The translations under genes were made by a program, and so were the position numbers. 64,000 nucleotides of DNA, from contig NZ_JAUSWJ010000001.1 of the NCBI RefSeq assembly GCF_030815145.1, positions 3,896,501 through 3,960,500 on the forward strand, read 5' to 3'. Below are positions 1-64,000 of the stretch, piece by piece. This stretch comes from Kaistia geumhonensis. Its GTDB lineage: Bacteria > Pseudomonadota > Alphaproteobacteria > Rhizobiales > Kaistiaceae. Positions within the stretch are counted from its first letter, which is position 1; the number at the start of each line of letters is the position of its first letter. Below the pieces are notes generated by a model, which was given only the letters and a program-made list of their open reading frames with translations, had not been told where the DNA came from and did no database searches.

Positions 1-920
1 GGCGATGCGCCGCCGCGGGCAGCGAGGCGCGCGTCCGTCTCCAGCGCTGCGATGCGCGCGAGAAGCGCCTGCCGGTCGTCATGGGCGGGCGCGGCGGTCG
101 GGGGAGGCAGGGTGGCGGCAGGCGTCCCGGCGAGGCGGGCCTCCAGCATCGCGATCTTGTCGTTCGCCGCGGCAAGCTCGGCGCGCAGCGCATCGGAAGC
201 CGCGTGCGCGGCCTTCAACTCGGCATCGAGCGCCCGGCGGGCCGCGGCGCCGGCTGCGATCTCGCCGAGCGCGGCCTCGCGGCGCATCTGCTCGCCGGCA
301 AGTGTCGCGCGCAATTCCGCAAGCGCCGCCCCTGCAGCCCCGGCCTCCGAGGCCTGTCGGCCGGCGGCGCGGATCTGGTCGCGGAGATTGGCGAGCTCGG
401 TCTCGCGCGCGACCACTTCGAGCTTCTGCGCCTCACGCTCCGCCACGACGGCTTCGAGCTGCCGGCGTGCCGCGTCGAGGCGTGCTTCCATGTCCTGCAT
501 CCGCTTCTCCGCCGTCCTGCCGGCCTCATCGGCTTCGCCGAGCCGTCGCTCGCGCTCGGCGAGGGTTGTCAGGAGTTGGCCCCGTTCGTTCTCGAGACGG
601 CCCATGCCGTCGGCGGCCAGAGACTGCTCCGCCGAGAGATGGGCGATGAGCGCCCGCTTCTCGCCGAGCTCGACCTCGCGGCCGGCGACCCGCTTCTCCA
701 GCTTCTCGATCGTGGTTTCGAGCCGGCGCGTCGACAGCGCGAAATCCGCCCTCAACTGGTCGCGGTCGGCGGCGATCTCGGCCGGCGTCATCGGCAGCGT
801 CATCTCGATGTCGCGACGCGTGAGGCGGACGGCGCGCCGCCAGAAGGGCGGCAGGACGATCAGCGCGGCGAGCCCCGTCGCGAGGCCCCCCAGCGCAACA
901 TACATCGCCGCTTCGATCAC
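1..920 (-). CDS. membrane-anchored coiled-coil protein (C-terminus outside window)
   Basis: Reading leftward from a GTG at 918-920 there is an uninterrupted frame to the window edge (about 306 residues, no stop); an ATG five codons later (903-905) is an alternative start. The first 25 residues form one hydrophobic segment ending in PPFWRR, then from about residue 45 the chain is almost continuous heptad-like helix rich in E, R, A, Q and L (for example LDAARRQLEAVVAEREAQKL). This looks like an inner-membrane anchor with a long cytoplasmic coiled coil. No catalytic motif is visible and I do not recognise a named family. It lies downstream of eipA on the same strand with 131 bases between them. 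A structural or scaffold role is only inference. Confidence 0.7.
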   Translation of the reverse strand, partial: MIEAAMYVALGGLATGLAALIVLPPFWRRAVRLTRRDIEMTLPMTPAEIAADRDQLRADFALSTRRLETTIEKLEKRVAGREVELGEKRALIAHLSAEQSLAADGMGRLENERGQLLTTLAERERRLGEADEAGRTAEKRMQDMEARLDAARRQLEAVVAEREAQKLEVVARETELANLRDQIRAAGRQASEAGAAGAALAELRATLAGEQMRREAALGEIAAGAAARRALDAELKAAHAASDALRAELAAANDKIAMLEARLAGTPAATLPPPTAAPAHDDRQALLARIAALETDARLAARGGAS

Positions 921-1051
921 GCCTTGCTCCGCATCGCGCCCGTCCGGCCATCCGCCTTTCTCCGCATTGGCATTGCCGCGGCGGCGAGTCCAGCCGTGTT
1001 CATCCTAGAGCGAGGTTATCTCCGGAGCGTGAAGACCCGCGAAACCGCGGA

Positions 1052-1642
1052 TCAGAAGGGGTTCCAGGTTTGCTTGTCGGTGAACTTCAGATAGCCGACG
1101 CTGATGCCGAGCCGCGCGCCGACACCCGAGATGATCGGCACGACGAAGATGTTGTTGCGAGATAGAACGGTCGCTCCGACGCCGCCGACCAGATAGGCCG
1201 AGCCGTTGACCCCGACGAAACGGTCGTACATCGCGTTCACCGAGGGCAGGTTGTAGACGAGCATCATGACCTTGGAGCCGTCGCCGCCGAAATCCCAGCC
1301 TATCGACGGACCCTGGAAATAGACCGGGTGCTTGCCGGCATTCTTCGTATAGAGCGTACCTTGGCCGTAGCGGACGCCGGCGATGAGCGCTCCGCTGCCC
1401 TGCTCGCCGAGCACGTAGCCGTTGGGCTGGCCATATTGCGACATCGAGTGTTCGACGACCGATGCGAGCCCGCCGGAGACCTCGCCGAAGAAGGCGCCGC
1501 CCGTCTTGACGATCTCGTCGACGGAATAGTGCTCGCCATCCTGGGTCTGGGCCGATGCCGGAGCAGCGGCGGCGCCGGCCACGAGGATCGCCAGCCCGAC
1601 GAGGGTGGCAAGGAGGCGCAGGAAGGACGCGGGACGGGTCAT
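1052..1642 (-). CDS. eipA: EipA-like periplasmic envelope-integrity protein (DUF1134)
   Basis: A 196-residue protein with an N-terminal signal peptide (basic MTRPASFLR, hydrophobic core, likely cut after APASA near residue 31). The mature part (VDEIVKTGGAFFGEVSGGLA, glycine-rich beta strands, SIGWDFGGDGSKVMMLVYN) matches the DUF1134 family. In Brucella the member EipA is a small periplasmic beta-barrel needed for envelope stress resistance and reported to be under CtrA control. Here it is divergent from chpT and close to ctrA, the same neighbourhood as in Brucella, which supports the call. The start is the ATG before the signal peptide; the frame stays open further upstream through chpT but without signal-peptide logic. 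Confidence 0.85.
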   Translation of the reverse strand: MTRPASFLRLLATLVGLAILVAGAAAAPASAQTQDGEHYSVDEIVKTGGAFFGEVSGGLASVVEHSMSQYGQPNGYVLGEQGSGALIAGVRYGQGTLYTKNAGKHPVYFQGPSIGWDFGGDGSKVMMLVYNLPSVNAMYDRFVGVNGSAYLVGGVGATVLSRNNIFVVPIISGVGARLGISVGYLKFTDKQTWNPF

Positions 1643-1856
1643 CGCATTCACCTCATCGAGACGGTCGCGCGCATCGGGCGAAGCGCGGGAGTGAGCCTGC
1701 CCAATGACGGGGCCGCCGACAAGCAGTGGCTGAAAAAAGCGGCTCAATCGCGGCGCCGCCCGCGACGCGGCGCGGTTGGCATCTCCGGCTTCGCGGTGTA
1801 TCCCCTGTCCCTCAGCGCCGCGCGCGCGATTCGGTTGCGGAGACGGGGGATCGACG

Positions 1857-2510
1857 ATGTCTGAGGCGGCAGAAATCGAGGCGCTCGATCTCGCGGCGCT
1901 GCTGTGCAGCCGTGTCTGCCATGACATCATTTCCCCGGTCGGCGCCATCAACAACGGCCTCGAGGTTCTCGACGAGGAGAACAACGAGGAGATGAAGGCC
2001 TTCGCCTTCGATCTCATCCGCAAGAGCGCTCGGCAGGCGTCCGCCAAGCTGCAATTCGCACGCCTCGCCTTCGGCGCCGCCGGCTCGTCCGGGGCCGAGA
2101 TCGATCTCGGCGATGCCGAAAAGGTCGCGCGCGGCTGGATGGACGGCGAGAAGGCCGAGTTCTCGTGGTCGGCGCCGCAGGCGCTGATGGCGAAGAACCG
2201 CGTCAAGCTGCTGCTCAATCTGGTGCTGCTCGCCGTCGCCGCGGTGCCGCGCGGCGGGCATATCAAGGTGACGGTCTCGGGCGCACCGTCATCGCCCGAC
2301 TTTACCTTCCTCTGCACGGGGCCGAATGCCCGCATCCCGGCCGCGTTCGAGAAGCTGGTGCCCGGCAATCTCGTCGACGTGCATCTTGATGCGCATGCGG
2401 TGCAGCCCTATTACACCGGCCTCCTGGCGCGCGCCTGCCGCATGGATGTCGCGGCCGTGCTGGAGGGCAGCGACATCGTGATCACGGCCAAGAGCCGTCC
2501 GCAGGACTGA
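1857..2510 (+). CDS. chpT: histidine phosphotransferase ChpT
   Basis: A 217-residue cytoplasmic protein. The N-terminal helix carries the phosphoacceptor motif SRVCHDIISPVGAINNGLE with His22, followed by a degenerate histidine-kinase-like ATP-binding fold (NRVKLLLNLVLLAVAAVPRGG) that cannot be expected to bind ATP. ChpT takes phosphate from the hybrid kinase CckA and passes it to CtrA and CpdR. The ATG at 1857 is preceded by a GGGGGA ribosome site at 1845-1850. It is divergent from eipA and convergent with ctrA, a conserved Rhizobiales arrangement. Length and motif fit the family well. Confidence 0.93.
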   Translation: MSEAAEIEALDLAALLCSRVCHDIISPVGAINNGLEVLDEENNEEMKAFAFDLIRKSARQASAKLQFARLAFGAAGSSGAEIDLGDAEKVARGWMDGEKAEFSWSAPQALMAKNRVKLLLNLVLLAVAAVPRGGHIKVTVSGAPSSPDFTFLCTGPNARIPAAFEKLVPGNLVDVHLDAHAVQPYYTGLLARACRMDVAAVLEGSDIVITAKSRPQD

Positions 2511-2664
2511 CCGAAGTCCCCCTTCCGAAGGATCGAAGCGCGGGTCGTCCACAGGACTGATCCCGTTCGTCCGGTCTCGCAACGCACGAGCGTCCCAGAA
2601 GCGCGACGCCCGTTTGTTGCGCCCGGCAAGGGCTCTGCCATTTCCGCTATCGATCGACCGAAAA

Positions 2665-2690
2665 TGCAAAACCCCGCCGGAGCGGGGTTC
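2665..2690 (-). terminator. rho-independent terminator of ctrA
   Basis: A 7-bp stem AACCCCG/CGGGGTT (2670-2676 with 2683-2689) and a 6-base loop. Read on the minus strand it is followed by TTTTGCATTTT, so it should end ctrA transcription. It also separates ctrA from the converging chpT; the 205 bases between the two stop codons hold nothing else that I can see. Confidence 0.7.
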
Positions 2691-2715
2691 GACAGGATTG
2701 GCGGCGGAGACGCCC

Positions 2716-3417
2716 TCAGGCGGTGGCGCGCAACGGCGCTTCGTCGGGCTCGCGCAACACGTAGCCGCGGCCCCAGACCGTCTCGATATAGTTGTGCCCG
2801 TTGGTGGCGTTGGCGAGCTTCTTGCGCAGCTTGCAGATGAAGACGTCGATGATCTTCAGCTCGGGCTCGTCCATGCCGCCATAGAGATGGTTCAGGAACA
2901 TCTCCTTGGTCAGGGTGGTGCCCTTGCGGAGCGAGAGCAGCTCCAGCATCTGGTATTCCTTGCCCGTCAGATGCACGCGGCTGCCGTTCACCTCGACGGT
3001 CTTGGTGTCGAGATTGACGGTCAGGTCGCCGGTGTTGATCACCGACTGGGCATGGCCCTTCGAGCGGCGGACGATGGCGTGGATGCGGGCAACCAGCTCG
3101 TCCTTGTGGAACGGCTTGGTCATGTAGTCGTCGGCGCCGAAGCCGAGGCCGCGGACCTTGTCCTCGATGCCGGCGAGGCCGGAGAGGATCAGGATCGGCG
3201 TCTTGACCTTGGAGAGGCGCAGCGCGCGGAGAACTTCGTAGCCCGACATGTCGGGCAGGTTCAGGTCGAGCAGGATGATGTCGTAATCGTAGAGCTTGCC
3301 GAGATCGACACCCTCTTCGCCGAGATCCGTCGTGTAGACGTTGAAATTCTCGGACTTGAGCATCAGCTCGATGCTCTGCGCCGTAGCGCTGTCGTCCTCG
3401 ATCAGCAGAACTCGCAT
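2716..3417 (-). CDS. ctrA: cell-cycle master response regulator CtrA
   Basis: A 233-residue OmpR-type regulator. The receiver domain (1-120) has the acidic pocket E7/D8/D9, phosphoacceptor D51 in LLDLNLPDM and the switch lysine in MTKPF. The C-terminal winged helix (about 125-228) contains the CtrA hallmark [20 protein letters not shown] and [20 protein letters not shown]. CtrA activates and represses cell-cycle, flagellar and division genes and can block replication initiation. The tail ends RATA, an alanine-type end reminiscent of the ClpXP degron region of Caulobacter CtrA (inference). The ATG at 3417 has a GAGGGG ribosome site about 7 bases upstream; an earlier in-frame ATG at 3492 is less likely because the conserved MRVLLIEDD start matches the family. 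Confidence 0.97.
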
Positions 3418-3496
3418 ACCAATCCCCTCATTGCCTGTCCTGGGCTCGGCGCTCCGGTCCTTGCGAACCGGCCGCCCTGGGAAGCGGCTCAACCCC

Positions 3497-3537
3497 GATT
3501 CGAAGCCTAACGAACAATGGTTAACAAATTCCGATTC
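3497..3537 (-). promoter_or_regulatory. ctrA control region: GANTC sites and CtrA half-site
   Basis: The 474-base gap 3418-3891 between ctrA and the fliJ-like gene holds no credible gene. It contains GATTC at 3497-3501 and 3533-3537 plus GACTC at 3659-3663, all matches to the CcrM methylation target GANTC. Between the first two lies ATGGTTAA (3517-3524), which on the ctrA strand reads TTAACCAT, a known CtrA half-site. The core sits 80-120 bases upstream of the ctrA start. Known biology: in Caulobacter ctrA is controlled by methylation/GcrA at P1 and by CtrA itself at P2. That this segment does the same is inference. Confidence 0.6.
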
Positions 3538-3891
3538 GCACCCACAAGCGGCCTCGGCGGATGAGGTGGAAATTCCGCCCGGCGCCTGCGTTTGCGGCCG
3601 ATCCGCGCCTTAGGCGCCGATCGGCGCAATTGCACGGATCGCGGTAACCAATTCGTCGGACTCCTCGGTCTAGGATGGCGCGGTTACCGGTTGGGTTTAC
3701 CTCGCCTTAAGCCGTCCTTCGCCATGATTAACGCGAGACGTAAACGAAACGTTAGCGCGGAGCGAAAGGTTTAAGGTTTCGACAAGCGGCTCGTCCCACG
3801 TCGGGAGAGCCGTGCCGCCAGGGGGGCGGCGTTAGTGCGTGTCGCGGAGCGGGTTCCCTGCCGCCCCGGACCGAGGGGAGTTGTGAGTCCG

Positions 3892-4323
3892 ATGAAGTCG
3901 CGTGAGAGTCTCGTTCGGCTGAAGCGTTTCCAGGTCGAGGAGAAACGCCGCCGTGTCCAGCAGATCGAGCTGATGATCGCCGAATTCGAGAAGATGGCGC
4001 GCGATCTCGACGAGCAGATCCGCGTCGAGCAGGAACGCTCCGGCATCCGCGATCAGAACCACTTCGCCTATCCGACCTTCGCCAAGGCGGCGGCGCAGCG
4101 CCGCGACAATCTGAAGGCATCGGCCCAGGAGCTGCAGAGCCAACTCGAAGGCGCGCAGGACGAACTCCTCGCCGCGACGGACGAGTTGCGCAAATACGAG
4201 CTGATGGTCGAGCGGGACCAGGAGCGCGAGCGCGCCTCGCAGCCTGCCGCCGAAGGCCAGGCAGCCGAGGAGCCGGCGCCGCGGCGGGGCCGACCGCTCG
4301 CCGGCGAGCGCCGCAGCGTCTAG
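3892..4323 (+). CDS. fliJ: FliJ-like flagellar export chaperone
   Basis: A 143-residue, highly charged, almost wholly alpha-helical protein (MKSRESLVRLKRFQVEEKRRRVQQIE...), with heptad-like spacing over about residues 5-110 and a disordered Pro/Glu/Arg tail. Length and the N-terminal LVRLKRFQVEEKRR pattern fit FliJ, the coiled-coil stalk of the flagellar type III ATPase FliI. No fliI is present in the window, so the assignment rests on sequence style and on its position divergent from ctrA, which controls flagellar genes. ATG 3892 was chosen, with GAGGGGAG at 3873-3880; an in-frame GTG at 3883 is too close to that site. Confidence 0.65.
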   Translation: MKSRESLVRLKRFQVEEKRRRVQQIELMIAEFEKMARDLDEQIRVEQERSGIRDQNHFAYPTFAKAAAQRRDNLKASAQELQSQLEGAQDELLAATDELRKYELMVERDQERERASQPAAEGQAAEEPAPRRGRPLAGERRSV

Positions 4324-4345
4324 CTCTCCCGCTGCCTCTTCTCTT

Positions 4346-4972
4346 TTACCGGCCCGCTTTCGGGTCGATCAGCGGCACATGCGGGCCCGCCTCGCGCGGA
4401 AGGTGCCCCTCGAGGCGAGGATCTTTCGCGAGTTCGATCGCCATCTTCCACGGCCGAAAGCCCATCTTCCGGTAAAAGGGTAGGGCGGCCGGATGGTCGA
4501 AATGGCAGGTGTGCAGCCAGACCCGCTCGGCCCCCGCCGCGAAGGATATGTCCAGCACATGCGACATGAGGGCGCTCGCGGCGCCCGTTCCCGTCGTTTC
4601 CTCGACGACGCCGAACATGGCGACCTCGATATCGGCGCCGTCCCGCTCGGCCTGGAGTTCCGCGAGCCCGACCGGCTCGCCGTCCTTTACGAGGAAGAGC
4701 ACGCGCGCGCCGTCGGCCGTCAGCTTGGCCCGGAGTTCTGCCTCCGGCATGCGGGCCCGCTCGAACCACAGCCAGCGCTCGCCGATCCTGCGGTAAAGCG
4801 CGCGATAGGCCGCTAGCTCGATTGGATCCTGCTCCACGACGGTGAAGCCGGCGGGAAGCGGCGCCGAGCGTCCCCCGTCGCGGGCGTTCAGCTCGAGATA
4901 GGTGACCACGTCGGCGATATAGCCGGGCGGAAGGTCGGTATAGCCATCGAGCAAGAGAGGGATTGTCGGCAT
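4346..4972 (-). CDS. GNAT family N-acetyltransferase
   Basis: A 208-residue protein with a GNAT fold. The acetyl-CoA-binding segment is in the middle (VAMFGVVEETTGTGAASALMSHVL, around residues 115-140), followed by the typical beta strand and helix RVWLHTCHFDHPAALPFYRKMGFRPW. The substrate cannot be inferred. Its start codon shares one base with the stop of the upstream DUF3572 gene (TGATG), so the two are probably co-translated. Immediately downstream is the end of the convergent fliJ-like gene. Confidence 0.85.
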   Translation of the reverse strand: MPTIPLLLDGYTDLPPGYIADVVTYLELNARDGGRSAPLPAGFTVVEQDPIELAAYRALYRRIGERWLWFERARMPEAELRAKLTADGARVLFLVKDGEPVGLAELQAERDGADIEVAMFGVVEETTGTGAASALMSHVLDISFAAGAERVWLHTCHFDHPAALPFYRKMGFRPWKMAIELAKDPRLEGHLPREAGPHVPLIDPKAGR

Positions 4973-5265
4973 CAGTCCAGAATCTCGCGGTCAAGGAGAT
5001 AGCGCGCGGCGGCGATAAGCGTCGGGCGAACATTCTCGCGCGCGGCGAAGACGAGGAGAAGCGGCTCGTTCTCCATGAAATACTCCAGCACGGCCGCGAG
5101 GAATCCGGGATCGGCCGCGGCGCTGCGCAGCATCTCGGGACCGATACCGGTCAGCGCCAGGAAGCGGCCGAGCTCCTCCGGCTCGCCGGCCAGGAAGGCG
5201 AGGGCGCGGATCGCCAGCGCCTCGGCGCCTTCGATCGTCATCGGCGGCTCCCGGTCGCGGATCAT
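4972..5265 (-). CDS. DUF3572 small helical protein
   Basis: A 97-residue protein, MIRDREPPMTIEGAEALAIRAL followed by FLAGEPEELGRFLALTGIGPEMLRSAA and ending LIAAARYLLDREILD. The pattern matches DUF3572, a short all-helical family found beside divK in many Rhizobiales; function unknown. No signal peptide or membrane segment. An internal ATG (MTIEGAE, nine codons later) is an alternative start. It is divergent from divK; the 130-base gap has a GANTC site (GAATC, 5285-5289) and a TTAA, so cell-cycle control of either gene is possible but not shown. Confidence 0.75.
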   Translation of the reverse strand: MIRDREPPMTIEGAEALAIRALAFLAGEPEELGRFLALTGIGPEMLRSAAADPGFLAAVLEYFMENEPLLLVFAARENVRPTLIAAARYLLDREILD

Positions 5266-5395
5266 GCATTTCCCTTTCCGAAACGAATCGTCGCTAGAAC
5301 TTAAGCCGAATACCACCAAACGGTCGGCCGGTGGCCGACTGCCCCCTGAGGAGCCGCGCGCCGGGACGACCGGACCCGGTGGAGGCTGAGTTCGG

Positions 5396-5767
5396 ATGGC
5401 GAAGACCGTACTGGTCGTGGAAGACAACGAGCTGAACATGAAGCTCTTCCACGATCTGCTCGAAGCGCATGGATACAACATCATCCAGACCCGCAACGGC
5501 CTGGAAGCGCTGGATCTCGCCCGCCGCCACCGCCCCGATCTGATCCTCATGGACATCCAGCTTCCGGAGGTCTCCGGCCTCGAGGTGACCAAGTGGATCA
5601 AGGAGGATGACGAGCTTCGCGCCATCCCGATCATCGCCGTCACCGCGTTTGCGATGAAGGGCGACGAAGAGCGGATCAGGCAGGGAGGCTGCGAGGCCTA
5701 TCTTTCCAAGCCGATCTCGGTGACCAAGTTCATCGAGACCGTGAAGGCCTATCTGGGAGACGCCTGA
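5396..5767 (+). CDS. divK: cell-cycle response regulator DivK
   Basis: A 123-residue single-domain receiver with no output domain. Acidic pocket E9/D10, phosphoacceptor D53 in [13 protein letters not shown], conserved Thr/Ala in [11 protein letters not shown] and Lys in YLSKPI. In Caulobacter and Brucella, DivK is phosphorylated by PleC/DivJ-type kinases and acts on DivL-CckA to lower CtrA activity. Its TGA overlaps the ATG of pleD by one base, so the two are translated as an operon, a conserved alphaproteobacterial pair. Confidence 0.95.
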
Positions 5768-7140
5768 TGACCGCCCGCGTCCTCGTCGTCGACGACCAGC
5801 CGGCGAACATCAAGCTGCTCGAGGCGATGCTGAACGCCGAATATTTCGAGGTCGTGACGGCGTCGAACGGTCCGGAGGCGCTTGCCGTCTGCGCGCGCGG
5901 GCTCTGCGATCTCGTGCTGCTCGACGTCATGATGCCCGGCATGGACGGGTTCGAGGTGTGCAGGCGGCTGAAGCAGAATCCGCAGACCGCCCAGCTTCCC
6001 GTCATCATCGTCACCGCTCTCGACCAGCCCTCCGATCGCCTGAAGGGCCTCGAGGCCGGCGCCGACGACTTCCTGACCAAGCCGATCAACGAGCTGGCGC
6101 TTATCACGCGGGTGAAAAGCCTCGTCCGCCTGAAGACGCTGACCGACCAGCTGATGGTGCGTGCCTCGGCGTCGAGCGAGCTCGGCATGACAGATCCGTT
6201 CGACGGCGCCGTCGCCTCCGGCGATCACGGCCGCATCCTCCTCGTCGAGGACAAGCCTTCGCGGCGCAGCCGCATCGTCGAGGGCCTCGCCGAGGCCGGG
6301 CACCGTGTCGATGCCGAGAGCGACCCGCAGGAGGCGCTGTTCCGGATCGCCGAGGGTCCCTATGACCTCGTGATCGTCAGCCTCGATCTCGACGGGTTCG
6401 ACGGGCTGCGGCTGTGCTCGCAGATCCGCTCGCTGGAGCGAACGAGGCTCCTGCCGATTCTCGTCGTTGCACAGGCGGACGAGACGCATCGCCTGGTGCG
6501 CGGTCTCGATCTCGGTGTGAACGACTACCTGCTGGCGCCGATCGACCGCAACGAGATGCTGGCCCGGGTGCGCACGCAGGTGCGCCGCAGCCGCTTCATG
6601 GAGCGGCTGCGCGACAACGTGCATCTCACCATGGAGATGGCGATCACCGACGGGCTCACCGGCCTGCACAATCGCCGTTATCTGGAACGCCATCTCGCCG
6701 GCCTTGTCGACCAGGCCGCGCAGCGCCAGCGGCCGCTCTCGGTGCTGCTGCTGGACATCGATTTCTTCAAGTCGGTCAACGACACCCATGGCCACGACGC
6801 CGGCGACGATGTGCTGCGGGAGTTCTCGCGCCGCGTCCGCCGCACCGTGCGCAGCATGGACCTCGTCTGCCGGCTCGGCGGCGAGGAATTCGTCGTGGTG
6901 ATGCCGGACACCGAGAGCCGGATCGCTGAGATGGTCGGCGAGCGGATTCGCGAGCGGATCGCCGCGCAGCCCTTCCTGATCGAGGGCGGCGAGCGGCAGC
7001 TGGCCGTCACCGTCTCGATCGGCCTCTCGGCCCGCTCGGGTCGCGGCGATACGCCGGAGACGCTGCTGCGCCGGGCCGACGAGGCGCTCTATCGCGCCAA
7101 GCGCGAGGGACGCAACCGCGTCGCTGCCGCGGTCGCCTGA
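5767..7140 (+). CDS. pleD: diguanylate cyclase response regulator PleD
   Basis: 457 residues: a first receiver domain (1-120, phosphoacceptor D53 in LVLLDVMMPGMDG), a second receiver-like domain (about 155-275) and a C-terminal GGDEF domain (about 285-455). The catalytic signature is GGEEF and the inhibitory c-di-GMP I-site RSMD lies five residues before it, so an active, feedback-inhibited cyclase is expected. The second receiver is degenerate: LVIVSLDLDGFDG has Ser where the phospho-Asp should be, as expected for the dimerisation-adaptor domain of PleD. It follows divK in the same operon. Confidence 0.95.
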   Translation: MTARVLVVDDQPANIKLLEAMLNAEYFEVVTASNGPEALAVCARGLCDLVLLDVMMPGMDGFEVCRRLKQNPQTAQLPVIIVTALDQPSDRLKGLEAGADDFLTKPINELALITRVKSLVRLKTLTDQLMVRASASSELGMTDPFDGAVASGDHGRILLVEDKPSRRSRIVEGLAEAGHRVDAESDPQEALFRIAEGPYDLVIVSLDLDGFDGLRLCSQIRSLERTRLLPILVVAQADETHRLVRGLDLGVNDYLLAPIDRNEMLARVRTQVRRSRFMERLRDNVHLTMEMAITDGLTGLHNRRYLERHLAGLVDQAAQRQRPLSVLLLDIDFFKSVNDTHGHDAGDDVLREFSRRVRRTVRSMDLVCRLGGEEFVVVMPDTESRIAEMVGERIRERIAAQPFLIEGGERQLAVTVSIGLSARSGRGDTPETLLRRADEALYRAKREGRNRVAAAVA

Positions 7141-7164
7141 CGGACCGCTTTCAGATCGACAAAA

Positions 7165-7191
7165 GAAAAAGGCGCCGCGAAGCGGCGCCTT
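7165..7191 (-). terminator. terminator between pleD and rpmG
   Basis: A 10-bp perfect stem AAGGCGCCGC/GCGGCGCCTT (7169-7178 with 7182-7191), loop GAA. On the minus strand it is followed by TTTTTCTTTT, a good U-tract, so it terminates rpmG; the plus-strand side lacks a T-run but the hairpin may also slow pleD readthrough. Confidence 0.75.
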
Positions 7192-7218
7192 GAACCGTCC
7201 AGCCTTGCGGCGACGGGC

Positions 7219-7386
7219 TTACTTGATCTTGGCCTCGCGGAACTCGACATGCTTGCGAGCAACCGGGTCGTACTTCTTAACCGAGAACTTTTCGGTCATG
7301 GTGCGCGAGTTCTTCTTCGTGACGTAGAAGAAGCCGGTGTCGGCCGAGCTGACGAGCCGGATCTTGATGGTGGTGGCCTTGGCCAT
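7219..7386 (-). CDS. rpmG: 50S ribosomal protein L33
   Basis: A 55-residue basic protein, [20 protein letters not shown] followed by [21 protein letters not shown] and ending [10 protein letters not shown]. This is the cysteine-free L33 form usual in Proteobacteria. It belongs to the large ribosomal subunit near the E site. Monocistronic with its own terminator. Open reading frame continues upstream without any ribosomal meaning, so the MAKAT start is clear. Confidence 0.96.
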
Positions 7387-7496
7387 GGCGAACCTCTGCA
7401 TGCAGCCGGCCGGGACGAGCCCCGCCAGCGGTAAATGTGGGCGCACCCTACGGATATGAAGCCGAAAGTCAAGGAAAGTCGGCGCCAAATCCGCGG

Positions 7497-8672
7497 TCAA
7501 TGTCCGGCGCGGCGAATGCGGGTGAGGACAAGAAACAGATAGGCGACGAAGAACACCGCCAGCGCTGCCTCGAAGCCGTGCGGGTCGAGGACGTCCATCG
7601 CCCCGCCGATCGTCGCTGGCCCCACGAGTCCCCCGAGCGAATAACAGAAGATGAAGGCGGCGTTGGCCGCGGCGAGGTCGGCGCCGGAGAATCGGGCGCC
7701 GAGATGGGCGAGGCCGACGGTGTAAAGCGAGCCGACGATCCCGCCCCAGAGGCCGAGCGTCAGCATGAAGGGCCAGAACGAGGCCGAGACCAGCGGCAGC
7801 AGCAGGGTGCCGGCAAGGCCCACCAGGGCGATGCCGAACAGAAGCTTGCGCCGGTCGACCCGGTCCGAAAGGAGGCCCATCGGCATCTGCAGGAGGATGT
7901 TGCCGATCGTCGCCGCGATTCCGAGCAGGATGACGGTGTCGCGGTCGTGCCCGACGCGCTGGCCGTAGAGCGGCAGTAGCGAGAAGGCGCCGCTCTCCAC
8001 GACGCCGAACAGCAGCGAGGCGCCGGTCGCGGCCGGCGCCAGGAAGAGGAAGCGCCTGAACGACCCTCCCGCATGATGGGAGAGCTTCGGCGCGACGCCC
8101 ATGCCGATAAGGACGGGCAGCGTACCGAGGAGCAGCACCGCGCTGCCCGTCAGGAACGGCGTGAAACCGCGCGTGCCGGTCAGCGTCAGGATCGCAGGCC
8201 CGAGCGCGAAGCCGGCCGAGAGCACGGTCGCATAGATGCCCATGATGATGCCGCGGCGCTCGGGCGGGGCAGCGCTCGAGATCCAGAACTCGGACAGCAC
8301 GAAGGTGACGGTGAGCGCGGCGCCTGCGACGAGGCGGAGCGGGAACCACAGCCAGAAGGGCGACAGGAAGAAGACCGGCAGGCAGATCGCCAGCACGCCG
8401 ATGGAGAGCGCCAGCAACGGTCCCGTGCCGACGCGGCCCGCGAGGCGAGGGATGAACGGCGTGATCGCCAGCGAGGCTAGGCCCCAGAAGGCCGTGTTGA
8501 GGCCGATCCAGGTGGAGGAAATGCCGCGATCCTCGAGCGTCAGCGCGAGAAGCGGCAGTGTGATGGAAAAGCCGAGACCGACGGCTGCGATCGAGCCGAT
8601 CGCCGCAACGAGGCCGGTGATACCGCCGCCGGACGCGCCCGGCGCCTCGCCGCGCAATGCTTCGCTTGTCAT
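7497..8672 (-). CDS. MFS transporter (YcaD-like)
   Basis: A 391-residue protein with about 12 hydrophobic segments and the two-lobed MFS layout. Typical short loops are visible: [12 protein letters not shown] after TM2, [14 protein letters not shown] between TM4 and TM5, and [14 protein letters not shown] between the later helices (the repeated MFS loop motif). The pattern [21 protein letters not shown] resembles the YcaD group; the substrate is unknown. The ATG at 8672 follows AGGCGAGG; a longer frame to 8738 lacks a membrane-protein character. 96 bases separate it from the DUF983 gene upstream on the same strand. Confidence 0.85.
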
Positions 8673-8768
8673 CGCCTCGCCTTTCAGGGCAGGGAAAACG
8701 GGAAGGCGCTGGGGCAGCGGACAGAGCCGCGGCCACACCTTCCGCGCGATGCGCGTTGCTTGCAGCCG

Positions 8769-9218
8769 CTAGCCGATATCCGGCTGCCAGGGCGCCTCGG
8801 CATCCTCCCGGTGGTCGGGATCGAAGCCGTGCATATACAGCGCCCATTGCAGGCCGACGACGGCCCCCTTGATCGGTCGCAGAAGCGCCAGAGTCAAGAT
8901 CAGCGTCAGCGGCAGCCAGATGGCGAGATGGGTGAAATTGGAAAGGTGGAACGCCGTCTCGACGATCAGGATCAGCGGCACGATGATGTGGCCGACCGCG
9001 ACGATGGTGAAATAGGGCGGAGCATCGTCGGCGCGCTGATGGGAGAGATCCTCGCCGCAAGCCTCGCAGCGGTCGACCACCGTCAGATAGCCCGTGAACA
9101 TGCGACCCTTGCCGCACTGGGGACAGCGGCAGGCGAAGCCGCGCGCCATGGCGCGCCAGGGCGAGCGCTGGGGCCGCGCTGCGCTCGCCGTGTCAGCCTG
9201 ACCGGTCCATTCGCTCAT
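8769..9218 (-). CDS. DUF983 zinc-ribbon membrane protein
   Basis: 149 residues. The N-terminal cytoplasmic part contains two CxxC pairs ([12 protein letters not shown] and [10 protein letters not shown]), a zinc-ribbon-like arrangement, followed by two transmembrane segments (about 70-90 and 97-117; [19 protein letters not shown] and [16 protein letters not shown]) and the family motif [20 protein letters not shown]. This matches DUF983. Members are often near cytochrome oxidase assembly genes, but none is present here; the function is unknown. Confidence 0.85.
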
Positions 9219-9292
9219 GGGGAGAACTCCTTCAGCTTCCCGTCATATCGTGGCGGGCCATCGGGAGACAAGCGCGGCAGACCGCCGCCGCT

Positions 9293-10246
9293 TCAGCGCG
9301 CCGGCCGCCGAGCGCTCGCGGCGACGATGACCGCGATGATAATCAGTCCGGTCGCGAGATAGCGAAGGCCCGCGCCGAAGCCGTAGGTGTTCAGCATCGT
9401 CACGACGAGGAAGAGGAACAGCGCCGCCCCCCACAGTCCGGGGACGTTCGAGTTGCCACCCGCGACCGAGGATCCGCCGATCACGACGAGCGCGATCGAG
9501 GTGAGGAGATATTCCTCGCCCATCGACAGCGACGAGCCGCCGGAAAAGCCGGAGAGGAGATAGCCGCAGAGGCCGGCGAACACCGCGCTCATCACATAGG
9601 CATAGAATCGCGTGCGCCCGACATCGACGCCTGCGAGGCGGGCGGCGCGGATGTTCTGTCCGATGGCGGTCACCCAGCGGCCGTAGAGCGTGCGGCGGAG
9701 CACGAGTTCCATGAAGGCGGCGAGAGCGATGACGCAGATTGCCAGGACCGGCATGCCGAGCACCTGCGCGGTGGTGAAGTCGGCGAGGGCCGGCGGCGGC
9801 TTGATGCGGATGCCGCGGCCATAGGCGATCGCGACCGACTGCACGAGGAAGCTCGACGACAGCGTCGCGATGATCGGCGGGATGCGCAGCAGCCAGATGA
9901 GCGCATAGTTCACGATGCCGACTGCGACGCCGCAGGCGAGCGCGATCAGGAGCCCCGTGAGGATCATGCCGTTCTGCGTGTCCATCACCTTGGTGGCGAC
10001 GGCGCCGGCCAGCGTGATGGTCGCCGGGATCGAGAGGTCGACATTGCCCGGGCCGAGCGTGACGACATACATCTGCCCGATGCCGACGATCACCGAGAAG
10101 GTGGCAAAGGTGAACGCGGCCGTCAGCACCTCGCCGCCGCCGCGGCCGCCGGTGAAGGCGACGATGACGAGCCAGACGGCAATCGCCGCGACATAGGCCC
10201 AGAGCCAGGGTCGGCCGGCGAGATTGCGCAGGAAGCTGCTGTTCAT
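9293..10246 (-). CDS. ribose-type ABC transporter permease (system 1, second)
   Basis: A 317-residue inner-membrane permease of the branched/ribose type (BPD_transp_2), with 8-10 hydrophobic segments and the family cues LGPGNVDLSIPATITLAG and AIGQNIRAARLAGVDVGRTR (the cytoplasmic loop contacting the ATPase), then GGSSVAGGNSNVPGLWGA. Its ATG overlaps the stop of the preceding permease by four bases (ATGA, 10243-10246), so it is the last gene of the four-gene importer operon running right to left. The sugar or other ligand is unknown. Confidence 0.9.
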   Translation of the reverse strand: MNSSFLRNLAGRPWLWAYVAAIAVWLVIVAFTGGRGGGEVLTAAFTFATFSVIVGIGQMYVVTLGPGNVDLSIPATITLAGAVATKVMDTQNGMILTGLLIALACGVAVGIVNYALIWLLRIPPIIATLSSSFLVQSVAIAYGRGIRIKPPPALADFTTAQVLGMPVLAICVIALAAFMELVLRRTLYGRWVTAIGQNIRAARLAGVDVGRTRFYAYVMSAVFAGLCGYLLSGFSGGSSLSMGEEYLLTSIALVVIGGSSVAGGNSNVPGLWGAALFLFLVVTMLNTYGFGAGLRYLATGLIIIAVIVAASARRPAR

Positions 10247-11253
10247 CTGCGGCGCTCCGCACGGTCGATCAGCGTGCGCGCTGCGAGCACGATGATGAGG
10301 ATGGCGCCCTGCGCGCCGATCTGCCAGTCCGGCGAGATGCGCATGAAGGAGAGGAACGAGCCGGCGAGCGTCAGCGTCACGGCGCCGATCACCGCGCCGA
10401 CCGGCGAGATGCGGCCGCCGACGAACTCGCCGCCGCCGAGGATGACGCCGGCGATCGACAACAGCGTGTAGCGCAGCGCGATATTGGCGTCGCCCGATGT
10501 GGTCAGCCCGACCAGCGACAGCCCGGCCAGCATGCCGAAGAAGCCGGCCAGCGCGAACATCGTGATCTTGACCTTGAGCAGCGACCACCCGGCGCGCTCG
10601 ATGGCCTTCGGATTGCCGCCCGCGCCGCGCAGCACCGCGCCATAGGAGGTGTGCATCAGCAACAGGTTGGCGAGGATGGCGATGACGATCGCCGCGATGA
10701 TCGGGAAGGGGACGTAGGCCGGCTTCAGCGTCATCAGCGAGCGCAGGAAGGCGGGGGCCTGGCCGCCGGGAACAGGCAGGATGAGCACCGAGAGGCCCAG
10801 CCAGACGAAGGACATGCCGAGCGTCACCACGATCGAGGGCAGGTTGCGCCAGTGGATCAGCGCGCCGAGCGCTGCATAGACGGCGATGCCGAAAGCGAGC
10901 GCAACGACCCCGACGAGCGGAGTCTGCATGATCCAGGGCAGCGTCGCGGGGAGGGCGCCGGAGGCCTGCAACTCCTTGACGACCGGCAGCGCGCCCATGC
11001 CGCCCGAGAGCAGAGTCGCGCCGACGCAGGCGACGAAGCCGACATAGGTGCCGATCGAGAGGTCAAGATCGTTGACCGTGATCACGCACATCTGCGCCAC
11101 CGTCGCCAGCGCGATCGGGATGGCGAGGTTGAGCATCAGGTTGAAGCCGACATAGCTCATCGCGCGCGGCTGCAGATAGAAGATCGCGGCGAGCAGCACG
11201 ACGAGCGAAAGCGCCGGCAGGAGCGTGCGCAGCTGGCGGGCGGTCAGGCGCAT
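10243..11253 (-). CDS. ribose-type ABC transporter permease (system 1, first)
   Basis: A 336-residue permease of the RbsC class. The hallmark MCVITVNDLDLSIGTYVGFVA follows TM2; the ATPase-contact loop is GAGGNPKAIERAGWSLLKVK; later GGGEFVGGRISPVGAVIGA. The start overlaps the ATPase stop at 11253 by one base and its stop overlaps the next permease, so all are translationally coupled. With two different permease genes this importer has a heterodimeric channel rather than the homodimer of RbsC. Confidence 0.9.
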   Translation of the reverse strand: MRLTARQLRTLLPALSLVVLLAAIFYLQPRAMSYVGFNLMLNLAIPIALATVAQMCVITVNDLDLSIGTYVGFVACVGATLLSGGMGALPVVKELQASGALPATLPWIMQTPLVGVVALAFGIAVYAALGALIHWRNLPSIVVTLGMSFVWLGLSVLILPVPGGQAPAFLRSLMTLKPAYVPFPIIAAIVIAILANLLLMHTSYGAVLRGAGGNPKAIERAGWSLLKVKITMFALAGFFGMLAGLSLVGLTTSGDANIALRYTLLSIAGVILGGGEFVGGRISPVGAVIGAVTLTLAGSFLSFMRISPDWQIGAQGAILIIVLAARTLIDRAERRR

Positions 11254-12716
11254 CAGGCGACCTCCTCGAAGGAGGCGTGCAGCACGCGTTCCTCGGTCAG
11301 CTCGGCGCGCGACAGGTCGGCGACGATGCGCTGGTCGCGGAAGACATAGACGTGGTCGCAGTGCTTCAGCTCATCCATCTCGGTCGTGTACCAGAGGAAG
11401 GTGCGACCCCGCTCGGCCTCGGCGCGGATCATGCCGTAGACCTCCTGCTTGGTTCCGATATCGACGCCGCGCATCGGGTCGTCCATCAGGACCGTCTCGG
11501 CGGTGGAGCCGAGGGCGCGGGCGAACAGCGCCTTCTGCTGGTTGCCGCCCGAGAGCGAAAGGATCGGGTTGTGAATGTCGGGCGTGCGGATGCCGATGCG
11601 CGCCTTCCAGTCTTCCGCCATCGCGTCCGTCTTGCCGCTGTCGATGAGGATGCCTCGCTTGAGGCGGTTGAGCGAGGTGATGGTGATATTCTCCGCGATC
11701 GACCAGAGCGGAAAGACGCCATCCGTCTGCCGGTCGCCGGCGACGAGCGCGGAGCCGCCCTCGACGGTGATGCCCGAAACCGAGCGCCGCGCGGCATCGA
11801 AGATGCGGATCAGCATCTCGGACTGACCCTGGCCGCCGAGGCCGGCGAGGCCGACAATCTCGCCGCGATGGGCGACGAGGTCGACGCCGCCGGCGGCCGC
11901 GCGGGCACGGACCCGCGTCGGCGCCTCACCGCCACGCCGTCCGGAGACGACGGCGCGTTCCTCCGCCTCCTCGCGGGCGACGGTTCCCATCGCGGCGACG
12001 AGGCTCGACCGGGTGAAGTCGGAGGCAAGCCGCTCTGCGACGACGCGGCCGTCCTTCATCACCACGACGCGGTCGGCGGCCTCGAGGATTTCCCCGAGCA
12101 GGTGCGAGATCAGCACCACCGCGCCGCCCTCGGCGACGAAACGGCGGACATAGGCCAGCAGCTGGCCGGCCTGATGCGCGTCGAGCGAGGAGGTCGGCTC
12201 GTCGAGAATGACGAGGCGCGCCGGCGCATCGGTCACCGTGAAGGCGCGGGCGATCTCGACCATCTGGCGCCGCGCGATCGGCAGGTCGCCGACAATGTCG
12301 GAGGCGCCGATACCATGGCCGGGAAAGACCTGGTCGAGCTTGGCGACGATCAGCGCGCCAGCCCGCTTACGCCAGCCGAAGCCCTTCAGCGCGCGATGCA
12401 TGACGCGCGCATTCTCGGCGACGGTCAGGTTGGGGCACAGCGACAGTTCCTGGAAGACGCAGCGGATGCCCTGCGCCTGCGCGGAGGCAACCGTGTGCCG
12501 GTCCGCGACATCCTCGCCATCGATCGTCATACGGCCTTCCGCACCGAAGACGCCGGCGAGGAGGTTCATCAGCGTCGACTTGCCGGCGCCGTTATGGCCG
12601 ACGAGGCCGATGCACTCGCCGGCGCTGCAGGAAAGGTCGACCCCCTGCAGTGCCCGCACGGCGCCGAAGCTCTTGCGGACATCCTCGAGGCGGATGAAGG
12701 GCGAGGGTCCGGTCAT
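11253..12716 (-). CDS. ribose-type ABC transporter tandem ATPase (system 1)
   Basis: A 487-residue protein with two nucleotide-binding domains. Domain 1: Walker [10 protein letters not shown], Walker [12 protein letters not shown], but a weak signature [14 protein letters not shown] instead of an LSGGQ-like motif. Domain 2: Walker A is degenerate (GLGGQGQSE), the signature LSGGNQQK is intact, and Walker B reads VLMDDP with Asp in place of the catalytic Glu. Degeneracy of one site is normal in RbsA-type tandem ATPases, but the D-for-E change in domain 2 is worth noting. It lies between the binding-protein gene (93 bases upstream) and the two permeases. Confidence 0.92.
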
Positions 12717-12809
12717 GGCGGAGCGGGGATCCCGGCAGGAGGACGGTCACTATCGAAGAAGGCCGCCGCCGGACGGGCCGGCGGCGGCCGATCAGCCAGG
12801 CATCAGCCG

Positions 12810-13832
12810 TTACTTCTTGGCGGCGTCGACCACCTTCTGCGCGTCCTCTGCCGAATACTCGACATTGGCGACGCCACCCTTTTCGGTGGTCTCGAGATTC
12901 TTCTCGAGATTCGCCTGATCGATGCGCAGGAAGGGCACCACGAGATCCTTCGGTACGTCCTTGCCGTCGAGGATCTGCTGCGCCACCCAGAAGGCGAGCG
13001 TCGAAACGCCCGGGGCGATCGAGACCGACATCGTCTCGTAGCCGTTGGCGTCCTTCTGCTCCTTCCACCAGGCAAGCTCGTCCTGGCGGTTACCCATGAT
13101 GATGGTCGGCATCTTGCGGCCGGCGGCCTTGAAGGCCTGCGCCGCGCCATAGCCGTCGCCGCCCTGCGTCACCACAGCGACGATGTCGTCGGGCAGTGAG
13201 GGCAGGATGCCCGCGACCGCCGCCTGGGCCTTGGCCTGGTCCCAGTCGCCATGCACCGAGCCGACGATCTTGAACTGCGGATTCTCGGCGACACCCTCGT
13301 GGATGCCCTTCGAGATCTCGTCGTCGACGAACACGCCCGCGAGGCCGCGGATCTCGAGCACGTTGCCCCCGGCCGGGATCTTGTCCTTGAGATAGAGGAC
13401 CTCGTCCTTGCCCATCTGCTTGAAGTCGACGGCGATGCGCCAGGCGCAGGGCTCGGTGACGATACCGTCGAACGAGACGACGATCACGCCGGCGTCGCAG
13501 GCCTCCTTGACGGCGCCGTTCAGCGCGTCCGGCGAGGCGGCGTTGAGGACGATGGCGTTGTAGCCCTGCAGTACGAGGTTCTGGATCTGCGCGGCCTGCT
13601 CGGTCACCTGGTTCTCGGCGGTGGTGAACGGATCGGCGGCGGCGACGATGCCGGCCTCGACGGCGGGCTTCGTCACCTTGTCCCAGCTGCGCAGCATGGC
13701 CTGGCGCCAGGAATTGCCGGCATAGTTGTTGGACAGCGCGATCTTCTTGTCCTTGGTATCGGCGAGCGCAGAGCCCGCGCCGAGCGCCGCGACAAGAGCC
13801 AAAAGCGATACGGTTCCCGCAAGACGGGTCAT
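12810..13832 (-). CDS. periplasmic substrate-binding protein, ribose family (system 1)
   Basis: A 340-residue secreted binding protein. Signal peptide MTRLAGTVSLLALVAALGAG with likely cleavage after ALA near residue 25; the mature part starts DTKDKKIALSNNYAGNSWRQ and shows the two-lobe periplasmic-binding type 1 (RbsB/PF13407) pattern, including VLQGYNAIVLNAASPDALNG and VVTQGGDGYGAAQAFKAAG. The NNYAGNSWRQ opening is typical of carbohydrate-type members; the ligand cannot be read from sequence. ATG 13832 has an ideal GGGAGG site. First gene of the importer operon; the 214-base gap to pyrB should hold its promoter. Confidence 0.9.
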   Translation of the reverse strand: MTRLAGTVSLLALVAALGAGSALADTKDKKIALSNNYAGNSWRQAMLRSWDKVTKPAVEAGIVAAADPFTTAENQVTEQAAQIQNLVLQGYNAIVLNAASPDALNGAVKEACDAGVIVVSFDGIVTEPCAWRIAVDFKQMGKDEVLYLKDKIPAGGNVLEIRGLAGVFVDDEISKGIHEGVAENPQFKIVGSVHGDWDQAKAQAAVAGILPSLPDDIVAVVTQGGDGYGAAQAFKAAGRKMPTIIMGNRQDELAWWKEQKDANGYETMSVSIAPGVSTLAFWVAQQILDGKDVPKDLVVPFLRIDQANLEKNLETTEKGGVANVEYSAEDAQKVVDAAKK

Positions 13833-14046
13833 GACGGTCTCCCTCCCAAAAAATCGCGCGATTGCTTGATTATGCTTCCCGGCGATGCCGGATGTCGCGC
13901 GAAGACCGAGAGTGACGCAAAGGCGCTTCTCCTTGTCAAGCACCGGCGCGGCCTGCGCCGGATCCGCAACCCTCGCGCGCGGCCGCTGAACTCTCCGACG
14001 CCCGCCTTGCCGGCGCACGGCTTTGGTCCTATAGCGATGCCTTCAA

Positions 14047-15024
14047 ATGACACGCGAAAACCCGACTTTCACGGCCCGCCCGCCGGCGTTCGCCCACCGG
14101 CACCTGCTCGGCATCGAGGGCCTGACGCCGCCGGAGATCCTGACGCTGCTCGATCTCGCCGAGGAGGCGGTCGATATCAGCCGCCAGGTCGAGAAGAAGA
14201 AGGCGGTCCTGCGTGGACGCACGCAGATCAATCTCTTCTTCGAGGCGTCGACGCGGACCCAGTCGTCGTTCGAACTGGCCGGCAAGCGGCTCGGTGCCGA
14301 CGTCATGAACATGTCGGTCGGCTCGTCCTCGGTGAAGAAGGGCGAGACGCTCGTCGACACGGCGATGACGCTGAACGCGATGAACCCCGACATCCTGGTC
14401 GTTCGTCACAATGCGGCCGGCGCGGTGCATCTTCTGGCCAAGAAGGTCGGCTGCTCGGTGATCAATGCCGGCGACGGCGCGCACGAGCATCCGACACAGG
14501 CGCTGTTGGACGCGCTCACCATCCGTCGCCACAAGGGCGGCTTTGGCGAACTGGTGGTGGCGATCTGCGGCGACATCCTGCACTCGCGTGTCGCCCGCTC
14601 CAACATCCTGCTGCTCAACGCGCTCGGCGCGCGGGTGCGCTGCGTCGGACCCTCGACGCTGCTGCCCAAGGCGCTCGACCGTCTCGGCGTCGAGATCTTC
14701 ACCGACATGAAGAGCGGGCTGCGCGACGCGGACATCGTGATGATGCTGCGCCTGCAGCGCGAGCGGATGGACGGCTCCTTCGTCCCGTCGGTGCGGGAGT
14801 ATTTCCATTTCTTCGGCCTCGACCAGGAAAAGCTCGCCTATGCAAAGCCTGACGCGCTCGTGATGCATCCGGGCCCGATGAACCGCGGCGTCGAGATCGA
14901 TTCGGCGGTCGCCGACGGCGCACAGAGCCTGATCCGCGAGCAGGTCGAGATGGGCGTCGCCGTGCGTATGGCGGTGCTCGAGGCGCTGTCCGCCCATCTG
15001 CCGAACCGTCCGGGTGCCGCATGA
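14047..15024 (+). CDS. pyrB: aspartate carbamoyltransferase catalytic subunit
   Basis: A 325-residue enzyme that makes N-carbamoyl-aspartate from carbamoyl phosphate and aspartate, the committed step of pyrimidine synthesis. The carbamoyl-phosphate loop [13 protein letters not shown], the SSVKKGET loop that reaches across the trimer, and HPTQALLDA are intact; the aspartate-binding region MLRLQRERM is also present. It overlaps the next gene by four bases (15021-15024). No pyrI regulatory subunit is visible, consistent with the PyrB-PyrC' type of complex. Confidence 0.96.
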
Positions 15025-16340
15025 GCCTTTCCGCCATCAGGGCCGAATCGCGGCCGCTCGTCATCACCGGTGCGCGAATCGTCGATCCCAAGAGCGGTCT
15101 CGACGCGATCGGCAGCGTCTTGGTGGCGGACGGCCTCATCAAAGGCGTCGTGACTGGCGCGGCGCCGGGAACGCCGGAGGGTGCCGAGACGATCGAGGCA
15201 CGCGGCAAGGCGCTGCTGCCGGGCCTCGTCGACATGCGCGTCTTCGTCGGCGAGCCGGGGGCGGAGCATCGCGAGACCTTCGCCTCTGCCGGCCAGGCGG
15301 CGGCGGCCGGCGGCGTCACGACCATCGTCACGATGCCCGATACCGATCCCGTCATCGACGACGTGGCGCTGGTCGATTTCATCGCCCGCCGCGCGCGCGA
15401 CACCGCCGCCGTCAACGTGTTGCCCATGGCGGCGATCACCAAGGGCCTCAAGGGCCGCGAGATGACCGAGTTCGGCCTCCTCGGCGCCGCCGGCGCGGTC
15501 GGCTTCACGGATGGCCGCCACTCGATCACCAACGCACTCGTGCTGCGCCGCGCGCTCACCTATGCCCGCGATTTCGGCGCCCTCGTCATGCATCACCCGG
15601 CCGATCCCGACCTCGTCGGATCGGGCGTGATGAACGAGGGCGAGACGGCGACGCGGCTCGGCCTGCCGGGCATCCCGCGCGAGGCCGAGATCATCATGCT
15701 GGAGCGCGACATCCGCATCGCGGCACTGACCGGCGGCCGCTATCACGCCGCGCAGATATCGTGCGCCGCATCGCTGGAGGTCATCCGCCGCGCGAAGGCG
15801 GCGGGCCTTTCCGTATCCTGCGGCGTGTCGGCGACTCATCTCGCGCTCAACGAGCGCGATGTCGGACCCTACCGCACCTTCTACCGGCTGTCGCCGCCGC
15901 TGCGCGACGAGGACGACAGGCTGGCGATGATCGAGGGCGTCGCGGACCGGTCCATCGACGTCATCGTTTCCAGCCACGATCCGCAGGACGTCGATACCAA
16001 GCGCCATCCTTTCGCCGAGGCGGCCGACGGTGCCGTCGGCCTCGAGACCCTGCTCGCGGCCGCCCTGCGTCCTGTCCACAATGGTGAGGCGAGCCTCGCC
16101 TCGATCGTCAGGGCGCTGTCGACGCGTCCGGCCGAACTGCTCGGGCTTCCCTCGGGCCGGATTGCGGCCGGGGCTCCGGCCGACCTCATCCTGGTCGATC
16201 TCGAGAAGCCCTGGATCTGCGAAGCGGAACGGCTGCATTCGCGCTCCAAGAACACACCCTTCGAGGGCGCGCGCTTCGAGGGGCGGGTTCTGAGGACGCT
16301 CGTCGGCGGGCGTACGGTGTATAAGGACAGCGAGGCCTGA
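15021..16340 (+). CDS. pyrC: dihydroorotase-like protein, probably non-catalytic (PyrC')
   Basis: A 439-residue amidohydrolase-fold protein coupled to pyrB. The fold is complete ([14 protein letters not shown] near residue 68, [25 protein letters not shown]-terminal metal-free barrel end [15 protein letters not shown]), but the metal ligands are lost: the first HxH is RVF, and the DHAPH segment reads SSHDPQD. Known biology: such inactive PyrC' (PyrX) proteins form a complex with ATCase and are needed for its stability. I therefore expect a structural role and a separate active dihydroorotase elsewhere in the genome. Databases may label it simply dihydroorotase. Confidence 0.88.
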
Positions 16341-16370
16341 GCAGCAGGCCCGAACGAACCGGAGGCCGCG

Positions 16371-16967
16371 TTGGACCCAGTGATCGTCGCCGTGATCTCG
16401 TCGGCCGTGCTCGGCTACCTGCTGGGGTCGGTGCCGTTCGGCGTCATCCTTACGAAGCTGGCTGGAGCGGGCGACCTGCGCAGCATCGGCTCCGGCAATA
16501 TCGGCGCCACCAACGTGTTGCGCACCGGCCGAAAGGGCCTTGCCGCCGCCACGCTTCTCGGCGACGCGCTGAAGGGCACTCTGGCGGTGGTGATCGCCTG
16601 GCGGTTCGGCGAGGCGGGCGCGCTTGCGGCGGCGCTGTTCGCCGTCCTCGGCCACATGTTCCCTATCTGGCTCGGCTTCAGGGGCGGCAAGGGCGTCGCA
16701 ACCTATCTCGGCGTCCTGATCGGTGCCGGATGGCCCCTGGCCGTCGGCTTCGCCCTCGTGTGGATCGCGATGGCCGCTGCGCTGCGCTATTCCTCGCTCG
16801 CCGCGCTGACCGCGACGTTGCTGACCCCGGTTGCCTTCGCCGTCATGGGGCAATGGGCTCAGGCGGTCGTGTTCGCCATCCTCACGGCGCTCGTCTGGTG
16901 GCGGCACAGCGCCAATATCGGCCGCCTGATCGCCGGCAGCGAGAGCAAGATCGGCAGCAAGGGCTGA
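16371..16967 (+). CDS. plsY: acyl-phosphate glycerol-3-phosphate acyltransferase PlsY
   Basis: A 198-residue integral membrane enzyme that acylates glycerol-3-phosphate with acyl-phosphate, the first step of phospholipid synthesis. It has about five membrane helices and the three PlsY motifs: [24 protein letters not shown] and the glycine-rich [13 protein letters not shown]. The likely start is a TTG at 16371 with GGAGG five bases away (16361-16365); an in-frame GTG three codons later has no better site. It follows the pyrimidine genes after 30 bases and may be co-transcribed. Confidence 0.94.
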
Positions 16968-17110
16968 TCTGCCGCTGTCGCTGCAACCTCTGGTTAACGA
17001 TCCCGACGTCCCCTCTTCACTTGCGGCGCCATTGCCGGCACAATCGGTCGTGGCTGAACGAATCCTGCAAGCGGGGGTTGAGAGATGGACGGCAGATCGG
17101 AACTCAGTCG

Positions 17111-18250
17111 GTGACCGCGCTGCCACCGACAATGCCGCCGATCAGCCTGAGCGACCGGCAGCGGCTCGACTGGCTGAGGCTGATCCGCAGCGAGAACGTC
17201 GGTCCCGCGACATTCCGTGATCTGCTGCGTCATTTCGGGTCGGCGGCGGCCGCCCTCGAGGGCATTCCTGATCTCGTGAAGCGCAGCGGCCGGCGCATCC
17301 GCCTCGCCAGCCGCGAGGAGGCCGAGCGTGAACTTGCCGGGCATCTGGCGATCGGCGCGCGCATGGTCGCGATCAGCGATCCCGACTATCCGCAGTGGCT
17401 ACGCGCGATAGACGCGGCGCCGCCCCTTCTGTCGATGCGCGGCGGCGGCGCGTCGCTGCTGGAGCGGCCGATGATCGCGATCGTCGGTGCCCGAAACGCC
17501 TCCGTCGCGGGCCGCAAGATCGCCGCGATGATCGCGGCCGAACTCGGCACGGACGGTTTCGTCGTCGCGTCCGGGCTCGCCCGCGGCATCGATGCGGCCG
17601 CTCACGAGGCCTCGCTCGCCGGGGGCACGGTCGCGGCCTTCGCCGGCGGTCTCGACCGGCTCTATCCTCCGGAGAACGCGGCCCTGGCCGACCGGATCAT
17701 CGGCTCGGGCGGTGCGCATGTCTCCGAGATGCCGCTCGGCTGGGAGCCGCGGGCCCGCGATTTCCCGCGCCGCAACCGCCTGGTCTCCGGCATGGCGGCT
17801 GGGGTCGTCGTCGTCGAGGCGGCCGAGCGGTCCGGCTCACTGATCACGGCGCGCCTCGCCGGGCTTCAGGGGCGAATCGTCTGCGCCGTCCCGGGTTCGC
17901 CGCTCGATCCCCGCTCCTCGGGATCGAATCGTCTCATCAAGGATGGCGCCCATCTGGTCACGACGGCGCGCGACGTGGTCGAGGTCGTGGCCCCGATGCT
18001 GGGCCGCGTGGTTGCGCCGCCACCGGCCTGGGGGGAGGGCGACAGTGCTGCATCCCGCGCGATACGCCTGCCGGAGGACGGCGACCTCGCCGTGCTCATC
18101 GAGGCGCTCGGTCCGGTGCCAACCGCGATCGACGACATCATCCGCTTCACGGGGCTCGGGGCGGCAGTGGTTCAGGTGCTGCTGCTGGAGCTCGATCTCG
18201 CCGGCCGCATCGGGCGTCATTCCGGACAGCGGGTCTCGCTGATCGGGTAG
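17111..18250 (+). CDS. dprA: DNA-processing protein DprA
   Basis: About 379 residues. An N-terminal helical part (LDWLRLIRSENVGPATFRDLLRHFG, SAM-like) precedes the Rossmann-type DprA core with IAIVGARNAS, VVASGLARGIDAAAHEASL, DRLYPPENAALADRI, PRRNRLVSGMA and SGSLITARLA, and a C-terminal winged-helix domain (about 305-375). DprA loads RecA on incoming single-stranded DNA in transformation. The start is uncertain: GTG 17111 has a weak CGGAA site, ATG 17132 has none. The frame stays open well upstream through plsY but without family similarity. Confidence 0.9.
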   Translation: MTALPPTMPPISLSDRQRLDWLRLIRSENVGPATFRDLLRHFGSAAAALEGIPDLVKRSGRRIRLASREEAERELAGHLAIGARMVAISDPDYPQWLRAIDAAPPLLSMRGGGASLLERPMIAIVGARNASVAGRKIAAMIAAELGTDGFVVASGLARGIDAAAHEASLAGGTVAAFAGGLDRLYPPENAALADRIIGSGGAHVSEMPLGWEPRARDFPRRNRLVSGMAAGVVVVEAAERSGSLITARLAGLQGRIVCAVPGSPLDPRSSGSNRLIKDGAHLVTTARDVVEVVAPMLGRVVAPPPAWGEGDSAASRAIRLPEDGDLAVLIEALGPVPTAIDDIIRFTGLGAAVVQVLLLELDLAGRIGRHSGQRVSLIG

Positions 18251-18311
18251 CTAGGTGCCTGACAAAGGATCCGGCACGCTGTCGCCGGCTGAGGCTTCGC
18301 CGCGCGCCGCG

Positions 18312-18497
18312 TCATGTCCCGCGGCGCAGATCCTCCTCGACCATGCCGAGAAGATAGGCGACGAAGTCGAGTTCGGCGCTCGACGCGAGCCCCTTCAATT
18401 CGGCTGCCATACGTCCGATATAACGGATTGTCTCACCCCTGTCGGTCGGATCAGGCCTCTGGGGACGATTGTCCGGAGGCATTTCCGGAACTGTCAT
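18312..18497 (-). CDS. small conserved hypothetical protein
   Basis: A 61-residue protein, MTVPEMPPDNRPQRPDPTDR then GETIRYIGRMAAELKGLA and ending DFVAYLLGMVEEDLRRGT. The helical core IRYI..M..EL..LA..A..D.VAYLLGM resembles short unnamed proteins I have seen in many Rhizobiales genomes; no function is known to me. ATG 18497 has GAGG nine bases upstream; an ATG at 18512 is in frame but less well placed. An inverted repeat lies 41 bases upstream (18538-18552). It is convergent with dprA and divergent from topA. Confidence 0.6.
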   Translation of the reverse strand: MTVPEMPPDNRPQRPDPTDRGETIRYIGRMAAELKGLASSAELDFVAYLLGMVEEDLRRGT

Positions 18498-18537
18498 GAT
18501 CAGCATCCTCAATCGATCGTGCGGCCTGGCCGCAATT

Positions 18538-18552
18538 GTCAGTCATACTGAC
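18538..18552. repeat. perfect inverted repeat, operator-like
   Basis: GTCAGT-CAT-ACTGAC, two 6-base arms and a 3-base centre, in an unusually A+T-rich patch (18553-18600) for this genome. It lies between the divergent small gene (start 18497) and topA (start 18770), closer to the former. Its size and symmetry suit a dimeric regulator, but no known consensus is matched. Apart from this, the 272 bases between the two genes contain nothing I can identify. Confidence 0.4.
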
Positions 18553-18769
18553 ATGATGCAATCAAAAGAAGCAAATACAACCGAATGCTCGCTATGATTG
18601 AGGTCGTCATCGTCGGGGCTTGATTGACAGGCTGGCAGCTTTCCCGGATTGTCCGGCTCGACCGCGCCCGGTGAAACCCCGAGTCCGGGCGGTGGCGCCC
18701 TCAGCGGCGCGACCCCATCCAATCTCCGCCGACCGGTCCTCTGACCGGTGGCCACACCGAACGGCACCG

Positions 18770-21511
18770 ATGAATCTCGTCATCGTCGAATCGCCTGCGA
18801 AGGCGAAAACGATCAACAAGTATCTGGGCTCGGCCTACCAGGTCGTGGCGTCCTACGGCCATGTGCGCGATCTGCCCTCGAAGGACGGCTCCGTCCTGCC
18901 GGACGAGGACTTCGCGATGCAGTGGGAGGCCGATCCGAAATCGGCCAAGCGGCTTTCCGAGATGGCGACGGCGGCCAAGTCGGCCGACCGCATCATCCTC
19001 GCCACCGACCCCGACCGCGAGGGCGAGGCGATCTCCTGGCATGTGCTGGAGGTTCTGAAGCAGAAGCGCGTCCTCAAGGACAAGCCCGTCGAGCGCGTCG
19101 TCTTCAACGCGATCACCAAGCAGGCTGTCCTCGACGCGATGAAGAATCCGCGCCCGATCGATGCGGCGCTGGTCGATGCCTATCTCGCACGGCGTGCTCT
19201 CGACTATCTCGTCGGCTTCACGCTTTCGCCGGTGCTGTGGCGCAAGCTGCCAGGCGCACGGTCGGCCGGCCGCGTCCAGTCGGTGGCGCTGCGCCTCGTC
19301 TGCGATCGCGAGAACGAGATCGAGGTCTTCCGGCCGCGGGAATACTGGTCGCTGGTCGCCCGTCTCGCGACGCCGCGCGGCGACGAGTTCGACGCCCGCC
19401 TCGTCGGTGCCGACGGCAGGAAGATCGGCCGCCTCGATGTCGGCAATGCCGAGGACGCCGCGGCTTTCCGCACGGCGCTCGAGAACGGCCGCTATACGGT
19501 GGTCGATGTCGAGCAGAAGCCGGCGCGCCGCCACCCCTTCGCGCCCTTCACGACCTCGACCCTCCAGCAGGAGGCGAGCCGGAAGCTCGGCTTCGCGCCG
19601 AACCGGACGATGCAGATCGCCCAGCGCCTCTACGAGGGCGTCGATATCGGCGGCGAGACGGTCGGCCTCATCACCTATATGCGAACCGACGGCGTCGACA
19701 TGGCGCCGGAGGCGGTCGCAGCCGTGCGCAAGGTGATCGGCGCGGACTTCTCGTCCCGCCATCTGCCGGACGTGCCGCGTCGCTATCAGGTGAAGGCCAA
19801 GAACGCGCAGGAGGCGCATGAGGCGATCCGTCCGACGTCGCCCGACCGCCGGCCGCGCGACGTCGCCCGCTACCTCGATCAGGAGCAGGCGAAGCTCTAC
19901 GAACTCATCTGGAAGCGCACGATCGCGAGCCAGATGGAATCGGCCGAGCTTCAGCGCACCAGCGTCGACATCCTCGCCGAAGCGGGAGGGCGCAAGCTCG
20001 ACCTTCGCGCGTCCGGTCAGGTCGTGACGTTCGAAGGCTTCCTCGCTCTCTACAACGAGGATCGCGACGACGACGGCGACGACGACGAGGGCCGCCTGCC
20101 GCGCATCGACAAGGGCGAGGCGCTCGCCAATCGCGGCATCTCGGCCACGCAGCACTTCACGGAGCCGCCGCCGCGCTACAGCGAGGCGACGCTGGTGAAG
20201 CGCATGGAGGAACTGGGCATCGGCCGTCCCTCCACCTATGCGGCGACACTCGGCGTGCTGCGCGACCGCGGCTATGTGCGGCTGGAAAAGAAGAAGCTCT
20301 TTCCCGAGGACAAGGGCCGCCTCGTGACGGCTTTCCTGCAGAGCTTCTTCTCGCGCTATGTCGAGTATGACTTCACCGCCGATCTCGAAGGCAAGCTCGA
20401 CCAGATTTCGGCCGGCGACATCGCCTGGAAGGACGTGCTGCGCGAGTTCTGGCAACAGTTCTCCTTCGATGTGTCGGAGACGAAGGAACTGCGCGTCGCG
20501 CAGGTTCTCGATGCGCTCAACGAACTGCTCGGCCCGCACATCTTCCCCGAGCGGGCGGATGGCGGCGATCCGCGCGCCTGCCCGGCCTGCGGCAACGGCA
20601 AGCTCTCCCTGAAGCTCGGCAAGTTCGGCGCCTTCATCGGCTGCTCCAACTATCCCGAATGCCGCTACACGCGGCAGCTGGCGGTGGCGGGCGAGGATTC
20701 GGCCCCTGGCGAGGGCGGCGAGGACGGCGCCAAGCTCGGCGCCGACGGCGTCCGCGTGCTCGGCAAGGATCCGGAGACCGGCCTCGACGTCACGCTGCGC
20801 TCGGGCCGGTTCGGCGTCTATGTCCAGCTCGGAGAGGGCGAGGGCAAGGAGAAGCCGAAGCGCTCGAGCCTGCCCAAGGGCTGGGAAGCCGCGACGCTCG
20901 ATCTCGACCGCGCCCTGGCGCTTCTGGCGCTGCCGCGCGAGGTCGGGGCGCATCCGGAGGACGGCAAGCCGATCCAGGCCGGCCTCGGGCGCTACGGGCC
21001 GTTCGTGCTGCACGACGGCAAATACGCCAATCTCGACAGCATCGACGAGGTGTTCAGCGTCGGAATCAACCGCGCCGTCTCCGTGCTCGCCGAGAAGCAG
21101 GCACGCGGCCCGCGCGCCGGCCGCGCGGGTGCCGAACCCTTGAAGACGCTGGGCGACCACCCGACCCTCGGCGGACCGGTTACTGTCCATGCCGGCCGCT
21201 ACGGCCCTTATGTGAAGCATGGCGCCGTCAACGCGACCATTCCGAAGGGCACCGCTCCCGAGGCCGTGTCGATGGAGACGGCGGTGGCGCTCATCGCCGA
21301 GCGAGCCGGCAAGACGCCCGTGAAGGCGCCGCGCGCGGCCCGCAAGGCCACCGGCGAAGATGGTGCGGCCAAGAAGGCGCCTGCGAAGAAAGCGGCGGCG
21401 AAATCCACGACTGCCAAGGCTTCGACTGCCAAGGCTTCGACTGCCAAGGCTGCGACCGCCAGGAAAGCGCCGGCCAAGAAGGCTCCGGCCAAGAAGGCCG
21501 CCGAAGCCTGA
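18770..21511 (+). CDS. topA: DNA topoisomerase I
   Basis: A 913-residue type IA topoisomerase that relaxes negative supercoils. TOPRIM domain at 1-120 (IVESPAKAKTI, TDPDREGEAISW), catalytic Tyr303 in LITYMRTDG, then GIGRPSTYA in the gate domain. The C-terminal part has one four-cysteine zinc ribbon (CPACGNGKLSL...CSNYPEC, about residues 604-630), several topoisomerase I repeats (GRYGPF/GRYGPYVKHG) and a Lys/Ala tail with TAKAS repeats that probably binds DNA electrostatically. ATG 18770 matches the conserved MNLVIVESPAK start; the open frame further upstream is not conserved-looking. Confidence 0.97.
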   Translation: MNLVIVESPAKAKTINKYLGSAYQVVASYGHVRDLPSKDGSVLPDEDFAMQWEADPKSAKRLSEMATAAKSADRIILATDPDREGEAISWHVLEVLKQKRVLKDKPVERVVFNAITKQAVLDAMKNPRPIDAALVDAYLARRALDYLVGFTLSPVLWRKLPGARSAGRVQSVALRLVCDRENEIEVFRPREYWSLVARLATPRGDEFDARLVGADGRKIGRLDVGNAEDAAAFRTALENGRYTVVDVEQKPARRHPFAPFTTSTLQQEASRKLGFAPNRTMQIAQRLYEGVDIGGETVGLITYMRTDGVDMAPEAVAAVRKVIGADFSSRHLPDVPRRYQVKAKNAQEAHEAIRPTSPDRRPRDVARYLDQEQAKLYELIWKRTIASQMESAELQRTSVDILAEAGGRKLDLRASGQVVTFEGFLALYNEDRDDDGDDDEGRLPRIDKGEALANRGISATQHFTEPPPRYSEATLVKRMEELGIGRPSTYAATLGVLRDRGYVRLEKKKLFPEDKGRLVTAFLQSFFSRYVEYDFTADLEGKLDQISAGDIAWKDVLREFWQQFSFDVSETKELRVAQVLDALNELLGPHIFPERADGGDPRACPACGNGKLSLKLGKFGAFIGCSNYPECRYTRQLAVAGEDSAPGEGGEDGAKLGADGVRVLGKDPETGLDVTLRSGRFGVYVQLGEGEGKEKPKRSSLPKGWEAATLDLDRALALLALPREVGAHPEDGKPIQAGLGRYGPFVLHDGKYANLDSIDEVFSVGINRAVSVLAEKQARGPRAGRAGAEPLKTLGDHPTLGGPVTVHAGRYGPYVKHGAVNATIPKGTAPEAVSMETAVALIAERAGKTPVKAPRAARKATGEDGAAKKAPAKKAAAKSTTAKASTAKASTAKAATARKAPAKKAPAKKAAEA

Positions 21512-21546
21512 AAGCCGCCGAAGCCTGAAGCGCAGTGAAAATCGGA

Positions 21547-21573
21547 CCGGCCGGGATGTTCCGGCCGGCCTTT
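21547..21573 (+). terminator. probable topA terminator
   Basis: CCGGCCGG (21547-21554) pairs with CCGGCCGG (21561-21568) around a 6-base loop and is followed by CCTTTCC. It begins 36 bases after the topA stop. The T-tract is short, so termination may be partial; rnr starts 147 bases later. Confidence 0.5.
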
Positions 21574-21719
21574 CCGAGCCGTCATCGGCCTGACATCGCG
21601 AACCGCTGCGCCACCGCCGCCTGTTGCAAGCGCCGGCGCGCGTCGCCATTGTCGATTGAACCCTGAAGCGGCGCCTTCGCGGCGGCCGCCGAAACGTATT
21701 TCCTTTTGAAAGAACACCC

Positions 21720-24074
21720 TTGGCCAAGAAGCCAGACCAGCCAGACAAGACCACGGCGAAGCCGGCCCGCAAGCCGGCCCAGCGCTCGACGCGCGCCGAA
21801 AAGCCGGCGCCCGACCAGAACGGGCTTCCGACCCGCGAGCAGATTCTCACCTTCATCGCCGAACATCCCGGACAGGCCGGCAAGCGCGAGATCGCGCGCT
21901 CGTTCGGGGTTTCCGGTGGTGCCCGCATCGCTCTGAAGCGGATGCTGAAGGAGCTCGGCGAGGAGGGCCTCGTCCGCAAGGATCGCAAGCGCCTCACCAA
22001 GGCCGGCACGCTGCCCTCGGTCAGCGTCCTGTCGATCGTCGACCGCGACGCCGAGGGCGATTTCATCGCCCAGCCGACCAACTGGGCCGACGACCGGACG
22101 GGGCCGCCGCGCGTCCTCGTGGTCGCCGGGCGCAAGCAGCTTATCCCGGCGCCGGGCATCGGCGACCGCGTGCTCGCCCGCGTCGAGGCGGACGACGATG
22201 CCGAGGCGCCGTTCCCCTACAAGGCACGGGTCATCAAGGTTCTCGAGAAGCGGGCGCCGTCGATCCTCGGCGTGCTGCGCACCGCGCTCGACGGGACGCG
22301 CCGGATCGAGCCGGTCGACCGCAAGCAGAGCGAGTACCAGGTCGCCGAGGAGGACCTCAACGGCGCCCATGACGGCGATCTCGTCGCGATCGAGGTGAAG
22401 CGCGTGACCCGCTACGGCCTGTCGCCGGCGCGGATCATCGAGGTCGTCGGTGCCGTTCACAGCGAGAAGGCGGTCAGCCTCATCGCGATCCACGCCCACG
22501 ACATCCCGCACATCTTCCCGCAGGCCGTCATCGATGCTGCAGAGGCGGCGAAGCCGGCGCCGATCGCCGGCGGTCGCGAAGACTGGCGCAACATGCCGCT
22601 CGTCACCATCGATCCGGCCGACGCCAAGGATCATGACGACGCGGTGCATGCAGAACCGGACAGCGATCCGGAGAATCCCGGTGGCTTCCTCGTCACGGTC
22701 GCGATCGCCGATGTCGCCTGGTATGTGCGGCCGGGTTCGCCGCTCGATCGCGAGGCGCTGAAGCGCGGCAATTCGGTCTATTTCCCGGACCGCGTCGTGC
22801 CGATGCTGCCCGAGCGGATCTCGAACGATCTTTGCTCGCTGCGCGAGGGCGAGGACCGCCCGGCGATTGCCGTACGGATGCAGATCACCGCCGACGGCAA
22901 GAAGAAGTTCCACTGGTTCCACCGCGTCATGATGCGGTCGGCTGCCAAGCTCTCCTACCAGCAGGCGCAGGAAGCGATCGACGGCCGGCCCGACGACAAG
23001 ACGGGACCGCTGCTGGAGCCGGTGCTGAAGCCGCTCTGGGCGGCCTATACGCTGATGAAGCGGGCACGCGACCAGCGCGAGCCGCTCGATCTCGACCTTC
23101 CCGAACGCAAGGTGATCGTCGGGCCCGACGGCGCGATCGAGCGCATCATCGTGCCGGAGCGGCTCGACGCGCATCGGCTGATCGAGGAGTTCATGATCCA
23201 GGCGAATGTCGCGGCGGCGGAAACGCTGGAGCGCAAGAAGTCGCCGCTCGTCTACCGCGTCCATGACGCGCCGTCGCTCGCCAAGCTCGAGGCGCTGCGC
23301 GAATTCCTCGCCTCGATCGAGATGAACCTGCCGCGGAGCGGCAATCTCCGGCCTGGCCATTTCAACACCATCCTCGACAGGGTGAAGGACAGCGAGCACC
23401 AGGCGCTGGTCAACGAGGTCGTTCTGCGCTCGCAGAGCCAGGCGGTCTACAGCCCCGAGAATATCGGCCATTTCGGCCTCAATCTCCGCCGTTACGCGCA
23501 TTTCACCTCGCCGATCCGCCGCTATGCCGACCTCATCGTGCATCGCGCGCTGATCCGCTCGCTGGAACTCGGCGAAGGGGGGCTGCCGGATGGCGCCGAG
23601 GCGGATCTCGAGCAGATCGCACAGGAGATTTCCGGCGCTGAGCGCCGCGCCATGGCGGCCGAGCGCGAGACCGTCGACCGGTTGGTCGCGCATTGGCTGG
23701 CCGACCGGATCGGTGCGTTCTTCACGGGGCGGATCGCCGGCGTGACGCGCTCGGGCCTCTTCGTGAAGCTCGACGAGACCGGAGCCGACGGCTTCGTTCC
23801 GATTGGCTCGATCGGCGCCGATTTCTATGCCTATGACGAGGCCCGCCACGCCGTCATCGGCGCGCGGACCGGCGAGATGCACCAGCTCGGCGATCGGGTC
23901 GAGGTGCAACTCGTCGAGGTGGCACCCATCGCGGGCGCGCTGCGCTTTGAACTCATGTCGGAAGGAAGGCGCGTGCCCAAGGGTGAGCGACGCGTCGTCG
24001 AGCGTGGCTTCCGCGACAAGATCGCCAGGAGCCGTACCGTGCAGAAGCCTCGCCCCGGACCGAGGCGGCGCTGA
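21720..24074 (+). CDS. rnr: ribonuclease R
   Basis: A 784-residue RNase II-family 3'-5' exoribonuclease that degrades structured RNA. A basic Lys/Ala N-terminus leads into a helix-turn-helix-like segment (about 38-90, TREQILTFIAEHPGQAGKREIAR), two cold-shock domains, the RNB catalytic domain with the Asp cluster IDPADAKDHDDAV (about 295-310) and YAHFTSPIRRYADLIVHR, and a C-terminal S1 domain (GRIAGVTRSGLFVKLDETGADGFV). The start is a TTG at 21720 with only a weak purine stretch (GAAAGAA) upstream; no better start is in frame. Confidence 0.95.
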   Translation: MAKKPDQPDKTTAKPARKPAQRSTRAEKPAPDQNGLPTREQILTFIAEHPGQAGKREIARSFGVSGGARIALKRMLKELGEEGLVRKDRKRLTKAGTLPSVSVLSIVDRDAEGDFIAQPTNWADDRTGPPRVLVVAGRKQLIPAPGIGDRVLARVEADDDAEAPFPYKARVIKVLEKRAPSILGVLRTALDGTRRIEPVDRKQSEYQVAEEDLNGAHDGDLVAIEVKRVTRYGLSPARIIEVVGAVHSEKAVSLIAIHAHDIPHIFPQAVIDAAEAAKPAPIAGGREDWRNMPLVTIDPADAKDHDDAVHAEPDSDPENPGGFLVTVAIADVAWYVRPGSPLDREALKRGNSVYFPDRVVPMLPERISNDLCSLREGEDRPAIAVRMQITADGKKKFHWFHRVMMRSAAKLSYQQAQEAIDGRPDDKTGPLLEPVLKPLWAAYTLMKRARDQREPLDLDLPERKVIVGPDGAIERIIVPERLDAHRLIEEFMIQANVAAAETLERKKSPLVYRVHDAPSLAKLEALREFLASIEMNLPRSGNLRPGHFNTILDRVKDSEHQALVNEVVLRSQSQAVYSPENIGHFGLNLRRYAHFTSPIRRYADLIVHRALIRSLELGEGGLPDGAEADLEQIAQEISGAERRAMAAERETVDRLVAHWLADRIGAFFTGRIAGVTRSGLFVKLDETGADGFVPIGSIGADFYAYDEARHAVIGARTGEMHQLGDRVEVQLVEVAPIAGALRFELMSEGRRVPKGERRVVERGFRDKIARSRTVQKPRPGPRRR

Positions 24075-24098
24075 GGCCGCCCCGGCGCGCAGGGCAGC

Positions 24099-24929
24099 TC
24101 AGCGCCCGTTGGCGAAGACGCAGTCGTTGACGCGGCTCCAGGCCGCGGGCGCGTCCTTGCCGAGCAGCACGACGCCCGTGTCCTCCGAGTCGGGCAGGCT
24201 GAACTGATACGCGCCGGCCGCGGCGAGCTCGCTGATCGTGACGGCTCCCATGGGGAACCACATCCGTTTGGCGTTCGCCTCGCCGGTCACTTCCCATTCC
24301 TGCACACCGGGTGGCTGGCCGGGAACATTGATGAGCGTGCCCGGCCACTTGCCCTTGCGGCCCTCGGCATCGACGCTGAGATAGGGGTCCGTGCCGTCGT
24401 TGCGCATCGCCATGATGTCGAGGCGGTTGCCGGACTTGCGCACCGCGCGGCAGTTGACGACGCCTGGCTTCTCTTCCGTCACGGTGATTTTCCAGGATCC
24501 GACCGGCTTGCCATAGGGCCGCTCCTGGCCGGGCTTGCCGGCGGCGGCGACCGGTGCGGCGGCTGCAACTGCCGGAGCCGAGGCCAGTGCCGAGCCGCTG
24601 CAGGCGCAGAGATAGTTCTTGGCGGCGATTTCCTTGCCGCCATAGCCGACCCAGCAGGCCTTGCTCCATTTCGGCTGCAGGTTATAGCCGGGCCGATAGC
24701 CGTTCATGTCGGTCGCGCAGATGTAGAAGGCCTCGCCGGTCGAGCGGCCGCCGGGCGCGTGGACGCCGGATTGCACGGGCTCCAGGCCGGCGCCGCCGCA
24801 GACCTGTTCGCAGGGCCGGCCGTTCGCCGCCTGCCATGTGAGGCCGCCCTCGGCAGCGCTCGCATGGGTGCATGCAAGTGCGCTCAATCCAGCCGCCACC
24901 CCGGCCAGAAGAGTTCTGGCAGTGTTCAT
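24099..24929 (-). CDS. secreted hypothetical protein
   Basis: A 276-residue exported protein. Signal peptide MNTARTLLAGVAAGLSALAC with a likely cut after ASA near residue 25. The mature part has a cysteine-containing N-terminal half (PCEQVCGGAG, ICATDMNGYRPGYN, ACWVGYGGKE, YLCACSG; six or more Cys, suggesting disulfides), an Ala/Pro-rich linker (about 115-135) and a C-terminal half with DIMAMRNDGTDPYLSVDAEG and a final Cys. I do not recognise the family. GGGGGG precedes ATG 24929. It is convergent with rnr. Confidence 0.7.
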   Translation of the reverse strand: MNTARTLLAGVAAGLSALACTHASAAEGGLTWQAANGRPCEQVCGGAGLEPVQSGVHAPGGRSTGEAFYICATDMNGYRPGYNLQPKWSKACWVGYGGKEIAAKNYLCACSGSALASAPAVAAAAPVAAAGKPGQERPYGKPVGSWKITVTEEKPGVVNCRAVRKSGNRLDIMAMRNDGTDPYLSVDAEGRKGKWPGTLINVPGQPPGVQEWEVTGEANAKRMWFPMGAVTISELAAAGAYQFSLPDSEDTGVVLLGKDAPAAWSRVNDCVFANGR

Positions 24930-25172
24930 GGAAGTCCCCCCGGAGCTTGCGGCGGCACCAGTCGTGCCAGGCCGCACGCAAAGATGAGGCGAATTCGCGT
25001 CGCTTCGCAAGCTCGGGCCGAGCGGCCGCGGCTTCTGCCCGACCGCCTCCCGGGGGAAGCCGCTGCGTGCTGGCGGCACCGACATCCGTCCCAGGGCGAG
25101 ACAGGTGAGGCTTTTCAGCCTATTAACGGGTGCGGGCGCATGATGACGGCCTTCGCAAGGGGCGGGTGAGGG

Positions 25173-26816
25173 ATGGTTTCGCCGGATTTCGAGACGCACG
25201 AGGTCGCAAACCAGATACCGCCTCGGCTCGGCGCCAATCTCTATGCCTCCGATCCCGTGCTGGCCGCCCTGGTCGAGGACCTGCCGCAGCCGGTCGTCGA
25301 GGGTCTCACCGCGCATGGCGCTCAGTGGGGCTCGGCGGAGATGGCCGATCTCGCGCGCCTCGCCAATACCGTGCTTCCGCATCTGCGCAGCCATGACGCG
25401 AGCGGGCGCCGTGTCGATCTCGTGGAGTTTCATCCCGCCTGGCACGCGCTGATGCGGCGCGGCGTCGCCGCGGGACTGCATGCCTCGATCTGGGACGCGG
25501 TGGGGGAGGAATCGAATGTCCGCGCCGTCGCGCGCGCGGCCCGCCTCTACATGGCCGCCGAGGTGGAACTCGGCCATATCGGCCCGTTGTCGCTGACGAG
25601 CGCCGCCGTCGCCTCGCTCGGCCACGCCCAGCCGCTCGCCGAGGCCTGGCTGCCGCTTCTGCGCTCGCGGCGCTACGATTCGCGGCCCGTTGCCGTCGGC
25701 CAGAAGTCAGGCGCGCTCATCGGCCTCGCGACCACAGAGAAGCAGGGCGGCTCCGATCTTCGCGCCGCGACCACCCGTGCCGAGTCGCTCGGCGACGGCA
25801 CGCATCGGCTGGTCGGCCACAAATGGTTCGTCTCCGCGCCGATGAGCGACGCGCTGCTCGTCCTCGCGCAGACGCTCGAGGGCCTGTCGCTCTTTCTCGT
25901 CCCGCGCTTCCTGCCGGACGGGAAGCGCAACCCGATCCGCATGATGCGGCTCAAGGACAAGCTCGGAACCCGCTCCAACGCCGCCGCCGAGATCGAGTTT
26001 CCCGGCTCGGTCGGCCTCATGGTCGGCGAGCCTGGCCGCGGCGTCGCCACCATTGCCGAGACGGTGACGCTGCTGCGCGTCGACGACGCCGTCGCGGCGG
26101 CCGGCGTCGCGCGGGCCGCGGTGGCGGAGGCCGTGCACGACACCCGCTACCGCCGCGCCTATGGCGCGCCGCTGATCGACCAGCCGCTGATGACGCGCGT
26201 CCTCGCCGACATGGCGCTCGACGTCACGGCCGCGACGGCGCTGGTCTTCCGCCTCGCCGAGGCCGTCGACCGGTCGCAGGACGACCCGGCGGAGGCCGCC
26301 TTCGCGCGGCTCATGACACCGGCGATCAAATACTGGGTGGCCAAGATCGGTCCCGCCATTGCGTCCGAGGCGATGGAGTGCGCCGGGGGCAACGGCTATG
26401 TCGAGGAGGGGCTTCTGGCGCGCCTCGCCCGCGATGCTCAGGCGCTGCCGATGGTCGACGGTCCCGGCAACGTGCTCTGCCTCGATGTCCTAAGGGTGCT
26501 GAAGCGCTCGCCGGAGCCGCTGGAGGCGGTGCTCAAGGTGATCGAGGACGGTCTCGGCCCGGCCGCCCGCTCGACGCTCAACGTGCTGCGCGCCGCCGCC
26601 GCCGTGGCGATCGCCGACGAGGGATCGGCCCGCATCCTCACCGAACAGCTGGCGATGACCGTCGCCGCGGCGACGCTGCGCAGGCGGTTCCCCTCGGTGA
26701 TTGCCGATGCGTTCCTGGAGACCCGCCTTGGCAAGCCCTGGCGCTCGACCTATGGCATGCTCGACGCACGCTTCGATGCGCGCGCATTCGTCGACTACGT
26801 CTTCCCGCGGATGTGA
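25173..26816 (+). CDS. aidB: AidB-like acyl-CoA dehydrogenase-fold flavoprotein
   Basis: 547 residues, close to the length of E. coli AidB. The N-terminus (THEVANQIPPRLGANLYASDPVL) and the acyl-CoA dehydrogenase fold with GLATTEKQGGSDLRA, AEIEFPGSVG, RRAYGAPLIDQPLM and the flavin-site region EAMECAGGNGYVEEGLLARL match the AidB group (isovaleryl-CoA-dehydrogenase relatives linked to the alkylation response). AidB binds FAD and DNA and protects against alkylating agents; here no ada/alkA neighbours are seen, so the damage-response role is inferred from the family only. Preceded by 243 bases without a gene. Confidence 0.85.
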   Translation: MVSPDFETHEVANQIPPRLGANLYASDPVLAALVEDLPQPVVEGLTAHGAQWGSAEMADLARLANTVLPHLRSHDASGRRVDLVEFHPAWHALMRRGVAAGLHASIWDAVGEESNVRAVARAARLYMAAEVELGHIGPLSLTSAAVASLGHAQPLAEAWLPLLRSRRYDSRPVAVGQKSGALIGLATTEKQGGSDLRAATTRAESLGDGTHRLVGHKWFVSAPMSDALLVLAQTLEGLSLFLVPRFLPDGKRNPIRMMRLKDKLGTRSNAAAEIEFPGSVGLMVGEPGRGVATIAETVTLLRVDDAVAAAGVARAAVAEAVHDTRYRRAYGAPLIDQPLMTRVLADMALDVTAATALVFRLAEAVDRSQDDPAEAAFARLMTPAIKYWVAKIGPAIASEAMECAGGNGYVEEGLLARLARDAQALPMVDGPGNVLCLDVLRVLKRSPEPLEAVLKVIEDGLGPAARSTLNVLRAAAAVAIADEGSARILTEQLAMTVAAATLRRRFPSVIADAFLETRLGKPWRSTYGMLDARFDARAFVDYVFPRM

Positions 26817-26822
26817 AACGCC

Positions 26823-27392
26823 TCAGCCGCCGAGGCTTCGCCTGCGCCGCAAGGCATAAGCGACGATGACGGCATGGATGCCGACTGCGACGGCAAGGCC
26901 GATCGCATGTTCGATAGGTCCCGCCTCGCCGGTGGCGGTCACCAGCCACAACGCCGCGATGCCGGCGGGCAGGAAGAAGACGACCGCCGTCGCGAGGCCG
27001 GGATTGTAGCGCCGCTTCGCCGCCGCGGCAGCGAGATGCACGACGGCGTTGACCAGCGTGCCATAGACCGCGATCAGGCCGAGGCCGAGATCGACCCGCC
27101 CCGCCAGCGCGATGGCGATGAAATAGACGAGCCAGACGCCGCCGATATTGATCACGAACACCGCCGGGACCGTGAGCACCTCGCGTCCGCCGCCGATCAG
27201 CGTGTTGAAGAAGCGGCGGAAGCGGTCGTCGTTATGCTCCTCGAACTGGTGCAGCATGTAGAGCGGCAGCAGCAGCGCCACGGCCGCGAGCGGGGCGCTC
27301 ATCTCGGGGGCCGCGAGCCAGAGAAGCCCGAGGCCGAGCAGGCCGGCGAGCGCGCCGCCATAGACCCAGTACGCCGCGAGCCGCCCCATCAT
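26823..27392 (-). CDS. HXXEE domain membrane protein
   Basis: 189 residues with five or six membrane segments. The signature HQFEE sits in LLPLYMLHQFEEHNDDRFRRF (about residue 48), with further conserved polar points NAVVHL and KRRYNPGLATA, as in the HXXEE family (PF13787 type). These residues could form a metal site in the membrane, but no activity is established. It begins three bases after the ruvX stop, so it is probably the last gene of a ruvX unit. Confidence 0.8.
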   Translation of the reverse strand: MMGRLAAYWVYGGALAGLLGLGLLWLAAPEMSAPLAAVALLLPLYMLHQFEEHNDDRFRRFFNTLIGGGREVLTVPAVFVINIGGVWLVYFIAIALAGRVDLGLGLIAVYGTLVNAVVHLAAAAAKRRYNPGLATAVVFFLPAGIAALWLVTATGEAGPIEHAIGLAVAVGIHAVIVAYALRRRRSLGG

Positions 27393-27395
27393 CTC

Positions 27396-27917
27396 CTATC
27401 CCCCCGAATCGTCGGCGCCGTCGCCGGCCCCATCCTCCCGATCCTCCGCGATGCGCTCCAGGCGGTCGAGCACGCCTTGCAGGATGAAGGCGGCCGCCAT
27501 CTTGTCCACGAGCTCGCCCCGCTTGCGCCGGCTGGTGTCCGCCTCGAGCAGCGTGCGCGTGACGGCGACCGTCGAAAGGCGCTCGTCCCAGAAGACGACC
27601 GGCACGTCGATCAGCGGCAGCAGGTTGCGCACGAAGGAGCGCGTGGACTGCGCGCGCGGCCCCTCGCTGCCATCCATGTTGAGCGGCAGGCCGATCACGA
27701 TCGCCGTTGCCTGATGGATCTCGGCCAGGCGCTTCAGCTCGGCGACGTCGAGCGAGAATTTCCGCCGGTTGATGAGCGCGAGCGGCGCTGCCATTCGCCG
27801 GCCGAGATCCGAGAGGGCGACCCCGATCGTCTTGGTGCCGAGATCGAGGCCGAACAGAACGCCCGGCCCCGTGAGCGCCGCGTCGAGCGCGGCGATGTCG
27901 ATGATGCGTCCTGGCAC
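27396..27917 (-). CDS. ruvX: Holliday junction resolvase-like RuvX (YqgF)
   Basis: A 173-residue RNase H-fold protein. Conserved acidic sites are present: FGLDLGTKTIGVA near the N-terminus, VIGLPLNMDGSEGPRA, DERLSTVAV and a final Asp in DKMAAAFILQG. The family is linked to 16S rRNA maturation and Holliday junction cleavage. The start is best placed at a GTG at 27917 (PGRIIDIAALDAAL); no ATG lies between there and the conserved core, and the frame upstream overlaps the dedA-like gene in a different frame. A short Asp/Glu/Gly tail is extra. Confidence 0.9.
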   Translation of the reverse strand: MPGRIIDIAALDAALTGPGVLFGLDLGTKTIGVALSDLGRRMAAPLALINRRKFSLDVAELKRLAEIHQATAIVIGLPLNMDGSEGPRAQSTRSFVRNLLPLIDVPVVFWDERLSTVAVTRTLLEADTSRRKRGELVDKMAAAFILQGVLDRLERIAEDREDGAGDGADDSGG

Positions 27918-27943
27918 TTGCCCTCGAAAAAGGCCGTTTGGCC

Positions 27944-28519
27944 TCAGATGTAGATGATGGCGACGAAGCCGAGGATCACGAGGATCGTGCCGCCGATCAT
28001 CACCTTGTTGAAGTTGCGGTCGATCATCGCGCGCGCCTGCGGGCCGAAGCGGTAGAAGAGCCACGCGACGATGAAGAAGCGCAGGCCGCGCGTCAGCAGC
28101 GAAGCGACGATGAAGGTGACGAGGTTGAGATGAACCACGCCCGATGCGATCGTCACCAGCTTGAACGGGATCGGCGTCAACCCCTTGGCGACGATGATCC
28201 AGCCACCCCACTCCTCGAAACGCGTCTGGAAGTTATGGAAGGCTTCCTCGAGATGATAGAAGGCGATCACCGGCTGGCCGATGGCCTCGTATAGCCCCGC
28301 GCCGATGGCATAGCCCGCGAGACCGCCCAGCACGGAGGCGATGGTGCATACCGCGGCGGCGATCCAGACGCGGTCGCGACGCGCCAGCACGATGGCGGCG
28401 AGGACGGGGTCGGGCGGAATCGGGAAGAACGACGCCTCCGCGAAGGACACCGCGGCGAGCAGCCACAGCGCGTGCGGACCGGCGGAAAGCACCATGATGC
28501 GGTCGAAGATCCGCTTCAT
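27944..28519 (-). CDS. DedA/YqaA family membrane protein
   Basis: 191 residues with the DedA-type (SNARE-associated/VTT) layout: FAEASFFPIPPDPVLAAIVLA, GGLAGYAIGAGLYEAIG, FEEWGGWIIVAKGLTPIPFKLVTIASG and SLLTRGLRFFIVAWLFYRFG. The F-x-P-x-P-P-D and G-x-T-P-I-P motifs are those of VTT-domain proteins, some of which flip lipid carriers. The ATG 28519 (MKRIFDRIM) fits the family start and has GGAGG ten bases upstream; a GTG at 28564 also has an AGGAGG. 26 bases separate it from ruvX. Confidence 0.85.
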   Translation of the reverse strand: MKRIFDRIMVLSAGPHALWLLAAVSFAEASFFPIPPDPVLAAIVLARRDRVWIAAAVCTIASVLGGLAGYAIGAGLYEAIGQPVIAFYHLEEAFHNFQTRFEEWGGWIIVAKGLTPIPFKLVTIASGVVHLNLVTFIVASLLTRGLRFFIVAWLFYRFGPQARAMIDRNFNKVMIGGTILVILGFVAIIYI

Positions 28520-28695
28520 CAGACCGCGTCCTCCGCGATCAGCCGTCGTTTCCAGCTCCGTCACCTGGCCTCCTGCCGTTCATCGGCTCAGCGCCGCGGT
28601 CCGATTGCGGCTTCACTGTTCACCGGCCGCGCACTGGTCGCCGCCGGAACCGGACCCCATACTTCCGCCACCAACAATGATTGGGTGTCGATTTC

Positions 28696-29397
28696 ATGAA
28701 ACTGACCTGGCTCGGCCACGCCGCGTTCCGCATCGAGATCACCGACGCGGTCATTCTCATTGACCCGTTCTTCACCGGCAACCCCAAATTTGCGGGGGAT
28801 GTCGCGTCTGCGGCCCGCGGTGTCACGCATATCGTCCTCACCCATGGTCACGGCGACCATGTCGGCGATACGGTCGCGATCGCGCGCGAGACCGGGGCCA
28901 AGGTGGTCGGCGATGCCGACCTCATCGGCTATCTCTCGCGGCAGGGCGTGGCCAACGGCGATCCGATGAATTCCGGCGGCACGGTCGACGAGGGCCCGTT
29001 CCGCGTCTCTCTCACCGTCGCCCATCATTCCTCGGGCTCGATCGACCAGAACGGCGTGGTCCACTCGCTCGGCAGCCCGCACGGTGTCGTCATCCGCGCT
29101 CCCGGCGAGCGGACGCTCTACCACGCCGGCGATACGGATATCTTCTCGGACATGGCGCTGATCGACGAGATCTACGCGCCGAAGATCGGCATCCTGCCGA
29201 TCGGCGACCGCTTCACCATGGGCGGCAAGGTGGCGGCCATGGCGGCGCGCCGCTTCTTCCATTTCGAGACGGTCATTCCGGGCCACTACGCGACGTTCCC
29301 GCTCGTCGATGCCACGGCCGACGCCTTCGTCTCAGGCATGGAGGGGTCGGGTGTCGACGTCCTGGTTCCCGCCGTCGGCGAGGTGCTGACGCTCTGA
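28696..29397 (+). CDS. UPF0173-type metal-dependent hydrolase
   Basis: A 233-residue metallo-beta-lactamase fold protein. The metal motif is [10 protein letters not shown] (about residues 53-62), with further ligands in [15 protein letters not shown] and [10 protein letters not shown]. It is a close length match to the UPF0173 family, whose substrate is unknown. ATG 28696 starts [11 protein letters not shown], the family start; a TTG five codons earlier is open. Cytoplasmic, no signal peptide. Convergent with sciP. Confidence 0.9.
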
Positions 29398-29425
29398 GCC
29401 GGAGAATCCCCTCGCCGCAACGACA

Positions 29426-29451
29426 GAGGGCCGGCGCTGACGCCGGCCCTC
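29426..29451. terminator. bidirectional hairpin between UPF0173 gene and sciP
   Basis: An 11-bp perfect stem GAGGGCCGGCG/CGCCGGCCCTC with loop CTGA, placed midway between two converging stop codons (29397 and 29472). It has only a short T-run on the plus side (GCATTTCC), but the position and strength suit a shared terminator. Confidence 0.65.
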
Positions 29452-29471
29452 GCATTTCCGGGGTGGGGAAA

Positions 29472-29747
29472 CTATTGGCGATACTGCTGGATGCGGGTCG
29501 TCCGAAGGCCGGCGAGGCCGTGCTGGTCGATCGACTGCTGCCAGGAAATGAACTCCTCGACCGTCAGCGTATAGCGCTGGCAGGCTTCCTCGAGGCTGAG
29601 AAGTCCTCCACGAACGGCGGCGACCACCTCTGCCTTGCGGCGGATGACCCAACGCTTGGTGTCGCGCGGCGGGAGGTCCGCGATGGTCAGCGGACTACCA
29701 TCGGGTCCGATGACATACTTCACGCGCGGACGCATCTGATCGGTCAT
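29472..29747 (-). CDS. sciP: CtrA inhibitor SciP (DUF1153)
   Basis: A 91-residue helical DNA-binding protein: RPRVKYVIGPDGSPLTIADLP, then RWVIRRKAEVVAAVRGGLL, SLEEACQRYTLTVEEF and the end LRTTRIQQYRQ. It is the DUF1153/SciP family, in Caulobacter a small helix-turn-helix protein that binds promoters with or next to CtrA and blocks CtrA-activated transcription in G1. The helix-turn-helix is about residues 40-70. Its upstream region carries a CtrA-type box (29802-29816), fitting the known feedback in which CtrA activates sciP. Confidence 0.93.
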   Translation of the reverse strand: MTDQMRPRVKYVIGPDGSPLTIADLPPRDTKRWVIRRKAEVVAAVRGGLLSLEEACQRYTLTVEEFISWQQSIDQHGLAGLRTTRIQQYRQ

Positions 29748-29801
29748 TCTACACTCACACTCAACCTGACCTTGTCAGGAGCTGAGACTAGGCGGTCCCC
29801 C

Positions 29802-29816
29802 TTAAATTTTGGCTAA
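29802..29816 (-). promoter_or_regulatory. CtrA-type box upstream of sciP
   Basis: TTAA-N7-CTAA on the plus strand, which reads TTAG-N7-TTAA on the sciP strand; the consensus is TTAA-N7-TTAA. It ends 55 bases upstream of the sciP ATG, a reasonable activator position, and lies in an A+T-rich patch. The gap 29748-30098 holds no gene; besides this box it has one GANTC (GACTC, near 29864). The mnmA promoter must also lie here. Confidence 0.6.
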
Positions 29817-30098
29817 GCCGATCGGTGAAATTCGAAGCGATTTCCGTCGTTTCCGCCTCGCGAGGACTCGTTCTGCAATGCAAATTGCAACAAAACGCAA
29901 TCGCGCCGCCCGGTAACCTCGGCCGGACCTGTCCGCCAACTGGCGCCTGCCCTCGTCATGAAGGTCCGCGCGCCATGACGACGCTTCTCCCTTGAAGAGC
30001 GGAGCGTCGCGGCTATATAGGGCTGATCCCGGTGGCGCGAGCCGCATCCGACATATCGCGCGCGCAGTCTTCGGCGGCGCGCCTTATCGACAGCGGTC

Positions 30099-31289
30099 AT
30101 GCCGAACAGCCTCGATCTTCCCGGCCTTCCCAAGGATCAGCGTGTCGTGGTCGCCATGTCGGGCGGCGTCGATTCCTCGGTGGTCGCCGGTCTCCTGGCG
30201 CGCGAGGGTTACGACGTCGTCGGCATCACGCTGCAGCTCTACGACCACGGCGCCGCGACGCATCGGCGTGGCGCCTGCTGCGCCGGACAGGACATCCACG
30301 ACGCGCGCCGCGTCGCCGACCAGCTCGGCATCCCGCATTATGTCCTCGATTACGAGTCTCGCTTCCGCGAGGCCGTGATCGACCGTTTCGCCGACAGCTA
30401 CATCGCGGGCGAGACGCCGGTGCCGTGCATCGCCTGCAACCAGACCGTCAAGTTCGTCGACCTGCTCGCCACCGCACGCGGCCTCGGCGCGGCGGCGCTG
30501 GCGACCGGCCATTATGTCTCGACGAAGCCACTCGCCTCCGGCCATCGCGGCCTGTTCCGACCGGCCGATCTCGATCGCGACCAGAGCTATTTCCTGTTCG
30601 CGACCACCCAGGAGCAGCTCGATTTCGTGCGCTTTCCGCTCGGGGGGATGACCAAGCCCGAGACGCGCGCACTCGCCCGCGAGCTGGGCCTCGAAGTCGC
30701 AGACAAGCATGACAGCCAGGACATCTGCTTCGTCCCCGGCGGTCGCTATGCCGAGGTCATCGCGAAACTCCGGCCGCATGCCGCGGAGCCGGGCGAGGTG
30801 GTGCATATCGACGGCACGGTACTCGGCCGCCATGACGGCATCATCCACTATACCATCGGCCAGCGACGCGGCCTCGGCGTCGCGGCCGGCGAGCCGCTCT
30901 ATGTCGTGGCGCTCGACGCCGCCCGTCGCCGCGTCGTCGTCGGGCCGCGTTCCGCGCTCGCCGTCCGCCGCCTCGTGCTCCGCGACGTCAACTGGCTCGG
31001 CGACCGGCCGCTCGCAAAACTCGATGAGAACGGCATCGAGCTGTTCGCGCGCGTCCGCTCCACCCGGGCGCCGCAGCCGGCCAGGCTCGTGATGGACGGC
31101 GACAAGGTCGAGGTCGAGCTTCTCGGCGAGGAGAGCGGCGTCGCCAGCGGCCAGGCCTGCGTGCTCTATGAGGGGGAGGGCGCCGGCGCGCGGGTGCTCG
31201 GCGGGGGATGGATCGCGACCAGCCGCCGCTCCGACGCCGCCGAGGCGGCGCTCGCCCGGCTCGCGGACGCACCGCAGCCCGCAGCTTAA
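30099..31289 (+). CDS. mnmA: tRNA-specific 2-thiouridylase MnmA
   Basis: A 396-residue enzyme that thiolates U34 of tRNA for Lys, Glu and Gln. The PP-loop [11 protein letters not shown] (about residues 21-31), the two catalytic cysteines in CIACN and DICFVPGG, and the central domain with [10 protein letters not shown] are intact, followed by the C-terminal beta-barrel. Cytoplasmic; depends on a TusE-like or IscS sulfur source not seen here. The next gene begins 9 bases after the stop, suggesting co-transcription. Confidence 0.95.
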
Positions 31290-31298
31290 GGAACGCCC

Positions 31299-31985
31299 AT
31301 GCCGGATCTCTTCGAGGACGTCGCCCGCCGCTGGAAGGACCGTTCCGGCCGCCGCGCCGCCGGCAGGATCGACGACGGCGCCGTGCGCGCCGCCTATGCC
31401 CGCTGGGCGCCGGTCTACGACCGCGTCTTCGGCGCCGCGCTCGATGCCGGTCGCCGCGCGGCGGTCGCCACCATCAATGCGCTGCCGGCCGGCCGTGTGC
31501 TCGAATGCGGCGTCGGAACCGGCCTTTCGCTCGCCGCCTATCGTCGCGATCATCGCATCACCGGCATCGATCTCAGCCCCGACATGCTCGACGTCGCGCG
31601 GCGGCGGGTGAGCGAGGGCGCGCTCGATCACGTCGAGGCTCTGGAGGAGGCCGATGCCGGCGATCTCTCCTTCGAGACCGGACGCTTCGATGCCTCGGTC
31701 GCGATGTTCGTCATGACTGTCGTTCCCGATCCGAAGGCCGTGATGGCGGAGCTCGTCCGCGTCACGCGCCCGGGCGGCCGCGTCGTCATCGTCAGCCATT
31801 TCGCCGCCGACAGGGGCTGGCGGAAATGGATCGAGGATGCCGCCGCGCCCTTCGCGTCGGCGCTCGGCTGGCATTCCGATTTCCCGATTGCCCGCATCCT
31901 CGGCCGCGACGAGCTTCGCCTCGTCGAGCAGCGCCGCGTCGGGCCGATCGGCTTCTTCACGCTCATCGTGTTCGAGAGGCTCTGA
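31299..31985 (+). CDS. class I SAM methyltransferase, PmtA-like
   Basis: A 228-residue methyltransferase. Motif I is VLECGVGTGLSL, then GIDLSPDMLDVARRRV, MFVMTVVPDPKAVMAELVRV and RPGGRVVIVSHFA. The pattern AYARWAPVYDRVFG before motif I and the MTVVPDP strand closely resemble alphaproteobacterial phosphatidylethanolamine N-methyltransferases (PmtA), which make phosphatidylcholine. No second lipid gene is adjacent, so a different substrate is possible. It is 6 bases from the next gene. Confidence 0.7.
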   Translation: MPDLFEDVARRWKDRSGRRAAGRIDDGAVRAAYARWAPVYDRVFGAALDAGRRAAVATINALPAGRVLECGVGTGLSLAAYRRDHRITGIDLSPDMLDVARRRVSEGALDHVEALEEADAGDLSFETGRFDASVAMFVMTVVPDPKAVMAELVRVTRPGGRVVIVSHFAADRGWRKWIEDAAAPFASALGWHSDFPIARILGRDELRLVEQRRVGPIGFFTLIVFERL

Positions 31986-31991
31986 GGGACG

Positions 31992-32948
31992 ATGTCGCGC
32001 CCGATCTATGGCGATCCCGTGCATGACGGCGCCGCCGATCCGACCGTGATCCACCGCGCCGGCACCGACGAATGGTGGATGTTCTACACCAACCGCCGCG
32101 CCGATCTCGGTGGCGAGGGGTTCGGCTGGATCCACGGCAGCGCCATCGGCACCGCCGTCTCGCGCGACGGCGGCCTCACCTGGACCTATCGCGGCACGGT
32201 CGCAGGCCTCGACGCGCCCGAGCATCCCGGTCTCAACACCCATTGGGCCCCGGAAGTGATCCGCGCCAAGGGCGCCTATCACATGTTCCTCACCTATATG
32301 CCGGGCGCCTCCGACAGCGCGGCCGACGCGGACAGGCGCCTCGTGCACTTCACCAGTCCCGACCTCGAGACCTGGGCGCGGGTAGGCGAACTGCCGCGCA
32401 CCTCGCGCAATGTCATCGACGCCGCCGTCGCCCGCTGTCCGGACGGCCTCTATCGCCTCTGGTACAAGGACGAGGGCAAGGGCTCGGCGACCTATGCGCT
32501 GACGAGCCCGGATCTTCGCGACTGGCGCCTCGAAGGCGAGGTCATTGCCGGCGCGCCCGACGCGCCGCCGCACGAGGGACCGAACGTCTTCTCCCTCGGC
32601 GGCTGGTGGTGGATGATCACCGACGAGTGGCGCGGCCTCGCCGTATACCGGTCCGACGACGCACGGGGCTGGGAGCGGCAGGGCCTCATCCTGGGCGAAC
32701 CGGGCATCCATCCGGACGACCGCCGCTTCGCCCGCCATGCCGACGTGGTGCCGCAGGGCGATCACGCGGCGCTCTACTATTTCACCCACCCCGACTGGGC
32801 GGAGACGGAGACGCCCGTTCCGGTCGATTTCCGCGAGCGGCGCACGGTGATCCATCTCGCACGGATCGCGGTCGAGAACGGACGGCTGGTCGCGAGCCGC
32901 GATGTCGAGCCCTGGCCCCTCGATCCGGCGCTTGCCAATGGTGGGTGA
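31992..32948 (+). CDS. beta-propeller glycosidase-like protein (GH43/GH32 fold)
   Basis: A 318-residue protein without a signal peptide. Repeated blades of the five-bladed beta-propeller type are visible: DPTVIHRAGTDEWWMFYT, HWAPEVIRAKGAYHMFLTY, IDAAVARCPDGLYRLWYKDE, EGPNVFSLGGWWWMITDEW and HADVVPQGDHAALYYF. The acidic residues in the first, third and fourth blades (D of DPT, D of IDAAV, E of EGPNVF) are placed as in GH43-like enzymes. The substrate is unknown. Unlike most GH43 enzymes it seems cytoplasmic. It ends about 85 bases before tRNA-Met. Confidence 0.7.
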   Translation: MSRPIYGDPVHDGAADPTVIHRAGTDEWWMFYTNRRADLGGEGFGWIHGSAIGTAVSRDGGLTWTYRGTVAGLDAPEHPGLNTHWAPEVIRAKGAYHMFLTYMPGASDSAADADRRLVHFTSPDLETWARVGELPRTSRNVIDAAVARCPDGLYRLWYKDEGKGSATYALTSPDLRDWRLEGEVIAGAPDAPPHEGPNVFSLGGWWWMITDEWRGLAVYRSDDARGWERQGLILGEPGIHPDDRRFARHADVVPQGDHAALYYFTHPDWAETETPVPVDFRERRTVIHLARIAVENGRLVASRDVEPWPLDPALANGG

Positions 32949-33031
32949 ACCCGTTCCGGGCGGCAATCGCGCTTGACAGCGCTTCGCCACGCTTCCTATA
33001 AGCGCCCCATCGATGATCATTCATCGCGTGT

Positions 33032-33108
33032 GGCGGGGTAGCTCAGCTGGTTAGAGCAGCGGAATCATAATCCGCGTGTCGGGGGTTCAAGTCCCTCTCC
33101 CGCTACCA
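33032..33108 (+). tRNA. tRNA-Met (CAT), elongator
   Basis: A 77-base cloverleaf with CCA encoded. Acceptor GGCGGGG pairs with TCCCGCT (two G-U), D-stem GCTC/GAGC, anticodon stem GCGGA/TCCGC with loop ATCATAA (anticodon CAT), T-loop TTCAAGT. The first pair is G-U rather than the C-A mismatch of the initiator, so it is not fMet. A tRNA-Ile2 read by lysidine modification also has CAT, but the body matches elongator Met. Confidence 0.9.
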
Positions 33109-33174
33109 CCACTTCCCCCCTTTTTCTGATGATGGCTCTTCACAAGATTCGCCAACGTTCCGGCGATCGTGAGG

Positions 33175-33384
33175 TCAAGCTCCCCCCGTCCATTCGTCGC
33201 GGCCGACGCCGCGGCGGATGATCATGTTCGTTGGGGCATGCTTCGTCCTCGGTGAACGCCCTTCGATGGCTAGGTTCGCGCCGCGCTGGATCAGCCGCTT
33301 GATCACGGCAAGCGCGCTCTCAAGATCGGCCGGCGGCGGGTCTCGTCGATAGCGTTCGACCTCTATATATTCCCCAGTAGACAT
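33175..33384 (-). CDS. short hypothetical protein, atypical region
   Basis: A possible 69-residue protein starting MSTGEYIEVERYRR and ending RRGVGRDEWTGGA, with one likely helix (DLESALAVIKRLIQRGANL). Codon choice is less GC-biased at the third position than that of neighbours in its first third. No ribosome site is convincing (ACAAG next to the ATG). The sequence upstream (33385-33470) is A+T-rich. I do not recognise it; it could be a remnant. Confidence 0.35.
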   Translation of the reverse strand: MSTGEYIEVERYRRDPPPADLESALAVIKRLIQRGANLAIEGRSPRTKHAPTNMIIRRGVGRDEWTGGA

Positions 33385-33454
33385 CTTGTCGTTGTAAAAA
33401 AACGAAGCAGAACCCACATAATAATTGAGTAGTGATCTCAAACATTCGCAAGCG

Positions 33455-33721
33455 CTAGCCGATCCATTTTTCGGGTCTCGCTCTTTGCATCTGCTCTGCC
33501 GACCGGCGCTGGGCGCTCGGCTCATCCGACACCCTCGTCGACAAGGCAGATTGGAGATAGTGAAATTGCTTGGCGTAATGCCTTCGCCGCTGCGGGCTCG
33601 GTAGCCGAGCGACCTTGGCGTAGCTCGTGGCAGCCGGGGAAGCGTCGATGATGGCCACGGCCAGTTCGACGCGGGACCGGGTTTCTCCGAGCGCTGACAG
33701 CCGCGTTCCGTCCGCCGACAT
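33455..33721 (-). CDS. short hypothetical protein, atypical region
   Basis: A possible 88-residue protein, MSADGTRLSALGETRSRVEL then AVAIIDASPAATSYAKVARL and ending QMQRARPEKWIG. The third codon positions are mostly G or C through the first half, which favours real coding. The first 35 residues could form a helix and a beta-alpha unit, the rest is basic. No family recognised. A GTG 39 bases upstream is an alternative start; there is no clear ribosome site. Same strand as the gene at 33175-33384 and 70 bases before it. Confidence 0.4.
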   Translation of the reverse strand: MSADGTRLSALGETRSRVELAVAIIDASPAATSYAKVARLPSPQRRRHYAKQFHYLQSALSTRVSDEPSAQRRSAEQMQRARPEKWIG

Positions 33722-33772
33722 CCTTCGCCGACCCGTCCAGGGGGAGCCATCAGACACCAGGAGCGACAGGTC

Positions 33773-34729
33773 ATGACACTCGAGCATGCAGCCAGCGAGG
33801 CCGTTCGGAAGCCCTGGGGCAGCCATGATCTTCGTCCGTGGAGCCAGCTTCACGACAAGGACGGCCCGATCGGCGAGATATGGTTTCAGCGCGCCGATCG
33901 CCGATCGCCGGAGCCGGCGCTCCTCCTGAAGCTCCTGTTCACCACCGAGCGGCTGTCCATCCAGGTTCATCCGGGCGACGCGCAGGCACAGGCCAAGGGC
34001 CTTCCCAATGGCAAGACCGAAGCCTGGTACATTCTCGATGCACGCGCCGGGGGCGAGGTGGCGCTCGGGCTCAAGCGGCCGCTGACCACCGAGGCGCTGC
34101 GCGCCTCGATCGATGACGGGTCGATCGCCGACATCATCGCCTGGCGTCATGTCGAGCGCGGCGCCGCCGTTTCCGTTCCGGCGGGCACGATCCATGCGAT
34201 CGGTGCCGGACTCGTGATCGCCGAAATCCAGCAACGAAGCGACGCGACCTACCGCATCTTCGACTATGGGCGGCGACGCCCCCTGCATGTCGAGGACGCT
34301 GTCGCGGCCGCGGATGCGAGGCCCTTTCCGCGTTCGGTAGGGCCCCGCGCGCTGACCGATGTGCGCAGCCTCCTCGTCGAGACCCCTTACTTCGTCTTCG
34401 AGCGGTTCGATCTGCCGCCGAAGTCCAAATGGCGGATCGAGACGGACCGCGAGACCTGGGTGCTCGTGCTGCGGGGCCGGGCGAAGATCGGACCTATGGC
34501 CGCCTCCGTGGGCGAAGCCTTCTTCCTCGACGACGACAATGTCGCGCTGGACGTCGGGCCGGAGAAGTTCACGGCGCTCGTCGCCTATGCCGGTTCGGAG
34601 ATCCAGGCCGGCCTTCTCGTCGATCTCAGCCAGCGTGCCGGCCATCCGGCTGCCTCCGAGCCACGGCCCGTCGCCCCGCTCCCGTCATTCGCAAACGCGC
34701 CGTCCATCCCGAGCAAGGCTACATCGTGA
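33773..34729 (+). CDS. mannose-6-phosphate isomerase class I family protein
   Basis: A 318-residue cupin-fold protein of the ManA type. The zinc ligands are in place: IQVHPGD (about residue 66), GKTEAWYIL and PAGTIHAIGAGLVIAEIQQ. The N-terminus has KPWGSHDLRPW, the usual start region. Expected reaction: mannose-6-phosphate to fructose-6-phosphate, though relatives act on other hexose phosphates. It overlaps the next gene (GTGA, 34726-34729) and leads a three-gene operon with a glycosyltransferase fusion and GH130. Confidence 0.82.
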   Translation: MTLEHAASEAVRKPWGSHDLRPWSQLHDKDGPIGEIWFQRADRRSPEPALLLKLLFTTERLSIQVHPGDAQAQAKGLPNGKTEAWYILDARAGGEVALGLKRPLTTEALRASIDDGSIADIIAWRHVERGAAVSVPAGTIHAIGAGLVIAEIQQRSDATYRIFDYGRRRPLHVEDAVAAADARPFPRSVGPRALTDVRSLLVETPYFVFERFDLPPKSKWRIETDRETWVLVLRGRAKIGPMAASVGEAFFLDDDNVALDVGPEKFTALVAYAGSEIQAGLLVDLSQRAGHPAASEPRPVAPLPSFANAPSIPSKATS

Positions 34730-37014
34730 CCCAGATCAAGCGCCTGGCCTTCATCGGCAATTCGCTGCCGCGCCGCTGCGGCATCGCCACCTTCACGACG
34801 GACCTGCAGCAGGCCATCGCGCGATCCGCTCCCGATGTCGAGACCACGATCGTGGCGATGACCGATCATGGCCATTCCTATGATTACCCGTCCACCGTCG
34901 GCCTCGAAATCAACGACGGGATGCTGGACGAATATGAGCGCGCGGCCGGCTTTCTGAATGCGAAGCGCTTCGACGCCGTCTCGCTGCAACACGAATTCGG
35001 GATCTTCGGCGGACCGGGCGGCAGTCATATCCTCGCGCTGCTGTCGCGGCTGACCATGCCTGTCGTGACGACGCTTCACACCGTTCTCGAGCGACCGACC
35101 GCGGTCCAGCGCGAGGTGCTGATGCGCATCGTGGAGGCATCGGCGAAAGTCGTCGTCATGGCCGAGAAGGGGCGTGATCTGCTGCGCAGCGTCTATCGCG
35201 TGCCGGCCGGCAAGATCGAAGTCATTCCGCATGGCATTCCGGACTTCGCCTTCGTCGAGCCCGATCGCGCCAAGGCCGAGTTCGGCTTCAGCGGGCGCTC
35301 GGTGATCCTCACCTTCGGGCTCCTGTCGCCCAACAAGGGGATCGAAGTCATGATCGACGCCATGCCGGCGATCATCGCGAAGCGGCCGGACGCGGTCTAT
35401 GTCGTTCTTGGCGCGACACATCCCAATCTCGTCAGGGATCATGGCGAGGCCTATCGGGAAAGCCTCGTGCGGCGCGTCGGCCAACTCGGCATCGAGGACC
35501 ATGTCGTCTTCCTCGACCAGTTCGTGGACCAGCCGACCCTGCTCGGCTTCATCTCGATGTGCGACGTCTATGCGACGCCCTATCTGAATGAATCACAGAT
35601 GACCTCGGGGACCCTGGCCTACAGCTTCGGCCTCGGGCGAGCGGTGGTTTCCACGCCATACTGGCACGCGCGTGAGCTGCTCGCCGATGGACGAGGCCTG
35701 CTGGTGCCTTTCGGGGATGCCGCCGCAATCGGCGCCGCGATCACCGACCTGCTGACGAACGACGAAAAGCGGCAGGCGATGCGAGCGCGCGCCTATGCGG
35801 TCAGCCGCTCGATGACATGGGAGCGAACGGCCGAGCGCTATCTGGCGGTTCTGGAAAGCGCGCGCCACGGACAGAAGCTGAGGATGCTGCCGCGTGCCGA
35901 TCCGGATCGCATGCCGAGCGACCAATCCATTCTGCCTGACATGCAGATCGGACACTTCCTCTCCATGTGCGACGATACCGGGCTTTTGCAGCATGCCGTC
36001 CATTCCGTTCCGGACCGGCTGCATGGCTACTGCGTGGACGACAATGCGCGTGCGCTCCTCGTCGCCTGCGCCCTGAACGCGCCGGGCGAGCAACGGCTCT
36101 CGGAGGTGCTGACCTCGCGCTTCGCCGCCTTCGTGCAGCATGCCTGGAACCCCGACAGCGGCCGGTTTCGCAATTTCATGAGCTTCGACAGGCGCTGGCT
36201 GGAAGATCGGGGCTCGGAGGACAGTCATGGCCGAACGCTCTGGGCGCTCGGCGAGGTTGCGCGCAGCGACGCGACCTCTGCGCGCCGGCAGTGGGCAGCC
36301 GCGCTTTTCGCTGTGGCGCTGCCCGTGGTGGAGCGCTTCAGGTCACCCCGCGCCTTCGCCTTCACGCTGCTGGGGCTCGACGCCTACATGGCCTCCGGAG
36401 TCGATGATCCCGAGGCCGAGCGCCTGCGCTCGGTCCTCGCCGAACGGCTTGCGGCCTCGCTCTCGGCTGCCGAGACCGACGACTGGACCTGGTTCGAGGA
36501 GGGCCTCGCCTATGACAATGCCCGCCTCTCCCAGGCCCTGATCCAGACCGGACTTGCGACACGCACGCTGTCGCATGTCGAGGCGGGCCTGCGCTCGCTG
36601 CGCTGGCTCATGGCGCAGCAGACCGCGCCGACGGGGCATTTCAGGCCTGTCGGCTCGGAGAGCTTCGGCGACGGCGGCCGCAAACGACCGCGTCCTTTCG
36701 ACCAGCAGCCGCTGGAGGCCACTGCCTCGATTTCCGCCTGCCTCGCCGCCTGGCGGGCCGACGGCAACGCGGCGTGGCGCACGAGCGCCCTCAAGGCGTT
36801 CAGCTGGTTCTTCGGCGCCAATGATCTCGGAGAGTCCCTGGTCGATCCCGAAACCGGCAGCTGTCGCGACGGCCTTCACGCCGACCGGCCCAACGAGAAC
36901 CGCGGCGGCGAATCCGTCGTCTCCTATCTCCTCAGTCTTGCAGAAATCAGACAGCTGCGCCGCGTGAGTGGCGAGCGCATGAAACTGGCTTTGCCGCGCG
37001 CCCTGCGCGCCTGA
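34726..37014 (+). CDS. GT4 glycosyltransferase fused to an alpha/alpha-toroid domain
   Basis: About 762 residues. The N-terminal half (1-380) is a GT-B glycosyltransferase of family 4: RRCGIATFTTDL, SLQHEFGIFGGPGGSH, VIPHGIPDF, the nucleotide-sugar-binding region FGLLSPNKGIEVMIDAM and PYLNESQMTSGTLAYSFGLGRAVVSTPYWHARELL. The second half (about 420-755) has repeated helix pairs with DRLHGYCVDDNARALL, GRFRNFMSFDRRW, EDSHGRTLWALG, FEEGLAYDNARLSQALI and PRPFDQQPLEATA, which looks like an (alpha/alpha)6 toroid. The GTG start at 34726 is coupled to the ManA-like gene. Substrate unknown; the GH130 gene next door suggests mannose chemistry. Confidence 0.8.
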   Translation: MTQIKRLAFIGNSLPRRCGIATFTTDLQQAIARSAPDVETTIVAMTDHGHSYDYPSTVGLEINDGMLDEYERAAGFLNAKRFDAVSLQHEFGIFGGPGGSHILALLSRLTMPVVTTLHTVLERPTAVQREVLMRIVEASAKVVVMAEKGRDLLRSVYRVPAGKIEVIPHGIPDFAFVEPDRAKAEFGFSGRSVILTFGLLSPNKGIEVMIDAMPAIIAKRPDAVYVVLGATHPNLVRDHGEAYRESLVRRVGQLGIEDHVVFLDQFVDQPTLLGFISMCDVYATPYLNESQMTSGTLAYSFGLGRAVVSTPYWHARELLADGRGLLVPFGDAAAIGAAITDLLTNDEKRQAMRARAYAVSRSMTWERTAERYLAVLESARHGQKLRMLPRADPDRMPSDQSILPDMQIGHFLSMCDDTGLLQHAVHSVPDRLHGYCVDDNARALLVACALNAPGEQRLSEVLTSRFAAFVQHAWNPDSGRFRNFMSFDRRWLEDRGSEDSHGRTLWALGEVARSDATSARRQWAAALFAVALPVVERFRSPRAFAFTLLGLDAYMASGVDDPEAERLRSVLAERLAASLSAAETDDWTWFEEGLAYDNARLSQALIQTGLATRTLSHVEAGLRSLRWLMAQQTAPTGHFRPVGSESFGDGGRKRPRPFDQQPLEATASISACLAAWRADGNAAWRTSALKAFSWFFGANDLGESLVDPETGSCRDGLHADRPNENRGGESVVSYLLSLAEIRQLRRVSGERMKLALPRALRA

Positions 37015-37054
37015 GCTTCGGCACGTCCCCTCCAGCGAGAGCGCGAGTCCCACC

Positions 37055-38353
37055 TTGCCACAATCCGCATTCCTGACCCGCCAGGCGCCCCTTCTGCGTC
37101 CGGACCCGGGCAGGGTCATCGTCCGTTCGTTCCGCCTCACGGCCGAGCCGCTCGCTCTGAAGCCGGGGGAGAAGACACGCGCCAACCACATTGTCGACCG
37201 CGTCATGGCGCTCGATCCTGAAGCGGCGGCCGCGCAGCTCGCCGAAGTGCTCGAGAATTTCGACGGGCGGCACCGCAACCTGCTCGCGCGTTTCGAAGCA
37301 CGCGCCGACGAGATGGAGCCGGCCTTCGCCGCGCATCCCAGCTTCACGTTGCTGCAACGCCGGCTGGTCGGCGCCTATTTCATGCATGAATATTCGTTCG
37401 AGGCCGCAGCGCTCTTCAACCCGAGCATTGTTCCCCATCCCGATCAAAGCGGCGTCGCCGCCGGTTCCTGCCGGTTCATCGTCAGTCTCCGCGCCGTCGG
37501 TGAAGGTCATGTATCGTCGCTGACATTCCGCTCCGGCATCGTCTCCGCCGACGGCACGATCACCGTCGATCGGACGGAACGGCTTGCGACGCTTCCCCGC
37601 CTCGTGCGCCTCGTCGGAGGCATGGATGGCGACGAGGTGGAAATCGCGTTCTCGGGCGACGAGGACCTCAGCGAGCGGGTGATCTTCCCGGTGACGCCGG
37701 CTCAGGCCAACGGCATCGAGGATGCGCGCTTCGTGGCCTTCGACGAAGGTGGCGGCAGCACGATCTACTACGCGACCTACACGGCCTATAGCGGCAGCAC
37801 GATCCGGTCCGAACTGATCGAGACGCGCGACTTCCGGGTGTTCAATCTCTCGCCGCTCGCCGGTACCGCGGCGCGCAACAAGGGCATGGGCCTCTTCCCG
37901 CGCAAGATCGACGGCCGCTACGCGATGATCGCCCGACAGGACAACGAGAACCTCTATCTCATCTATTCGGACGACCTGCGCATCTGGAACGGAGGCGAGG
38001 CGATCCTGAGGCCGGTCTTTCCGTGGGAGTTCGTGCAGATCGGCAACTGCGGCGCGCCAATCGAGCTCGACGAAGGCTGGCTGCTGCTGATGCACGGCGT
38101 CGGACCGGTCCGTCGCTATTCGATCGGCGCCGCGCTGCTCGACAAGAACGATCCGTCGAAGGTCCTCGGGCGGTCGCATCGACCTCTGCTCCGACCCGAG
38201 CCGGCCGAGCGGGAGGGCTATGTGCCGAACGTCGTCTACACCTGCGGCGCCATGCGCCACGGCGATCAGATCATTCTCCCCTACGCCGTTTCCGACACCT
38301 TCACGAACTTCGCGACCATCCGCATCGATGACTTGCTGAAGAGCCTGGACTGA
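37055..38353 (+). CDS. GH130 family mannoside phosphorylase/hydrolase
   Basis: A 432-residue beta-propeller enzyme of GH130. Visible cues are FNPSIVPHPDQ, ANGIEDARFVAF (the Asp after Glu corresponds to the family proton donor), RNKGMGLFPRKIDGRYAMIARQD and LIYSDDLRIWNGG, then VYTCGAMRHGDQIILPYAVSD. GH130 includes phosphorylases and hydrolases of beta-1,4- and beta-1,2-mannosides; which one is not decided here. The N-terminal 100 residues before the propeller are longer than in minimal members. Likely start is a TTG at 37055, no better start is available. 40 bases after the glycosyltransferase. Confidence 0.85.
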   Translation: MPQSAFLTRQAPLLRPDPGRVIVRSFRLTAEPLALKPGEKTRANHIVDRVMALDPEAAAAQLAEVLENFDGRHRNLLARFEARADEMEPAFAAHPSFTLLQRRLVGAYFMHEYSFEAAALFNPSIVPHPDQSGVAAGSCRFIVSLRAVGEGHVSSLTFRSGIVSADGTITVDRTERLATLPRLVRLVGGMDGDEVEIAFSGDEDLSERVIFPVTPAQANGIEDARFVAFDEGGGSTIYYATYTAYSGSTIRSELIETRDFRVFNLSPLAGTAARNKGMGLFPRKIDGRYAMIARQDNENLYLIYSDDLRIWNGGEAILRPVFPWEFVQIGNCGAPIELDEGWLLLMHGVGPVRRYSIGAALLDKNDPSKVLGRSHRPLLRPEPAEREGYVPNVVYTCGAMRHGDQIILPYAVSDTFTNFATIRIDDLLKSLD

Positions 38354-38381
38354 GTAACTGCCTCCGTGCCAGCAGCAGGGG

Positions 38382-39098
38382 TCAACGGTCCTCCTTGGGC
38401 CCCCGCGCCACGATCGTGAGCGCTCCATCGGGCAGCGGCTTCTGCAGCGCGATCGCGTCGGCGGCGGTCGGCGCGGTCAGCCAGGCGTCGACCTCCTCGG
38501 GCGTGCGCAGGATGACCGGCATCGCCTTGGGGTGAACGGCGCCGACCTCGGCATTGGGCTCGGTGGTGAGGAAGCCGTAGAGGTCGATCGTCTCCGGGCC
38601 GGTCCTCACCTTGCGCACGCCGGTCCATTGCGGAACCCAGATTCCGGCGAAGAAGGCGAGGGGGCGGCTGTCGCAGAGCGCGAACCAGATGTCGCCGCCG
38701 GCCTCCTTGTTGAACTCGCTGAACGAGGTGAAGGGCACGACGCAGCGGTTGGGGATGTCCAGCCAGCGCGTCCAGTGCCTGCTCGCCGTGTTGCGGATAT
38801 TGGTCGTGCCGCTGTCGGGTTCGGCCTTCAGAAGTGCCTGGAAGTCGACCTCCTTGCCCTTGGCGCGCAACTTGTCGGCGCGCTTGCTCGTCGCCGCGAA
38901 CAGCGCCTGCGACGACGAGGGCATGCCCCAGCGGGCCATGGCGAGTTCGCGGCCCTCCGGCGCGTTGCGCACGATCGGCGCCGCATAGTCCGGGAAGATG
39001 CCCGGCATCGGCGCCAGATTGCCGGTCAGGTCGGCATAGAACCGGGCGAAGGCGCGGATCGCCTCCTGGTTCGAGGTCATGGAGTAGAGATTGCACAT
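38382..39098 (-). CDS. yedK: SOS response-associated peptidase YedK/HMCES family
   Basis: A 238-residue SRAP protein that forms a covalent thiazolidine link with abasic sites in single-stranded DNA. The catalytic Cys2 is exposed by the start MCNLYSMTSN; the Glu of the FSEF segment (family FYEW) and the His in AVHPKAMPVIL are conserved. ATG 39098 is therefore the correct start although the frame stays open upstream. A LexA-type box lies at 39172-39186, so SOS induction is likely. Convergent with the GH130 gene. Confidence 0.92.
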   Translation of the reverse strand: MCNLYSMTSNQEAIRAFARFYADLTGNLAPMPGIFPDYAAPIVRNAPEGRELAMARWGMPSSSQALFAATSKRADKLRAKGKEVDFQALLKAEPDSGTTNIRNTASRHWTRWLDIPNRCVVPFTSFSEFNKEAGGDIWFALCDSRPLAFFAGIWVPQWTGVRKVRTGPETIDLYGFLTTEPNAEVGAVHPKAMPVILRTPEEVDAWLTAPTAADAIALQKPLPDGALTIVARGPKEDR

Positions 39099-39171
39099 GG
39101 CCCCGAGCATGCCATGACGCGCGGGGGCCATCCACAGCCGCCCGGCGGTTGATTGACTCTGCCTCAAACGA

Positions 39172-39186
39172 GAACATTATAAGAAC
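39172..39186. promoter_or_regulatory. LexA operator (alphaproteobacterial type)
   Basis: GAAC-N7-GAAC (GTTC-N7-GTTC on the other strand), a perfect match to the direct-repeat SOS box known in Alphaproteobacteria. It lies 74 bases upstream of the yedK start on the minus strand and 23 bases upstream of the ATG at 39210 on the plus strand, inside an A+T-rich ATTATAAG stretch that could serve as a -10 region. One operator can thus serve both divergent units. Confidence 0.75.
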
Positions 39187-39209
39187 AAAATGAGGCAGCG
39201 GAGGCGGCG

Positions 39210-39410
39210 ATGGCCGAGCCGGACGACGAGGGCCAGGGGCTCGACGACTTCACCGAGCAGGAGAAAGCGCTGCTGCGCCGCGTCGACGAGCTGATCGCGG
39301 TGCATGGCGGCGATCTTCGCGCCGTCATCGAAACGCTGCTGATGGCCTATGACGACCGGGTCGAGCAGGTCTCCTTCGGCTTCGTGCGCGGGCGAGGCCG
39401 TGGCGGATGA
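39210..39410 (+). CDS. small hypothetical protein, putative SOS gene
   Basis: A 66-residue acidic helical protein (MAEPDDEGQGLDDFTEQEKA, then LLRRVDELIAVHGGDLRAVI and a GRGRGG tail). GGAGGCGGCG precedes the ATG. It begins 23 bases after the LexA box and overlaps the next gene by 11 bases. No known domain; the LL..VDELI..HGGDLRAVIETLL pattern suggests a compact helical bundle. Confidence 0.6.
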   Translation: MAEPDDEGQGLDDFTEQEKALLRRVDELIAVHGGDLRAVIETLLMAYDDRVEQVSFGFVRGRGRGG

Positions 39411-39738
39411 CGAGGGCTCTCGCCGGCGCCTGACTCCCTGGGGGATCATCCAGCGGCTGGAGAGGCTCGTCGAACGGCAGAAGGGCGCGCGACTGACCTG
39501 GGAGACCAGCGTCGTCGTGCTGGAGTCGCTCCGCGCCTATGTCGCCAATCCGAAGCGCGACGCGCTGGCACGGATCATCTGCATGCGCTGGCATGCCCGG
39601 CCGGAGCCCTGCGATCCGCTCTGCCGACGCTGCCTCGATCTCGGCCACGAGCTCAAATGCATGATGCGCGGCGAGCCCGACCATTTCGGTGACCGCGGCT
39701 GGTATGACGGCGGGCACCGCAAGCACCAGAAGCGCTAG
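39400..39738 (+). CDS. hypothetical protein, second gene of putative SOS operon
   Basis: About 112 residues from a GTG at 39400 (GCGAGG just upstream); an ATG at 39349 would overlap the preceding gene by 62 bases and is less likely. The C-terminal half holds a cysteine/histidine cluster, MRWHARPEPCDPLCRRCLDLGHELKCMMRG, which could bind a metal (Cys at four places, two His) and resembles a zinc knuckle without matching a known one. Function unknown; shared LexA control with the gene before it is inferred. Confidence 0.55.
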   Translation: MADDEGSRRRLTPWGIIQRLERLVERQKGARLTWETSVVVLESLRAYVANPKRDALARIICMRWHARPEPCDPLCRRCLDLGHELKCMMRGEPDHFGDRGWYDGGHRKHQKR

Positions 39739-39823
39739 CCGCAGCCGAGTCGCGAATCCTCTGGATCGATTTTTTGCGATGGAAGGGACAGCGACTGGCC
39801 CATCCGGTCCGGCGTCGTGATTG

Positions 39824-39943
39824 TCACATCCCGAGATCGTCGCGGGGCCGGGCACGGTCCGACTGCTCCCGGACCAGCCGGCGCGCCTTTCGTGCCCGAT
39901 AGAAGAAGCCGACACAGGTCGCGACAATGGCGGAGATCAGCAT
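39824..39943 (-). CDS. possible 39-residue single-pass membrane protein
   Basis: Reading minus from ATG 39941-39943: MLISAIVATCVGFFYRARKA, then a positively charged tail ending DDLGM. One short hydrophobic segment (2-15) followed by RARKARR, in agreement with the positive-inside rule. GGGGGA lies about 9 bases upstream. The gap 39739-40100 is otherwise empty. This is too small for composition tests, so it may be chance. Confidence 0.35.
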   Translation of the reverse strand: MLISAIVATCVGFFYRARKARRLVREQSDRARPRDDLGM

Positions 39944-40100
39944 GTGGGCGGTTCCCCCGAACGGCCAGCTCGAAGATCAGGCCCGTTTCATAGCACGTCG
40001 ATGACCCGGAGAGGAGCGACCCGGGATCGACCAAAGGGAGGAGGTGCAGAAGGGGGTTGCGTTCGGACGGCTGCCGTCCTACAAGCCGCTTCCCAATTGG

Positions 40101-40180
<80 letters not shown>

Positions 40181-40208
40181 CGCCGTCTCGACGGCTTCTC
40201 CCGCATAC

Positions 40209-41558
40209 TCATCGATCCTTCGGCAGCGTCACTTCGGCGCGAAAGCCGTCGTCTCGTCCCGGAACCGGCGAGAGCAGATCGAGCGTCCCGCCGGCGCTTT
40301 CCACCAGTTCTGCGACGATGGCGAGGCCGAGCCCCGATCCCGGCGCGGCAGTGTTTCCGCGGGCGAAGCGCCGGGCGAGACTTGCGAGAAGATCCGGAGC
40401 GACCGCGGGACCCTCGCTGGTGACGGCGACGACGCCATTCGAGGGGACGGTGACTGCGATCAGTCCCCCGGCCGGTCCGTGTCTCAGCGCATTCTCGATC
40501 AGGTTGCGGATCGCGATGCCAAAGGCGTCGACGTCGAACGGCGCGACCAGAGAGGCGCCCGCGGCGACCGTCAGCGATAGCCGTTCGGGCCGCACCATCG
40601 ACCGCCGCGTATCTTCGACCACCAGGCGGAGCGCGGGCATCAGGTCGGCAGAACGCTCCGTCAGCGCGATGCCGGCATCGGCGCGGGCGAGCTGAAGCAG
40701 CTTCTCCGAGAGGTGACGCAGCCGGCTGAGGCTCTCTTCCACCTGTCGGGCGCGGGCCTCGGCCGGATGTCCCCTGAGCTCGGCGATGAGGCGCTGCGTC
40801 TGGGCGAGGCTCCCGGCAATCGGTGTCCTCAGTTCATGGGCGCTGTTCGCGGCGAGGGCCCGCTCCGCGGCAATCGCCGCGCCGAGCCGGGCGATCAGCG
40901 ACTGCACCGCCTCGGCGGTCGGGACCAGTTCCTTCGGCAGCGGACCTATGTCGATCGGGTCGAGATGGCGTGCATCGCGCCGCGCGATCTCGGCGCTGAA
41001 CCCGGTGAGCGGCCTGAGGCCCGTCCGGACGACGACGAAGATGCCGATCGCCGAGAGCGGAATCAGGAGAACGATCGGCAGCAGCAGCGAGAGCAGAGTC
41101 TCGTGCAGGGCACCCGCGCGGCGGCTGCGCGATTCCGCCACCTGGATGAAGAGCCGGCCGGAGCGATTGCCGATGGTGAAGATGCGCCAGTCGTCCTCCA
41201 CCGCGAAGCCTTCCGCGAGCGGCGCCGCGAACGGCTTCGCGGGAGCGTCGAAGGAGCGGAGCAGCACCGTGCCGTCTCCGCGACGCACCTGGTAGACGAT
41301 GTACTCGCCATCGTCGGCATCGAGAATCGGGACCTCGTGGGCATAGTCCTCGCCCTCGGCCTCCCCGCCCTCCGCTAGGCCTTCGGCCGCCAGCGCCAGC
41401 AGCCGCTCGGCCGTTTCGCGCAATCCCCCGTCGAACGCCTCCTCGAGTTGGTGGCGAAGGATGACGAAGCCGATCGCGGCCCCGAACAGCCACAGCAGCA
41501 CGGCGCCGAGGCTGAGCCACAGGATGAGGCGGCCTGTCAGGCTGGCGGGCCGCCTCAT
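40209..41558 (-). CDS. two-component sensor histidine kinase
   Basis: 449 residues: membrane helix (about 10-32), periplasmic sensor segment (33-165), second helix (LLSLLLPIVLLIPLSAIGIFVVV), HAMP-like linker, dimerisation domain with SAHELRTPIAG (His241) and an ATPase domain with NLIENALRHG and GSGLGLAIVAELV. The N box reads NLIENALRH; one D-x-G box is weak (SEGPAVAPD), typical of QseC/TctE-like kinases. Its ATG overlaps the stop of the response regulator gene by four bases. The signal is unknown; the divergent PepSY and cytochrome genes are likely targets. Confidence 0.9.
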   Translation of the reverse strand: MRRPASLTGRLILWLSLGAVLLWLFGAAIGFVILRHQLEEAFDGGLRETAERLLALAAEGLAEGGEAEGEDYAHEVPILDADDGEYIVYQVRRGDGTVLLRSFDAPAKPFAAPLAEGFAVEDDWRIFTIGNRSGRLFIQVAESRSRRAGALHETLLSLLLPIVLLIPLSAIGIFVVVRTGLRPLTGFSAEIARRDARHLDPIDIGPLPKELVPTAEAVQSLIARLGAAIAAERALAANSAHELRTPIAGSLAQTQRLIAELRGHPAEARARQVEESLSRLRHLSEKLLQLARADAGIALTERSADLMPALRLVVEDTRRSMVRPERLSLTVAAGASLVAPFDVDAFGIAIRNLIENALRHGPAGGLIAVTVPSNGVVAVTSEGPAVAPDLLASLARRFARGNTAAPGSGLGLAIVAELVESAGGTLDLLSPVPGRDDGFRAEVTLPKDR

Positions 41559-42214
41559 TCGGCGGACAGCCGGTAGCCGAGGCCGCGCACCGTCCGGATG
41601 AGATCGACGCCAAGCTTCTTGCGCAGGCGGCTGACATAGACCTCGACGGCGTTCGACTCGATTTCGGCGCCGAAGGCGTAGAGCGCCTCCTCCAGCTGCT
41701 GCCGCGAGACGAGAACGCCCGGATGCTGGCAGAGCCGCTCCAGGACCGCCCATTCGCGCGCCGTGAGCTCGAGCAGGCGTCCTTCGACGGTCGCGGTGCG
41801 ATGCGCCTGGTCGACCTCGAGCGGTCCGAGGACGAGGAGCGGGTTGGGGTTCCCCGCATAGCGCCGCGCGACCGCGCCGAGCCGCGCCGTCAGCTCCGAA
41901 AGATCGAAGGGTTTCACGAGATAGTCGTCGGCGCCGGCATTCAAGCCCTCGATGCGGGTGGAGAGCTGGTCCATGGCGGTGAGGATGATCACCGGAGTCA
42001 CGTCGCCGCGCCGGCGCAACTGCTTGAGAAAATCGAGGCCGCGTCCGTCCGGGAGGCCGAGATCGAGCAGGATGAGATCATAGGAAACGGTCTGCCGGGC
42101 GGCGAGCGCATCGTCGAGCCGGCGCACCCAGTCGACGGCATGGCCGTCGGCATCGAGATGATCGCCGAGCGCGCCGCCCAGCATCGGGTCGTCTTCGATC
42201 AGGAGGATGCGCAT
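41555..42214 (-). CDS. OmpR-family response regulator
   Basis: 219 residues. Receiver (1-115) with D8/D9, phosphoacceptor in LILLDLGLPDGRG (D51 region) and Lys in YLVKPFDLSEL; C-terminal winged helix (about 125-217) with LTAREWAVLERL and VEVYVSRLRKKLGVDLIRTVRGLGYRL. It resembles the QseB/TctD/FeuP group. First gene of the pair with the sensor kinase; divergent from the PepSY gene, with a 146-base gap for both promoters. Confidence 0.92.
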   Translation of the reverse strand: MRILLIEDDPMLGGALGDHLDADGHAVDWVRRLDDALAARQTVSYDLILLDLGLPDGRGLDFLKQLRRRGDVTPVIILTAMDQLSTRIEGLNAGADDYLVKPFDLSELTARLGAVARRYAGNPNPLLVLGPLEVDQAHRTATVEGRLLELTAREWAVLERLCQHPGVLVSRQQLEEALYAFGAEIESNAVEVYVSRLRKKLGVDLIRTVRGLGYRLSAE

Positions 42215-42360
42215 CGCTTTCTCGTGCCCCGGTCGCAGTGAAGCCGCCGAAGCTGACGGGGAGCTTACGGCCCGCGGGCGCTTCCGTCAGCCTCGCGTCA
42301 GCGGGGCGGGCCAAAAGGGCGCCGTCGACACGATCGACAGGCAACAGATGAGGCTTCCCG

Positions 42361-42627
42361 ATGAAGTTCGTCCTTTCCGCCGTCGCGCTGGCCGCGACGC
42401 TCGCCTCCACCGCCCCGGCCTTCGCCGCCGATGTCTGCAACGTCCCGACCGACAAGGCGCAGTCGGTGGATGCGCTGAAGGCGCAGCTGGAGAAGGAAGG
42501 CTGGAGCGTCCGCAAGATCAAGCATCAGAAGGGCTGCTACGAGGCCTATGCCGTCAAGGGCAAGGAGCGCATGGAGAAGCTCTTCGACCCCGAAACGCTG
42601 AAGATGCTGGATGTCGAGGCCGATTGA
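42361..42627 (+). CDS. PepSY domain periplasmic protein
   Basis: An 88-residue secreted protein. Signal peptide MKFVLSAVALAATLASTAPAFAA (likely cut after AFA near residue 22), then one PepSY domain: SVDALKAQLEKEGWSVRKIK and YEAYAVKGKERMEKLFDPETLKML. Cys26 and the Cys in KGCYEAY could form a disulfide. GAGG lies ahead of the start. PepSY proteins beside QseB-like systems and b-type cytochromes are common; a sensing or redox-accessory role is inferred. Confidence 0.88.
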   Translation: MKFVLSAVALAATLASTAPAFAADVCNVPTDKAQSVDALKAQLEKEGWSVRKIKHQKGCYEAYAVKGKERMEKLFDPETLKMLDVEAD

Positions 42628-42637
42628 GGCCGCGGCG

Positions 42638-43177
42638 ATGACCGGCCGCGTCAGGGTCTGGGATCCGGTGGTGCGCGCCTTCCACTGGGGGCTCGTCGTC
42701 GCGATCGCGACGGCGTGGCTCTCGGCCGGAGAATGGCAGGCGGTGCACGAGGTCGCCGGCTATTGCGCCGCGGCGCTCATCGCGATCCGCCTCGTCTGGG
42801 GCGTGATCGGTCCGCGCGAGGCGCGCTTCTCCGCCTTCGTCCGCCGCCCCTCCGTCGTGTTCGGCTACCTGAAGGACATCGCCGCCGGCCGCGAGCGGCG
42901 CTTTCTCGGCCATAACCCTGCCGGCGGCGCGATGATCGTGGCGCTGATCCTCGCGATCATCGCGCAGGCCTCGATGGGCTACCTGCTGACGACCGACGCC
43001 TTCTTCGGCGTCGACTGGCTGGAGGAGCTTCACGAGGCGCTCGCCTACGGGATCCTCGGCCTGATCGGACTGCATCTCGCCGGCGTCCTTCTCGCCAGCA
43101 TCCGCCATCGCGAGAATCTCCCGCTCGCCATGGTCACGGGCCGCAAGCGTCCACTCCTCGCGGACGAGGCGCACTGA
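42638..43177 (+). CDS. cytochrome b561-type membrane protein
   Basis: A 179-residue protein with four or five membrane helices. Histidines for two b hemes are in place: AFHWGLV, QAVHEVAGY, EELHEALAYG and GLHLAGVL. The motif VWDPVVRAFHW at the N-terminus is typical. It starts 10 bases after the PepSY stop (GAGG eight bases from ATG 42638); an ATG at 42611 would overlap PepSY and is less likely. Probably moves electrons from the quinol pool to a periplasmic partner. Confidence 0.88.
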   Translation: MTGRVRVWDPVVRAFHWGLVVAIATAWLSAGEWQAVHEVAGYCAAALIAIRLVWGVIGPREARFSAFVRRPSVVFGYLKDIAAGRERRFLGHNPAGGAMIVALILAIIAQASMGYLLTTDAFFGVDWLEELHEALAYGILGLIGLHLAGVLLASIRHRENLPLAMVTGRKRPLLADEAH

Positions 43178-43240
43178 GCTCGCTATTCCGCGGTGCCACG
43201 GCCGGCGCGCCCTGCGCGCGCCGCCTCCGTGCCGCGGACG

Positions 43241-43270
43241 CGGCCGGACGGGACCCACACCGTCCGGCCG
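43241..43270. terminator. strong hairpin between cytochrome b561 and GntR-family gene
   Basis: A perfect 10-bp stem CGGCCGGACG/CGTCCGGCCG and a 10-base loop, in the 163-base gap between two converging stops. No T-run follows on either strand, so it may be a barrier or partly rho-dependent. Confidence 0.45.
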
Positions 43271-43340
43271 CCCTCCCGGTCCGCGCCCGTGGGCGCGCGC
43301 CGCCTGGATCCTTTCACCGACAACCGCATGCCTCGATCCG

Positions 43341-44351
43341 TCAGCGCTGGACCTCGACGAGGAAGGGCACGCGGCGGTCGGCGGGGAGGGGGCCGAGCTG
43401 CCTGAGCCGCGCGACGTTCGGTGCCAGAGAGCGACGGAGATGCGCATCGAGCGCCTGCATGGCCCCCGTCGCGTCGCCCGCGATCAGGCGGTCATAGACG
43501 GCGAGATGCTCGCCGAGCATGGTTTCGATCTCGGCATCGTCCAGGAAGAGCCGGAACGTGTCGTGGATCGCGATCAGCGGCAGCTGGCTGCGATGAATGG
43601 CGTCGCGGAGCTGGCCATTGGGGCAGCGCAGCACGGTATCGACATGGAGGTCGTGTTCGAGACGTTCCATGCGGGCCGGCGTGCGACGGCCAGCCTGGGT
43701 CGACGCGACGCGATCGCGCTTGGCCACCAGGTCGCGCCGGTCGAGCGCGGGCATCGCCTGCGCCAGCGCCAGCGGCTCCATCAGCCAGCGGATCTCGAAA
43801 TGCTCACCCATCAGCTCCGGCGTGAGCGGGCCGGCGTACCAGCGCTGGTTTCGGTCCTGCATGATCAGCCCGGCGCGATCGAGCCGCGCGATGATCTCGT
43901 GCGCGACCGTGCGGCTGACGCCGTAGTGCTCGGCCAGCATGCTCTCGTTGAGGAGGAAGCGGCCATGCGCCATGCTCGCAGCGACGATGTGCTCGACCTC
44001 GGGATAGATGCGGGCGCGGCGGCTGCGCGGCGCGCCGGACTGGCCCATCTCCTCCGGCAGCACCAGGCCCGCCTCGACGAGATCCAGCCGCATCGGCGCG
44101 GCGCCGCCGGCGATGACCAGTCCGCGGCCGTCGAAGGGCTCGAGCAGCCCCTCGGCCTGCAGGCGGCGCAGGGCCGCGGCGGCGGGGACGCGGCTCGAGC
44201 CGAAGGCGCGGGCGACCGCCGCCTCGCCGACCACGAGCCCCGGCGGGAGCTGCCCGCCGGCGACATGCTGGCGCAGCACGCGATAGATGACCTCGTAAAG
44301 CGGCAACTCGCCGTCGGCGCGTTCGGCCGTCTCGGCTGCCGTCGTCGTCAC
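43341..44351 (-). CDS. GntR/FCD-like regulator with two winged-helix domains
   Basis: 336 residues. An N-terminal winged helix (about 16-82: LPLYEVIYRVLRQHVAGGQL, SSRVPAAAALRRLQAEGLLE) is followed by a second one (about 115-181: HGRFLLNESMLAEHYGVSRT, VAHEIIARLDRAGLIMQ) and then an FCD-type helical ligand domain (HDLHVDTVLRCPNGQLRD, HLAVYDRLIAGDATGAM). A usual GntR/FCD protein has one winged helix and about 230 residues, so this is a duplicated form. It is the last gene after the second ribose-type importer (22 bases from the ATPase gene) and probably controls it. Confidence 0.85.
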   Translation of the reverse strand: MTTTAAETAERADGELPLYEVIYRVLRQHVAGGQLPPGLVVGEAAVARAFGSSRVPAAAALRRLQAEGLLEPFDGRGLVIAGGAAPMRLDLVEAGLVLPEEMGQSGAPRSRRARIYPEVEHIVAASMAHGRFLLNESMLAEHYGVSRTVAHEIIARLDRAGLIMQDRNQRWYAGPLTPELMGEHFEIRWLMEPLALAQAMPALDRRDLVAKRDRVASTQAGRRTPARMERLEHDLHVDTVLRCPNGQLRDAIHRSQLPLIAIHDTFRLFLDDAEIETMLGEHLAVYDRLIAGDATGAMQALDAHLRRSLAPNVARLRQLGPLPADRRVPFLVEVQR

Positions 44352-44373
44352 GGCTCAGTCTCCACCGCCGCGC

Positions 44374-45906
44374 TCAGCCATGGCCGGCCTCGCGAGGCGC
44401 GGCCTCGCCCTCTGCGTCATGGATATGGGCCATGATCGCCTGGCTCATCGCCTCGTAGCGGCGCGTGTTCTCGATCTCGCCGCGGATCGCGAAATCCTTC
44501 ATCACGAGGATGCGGTCGGCGAGCGTGATCATCTCCGGCATGTCGCTCGAAATGAGCAGTACCGAGACGCCCGAGCGTGTGATCTCGCCTATGAGTTCGT
44601 GGATCGCCGTCTTTGTCTTGATGTCGATGCCGACGGTGGGTTCGTCGATGATGAGGATGTCGACGCCGGCTGCGAGCCATTTCGCGATCGACACCTTCTG
44701 CTGATTGCCGCCGGACAGCTTGCCGACGGCCTGCTCGATCGACGGCGCCTTGACCTCGAGCCGCTGCGCCAGCGGGACGGCGACCCGGCGCTCGCCGGCC
44801 CGGCTGATGAGGCCGAGGCGGCCGGCGATCCGCCGCCAGATCGGAATGACGATGTTGGAGCGGATCGGATGGGCGAGGATCAGGCCCTCGGCCTTGCGAT
44901 CCTCCGAGATATAGCCGAGGCGGTGGCGGCGGATCGCCTCCGGCACGCTGCCGATCGAGACCTTCTCGCCGCGCAGGACGACCCCGCCGGACAGGATGCG
45001 GGCGTCGCCGATCAGCGCCCGGGCGAGTTCGGTTCTGCCGGCGCCGACGAGACCGTAGAGGCCGAGGATCTCGCCCTTGCGCAGGGTGAAGCTGACATCG
45101 CGGTGGCCGAGGCTGGTGGCGATGGCGCGCGCCTCCAGCACAGGCTTCGCCCCCTCCAGCCGCCGTTCGCCGATCTCGGCCACGCGTTCCTCGCGGCCGA
45201 TCATGGCCGAGACGATGCGGCCGCGGCCCATGGTGGCGATCGGCTCGCCCGCGGCCGCGACGCGGCCGTCTCGCAGCACCGTCACGCGGTCGCAGATCGA
45301 CACGACCTCTTCCAGCTTGTGGCTGACGAAGACGATCGCCTTGCCCTCGTCGCGCAGGCGCCGCAGCACGGCGAACAGCGCTTCGGTCTCGTGGCCGGTG
45401 ATCGAGGCGGTCGGCTCGTCGAGCAGCAGCACGCCCGTTTCCAGCGACAGCGCCTTGGCGATCTCGACGATCTGCATCTGCGCGACCGAGAGGCGGCGCA
45501 CCTCGGTATGGGTGTCGATCGAGGGATCGATCATGTCGAGGAAGCGGCGCGCCTCGCGGTGCACGGCGCCGTAGTCGATGAGGCCGCCCTTGGTCGGAAG
45601 CCGCTCGATGACGATGTTCTCGCCCACGGTGAAGCGCGGGATGAGGTTGCGCTCCTGGTGCACGGCGCTGATGCCGGCGGCGATCGCGTCGCGCGGCGAG
45701 GAGAAGGCGACCTCCTTGCCGTCGACGAGCAGGCGGCCGCGATCGGGCTTGTAGAGGCCGGTGATGATCTTGATGAGCGTCGACTTGCCGGCGCCGTTCT
45801 CGCCCATCAGCGCATGGATCTCGCCGGGGCGGATGGTGAACGAGACGCCGTCCAGCGCCGTGACGCCGGGGAAGCTCTTGCCGATATCCTCGATGGAAAG
45901 CTGCAT
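44374..45906 (-). CDS. ribose-type ABC transporter tandem ATPase (system 2)
   Basis: A 510-residue RbsA-like protein. Domain 1: Walker A GENGAGKST, signature LSVAQMQIVEIAKAL, Walker B LLLDEPTASI. Domain 2: degenerate Walker A GLVGAGRTE, signature [15 protein letters not shown], Walker B ILIIDEPTVGID. This is the textbook layout with a full DE in both Walker B sites, unlike system 1. Start ATG 45904-45906 overlaps the upstream permease stop by one base. The substrate remains unknown. Confidence 0.93.
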   Translation of the reverse strand: MQLSIEDIGKSFPGVTALDGVSFTIRPGEIHALMGENGAGKSTLIKIITGLYKPDRGRLLVDGKEVAFSSPRDAIAAGISAVHQERNLIPRFTVGENIVIERLPTKGGLIDYGAVHREARRFLDMIDPSIDTHTEVRRLSVAQMQIVEIAKALSLETGVLLLDEPTASITGHETEALFAVLRRLRDEGKAIVFVSHKLEEVVSICDRVTVLRDGRVAAAGEPIATMGRGRIVSAMIGREERVAEIGERRLEGAKPVLEARAIATSLGHRDVSFTLRKGEILGLYGLVGAGRTELARALIGDARILSGGVVLRGEKVSIGSVPEAIRRHRLGYISEDRKAEGLILAHPIRSNIVIPIWRRIAGRLGLISRAGERRVAVPLAQRLEVKAPSIEQAVGKLSGGNQQKVSIAKWLAAGVDILIIDEPTVGIDIKTKTAIHELIGEITRSGVSVLLISSDMPEMITLADRILVMKDFAIRGEIENTRRYEAMSQAIMAHIHDAEGEAAPREAGHG

Positions 45907-46862
45907 CAGCTGCGCTCCGCCCTGAGCGCGCGCGCCCGGTTGAGCCCGACGGCGGCGAGGATCAGTGCGCCCAGCATGAACTGCACCCAGTAGGGGTCGA
46001 CCTTCGCCAGCACCATGCCGTTCTGGATGAGGACGATCAGGACCACCGCGAGCGCGGTGGACGCGACGGAAATGTGGCCACCGGTGAGCGCCGCGCCGCC
46101 GATGATCGGCGCCGCGAAGGACATCAGCAGCCAGTCGGCGCCGATGGTCGGCTGTGCGGATCCGAGCTGCGCGACGGCGAGGATGGCGCCGACCGCGGAG
46201 AGGAGGCCCGACAGCGTATGCGCCAGCACCACGATCCGGTCCTTCGGGATGCCCGAGAGTTCCGCCGCATGCGGATTGCCGCCGACCGCCAGCAACTGCC
46301 GGCCCGGAATGGTGCGGGCGAGGAAGAGGCCGAGCGCAAGCGCGACGATGACCGGCGGGATGAGCAGATAGGGGAACGCGGAGAAGCGTGCCGATCCGAA
46401 CGCCACGAAGGCGGCGGGCATGTCGTAGAAGGGCACCGATTCCGTGATGCCGAGATTGATGCCGGTGAAGGCCGAGGCGGTGGCGAGCGTGATGATGAAG
46501 CCGTTGATGCCGGTCCGGACCGTCAGCAGGCCGTTGGCGAGCCCGCCCGCCGCGCCGACGAGGAGGCCCGCGAGAATGGCGACGGGGATCGGCAGGCCGA
46601 GCTTCTCCATCATGCCCCCGACGAGCACGGCGACCAGCCCGCCCAGCGCGCCGATCGAGAGATTGAGCTGCCCCACGGCCAGCGTCAGCATCTGCGCGAA
46701 GGCAACGACGAGGACCACGCAGAACGAGCGCAGCATCACATAGACGTTGAACTCGGTCAGGAAGGCGGGCGAGGTCAGCGCGAGGCCGATGGTTCCGGCG
46801 ATGATCGCCGCGGCGAGCGCCGACCACTCCTTGGCGAGAATGCGGTCGAAGAGAGATATCAT
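45906..46862 (-). CDS. ribose-type ABC transporter permease (system 2, second)
   Basis: A 318-residue permease of the RbsC class with about nine membrane helices. QMLTLAVGQLNLSIGALGGLVA is the RbsC hallmark, and VGGNPHAAELSGIPKDRIVV is the ATPase-contact loop; later AAPIIGGAALTGGHISVASTALA. Start ATG 46862 (MISLFDRILAKEW) overlaps the first permease stop by four bases. It pairs with the other permease to form the channel. Confidence 0.9.
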   Translation of the reverse strand: MISLFDRILAKEWSALAAAIIAGTIGLALTSPAFLTEFNVYVMLRSFCVVLVVAFAQMLTLAVGQLNLSIGALGGLVAVLVGGMMEKLGLPIPVAILAGLLVGAAGGLANGLLTVRTGINGFIITLATASAFTGINLGITESVPFYDMPAAFVAFGSARFSAFPYLLIPPVIVALALGLFLARTIPGRQLLAVGGNPHAAELSGIPKDRIVVLAHTLSGLLSAVGAILAVAQLGSAQPTIGADWLLMSFAAPIIGGAALTGGHISVASTALAVVLIVLIQNGMVLAKVDPYWVQFMLGALILAAVGLNRARALRAERS

Positions 46863-47866
46863 GCGCGACGTCCGAGGCTGCGCCGCTCGGCATGGACGCT
46901 GCGATAGCGATCGAGCATCACGGCGAGGAGCAGGATGAGGCCGAGGAAGAGCTGCAGCCAGAAATTGCCGATCTGCATCACGAGAAGGCCGCTGCGGATG
47001 GTGGTGACGAGCAGCGCGCCGAGAATGGTTCCGATGACGGAGACATAGCCGCCGGAGAGCAGCGTTCCGCCCAGCACCGGCGCGAGGAAGGAGGGAAGCA
47101 GCCAGTCCTGGCCGATCGAGGGCATCGCGGCGCCGAGGCGGAAGAGCAGCATCAGGCCGGCGGCTGCGGCCAGCAGGCCGGAGAGCATATGCGCGACGAT
47201 GATCGCCCGGCCGACCGGAACGCCGGAAAGCTCGGCCGCGCGCGCATTGGCTCCGGCGGCGAGGATCTCTCGGCCGAGCGCCGTGAAGCGGAAGAGCACG
47301 ACCAGCGCGGCGCCTATGGCCAGCGCGATCACCATCAGCGGCGAGACGAAACCCCATTTCATGCGGCCGAAGGCGGCGACCTCGGGTGGCAGCGTGTTGA
47401 AGGTCACGGCCTTGGAGAGAATCAGCATGGCGCCGAGGAAGAGGCTGGCGCTCGCCAGCGTGATGATGAAGGCGTTGACGCCGGAGCGCACGATGGCGAA
47501 GCCGTTGAGGAAGCCGAGCAGCGCACCGAGGCCGAGGCCGGCGGCGAGCGCGATGGGCAGCGGAAAGCCCAGCTCCTGCATCAGCCAGCCGGCGAGCATC
47601 ACCGAGCAGACGCCGATCGAGCCGATAGCGAGATTCATGCCGCCGGTCGCCAGGACGACCATGGTCGAGAAGCCGACCACGATGTCGATGGCCAGCGATC
47701 GCGACAGCGCGAACAGGTTGAACGACGAGACGAAGCCCGGCGCGTAGCTCGTGAAACCGATCCAGAACAGGACGATGATCGCGGCGAGCCCGATCAGGTT
47801 GGAGTTCTCGGCCAGCAGGCCCGCGAGGGGATTGCGGCGATCCTCCGATGTGGCGGAAAGGGTCAT
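46859..47866 (-). CDS. ribose-type ABC transporter permease (system 2, first)
   Basis: A 335-residue permease. GFSTMVVLATGGMNLAIGSIG is the conserved loop; AAGANARAAELSGVPVGRAIIV contacts the ATPase; LAPVLGGTLLSGGYVSVIGTI follows. About nine helices after a 25-residue cytoplasmic N-terminus. ATG 47866 (MTLSATSEDRR) was chosen; a GTG at 47908 has AGGAG only two bases away, too near. A 237-base gap with hairpins separates it from the binding-protein gene, so expression may be tuned between them. Confidence 0.88.
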   Translation of the reverse strand: MTLSATSEDRRNPLAGLLAENSNLIGLAAIIVLFWIGFTSYAPGFVSSFNLFALSRSLAIDIVVGFSTMVVLATGGMNLAIGSIGVCSVMLAGWLMQELGFPLPIALAAGLGLGALLGFLNGFAIVRSGVNAFIITLASASLFLGAMLILSKAVTFNTLPPEVAAFGRMKWGFVSPLMVIALAIGAALVVLFRFTALGREILAAGANARAAELSGVPVGRAIIVAHMLSGLLAAAAGLMLLFRLGAAMPSIGQDWLLPSFLAPVLGGTLLSGGYVSVIGTILGALLVTTIRSGLLVMQIGNFWLQLFLGLILLLAVMLDRYRSVHAERRSLGRRA

Positions 47867-48070
47867 GGCTGCACCGTTGTGGCTGGCATCGCAGGTCGGC
47901 GTCACCACTCCTCAAGGGAGAAGTGTTGACGCGGAGCCGGCGGGAGAGGGTTCAGGGAACGATCCGGAGAGGCCTCAAGCCCTCATCCGAACCTTTGATC
48001 CGGCCTCTCCCTCTGGGAGATGCCGAAGACAGACCCTCCGCCGCTCGTGGACAGTGTCGGGTGTCGGGCC

Positions 48071-48092
48071 GCCGCGGACAGTCGTCCGCGGC
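48071..48092 (-). terminator. intercistronic hairpin after the binding-protein gene
   Basis: GCCGCGGAC/GTCCGCGGC (9 bp) with loop AGTC just after the stop of the binding-protein gene (48104). There is no U-tract, so it is more likely an mRNA-stabilising or partial-attenuation hairpin that lets the binding protein be made in excess. The rest of the gap (47867-48070) has further short inverted repeats such as CTCCC-TCT-GGGAG near 48010. Confidence 0.45.
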
Positions 48093-48103
48093 CGCCAGTC
48101 GCC

Positions 48104-49144
48104 TTACTTGCAGGCGAGGTACTTGTCCTTGAACGTCGACTGGATCTCGCCGGTCAGCTTCTTCAGGTCGGCGCCGTAGCTTTCGAGGTTGGAGGCGCTG
48201 ATGAGGAGCGTGCCGGAGTCGATGAAATGCGCGGTCTGGGGCGTCTTGATCCAGGGCGCATCGTCCTTCACCGTGCAGGTGCCGCTCGCCAGAAGGTCGA
48301 GCACATAGGCGCCGACATAGCCCTGGCCATAGGGGTTCTGGGCCATGGTGCCGGCGACGAAGCCGTCCTTGATGCCGTCGAGCACGATCTTATCGTCATC
48401 GATGCCGACGAGCTTGATGCGCTTGTCGCCGAGATTGCGCAGCGACTTCGCCGCCACGACGGACGGGATGTAGGCCGTCGCGATCAGGCCGTCGATCTGG
48501 TCCTTCTGCGCGCCGAGCAGGGCGTTGATCTTCTGGTCTGCCGCTTCCTGCGCGTCTGTGTCGGTGATGTGCTGGACGAGCGAAACGGCGCCATTCGTCT
48601 CGCCGACCGCCTTCTCGACGGCTTCCATGCGCAGCTTGGTGTTCGGATCGACCAGGAGACCGGCGAGATGCACGATCTTGCCCTTGCCACCCATCGACTC
48701 GATCAGCGCCTTGGTGCCGAGATAGGCCGAATTATAGACGTCGGTGCCGAGGCAGAAGGCGACCTTGGTCGGGTCCTGGCTGCAGCCGGCGAGCGCGGCC
48801 GACGGGATGTTGTTCGAGGCGAGTTCCTCGACGGTCGTGTTGATGCCGACCGCGTCGCCCGGGAAGATGCCGAAGGCGTTGTAACCCTGGCTGACGAGGC
48901 TCTCGATCAGCTCGGTCTGCAGGTTCAGCTTCCACTCGGCCGGAACCTTGAAGTCGACCGCGGCGATGCCGAAGTCCTTCTTGGCGTCGGCGGCTGCCTG
49001 CTCCCAGGGTGCGAAATAGGGATGCGGACCGCCGGGGATGAGGGCGATCTTGTTGTCGGATGCATGCGCCGCGGCAAGTCCCAGCAGGGTTGCGGCGATC
49101 ATCGGCAGGGCGCGCGCAGCGACGCCCGTGAAGCGCTTCGTCAT
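48104..49144 (-). CDS. periplasmic substrate-binding protein, ribose family (system 2)
   Basis: A 346-residue exported binding protein. Signal peptide MTKRFTGVAARALPMIAATL (cut after AHA near residue 28). Mature part: DNKIALIPGGPHPYFAPWEQ, LVSQGYNAFGIFPGDAVGINTTVEEL, VHLAGLLVDPNTKLRMEAVEK, GLIATAYIPSVVAAKSLRNLG and LVGIDDDKIVLDGIKDG, the RbsB/PF13407 pattern. The ligand is unknown. GGGAGG six bases upstream fixes the start. First gene of the operon reading leftward to the double-winged-helix regulator. Confidence 0.9.
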   Translation of the reverse strand: MTKRFTGVAARALPMIAATLLGLAAAHASDNKIALIPGGPHPYFAPWEQAAADAKKDFGIAAVDFKVPAEWKLNLQTELIESLVSQGYNAFGIFPGDAVGINTTVEELASNNIPSAALAGCSQDPTKVAFCLGTDVYNSAYLGTKALIESMGGKGKIVHLAGLLVDPNTKLRMEAVEKAVGETNGAVSLVQHITDTDAQEAADQKINALLGAQKDQIDGLIATAYIPSVVAAKSLRNLGDKRIKLVGIDDDKIVLDGIKDGFVAGTMAQNPYGQGYVGAYVLDLLASGTCTVKDDAPWIKTPQTAHFIDSGTLLISASNLESYGADLKKLTGEIQSTFKDKYLACK

Positions 49145-49264
49145 TGATTTCCTCCCTCGTGCGGAGCGGCTCTCCTCAGCCGTTTTCCGCATCGCTGAAG
49201 GCGTAACACGAACGGATATCGCGTGCAATGTGCGTTTTCGAGCGGAACGGTCTCCGCGCAACGG

Positions 49265-49288
49265 AAAAGGGGCGGCCGAAGCCGCCCC
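49265..49288 (-). terminator. terminator of the 300-residue membrane protein gene
   Basis: GGGGCGGC/GCCGCCCC (8 bp, 49269-49276 with 49281-49288), loop CGAA (TTCG on the minus strand), followed on the minus strand by TTTTCCG. It ends the gene at 49316-50218. Confidence 0.7.
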
Positions 49289-49315
49289 CTTCAGAATGCG
49301 TCGCGAAGCGATCCG

Positions 49316-50218
49316 TCAGGTCGTGGACGGGACGTCCTCGTCGCGCAATTTGCCGGCGAGGGCGGCAGCGACCGCGCTGATGAAGGCGCCGATCACGAGA
49401 GCGAGAAAGCCGAGCAGCATCGTCGTCGAAGCGGCCTTGCGAGCGGCGTCGGCAGCTTCCTTGGCCTGCGTCTTGGCAGTCTCGACGGCGGCGAGCATGT
49501 CGTTGACGCGCTTCTCGGCGTCAGCGACCGGGATACCGGTACGGCTGGCGACGAGCTGCGCCAGATAGGTCTTGTCGGCATCGGGCATTTCGCCGCTGGC
49601 GATGCCGGATGCCACGATCCGGAGCGCCTCGCCACGAGCGTCGGCCGCGCCGGCCGGAGCAGGCTGGGCAGGCGGCAGCTGGTCGGCGATCGGGCGGAAC
49701 AGCGTGTCGACCAGATAGCCGGCGGGATCGGCACCATTGGCCGAGGCAGCGCCGACGCCGGCGCTCGCCGTCTGGGCGGCACCCGAGATGATCGAACCCG
49801 CGGCCTTCACGCCGGTCGAGACGGTGCCGACGGCGACCGACGACAGGAACAGGGCTGCGATGATCGTCGCGACGCACCAGGCGAGGAAGCCGTGCGCGGT
49901 ATCGCGGAAGAACACCTCGTCGGTATGGACGCCGACCCAGCGCGTGCGCAGCCGGCCGGTGATGTAGCCTCCGAGCGCCGAGGCGACCCACTGGACGATC
50001 ACGAGCCAGATGGCAGCGGAGATCGCGAAGGTGCCTGCGGCGACCCCGGCATTCGCCCAGGGCGACACCGCGGCGAAGCCGAGGCCGGAGCCGAGCACGA
50101 ACATTGCCAGGGAAACCGCCGCCGCTACGGCCGCGCCCGCGAAGACGGCGCCCCACGAAATGGCAGACTGCGAAGATTCAGGCGCGGCGACGGGGACGGG
50201 AGAAGCGATGACGGTCAT
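49316..50218 (-). CDS. four-helix membrane protein, hypothetical
   Basis: A 300-residue protein with three N-terminal membrane segments (about 22-46, 58-82, 108-132), an Ala/Gly-rich loop and charged region (about 140-260, including KTQAKEAADAARKAAS that could form a helix rich in Ala, Lys and Glu) and a final membrane segment (about 268-290). No family recognised with certainty; similar Rhizobiales proteins are called simply membrane proteins. ATG 50218 has GGGAG six bases upstream. It follows the 25-residue gene by 11 bases, so the two are likely co-expressed. Confidence 0.7.
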   Translation of the reverse strand: MTVIASPVPVAAPESSQSAISWGAVFAGAAVAAAVSLAMFVLGSGLGFAAVSPWANAGVAAGTFAISAAIWLVIVQWVASALGGYITGRLRTRWVGVHTDEVFFRDTAHGFLAWCVATIIAALFLSSVAVGTVSTGVKAAGSIISGAAQTASAGVGAASANGADPAGYLVDTLFRPIADQLPPAQPAPAGAADARGEALRIVASGIASGEMPDADKTYLAQLVASRTGIPVADAEKRVNDMLAAVETAKTQAKEAADAARKAASTTMLLGFLALVIGAFISAVAAALAGKLRDEDVPSTT

Positions 50219-50229
50219 GTCTTCTCCCT

Positions 50230-50307
50230 TCAATGCCAGAAGATCGCGAGCAGGATGATGATCGGGATCGGAACGCCGAGCAGCCAGAGGAGAATTGAAC
50301 GGCCCAT
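50230..50307 (-). CDS. 25-residue conserved-looking membrane peptide
   Basis: From ATG 50305-50307: MGRSILLWLLGVPIPIIILL then AIFWH and stop. The whole peptide is one membrane span with a basic start. GGAGG is nine bases upstream, a strong site. Short proteins of this style are, in my recollection, common in Rhizobiales ahead of small membrane-protein genes, but no function is known. It sits directly ahead of the 300-residue membrane protein. Confidence 0.6.
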   Translation of the reverse strand: MGRSILLWLLGVPIPIIILLAIFWH

Positions 50308-50387
50308 TTTACTTTGCCTCCGCAGCATGGGTTGAACTGCGCACACAACTTCGCCGGAGCCGCCTTGGTTCCGAGGGCACCAAAGCG

Positions 50388-50409
50388 AAGGGGCGCCGAA
50401 GCGCCCCTT
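50388..50409 (-). terminator. dctA terminator
   Basis: AAGGGGCGC/GCGCCCCTT (9 bp), loop CGAA (TTCG on the minus strand). On the minus strand it is followed by CGCTTTGG, a weak T-tract. It lies 29-50 bases after the dctA stop at 50438. Confidence 0.6.
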
Positions 50410-50437
50410 GCCGATATCTCGAACACGCCCGCGCGGC

Positions 50438-51778
50438 TCACTCTGCCGCGACGAGGACGCCCTCCGGCTCCTCCTCGAGATCCGCCGTCGCCTCGCCGTT
50501 CAGCGCTGCCGCGAGGCGCGTGGTATCCAGTTCGCCCTCCCAGCGGGCCACGACCAGCGTCGCCACCGCATTGCCGATGAAGTTGGTGAGCGCGCGGCAT
50601 TCCGACATGAAGCGGTCGACGCCGAGGATGAGCGCCATGCCGGCGACCGGCACGCTCGGCACGACGGACAGCGTCGCGGCCAGCGTGATGAAGCCGGCGC
50701 CGGTGATGCCCGCCGCGCCCTTGGACGAGAGCATGGCGACGAGCAGCAGCAACACCTGCTGCTCCAGCGACAGATGCGTGTTGGTCGCCTGCGCGATGAA
50801 CAGCGCCGCCAGTGTCATGTAGATGTTGGTGCCGTCGAGATTGAAGGAATAGCCGGTCGGGACGACGAGGCCGACGACCGAGCGCTTCGCGCCGGCCTTC
50901 TCCATCTTGTCCATAAGCGAGGGCAGGGCCGCCTCCGACGAGGACGTGCCGAGCACCAGCAGCAGTTCCTCCTTGAGGTAGCGGATGAGCTTCAGGATCG
51001 AGAAGCCGTTGTAGCGGGCGACGGCGCCAAGCACGACCAGCACGAAGAGGAGCGCCGTGACGTAGAAGGTGCCGACGAGGAAGGCGAGGTTCACGACCGA
51101 GCCGATGCCGTATTTGCCGATCGTGAAGGCCATGGCGCCGAACGCGCCGATCGGGGCCGCCTTCATCAGGATCGCGACGAGGCGGAAGATCGGAACCGTC
51201 ACCGCGGTCAGGAAGCGCGTCACCGGCTCGCCGGCCTCGCCGACCATGGCGAGGGCGATGCCGAACAGGACCGCGATGAACAGCACCTGCAGGATGTCGC
51301 CCGAGGCGAGCGCATCGATCATCGTCACCGGGATGATGTTCATCAGGAAGCCGACGATCGTCTGGTCGTGCGCCTTCTCGGCGAAGGTCTGCACGGCGGC
51401 CGGGTCGAGGCTGGCCGGATCGACATTGAAGCCGGCGCCCGGCTGGACGACATTCGCCACGACGAGGCCGATCGCCAGCGCCAGGGTCGAGAAGGTGATG
51501 AAATACGCCATCGCCTTGCCGACGACGCGGCCGACCTTCCTGAGATCGTGCATCGAGGCGATGCCGGTCGTCACCGTGAGGAAGATGACCGGAGCGATGA
51601 TCATTTTGACGAGCTTGATGAAGGCGTCGCCGAGCGGCTTCAGCGCCGTCCCGAGCTCGGGATAGAAATGCCCGAGCGCGATGCCGAGGGCGATCGCGGT
51701 GAGGACCTGGACATAGAGCTGGGCGTAGAGCGGTTTGCGCTGCGTCTCGTGGGCGCCCGGCGCGGTGATGACGGCCAT
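50438..51778 (-). CDS. dctA: C4-dicarboxylate:cation symporter DctA
   Basis: A 446-residue inner-membrane transporter of the DAACS family that takes up succinate, fumarate and malate. Signature stretches are [20 protein letters not shown] (reentrant loop 1, serine-rich), [25 protein letters not shown] and [22 protein letters not shown]. The start ATG 51778 has GGGGAG about 9 bases upstream. Divergent from dctBD; a sigma-54 promoter lies at 51889-51903. In rhizobia the transporter fuels symbiotic nitrogen fixation; here only dicarboxylate use can be inferred. Confidence 0.96.
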
Positions 51779-51888
51779 TGAGGTTCTCCCCTCCTCGAAA
51801 CCCGGGCGAGACGCGTGATCCGGGCCTATCCTCCACCGGCGCTCCGGCACGATTTCCGCACGGGCGCCGCGTCTCGGGGAAAGGAGGC

Positions 51889-51903
51889 GCAACCGCCGTG
51901 CCA
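51889..51903 (-). promoter_or_regulatory. sigma-54 promoter of dctA
   Basis: On the minus strand TGGCACG-N4-TTGC, a full match to the -24/-12 consensus. Transcription should start near 51877, leaving about a 100-base leader before the dctA ATG. It fits with DctD being a sigma-54 activator encoded next door. Confidence 0.85.
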
Positions 51904-51988
51904 AGAGGGAAAATCGGCAGTTTTACGCCATTTCTCCGTCCCTGGCCGCTCGAATGAATGCGATATGCCGCACGCGATGCGTTGCGCT

Positions 51989-52004
51989 GTGCGGAATTCC
52001 GCAC
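51989..52004. promoter_or_regulatory. 16-bp palindrome, likely DctD upstream activator site
   Basis: GTGCGGAATTCCGCAC, a perfect palindrome 86 bases upstream of the dctA -24 box and 12 bases before the dctB ATG. The position suits an enhancer for DctD. A related sequence, GTGCGGAAATCGTGCC on the minus strand, is at 51847-51862 inside the dctA leader. The match to DctD sites is by recollection of their TGCGGA-type symmetry; binding is inferred. Confidence 0.65.
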
Positions 52005-52016
52005 TAGCCTTTTTTT

Positions 52017-53825
52017 ATGACCCTGATCGCCGCGCGATCCGCCGTGCCGCCGCAGCAGCGCCGCCTGACGCTGGCCGCGCTGCTGGCCGTCGCGCTCGTT
52101 GTCGTCGCCGGCATCCTGGTCAGCGCCGAGCGCTATGGGCGACGCGTCGCCGTCGGCGCGCTCGACGCACGGGCCGCCGCGGCTCTGCCGCTGGCCAACG
52201 CCGCGCTCGCTGGCGAAATCTCCAAGCAGCAACTGCTCGCGGCCGTCCTCGCCGAGGACAGCGACGTCCGCGCGCTTCTCGCCACGCCTGACGCGGCGTC
52301 GGCGCGGACGATCGGCGCCAAGCTGAAGGCGCTCGCGGCCGATGCCGGCTCGAGCGTCCTCTACGTGATCGGGCGCGATGGGGTGACGGTCGCTGCGTCC
52401 AACTTCGACGCCCCCGACAGCTTCGTCGGCAGCGACTACGCCTTCCGCAGCTATTTCTCGCACGCCATGGCAACCGGTCGCGGCTTCCAGTACGGGCTCG
52501 GCACGGTGAGCCGGCGGCCGGGCCTCTATCTCTCGCACCGGGTCGATGGTCCGGACGGCCCGGCCGGCGTCGTCGTCGTCAAGGCGGAACTCGGCCGTGT
52601 CGAGGCCAACTGGCACGACAGCGGCTATACCGTCTTCGCCAGCGACGGCGCCGGCGTCGTGCTCGCCACCAGCCGGCCGGACTGGCGCTTCGCGACGCTC
52701 GCGCCCCTCCCGGACGAGGACGCCACGCGTGCGGCGCTCCAGATCGGCGACCTGCCGCTGCGGCCGCTTCCGCTCCGCTCCGATTCCGACGGGCTCATGA
52801 CGGCGCCGGCAGGGGGCGGGACCGTGAGCTTCGCCCCGGCAAGCGGCCCCGTCGGCGAGGTCGCGCCCGGCTGGCGGCTGACGGTCCTCATTCCCGCCGA
52901 TGCCGCGATCGCCGCTTCGGTCAGGCTGGCGCTCTTCGTCACCATCGCCGCGCTGCTGCTCGCGGCCGGCATCGGCGTCGCCATCGAGCGGCGTCGCCGG
53001 TCCGTGCGGCGCCGGCAGTTGGCGCTGTCGCAGATGAACGCCGAGCTCGAGCGCCGCGTTGCCGAGCGCACCGCTGCGCTTGCAGCGGAGATGGAAGGCC
53101 GCGAGGCGGCGGAGGGGCGGGTGCGGCGCCTTCGCGACGAGCTCGCGCAGGCCAACCGCCTCTCGATCCTCGGACAGATCGCGGCCGGCGTCGCGCATGA
53201 GGTCAACCAGCCGCTCGCCGCCATCCGCACTTATGCCGACAATGCCGCGCGCCTCCTCGATGCCGGGAAGGGCGAGAGCGTTCGTGACAATCTCGGTGCC
53301 ATCGCCCGCGTCACCGAACGGATCGGCGAGATCACCGGCTCGCTTCGCAGTTTCGCGCGCCGCGCCGCCGGCTCGGCCGGTCCGGTGGCGCTCGACGACG
53401 CCATCGACGGCGCGCTGTCGCTCCTTGCCGGGCGCATCCGCGACAGCGGCGTCGTGATGACCCGCACGCGAGGCGAGGGCGCGGCGGTGGTCAGCGCGAG
53501 CCGCATCCGCCTCGAGCAGATCATCGTCAACCTGCTCCAGAACGCACTCGATGCTCTGAAAGGCCGAAGCGACGGACGGATCGCGATCGCCGTCGAGCGC
53601 GCGGGCGACACGGTCAGCCTCCGCGTTGCCGACAACGGGTCGGGGATCGCGCCCGAAGTCGCGGATACGCTCTTCATGCCCTTCATCACCACCAAGGAAG
53701 CCGGGCTCGGGCTCGGGCTCGTCATCTCGGCCGAGATTGCGCGCGAGCTCGGCGGCACCCTCCGGCTCGGCGATCAGGGCGGGCCGGGGGCCGTCTTCGT
53801 GCTCGAACTTCCGTGTGCGCCATGA
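52017..53825 (+). CDS. dctB: C4-dicarboxylate sensor kinase DctB
   Basis: 602 residues: membrane helix 1 (about 17-37), a large periplasmic double-PAS (dCache) domain (38-300) with [37 protein letters not shown], the usual dicarboxylate-binding stretch, helix 2 ([20 protein letters not shown]), coiled coil ([20 protein letters not shown]), dimerisation domain with [19 protein letters not shown] (His394) and ATPase with [16 protein letters not shown] and [10 protein letters not shown] 52017 directly follows a run of seven T and lacks a ribosome site, so translation may be leaderless or the true start is inside. Overlaps dctD by four bases. Confidence 0.95.
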
Positions 53826-55183
53826 GCGACCAGCCGCTTCCCGTCGTCTTCGTCGAGGACGACGACGATCTTCGCGCCGCCACGGCGCAGACGCTCGAAC
53901 TCGCCGGCTATCGCGCGCTCGTGTTCGCCGCCGCCGAGCCGGCGCTCGCGGCGCTCGATGCGTCCTTTCCCGGCGTCGTCGTCAGCGATATCCGCATGCC
54001 GGGGCTCGGCGGCCTCGAGTTCTTCCGCCGCCTCCATCGGCTCGATCCCGACCTGCCCGTGATCCTCGTCACCGGCCATGGCGACATCGCGCTCGCGGTC
54101 GCGTCGCTGCATGAGGGTGTCTACGACTTCATCGCCAAGCCCTATCCGGCCGACCGCCTGCTCGAAGCGATCCGCCGCGCGCAGGAGAAGCGCGCCCTCG
54201 TCCTCGAGAACCGGGTTCTCAGGGCCGCAGCCGCGCGCGGGGGCGACGACATCGCCTTTCTCGGCGAGGCCGCGGCGATGCGGCGGCTGCGCGCGACCGT
54301 GCGGCAGATCGCCGATGCCGATGTCGATGTGCTCGTGGAGGGCGAGACGGGGACGGGCAAGGAGGTCGTCGCCGAGCATCTCCACCGCTGGGGCCGGCGG
54401 TCGTCGCGGGCCTTCGTGGCGCTGAATTGCGGCGGGCTGCCGGAGACGGTCATAGAGAGCGAGCTCTTCGGGCACGAGGCGGGCGCCTTCACCGGCGCGC
54501 AGAAACGCCGCGTCGGCCGCATCGAGCATTCCGACGGCGGGACGCTCTTTCTCGACGAGATCGAGTCCATGCCGCCGTCGCTGCAGGTCAAGCTCCTGCG
54601 CGTGCTTGAGACGAGGCGGGTGGAGCCACTGGGAACGAATGAGAGCCGGAAGGTCGATCTGCGCGTCGTCGCAGCGGCCAAGGTCGATCTGTCGGACCCG
54701 AAGGCGCGCGGCGACTTCCGGAGCGATCTCTACTACCGGCTGAATGTGGTGACGCTGCGCCTGCCGCCCCTGCGCGAGCGGCGCGAGGACGTGCCACTCC
54801 TGTTCGGCGCCTTCCTGCGGCGCTCGGCCGAACGCTTCGGACGGCCGCTACCCGACCTGACGGCGGAGGCGCGCGAGCATCTCGCGCGTCACGACTGGCC
54901 TGGCAATGTCCGCGAGCTGCTGCATTTCGCGGAGCGCTTCGTGCTGGGGCTCCATGGGGAGCCTTCGGTCGCGGAGGCGTCGGCAGCCCCCGACGAAGGC
55001 GGGCTCGCGGAGCAGGTCGAGCGCTTCGAGGCGGAGCTGATCCGCGCTGCGCTTCGCGAAACGAATGGCGATGTGCGCGCGACGCTCGCGCGCCTCCGCC
55101 TGCCGCGAAAGACCTTCTACGACAAGCTGAAGCGGCACGGCATCACGCGCGCCGAATTCGCCATGAGCGAGGGCGAGGACTGA
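53822..55183 (+). CDS. dctD: C4-dicarboxylate response regulator DctD
   Basis: 453 residues. Receiver (1-120, phosphoacceptor D56 in [10 protein letters not shown]), AAA+ sigma-54 activation domain (about 145-375) with Walker A GETGTGKE, the sigma-54-contact loop [15 protein letters not shown], Walker [13 protein letters not shown] and a DNA-binding Fis-type helix-turn-helix at the end ([24 protein letters not shown]). It drives dctA from the sigma-54 promoter. ATG 53822 overlaps the dctB stop (ATGA). Confidence 0.95.
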
Positions 55184-55210
55184 GCGAGCCAGGCGCCGTG
55201 GACGTTGGCG

Positions 55211-55663
55211 TCAGGCCTTGGCTTTGCTGGCGCGCGGCTTCTTCGGAGCGCTGGACGCCGCAGCCTCGACGTCTCCGGCCCCGGCCTCCGGCGCAGCCTC
55301 GGCGGCAGCGGTCGCCTCGGCGGGAGAGGATGCGGCTTCTTCGGCGGGAGCCTCGACCGGCGCCGGTTTGGCCTTGCCGCGCGTCTTGGGGGAAGCCTTC
55401 ACCGCATCTGTCGTCGCGGCCTCGTCCTTCGCGGCGGCCTTCTTCGCCGGCGCCGGCTTCGCCTTCGCGGGCTTCGCCTTGTCCGCATTCGCGTCCGCCT
55501 TCTTCACGGCGGTCTTCTTCGCCGGCTTCGTGTCGACCGGCACGCCTTCGATCTCGGCGGCCGCCATTACCCAGTGGTCCCAGTCGCGGCCATGGGGCTG
55601 GCCCTCGGCCAGCCAGATCTCGTAAGCCCGGATTCGGATCGCCTCGTCTCTACCACCTGGCAT
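55211..55663 (-). CDS. DUF2934 protein with Lys/Ala-rich histone-like tail
   Basis: 150 residues. The N-terminus (RDEAIRIRAYEIWLAEGQPH and GRDWDHWVMAAAEIEG, about 5-38) is the DUF2934 helical domain. The remainder (45-150) is a low-complexity tail of KPAKKTAVKK, KPAKAKPAPAKKAAAKDE repeats and later acidic E/A blocks, like H1-type DNA-binding tails. A nucleoid-associated role is plausible from composition only. Convergent with dctD. Confidence 0.8.
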   Translation of the reverse strand: MPGGRDEAIRIRAYEIWLAEGQPHGRDWDHWVMAAAEIEGVPVDTKPAKKTAVKKADANADKAKPAKAKPAPAKKAAAKDEAATTDAVKASPKTRGKAKPAPVEAPAEEAASSPAEATAAAEAAPEAGAGDVEAAASSAPKKPRASKAKA

Positions 55664-55788
55664 GGGCTCTCTCCTGTTTGGTCGCCTGCAGCGCCGGCGT
55701 CATCAAACGCCATTCATTCCTCGGAGTTCCGCGGACGGGGCGAGTGTGCCACTGCTCGCGCCGATATTCGACGCCGAAATTGCACGTC

Positions 55789-56538
55789 TCAGGCGGTTTC
55801 GGCGGCCGAGTCGCGATTCCAGCGGTCGAGGAAGGCGCCGAGCCGATCGAAGGCGAGATCGACGACCACGGCGAGCAGGCCGACGACGAGCGCGCCCTGG
55901 AGGACATAGGCAGTGTTGAAGCCGCTGAGGCCGACGATGATCGGCAGGCCCAGCGTCTTGACGCCGACGGTCGATGCGATCGCCGCGGTGCCGATATTGA
56001 TGATCACCGAAGTGCGGATGCCGGCGACGATGACGGGAGCTGCCAGCGGCAGCTCGACCCTCGCGAGGATGCCGGCCGGGCTCATGCCGATGCCGCGCGC
56101 CGCCTCGCGTACGCCGGACGGAACCTGCTCGATGCCCGCGACCGTCGCTTCGGTCACAGGCAGCAAGCCGTAGAGAGCGAGCGCGATCAACGCGGGCAGC
56201 GGGCCGAAGCCGAGCAGAGGCACGGCGATGGCGAGGACCGCGATCGGTGGAAAGGTCTGGCCGGCGGCGGTCAGCGTTTCGGCGAGCGGGCGGAATGCGC
56301 GTCCGGCCGGGCGGGTCACGAACAGCGCGACCGCGACGCCAACCACCACCGAAACGACGCTCGAAACGGCGACCAGCGCGAGATGGTCGACTGTCAGCGA
56401 CAGGAAGCTGTCCTGCTCGTAGAGCGGACGCTCCTGGTCGGGAAACATCCAGCCGAAAACCGGCTTCAGCGCCGGCATGCCGAGCACGAGGGCGACGAGC
56501 GCGATCGTGGCCGGAACGAGCGGATCGATCCGTCTCAC
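55789..56538 (-). CDS. yehW: osmolyte ABC transporter permease (YehW-like)
   Basis: A 249-residue permease with the glycine betaine/OpuB layout: six or so helices, the ATPase-contact motif VREAARGIGMSPAGILARVELPLAAP and ALYGLLPVTEATVAGIEQVP. It overlaps the ATPase stop by four bases (56535-56538) and is last in the operon. The gene names yehW/Y follow the E. coli YehWXYZ system by order; the exact ligand is unproven. Confidence 0.85.
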   Translation of the reverse strand: MRRIDPLVPATIALVALVLGMPALKPVFGWMFPDQERPLYEQDSFLSLTVDHLALVAVSSVVSVVVGVAVALFVTRPAGRAFRPLAETLTAAGQTFPPIAVLAIAVPLLGFGPLPALIALALYGLLPVTEATVAGIEQVPSGVREAARGIGMSPAGILARVELPLAAPVIVAGIRTSVIINIGTAAIASTVGVKTLGLPIIVGLSGFNTAYVLQGALVVGLLAVVVDLAFDRLGAFLDRWNRDSAAETA

Positions 56539-57482
56539 GGCTTTGCGTCCGACGACGGCGGACGGACGAGGTCGGCGAGGTGGATCGAGCCGAGCGGCGT
56601 GCCGTCGCCATCGCGCACCGGCAGGCGGTCGACATTGCGCGCCACGAACAGCGAGAGCGCCTCGCGCAGGCTGGCATCGACCGGCAGCGGCTCGCCGGTC
56701 GCCACCTCGCCGCGCCGCATGCGGTCGCCGACGCGCTCGGCGGCGAGGAGGCGAAGGCCGCGATCCGACCGGCCGAGGAAGTCGGCGACGAAATCGTTGG
56801 CCGGCGCGGCGAGGATGTCGCGCGGACTGCCGGACTGCACGATGCGGCCGTGATCGAGGATGACGATCCGGCTGGCGAGACGGATCGCCTCGTCGATATC
56901 ATGAGTCACGAGGACGACGGTCGTTCCGGACGCGGCCTGGATGCGCAGCATCTCGGCCTGCAGCGTGTCGCGCGTAACGGGGTCGAGCGCGCCGAAGGGC
57001 TCGTCCATCAGGAGGACGGACGGGTTCGCCGCGAGGGCGCGGGCGACGCCGACGCGCTGCTGTTCGCCGCCAGAAAGATGGCGCGGATAGCGCGCGCGGT
57101 AGCGGACCGGATCGAGCGTCAGCATTTCGAGAAGTTCGGTGACGCGGTCGCGGATGCGCCCGCGCGGCCAGCCGAGCAGCTTCGGCACGGCGCCGATGTT
57201 CTCCTCGACCGTCCAGTGCGGAAAGAGGCCGATCGACTGGATCGCATAGCCCATGCGGCGGCGCAGTTCTTCAGGCGCGAAGGAGCGGATCTCGGTGCCC
57301 TCGAAGAGGATCCGCCCGCGATCGTGCTCGATCAGGCGGTTGATCATCTTCAGCGTCGTCGTCTTGCCCGAGCCGGAAGGGCCGATCAGGACGCAGAACT
57401 CGCCCTTCTCGACGGTGAGCGACAGGTCTTCGATGGCGGTCCAGCCGGCATAGTCCTTGCCGACATGCTCGAAGCGGATCAT
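56535..57482 (-). CDS. yehX: osmolyte ABC transporter ATPase (YehX-like)
   Basis: 315 residues: ATPase domain with Walker [18 protein letters not shown], signature [15 protein letters not shown], Walker [13 protein letters not shown], His switch VTHDIDE, then a C-terminal CBS-like region (about 235-305: [10 protein letters not shown]..., [19 protein letters not shown]). CBS tails on OpuA/OpuC-type ATPases sense ionic strength. It overlaps both permease genes by four bases. Confidence 0.9.
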
Positions 57483-58630
57483 CCGGTCCTCGCTTTCAGC
57501 ATGGCGCCGGCGAGCTTCAGCGCGAGATCGGCGAGGACAGCGATTCCGACCAGCGGCACGACGCCGAGCAGGACGAGATCGATCGCACTCGCATTGAGGC
57601 CCTGAAAGATGATGGCGCCGAGCCCGCCCGCGCCGATCAGTGCCGCGACGGCGGTCAGCCCGACCGCCTGCACCACGGTCACGCGGAGGCCTGCGACCAG
57701 CACCGGCAGCGCCAGCGGCACCTCAACGGTGCGGAAGATCTGGCCGCGGGTCATGCCGATGCCGCGGGCGGCCTCGATCGCGGCGACGGGGACGGCGGCG
57801 AGGCCGGCCGCCGTGCTCCGCACGATCGGCAGCAGCGAATAGAGCGTCAGCGCAATGATCGCGGGCGTGACGCCGATGCCGGAAATGCCGAGCCGGGCGA
57901 GCGCCGGGGCGAAGGCGACCAGCGCCGCGAGCGGTGCGATGAGCAGCCCGAACAGGGCGATCGAGGGAACGGTCTGGATGATGTTGAGCACGGCGAAGAT
58001 CGGCCGCCCGAGCTGCTGCCGCCGGTGCACGAGGAGGCCGAGCGGCAGGCCGATGGCGAGCGTGGGGACCAGCATGGCGGCGATGATCGCGAGATGCGTT
58101 GTCACCGCGGCGGCGAAGACGGCGTGGCGGTTGGCATATTCCTTCATGATCGACAGGGCGTCGATCGAGCCGCCCGCGACGAGAAGCACCGAGGGAAGCG
58201 CCATCAGCAGCGCGAGACCGATCCTCAGCGCGGGTTCGCGCGTCAGCTTTTGCAGCGCATCGGAAGCGGCGAGGGCCGCCATGACCGCGAGGATCCAGAA
58301 GGCGCCGCCGAAGGAGGTGCGCGCCGCCGGGGTCGCGGGGTCGGCCATCGAAGCGGCCACGTCGCCGGCCAGCCAGATCATGCCGGCGACCAGCGCCGAC
58401 GCGGCGATGGCGACGAGCCCGTGCGTGATCCGCCCGCCCGGCAGGAAGGGGCCGGCGACGAGAACGAGCGCCGGAGCGAAAGCCGCGCTGCGCCATCCCT
58501 CCAGTACCACGGGCCAGGGAACCGGTTGCCCGGAAAGGAGCCGGTTCGGCGCGTGGCTGAGGAAGGGAAGTGCGATCGACGCCGCGAGGGCGGCGACGAC
58601 CAGAACCAGCAGGACGGGGTTCTTGACCAC
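57479..58630 (-). CDS. yehY: osmolyte ABC transporter permease (YehY-like)
   Basis: A 383-residue permease, long for the family, with an extra N-terminal half of about six helices before the usual permease core (from about 185). The core has IIQTVPSIALFGLLIAPLAA, IALTLYSLLPIVRSTAAGLAAVP and AARGIGMTRGQIFRTVEVPLALPVL. Length and N-terminal extension match YehY. It follows the binding-protein gene after 9 bases. Confidence 0.88.
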   Translation of the reverse strand: MVKNPVLLVLVVAALAASIALPFLSHAPNRLLSGQPVPWPVVLEGWRSAAFAPALVLVAGPFLPGGRITHGLVAIAASALVAGMIWLAGDVAASMADPATPAARTSFGGAFWILAVMAALAASDALQKLTREPALRIGLALLMALPSVLLVAGGSIDALSIMKEYANRHAVFAAAVTTHLAIIAAMLVPTLAIGLPLGLLVHRRQQLGRPIFAVLNIIQTVPSIALFGLLIAPLAALVAFAPALARLGISGIGVTPAIIALTLYSLLPIVRSTAAGLAAVPVAAIEAARGIGMTRGQIFRTVEVPLALPVLVAGLRVTVVQAVGLTAVAALIGAGGLGAIIFQGLNASAIDLVLLGVVPLVGIAVLADLALKLAGAMLKARTG

Positions 58631-58639
58631 GTCGTCCGC

Positions 58640-59581
58640 TTACTTGATGAAGCCCTTCGACTTCAGGTAGTCGCTCGCGACCTGGCCGGCGTCCTGGCCC
58701 TCGACGGAGACCTTGGCGTTGAGCGACTGGAGCGTCGCCGCATCGAGGCTCGCAAAGACCGGGGCGAGGATCTCGGCGATCTTCGGATAGTCCTTCAGCG
58801 CCGCTTCGCGGATGATCGGCGCCGGCGCATAGACCGGCTGCACGCCCTTGTCGTCGGCCAGCGCGACGAGGCCGAGCGCCGCGAGCGCGCCGTCCGTGCC
58901 ATAGGCGAGCGAGCCGTTGACTCCCGAGGTCTGCTCGGCCGCGGCGCGGATGAAGGTGGTCGTGTCGCCGCCGGCCAGCGTCACGATCTGGTCGGGCCCG
59001 AGCTTGAAGCCATAGGCCGACTGGAAGGCGGGCAGGGCGGCCGGGCTTTCGACGAACTCGGCGGAGGCGGCCATCTTGAAGCTGCCGCCGCCGTTGATCC
59101 ACTTGGCGAAGTCCTCGAGCGACTTGAGGTTGTTGGCGTCCGCCACGTCCTTGCGCACCGCGATGACCCAGGTGTTGTCGGCCGGGGCCGGTGACAGCCA
59201 GACGATCTTGTTGGCGTCGTAGTCGAGAGCCTTGACCTTGTCGTAACCGGCCTTGGCGTCCTTCCAGAGCGGGTCGCTGTCGAGGGAGAAGAAGAAGGCG
59301 CCGTTGCCGGTGTATTCGGGATAGACGTCGATCTCCCCCGCGGTGATCGCGCCGCGTACGATCTTGGTGTTGCCGAGCGACACCTTGTTCACGGTCGGAA
59401 TGCCGTTCGCCTCCAGCATGTCGATGATGACATTGCCGAGAATGGCGCCTTCGGTGTCGATCTTGGAGCCGACCTTCACGGGATCGGCTGCGTGGGCCGC
59501 CGGAAGGGGCATCAGCCCCCCGGCGACGAGGACGGCGAAGGCGGCGCCAAAAAGGGCACGGCGGTCGAGGATCGCGATCAT
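58640..59581 (-). CDS. osmF: osmolyte-binding periplasmic protein (OsmF/YehZ-like)
   Basis: A 313-residue exported binding protein of the OpuAC/OsmF type. Signal peptide about 1-31 (AAHAA cut). Mature part: PVKVGSKIDTEGAILGNVIIDMLEANG, KIVRGAITAGEIDVYPEYTGNGAFFF (the YPEYTG motif is typical for quaternary-amine binders), ADNTWVIAVRKDVAD and GVNGSLAYGTDGALAALGLVALADDKG. Likely ligand glycine betaine or a related solute. First gene of the operon. The 279 bases upstream (59582-59860) contain no other gene. Confidence 0.9.
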   Translation of the reverse strand: MIAILDRRALFGAAFAVLVAGGLMPLPAAHAADPVKVGSKIDTEGAILGNVIIDMLEANGIPTVNKVSLGNTKIVRGAITAGEIDVYPEYTGNGAFFFSLDSDPLWKDAKAGYDKVKALDYDANKIVWLSPAPADNTWVIAVRKDVADANNLKSLEDFAKWINGGGSFKMAASAEFVESPAALPAFQSAYGFKLGPDQIVTLAGGDTTTFIRAAAEQTSGVNGSLAYGTDGALAALGLVALADDKGVQPVYAPAPIIREAALKDYPKIAEILAPVFASLDAATLQSLNAKVSVEGQDAGQVASDYLKSKGFIK

Positions 59582-59860
59582 CGGTTCGTTTCCTTGAGAG
59601 GGCGCCGGACGACCGGCACGGCCATGGATCGGACTTAGGGCACGTGTTGGCCCGGTCCAGGAGGCGACATCTTCCTGCTGCCGTAAATCGTACTCTATTC
59701 GTTCTGGTTCGTCACCCCGGTTTGGGGCGGCCAGGGCGCATTTTGTCGGCCACGCCGCTCGTGATGTCGTTCCGCTATGAGGACGATGGGCGGATGCCGG
59801 ACGCGGCGCAAGCTGGGCGTGGCGCCACGCCGCGCCGCCGTATAGGCTCTCTCATCTGCG

Positions 59861-62056
59861 ATGCGAAAGCGAGACCGACACTTGGCTCTCCCCGGCCCCG
59901 GACGCCCCCGTTTCCGACTTGACGTCACCCGGCTCGTCGCCCTCATGGGCCTTCTTGGCATCGTCATGACGCTTGCGGCCACCGCCTATCTCGCCTGGCG
60001 GGAGCATGAGCGGCGCTATGCGGACGCCCGCGCGCAGCTTGCGACCGAGGCCTTCTTCCTCTCCGATCATGCCAACCGCCTGTTCGAGGTGGCGCGCGCG
60101 GCCCTTGCGAGCGCCGACGCGCTGACACGCGGCCGCGAATGGGACGATATCGCCGCCGATGCCGGGCTCGCCCGCCAGTTGCGCGATCTCGCGCGCGGCA
60201 CGGCATATGTCGAGGATGTATGGCTCAACGACCCGAACGGCGACCTGCGCGCGACGAGCTTCGCCTTTCCGTCGCCGCAGTCGAACGCGTCGGATCGGGA
60301 GAACTTCAAGGCGGCCAGGCAGCCGGTCAACGAGATCTTCGTCGGCCCGCCCATCCGCGGCCGCGTCACCGGACGACCGACCTTCCTGCTCTCGAACCGA
60401 ATGGAAGGCGAGGACGGCAGATTCCGCGGCATGGCCTCGGTGACGGCCGACCTCTCCTATTTCAACGACTACTGGCGCAACATCATCCAGCCCTACGACG
60501 CCCGGGTCACGATCACCCACGCGCCGACGCTGGCGGTCCTCGCTGAATACCCACAGGGCGCGGGCACTCCCCTGACGCCGCCCGGTCTCGCCGGGAGCGT
60601 TCGCGACCTGCCGGGCGAGGGGGTCTATGCCGAGCCCGGCGGCGAGGGCCGCTTCGGCGCGTTTCGGCGTGTCGGCGACCATCCGGTCTATCTGACGGTC
60701 GACATCTCGCATGACGCCGTTGAGGCGGCGTGGAAGGCCTGGTTCGCCAATATCCTGCCGGTGCCGGCGGTCGCGATCGCGCTGTTCGGCGGCCTCACCT
60801 GGCTCGCCGTCCGCGGCTCGCGGCAGGAGCGCGCCTCGCAGGCCTCGCTCAAGGCCGCCAATGCGGAGCTTCTGCGCGCCATGAGCGAGCGCGAAAGCGC
60901 CGAGGCGCAGTTGCGGCAGATGCAGAAGATCGAGGCGATCGGCCAGCTCACCGGCGGCATCGCGCACGATTTCAACAACATGCTGGCGATCATCGTCTCC
61001 AGCCTCAGCCTGATCGAGAAGCGGCTGCAGCGCGGCGAGCTCGACATCGCGAAATATGTGAGCGCGGCGCAGGATGGCGCGAGCCGCGCGGCGGCGCTGA
61101 CGCAGCGCCTGCTCGCCTTCGCCCGCAAGCAGCCGCTCGCGCCGCAGACCGTCGATCCGAACCGCTTCGTCTCCGGCATGTCGGAAATGCTGCAGCGGAC
61201 GCTCACCGAGGCTATCCGCATCGAGACCGTGCTCGCGGCGGGGCTCTGGAAGGTGCACGTGGATCCGGCGCAGCTCGAAAACGCACTGCTCAATCTCGCC
61301 GTCAATGCGCGCGACGCCATGCCGGCCGGCGGGCGGCTGACGATCGAGACGGCAAATGCCAGCATCGACGGAAGCTACTCGGCGGCGAACTCGGACGTTC
61401 CCGCCGGGCAATATGTCATGGTCGCCGTGACTGACACCGGAACGGGCATGCCGGCCGATGTCGCCGCCCGCGCCTTCGAGCCCTTCTTCACGACGAAGGG
61501 GGTCGGCAAGGGCAGCGGGCTCGGTCTCTCGCAGGTCTACGGCTTCGTCCGCCAGTCCGGCGGGCACGTGAAGATCTATTCCGAGCCCGGGCAGGGCACG
61601 AGCATCAAGATCTACCTGCCCCGCTATTACGGCGTCGACCAGGAAGCCGACCCCGCCGGCAAGGCGTCGGTCGCGCGGCCGGAGGGCTCGCATGAGGAGG
61701 TCGTCCTCGTGGTCGAGGACGAGGCCAATGTACGCCGGCTCAGCGTCGATTCACTTCGCGAGCTCGGCTACACCGTGCTGCATGCCGATCATGCCGACAA
61801 GGCAATGGAACTGATCGAGACACAGCCGCGCATCGACCTGCTCTTCACCGACATCATCATGCCCGATGTGAACGGGCGCGAGCTTTCGGACCGCGCCCGC
61901 GCGCTGCGCCCCGCTCTCAAGGTGCTCTATGCGACCGGCTACACGCGCAACGCCGTGGTGCACAACGGATTGCTCGATCCGGGCGTCCGGCTACTCAGCA
62001 AGCCGTTCTCGATCGAACAACTCGCCGTCAGCGTGAGAGCGGCCATCGATTCATGA
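59861..62056 (+). CDS. hybrid sensor histidine kinase with receiver
   Basis: 731 residues: membrane helix (about 24-46), periplasmic dCache sensor (47-285, with YVEDVWLNDPNGDLRATSF and GPPIRGRVTGRPTFLLSNRM), second helix, coiled linker, dimerisation domain with GGIAHDFNNMLAIIVSS (His369), ATPase domain with NLAVNARDAMP, DTGTGM and GKGSGLGLSQVYGF, and a C-terminal receiver (about 615-730) with D664 in LLFTDIIMPDVNG. This is the HisKA type seen in many alphaproteobacterial orphan hybrid kinases. No partner regulator is adjacent. Confidence 0.9.
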   Translation: MRKRDRHLALPGPGRPRFRLDVTRLVALMGLLGIVMTLAATAYLAWREHERRYADARAQLATEAFFLSDHANRLFEVARAALASADALTRGREWDDIAADAGLARQLRDLARGTAYVEDVWLNDPNGDLRATSFAFPSPQSNASDRENFKAARQPVNEIFVGPPIRGRVTGRPTFLLSNRMEGEDGRFRGMASVTADLSYFNDYWRNIIQPYDARVTITHAPTLAVLAEYPQGAGTPLTPPGLAGSVRDLPGEGVYAEPGGEGRFGAFRRVGDHPVYLTVDISHDAVEAAWKAWFANILPVPAVAIALFGGLTWLAVRGSRQERASQASLKAANAELLRAMSERESAEAQLRQMQKIEAIGQLTGGIAHDFNNMLAIIVSSLSLIEKRLQRGELDIAKYVSAAQDGASRAAALTQRLLAFARKQPLAPQTVDPNRFVSGMSEMLQRTLTEAIRIETVLAAGLWKVHVDPAQLENALLNLAVNARDAMPAGGRLTIETANASIDGSYSAANSDVPAGQYVMVAVTDTGTGMPADVAARAFEPFFTTKGVGKGSGLGLSQVYGFVRQSGGHVKIYSEPGQGTSIKIYLPRYYGVDQEADPAGKASVARPEGSHEEVVLVVEDEANVRRLSVDSLRELGYTVLHADHADKAMELIETQPRIDLLFTDIIMPDVNGRELSDRARALRPALKVLYATGYTRNAVVHNGLLDPGVRLLSKPFSIEQLAVSVRAAIDS

Positions 62057-62078
62057 CCGGCGGCGGATCGGGTGCGAT

Positions 62079-63704
62079 GTGAGACGGTTGGTCGACGCAG
62101 GCTTTCTCGGCCGTCACGCCGTTTTCGGACTGTCGCTGCTGCTGGCGGCGGTGGCGCTCGCCTTCGTCCTCGCGACGGGGCGGGGCTGGGCGGCGCTGGC
62201 GCTGTTCGGCGGCTTGGGCGCGCTCGGCATTCACGATCTGCTGCAGCGGCGGCATGCGCTGCTGCGGAACTACCCGGTGATCGGGCATATCCGCTACCTC
62301 TTCGAGAATGTCCGGCCCGAGCTTCGGCAATATCTGTTCGAGGACGATCGCGACGCGCTGCCATTTTCGCGCGACCAGCGCACGCTCGTCTACCAGCGCG
62401 CCAAGAGCGAGCCCGACCAGCGCCCGTTCGGAACGCTGCTCGATGTCTATGGCCAGGGTTACGAGTTCATGGGCCATTCGGTGCGGCCGCGGCCCGTCTC
62501 CGATCCCGCCGGCTTCCGCGTCACGATCGGCAACGACCAGTGCACCGAGCCCTATGACGCTTCCGTGCTCAACATCTCGGGCATGAGCTTCGGCGCGCTG
62601 TCGGCGGCCGCGATCCGCGCGCTCAACAAGGGCGCCAGGCTCGGCGGCTTCGCCCACGACACCGGCGAGGGCAGCGTCAGCCCCTATCACGAGGAAGCGG
62701 GCGGCGATCTCGTCTGGCAGATCGCCAGCGGCTATTTCGGATGCCGCACCGCGACGGGCGCGTTCGATCCCGAGGCCTTTGCCGCGCGCGCAAGAAGTCC
62801 GCAGATCCGGATGATCGAGCTGAAGCTCAGCCAGGGTGCCAAGCCGGGCCATGGCGGCATCCTGCCGGCCGACAAGGTCTCGCCCGAGATCGCGCGTGTG
62901 CGCGGCATCGCGGTCGGCGAGGCCTGCGTCTCGCCGTCGTCGCATTCGAGCTTCGACACGCCGATCGGCATGATGCACTTTCTCGCCGAGCTCAGGCGCC
63001 TTTCAGGGGGCAAGCCGGTCGGCTTCAAGCTGGCGATCGGTCATCCCTGGCAGTTCATGAGCATCGTCAAGGCGATGCTGGCGACCGGGATCGTGCCCGA
63101 TTTCGTGGTCGTTGACGGCGCCGAGGGTGGCACGGGGGCCGCGCCCGTCGAGTTCGCCGATCATCTCGGCGTGCCGATGCGCGAGGGTCTCATCTTCGTC
63201 CACAACACGCTGGTCGGCGCCGGCCTCCGGCCCCGGATCCGCATCGGTGCCGCCGGCAAGGTCATCACGGCTTTCGACATGGCCTCGTGCCTCGCCATCG
63301 GCGCCGACTGGGTCAATATGGGCCGCGGCTTCATGTTCGCCCTCGGCTGCATCCAGTCGCTCTCGTGCCACACCAATCGCTGCCCGACCGGTGTCGCGAC
63401 GCAGGATCCGCTGCGCCAGCGCTCGCTGGTTGTCGAGGACAAGGCGGAACGGGTCGCGGCCTTCCACCGGCATACGCTGATGGCGCTCGCCGAGATGCTG
63501 GCCGCCGCCGGCCTCAGCCATCCGGGCCAACTCGGGCCGCATCATCTCGCCCGCCGCGTCACGCCGACGGAGATCCGCCTGCTGTCGCAGCTGCATGCGT
63601 TCCTGAAGCCGGGCGAACTCCTCGCGCCCGTAGCCGAGCCAGGCTTCTACCAGACGAGCTGGGCGCGGGCGCAGGCCGAGAGCTTCGACGCCATGCCGGC
63701 ATAG
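62079..63704 (+). CDS. FMN-binding glutamate synthase family protein
   Basis: 541 residues. Two N-terminal membrane helices (about 9-50) precede a TIM-barrel like the FMN domain of glutamate synthase: ISGMSFGALSAAAIRALNKGA, DTGEGSVSPYH, MIELKLSQGAKPGHGGILPADKVS, VDGAEGGTGAAPVEFADHLG and the cysteine segment IQSLSCHTNRCPTGVATQDP that in glutamate synthase binds a 3Fe-4S cluster. There is no amidotransferase domain, so it is not a complete glutamate synthase; the substrate is unknown. GTG start at 62079. Confidence 0.88.
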   Translation: MRRLVDAGFLGRHAVFGLSLLLAAVALAFVLATGRGWAALALFGGLGALGIHDLLQRRHALLRNYPVIGHIRYLFENVRPELRQYLFEDDRDALPFSRDQRTLVYQRAKSEPDQRPFGTLLDVYGQGYEFMGHSVRPRPVSDPAGFRVTIGNDQCTEPYDASVLNISGMSFGALSAAAIRALNKGARLGGFAHDTGEGSVSPYHEEAGGDLVWQIASGYFGCRTATGAFDPEAFAARARSPQIRMIELKLSQGAKPGHGGILPADKVSPEIARVRGIAVGEACVSPSSHSSFDTPIGMMHFLAELRRLSGGKPVGFKLAIGHPWQFMSIVKAMLATGIVPDFVVVDGAEGGTGAAPVEFADHLGVPMREGLIFVHNTLVGAGLRPRIRIGAAGKVITAFDMASCLAIGADWVNMGRGFMFALGCIQSLSCHTNRCPTGVATQDPLRQRSLVVEDKAERVAAFHRHTLMALAEMLAAAGLSHPGQLGPHHLARRVTPTEIRLLSQLHAFLKPGELLAPVAEPGFYQTSWARAQAESFDAMPA

Positions 63705-63753
63705 GCCGGCAGGTCCCGACGCGAGCGTCCGGTGATGCTCCGGCGAAAGGTCG

Positions 63754-64000
<247 letters not shown>

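Follow-up and report, generated by a model that had tools for sequence, protein, structure and literature searches.

A mobile GT4-toroid and GH130 gene pair in Kaistia geumhonensis and other bacteria, possibly devoted to an intracellular mannoside

The conserved core described here is a pair of genes, one encoding a GT4 glycosyltransferase fused to an alpha/alpha-toroid domain, the other a GH130 protein, identified in the window (the whole stretch of 64,000 nucleotides of Kaistia geumhonensis DNA that was analysed) and in other bacteria. It is smaller than the trio of genes from which the analysis started. We give even chances to the interpretation that this pair is a mobile module, here provided with a ManA-like helper, which makes and recycles a cytoplasmic mannoside; we are surer of such a cycle in general than of what each half of the fusion does.

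Results

By ORF reading, the operon consists of three genes located on the + strand at 33773-38353 of the window, and their tight spacing, proposed in a previous sequence-only reading, was borne out by coordinates, common strand and an order kept within the genus. The first gene (33773..34729, +) encodes the ManA-like protein, of 318 aa. The GT4-toroid gene (34726-37014, +) begins with GTG, overlaps the former by 4 bp and encodes 762 aa, residues 1-379 (34726..35862) forming the GT4 half and residues 395-762 (35908..37014) the toroid half. The GH130 gene (37055..38353, +) begins with TTG and encodes 432 aa. No export signal was recognized in the N-termini of the three proteins, as read by eye. 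The three genes are found together, in the same order, in all 9 other same-genus genomes which contain the toroid, and their arrangement is therefore not a matter of chance.

The operon is contained in an islet (33109..38388, no strand assigned), defined by a gap in homology and by GC content. Among the nine relatives searched, the closest one, G013, shares 95% identity in the neighbouring GH43-like protein and 90% in SRAP, and is devoid of the toroid. DNA homology to G013 ends at 33108, the last base of a tRNA-Met gene predicted by ARAGORN (33032..33108, +), and resumes at 38389, leaving 5,280 bp in the window versus 209 bp in G013 without detected similarity. With a GC content of 65.5%, the islet lies below stretches of equal length, which have 68.1 +/- 1.2%. 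Both the start of the operon after tRNA-Met and its absence from a close relative had been missed in the sequence-only reading. Of eight other genomes of the genus, six carry the operon at one common site and two elsewhere; their 15-kb stretches contain no tRNA.

Loss of the operon in G013 is an alternative to its insertion in the genome of the window; movement is favoured, because at least four sites are occupied within one genus and copies are found on plasmids, and we regard the GT4-toroid and GH130 module as horizontally mobile. No mobilising element was recognized inside the islet beyond the three genes, an ORF at 33175-33774 having no Pfam match, and no direct repeats of at least 14 bases pair the islet edges among 20 of the 32 repeat families listed. 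The two tRNA-Met genes at 33032 and 40101 were considered as possible island ends and discarded, as they differ from each other (50 of 77 bases alike) and do not constitute a duplicated attachment site.

Conservation was evaluated in 80 named loci, the best 80 of at least 574 confirmed. The GT4-toroid gene has a GH130 gene nearby in 76 of these best 80, and immediately downstream in 74, a figure which adds L052 and L054, read individually, to the 72 of 79 obtained by automated ORFs; these ORFs are mechanical and their starts are often placed too early. The GH130 gene is about 3 kb away in L079 and L093; none was found in L047, L057, L080 and L081, and in L057 and L080 the contigs end there. 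In the same best 80 of at least 574 loci, the ManA-like gene precedes the GT4-toroid gene in 35, a lower bound, since contigs such as L048, L050 and L066 start with the GT4 gene or a little ahead of it. It is an accessory gene, not part of the core: the trio that had been read as a unit holds together as far as GT4-toroid and GH130 are concerned, while its ManA-like member is optional.

According to record names, the best 80 of at least 574 loci belong to Pseudomonadota, Verrucomicrobia, Acidobacteria, Ignavibacteria, Bacteroidota (Spirosoma), Spirochaetales and Anaerolineae, about seven phyla, and plasmids add two more, Fusobacteriota and Deinococcota. The Mycobacterium label of L034 is doubtful and was left out of the phylum list.

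Within 299 Pseudomonadota genomes the toroid was detected in 15 and a GH130 profile match in 29, near full length in 13. All 13 genomes with a near-full-length GH130 are toroid-positive, and 13 of the 15 toroid-positive ones feature such a GH130; the two others are G168 (90% complete, no GH130) and G176 (88% complete, a short GH130 only). In a sphingomonad-type family, matches were obtained in 57 of 149 genomes. Across the places listed in both surveys the matched toroid sits in an open frame of at least 600 aa, with a single exception of 403 aa in G433; in G413 the match extends over a part of the domain. GH130 was found in all of 40 sphingomonad-type neighbourhoods (40 of the 59 listed places, two of them from one genome and one cut to 11.9 kb) versus none of 20 control stretches, located about 400 kb away in 20 genomes of the same set. 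A distance correlation of r = 0.94, inflated by shared ancestry, was obtained over 94 loci.

The genes which accompany the pair vary. In the same comparison of 40 neighbourhoods with 20 controls, ManA was found in 9 versus 0, ManC in 4 versus 0 and HAD-IIB in 3 versus 0; phosphomannomutase and relatives of DnaK, GrpE, DnaJ, GroEL and GroES are absent from all 40 neighbourhoods and all 20 controls, and hsp20 is present in one of the former and none of the latter. Other recurrent neighbours are mostly ordinary genes (10 of 25 listed clusters scanned). Fifteen of 28 matching plasmid records were examined: GH130 is present in 14 of the 15 loci (13 annotated, one by Pfam), not always adjacent (L116, L125), together with ManC in 7, ManA in 5, phosphomannomutase in 2 and chaperone genes in 7. 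The operon of some sphingomonad plasmids includes ManC and, in two cases, phosphomannomutase. Their presence ties the pair to Man-1-P and GDP-mannose; this link to mannose phosphates is recurrent but partial, and the link to chaperones is confined to related plasmids. Seven Rhizobiaceae-type loci feature, after the pair, an AGE-type (GlcNAc-2-epimerase-family) protein, confirmed by PF07221 in three of the seven, with no ManA seen, and in four Acidobacteria loci the pair is followed by another GT4 and another GH130, the latter short (Pfam on L088).

The ManA-like protein falls below both the Pfam cut-off (PMI_typeI, 17.2 vs 22 bits) and the NCBIfam one (TIGR00218, 41.7 vs 116.2 bits). It is matched at 1.2e-18 by the solved ManA 1qwr, with which its VHP / GKTE / GT-HA / E-QQ-SDATYR stretch can be aligned, and we take these residues to be the metal and active-site motif of type I mannose-6-phosphate isomerase. 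A PF20511 search of the genome revealed no type I PMI, the same search missing also the ManA-like gene itself; a full GMP/PMI ManC is encoded elsewhere in the genome.

Within the fusion, GT4 domains occupy the first ~375 residues (Pfam Glyco_trans_1_4, 1e-17, 65.2 vs a 27 bits cut-off). The GT4 half has a GT-B fold, matched in Foldseek by GlgM, MshA, PimB' and PimA, the last being also its top sequence match. The AlphaFold2 model of the full fusion has a pLDDT of 87.6 and a pTM of 0.55, the mutual placement of the halves being unsure. The arginine of GR-x4-KG and an E-x7-E pair presumably line the donor site in GT4 nucleotide-sugar enzymes; MshA, aligned with the GT4 half, carries both, as GRLQPFKG and the E-x7-E pair. 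The GT4 half is without both signatures and retains only Lys204 of the former motif. The position of the donor-site arginine is taken by Leu199 in 107 of 107 GT4-toroid sequences and that of the second glutamate by Tyr299 in 105 of 107. This set keeps near-duplicates (L003 and L015 are probably one Kaistia soli contig) and is limited to sequences of 700 aa or more; both it and the 98-sequence GH130 set omit the loci of the window and some loci repeating search matches. Lys204, His118, Gln291 and many other residues of the GT4 half are kept in 107 of 107 sequences. With the donor-site arginine replaced throughout, GDP-mannose is doubtful as the GT4 donor.

A second, separate GT4 found beside the pair shows GR..KG in six cases out of six (L083, L085, L086, L088, L112, L113), and E-x7-E, by pattern search, in L112 and L113 only, not in the other four. 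Relatives of the GT4 half of the fusion which have no toroid (L115, L116) retain the unusual form of the donor site. With GR..KG kept in the second GT4s and the unusual form in the toroid-less relatives, the difference marks the GT4 subclass of the fusion.

The domain call for the second half of the fusion was confirmed by structure prediction: residues 395-762 are modelled by AlphaFold2, with a pLDDT of 92.9, as a purely helical barrel, for which the structural matches are alpha/alpha-toroids. The toroid of the window has no significant match to a Pfam family. The nearest solved fold is 7tem (Foldseek E 4.2e-14, TM 0.78), matched also by profile (1.3e-13), with DD and N-x-N-x-GAES stretches kept. 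7tem is YPO2471, an uncharacterised, separate exported protein of ~427 residues, whereas the toroid described here is part of a fusion. AGE-superfamily epimerases follow (from E 8.6e-9), and then some GH9 and GH76 folds. The sequence-only reading would have been refuted by a match of the toroid to a characterised hydrolase of another sugar; with 7tem as the best match and AGE epimerases next, no such refutation was obtained. D416, D439, N440, R442, N483, W589, E591, Y596, N598, Q661, C713, D715 and N725 are kept in 107 of 107 toroids, and E729 in 106 of 106; these invariant residues look like an active site.

Likeness to AGE epimerases is limited to the fold: PF07221 matches 2 of 65 members, with a best E of 0.063, and H423 is the sole histidine of the toroid conserved at 97% or more, while AGE epimerases, as we assume, carry two catalytic ones. 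An epimerase function of the AGE type was hence discarded. Assignment to a named family was likewise discarded, the best weak matches within the 65 members being to GH127 (2 members, 0.0031) and GH76 (one member, 0.046).

The third protein is identified as GH130 by Pfam (PF04041, 1.1e-33, 117 vs a 26 bits cut-off) over residues 207-431, its N-terminal ~200 residues being divergent; the genome contains no second PF04041 match. The nearest solved chains are 9fj8, 7fip and 5b0p; its solved relatives are named 1,2-beta-oligomannan and beta-1,2-mannobiose phosphorylase, the top profile matches, 7fip and 9fj8, being named beta-1,2 phosphorylases. Membership of GT108 was considered and rejected, as no solved GT108 chain was retrieved at E<=1 by sequence or E<=0.001 by profile.

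D223, K276, R294 and H347 are kept in 98 of 98 GH130 sequences of at least 400 aa, near-duplicates included. D223 coincides with the position of the aspartate of the ED(P/A)R motif, presumably catalytic and likely equivalent to Asp142 of BT3780. Asp142 is reported in the accessible part of PMC4599007, according to which acidic residues replace the basic phosphate-binding ones in the hydrolases of the family, and one lysine, Lys199 of BT3780, is tied to beta-1,2 specificity. K276, which in the alignment falls on the NK of 7fip and 9fj8 and on an R in TM1225, may be the equivalent of that lysine. Of the three putative phosphate-binding positions, basic in mannoside phosphorylases, R294 and H347 are invariant; the third, mapped by spacing to E227/E268 of BT3780 and thus putative, carries Gln in 92 of 98 sequences and Lys in the other 6, not the Glu/Glu of hydrolases. 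The protein therefore appears phosphorylase-like rather than hydrolase-like, with one residue in question.

Discussion

Gene set, conservation, folds, residue patterns and presence or absence at the tRNA site were observed; from these we infer every reaction, linkage, direction and role of the cycle outlined here. ManA would convert fructose-6-P into mannose-6-P, a phosphomannomutase would yield mannose-1-P, and ManC, encoded elsewhere in the genome, GDP-mannose. The GT4 half would transfer a mannosyl unit, starting or building a glycoside, to which GH130 would add, or from which it would remove, beta-1,2-linked mannose by reversible phosphorolysis, giving back mannose-1-P, while the toroid may trim, rearrange or release the chain. 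The product may serve as a storage or protective solute. We commit ourselves to an intracellular mannoside that derives from GDP-mannose or Man-1-P, is returned to Man-1-P and most likely contains beta-1,2 links. A retaining GT4 would form alpha links and an inverting GH130 would cleave beta ones, so that one and the same bond would not be made and broken; the GT4 would therefore make an alpha-linked start unit extended by GH130, or use another donor.

The cytoplasmic mannose-glycan cycle suggested in the sequence-only reading survives in part. ManA, ManC and phosphomannomutase recur in the operon, and no recurrent transporter or export gene was seen among the identified neighbours; on the other side, ManA is optional and the toroid does not correspond to an identified hydrolase. 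ManA, ManC and phosphomannomutase genes are missing from many loci, which speaks against this reading. ManA, moreover, fits catabolism as well as synthesis.

Catabolism is the basis of the strongest of the alternatives, which we nonetheless judge unlikely: a salvage route of the kind proposed for Thermoanaerobacter, in which beta-mannosides taken up from outside would be broken down to Man-1-P and Fru-6-P. GH130 phosphorylases and ManA do work in catabolism, and in the accessible part of PMC4264767 the import is assigned, as a proposal, to an ABC transporter, the phosphorolysis to two GH130 and the next step to ManC. In the Thermoanaerobacter cluster (Teth514_1785-1796), too, a GT4 and a mannose-1-P guanylyltransferase accompany GH130 beta-1,2-mannoside phosphorylases; the cluster has its own ABC transporter, a GH5 and two GH130, and the same part of PMC4264767 does not mention a GT4 toroid fusion. 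Here, in contrast, the operon contains no transporter, the GT4 is fused to a toroid and GH130 features a long divergent N-terminal part. The earlier statement that no described pathway with exactly this set of genes is known stands for the GT4-toroid and GH130 pair, of which no account was found in the literature searched (preprints and most subscription journals lie outside it), and has to be tempered by the partial precedent of GT4, two GH130 and ManC in Thermoanaerobacter (PMC4264767, accessible part). As to import, a solute-binding-protein gene lies upstream in L092, and 7 of the best 80 of at least 574 loci contain an ABC-ATPase family (Pfam, one member), in varying positions. However, in 79 loci no transporter family was seen to recur inside the operon chains, of whose 48 extra genes 26 were scanned (with one MFS among the families shown), and the recurrent ABC protein identified, in 11 of 40 sphingomonad-type neighbourhoods, is a two-domain ATPase without permease. 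The invariant partner is, moreover, a glycosyltransferase, and ManC enters the operon on plasmids; these features argue against salvage.

A small mannosyl glycoside might instead be amassed under heat, drought or salt, the module being a cargo of transmissible stress islands, an explanation we hold to be rather improbable. Chaperone genes stand beside the operon in 7 of the 15 plasmid loci, with groEL or groES/groEL just upstream in 2; grpE, dnaK and dnaJ/J-domain genes are present on 5 plasmids, all five of which also carry usp, four dps and three hsp20, and an FtsH-type protease is found in 4 of 40 neighbourhoods versus none of 20 controls. The chaperone plasmids, however, represent two related arrangements, not seven independent events, and the near absence of chaperones from the 40 sphingomonad-type neighbourhoods does not bear out stress islands as a general explanation. 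A strict EcfG-type promoter motif was found upstream in only 1 of 79 loci and not in the window, and control of the operon by general-stress promoters of this type was dropped.

We would rate as rather doubtful, too, a bolder version of the mannoside cycle, a mobile 'mannogen' system of bacteria. Here the GT4 half, deprived of its nucleotide-sugar signature, would be a new catalytic type, using for instance the alpha-Man-1-P released by GH130 as donor or a sugar-phosphate as acceptor, alpha- and beta-mannosides would be interconverted via Man-1-P, and the toroid would found a new glycoside hydrolase/transglycosylase family. We know of no GT4-toroid counterpart in the mannogen system of Leishmania. 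There, according to the accessible parts of PMC8950772 and PMC3290622, a beta-1,2-mannan reserve is made and phosphorolysed by dual enzymes, the GH130-like GT108. Unlike these, the protein described here is a GH130 proper, with no MTP chain among its 23 sequence and 18 profile matches. A synthesis domain, a toroid and a phosphorylase are also combined in a system built from different families, with a membrane protein and glucose in place of mannose. Its logic, a synthesising domain with a toroid domain and a trimming phosphorylase, is similar, as far as the accessible part of PMC10834661 goes, and the likeness is one of analogy only.

That the pair modifies a lipid, a protein or an exopolysaccharide precursor we consider quite unlikely. 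GT4 enzymes often act on lipids and proteins, and the nearest structures include PimA and PimB'; yet the identified recurrent neighbours, outside which several small ORFs remain, include no flippase, polymerase or polysaccharide exporter, and a phosphorylase partner suits a soluble glycan. The replacements by Leu199 and Tyr299 might suggest that the GT4 half serves as a scaffold or sensor without catalysis, activity being left to the toroid and GH130. This is very unlikely, since Lys204, His118, Gln291 and the other invariant residues of this half point to selection on a working site and the separate second GT4s retain GR..KG, so that relaxation is not general.

A two-gene module so widespread, found under the names of about seven phyla, on plasmids and in a tRNA-linked islet, points to an intracellular mannose metabolite for which no earlier description was found in the literature searched, and to a GT4 subclass whose donor site has been rebuilt, joined to a toroid domain which stands outside the named families.

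Between the tRNA-Met gene, whose final base marks the left edge of the islet carrying the operon, and the ManA-like gene lies an interval (33109-33772) of reduced GC content, 60.4%, which may be the site of a leftover from an inserting element. The interval is occupied by an open reading frame on the reverse strand (33175-33774), for which no match was found in Pfam. Immediately 5' of the tRNA-Met gene is found a gene for a GH43/GH32-like enzyme (31992-32948; GH43 at 36.2 bits), present in 3 of the 9 same-genus genomes searched.

Five sphingomonad plasmid islands (L118, L119, L120, L121 and L123) all combine the operon with grpE, dnaK, dnaJ-type, usp and HAD-IIB genes, while dps is found in four and hsp20 in three of them. 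The HAD-IIB protein of L118 features a likeness to eukaryotic phosphomannomutase (Pfam PMM, 1.4e-8).

Two other plasmid loci, L115 (5983-7272) and L116 (6968-8257), contain relatives of the GT4 half devoid of the toroid, both retaining its unusual donor-site signature; in L115 the gene is directly followed by a Tn3 transposase gene. In three surveyed genomes (G176, G457 and G369), the toroid matches are interrupted by an in-frame stop codon, which could reflect either gene decay in some genomes or assembly errors.

The GT4-toroid and GH130 pair found in L034, a contig labelled Mycobacterium sp. KBS0706, is about 70% identical to the alphaproteobacterial pair of the window, and this label may be erroneous.

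A second, short GH130 is encoded at L088 (12792-13727) and at L092 (11780-12670). Since the specificity position is occupied by R in the former and by K in the latter, their sequences suggest that the two enzymes act on different linkages.
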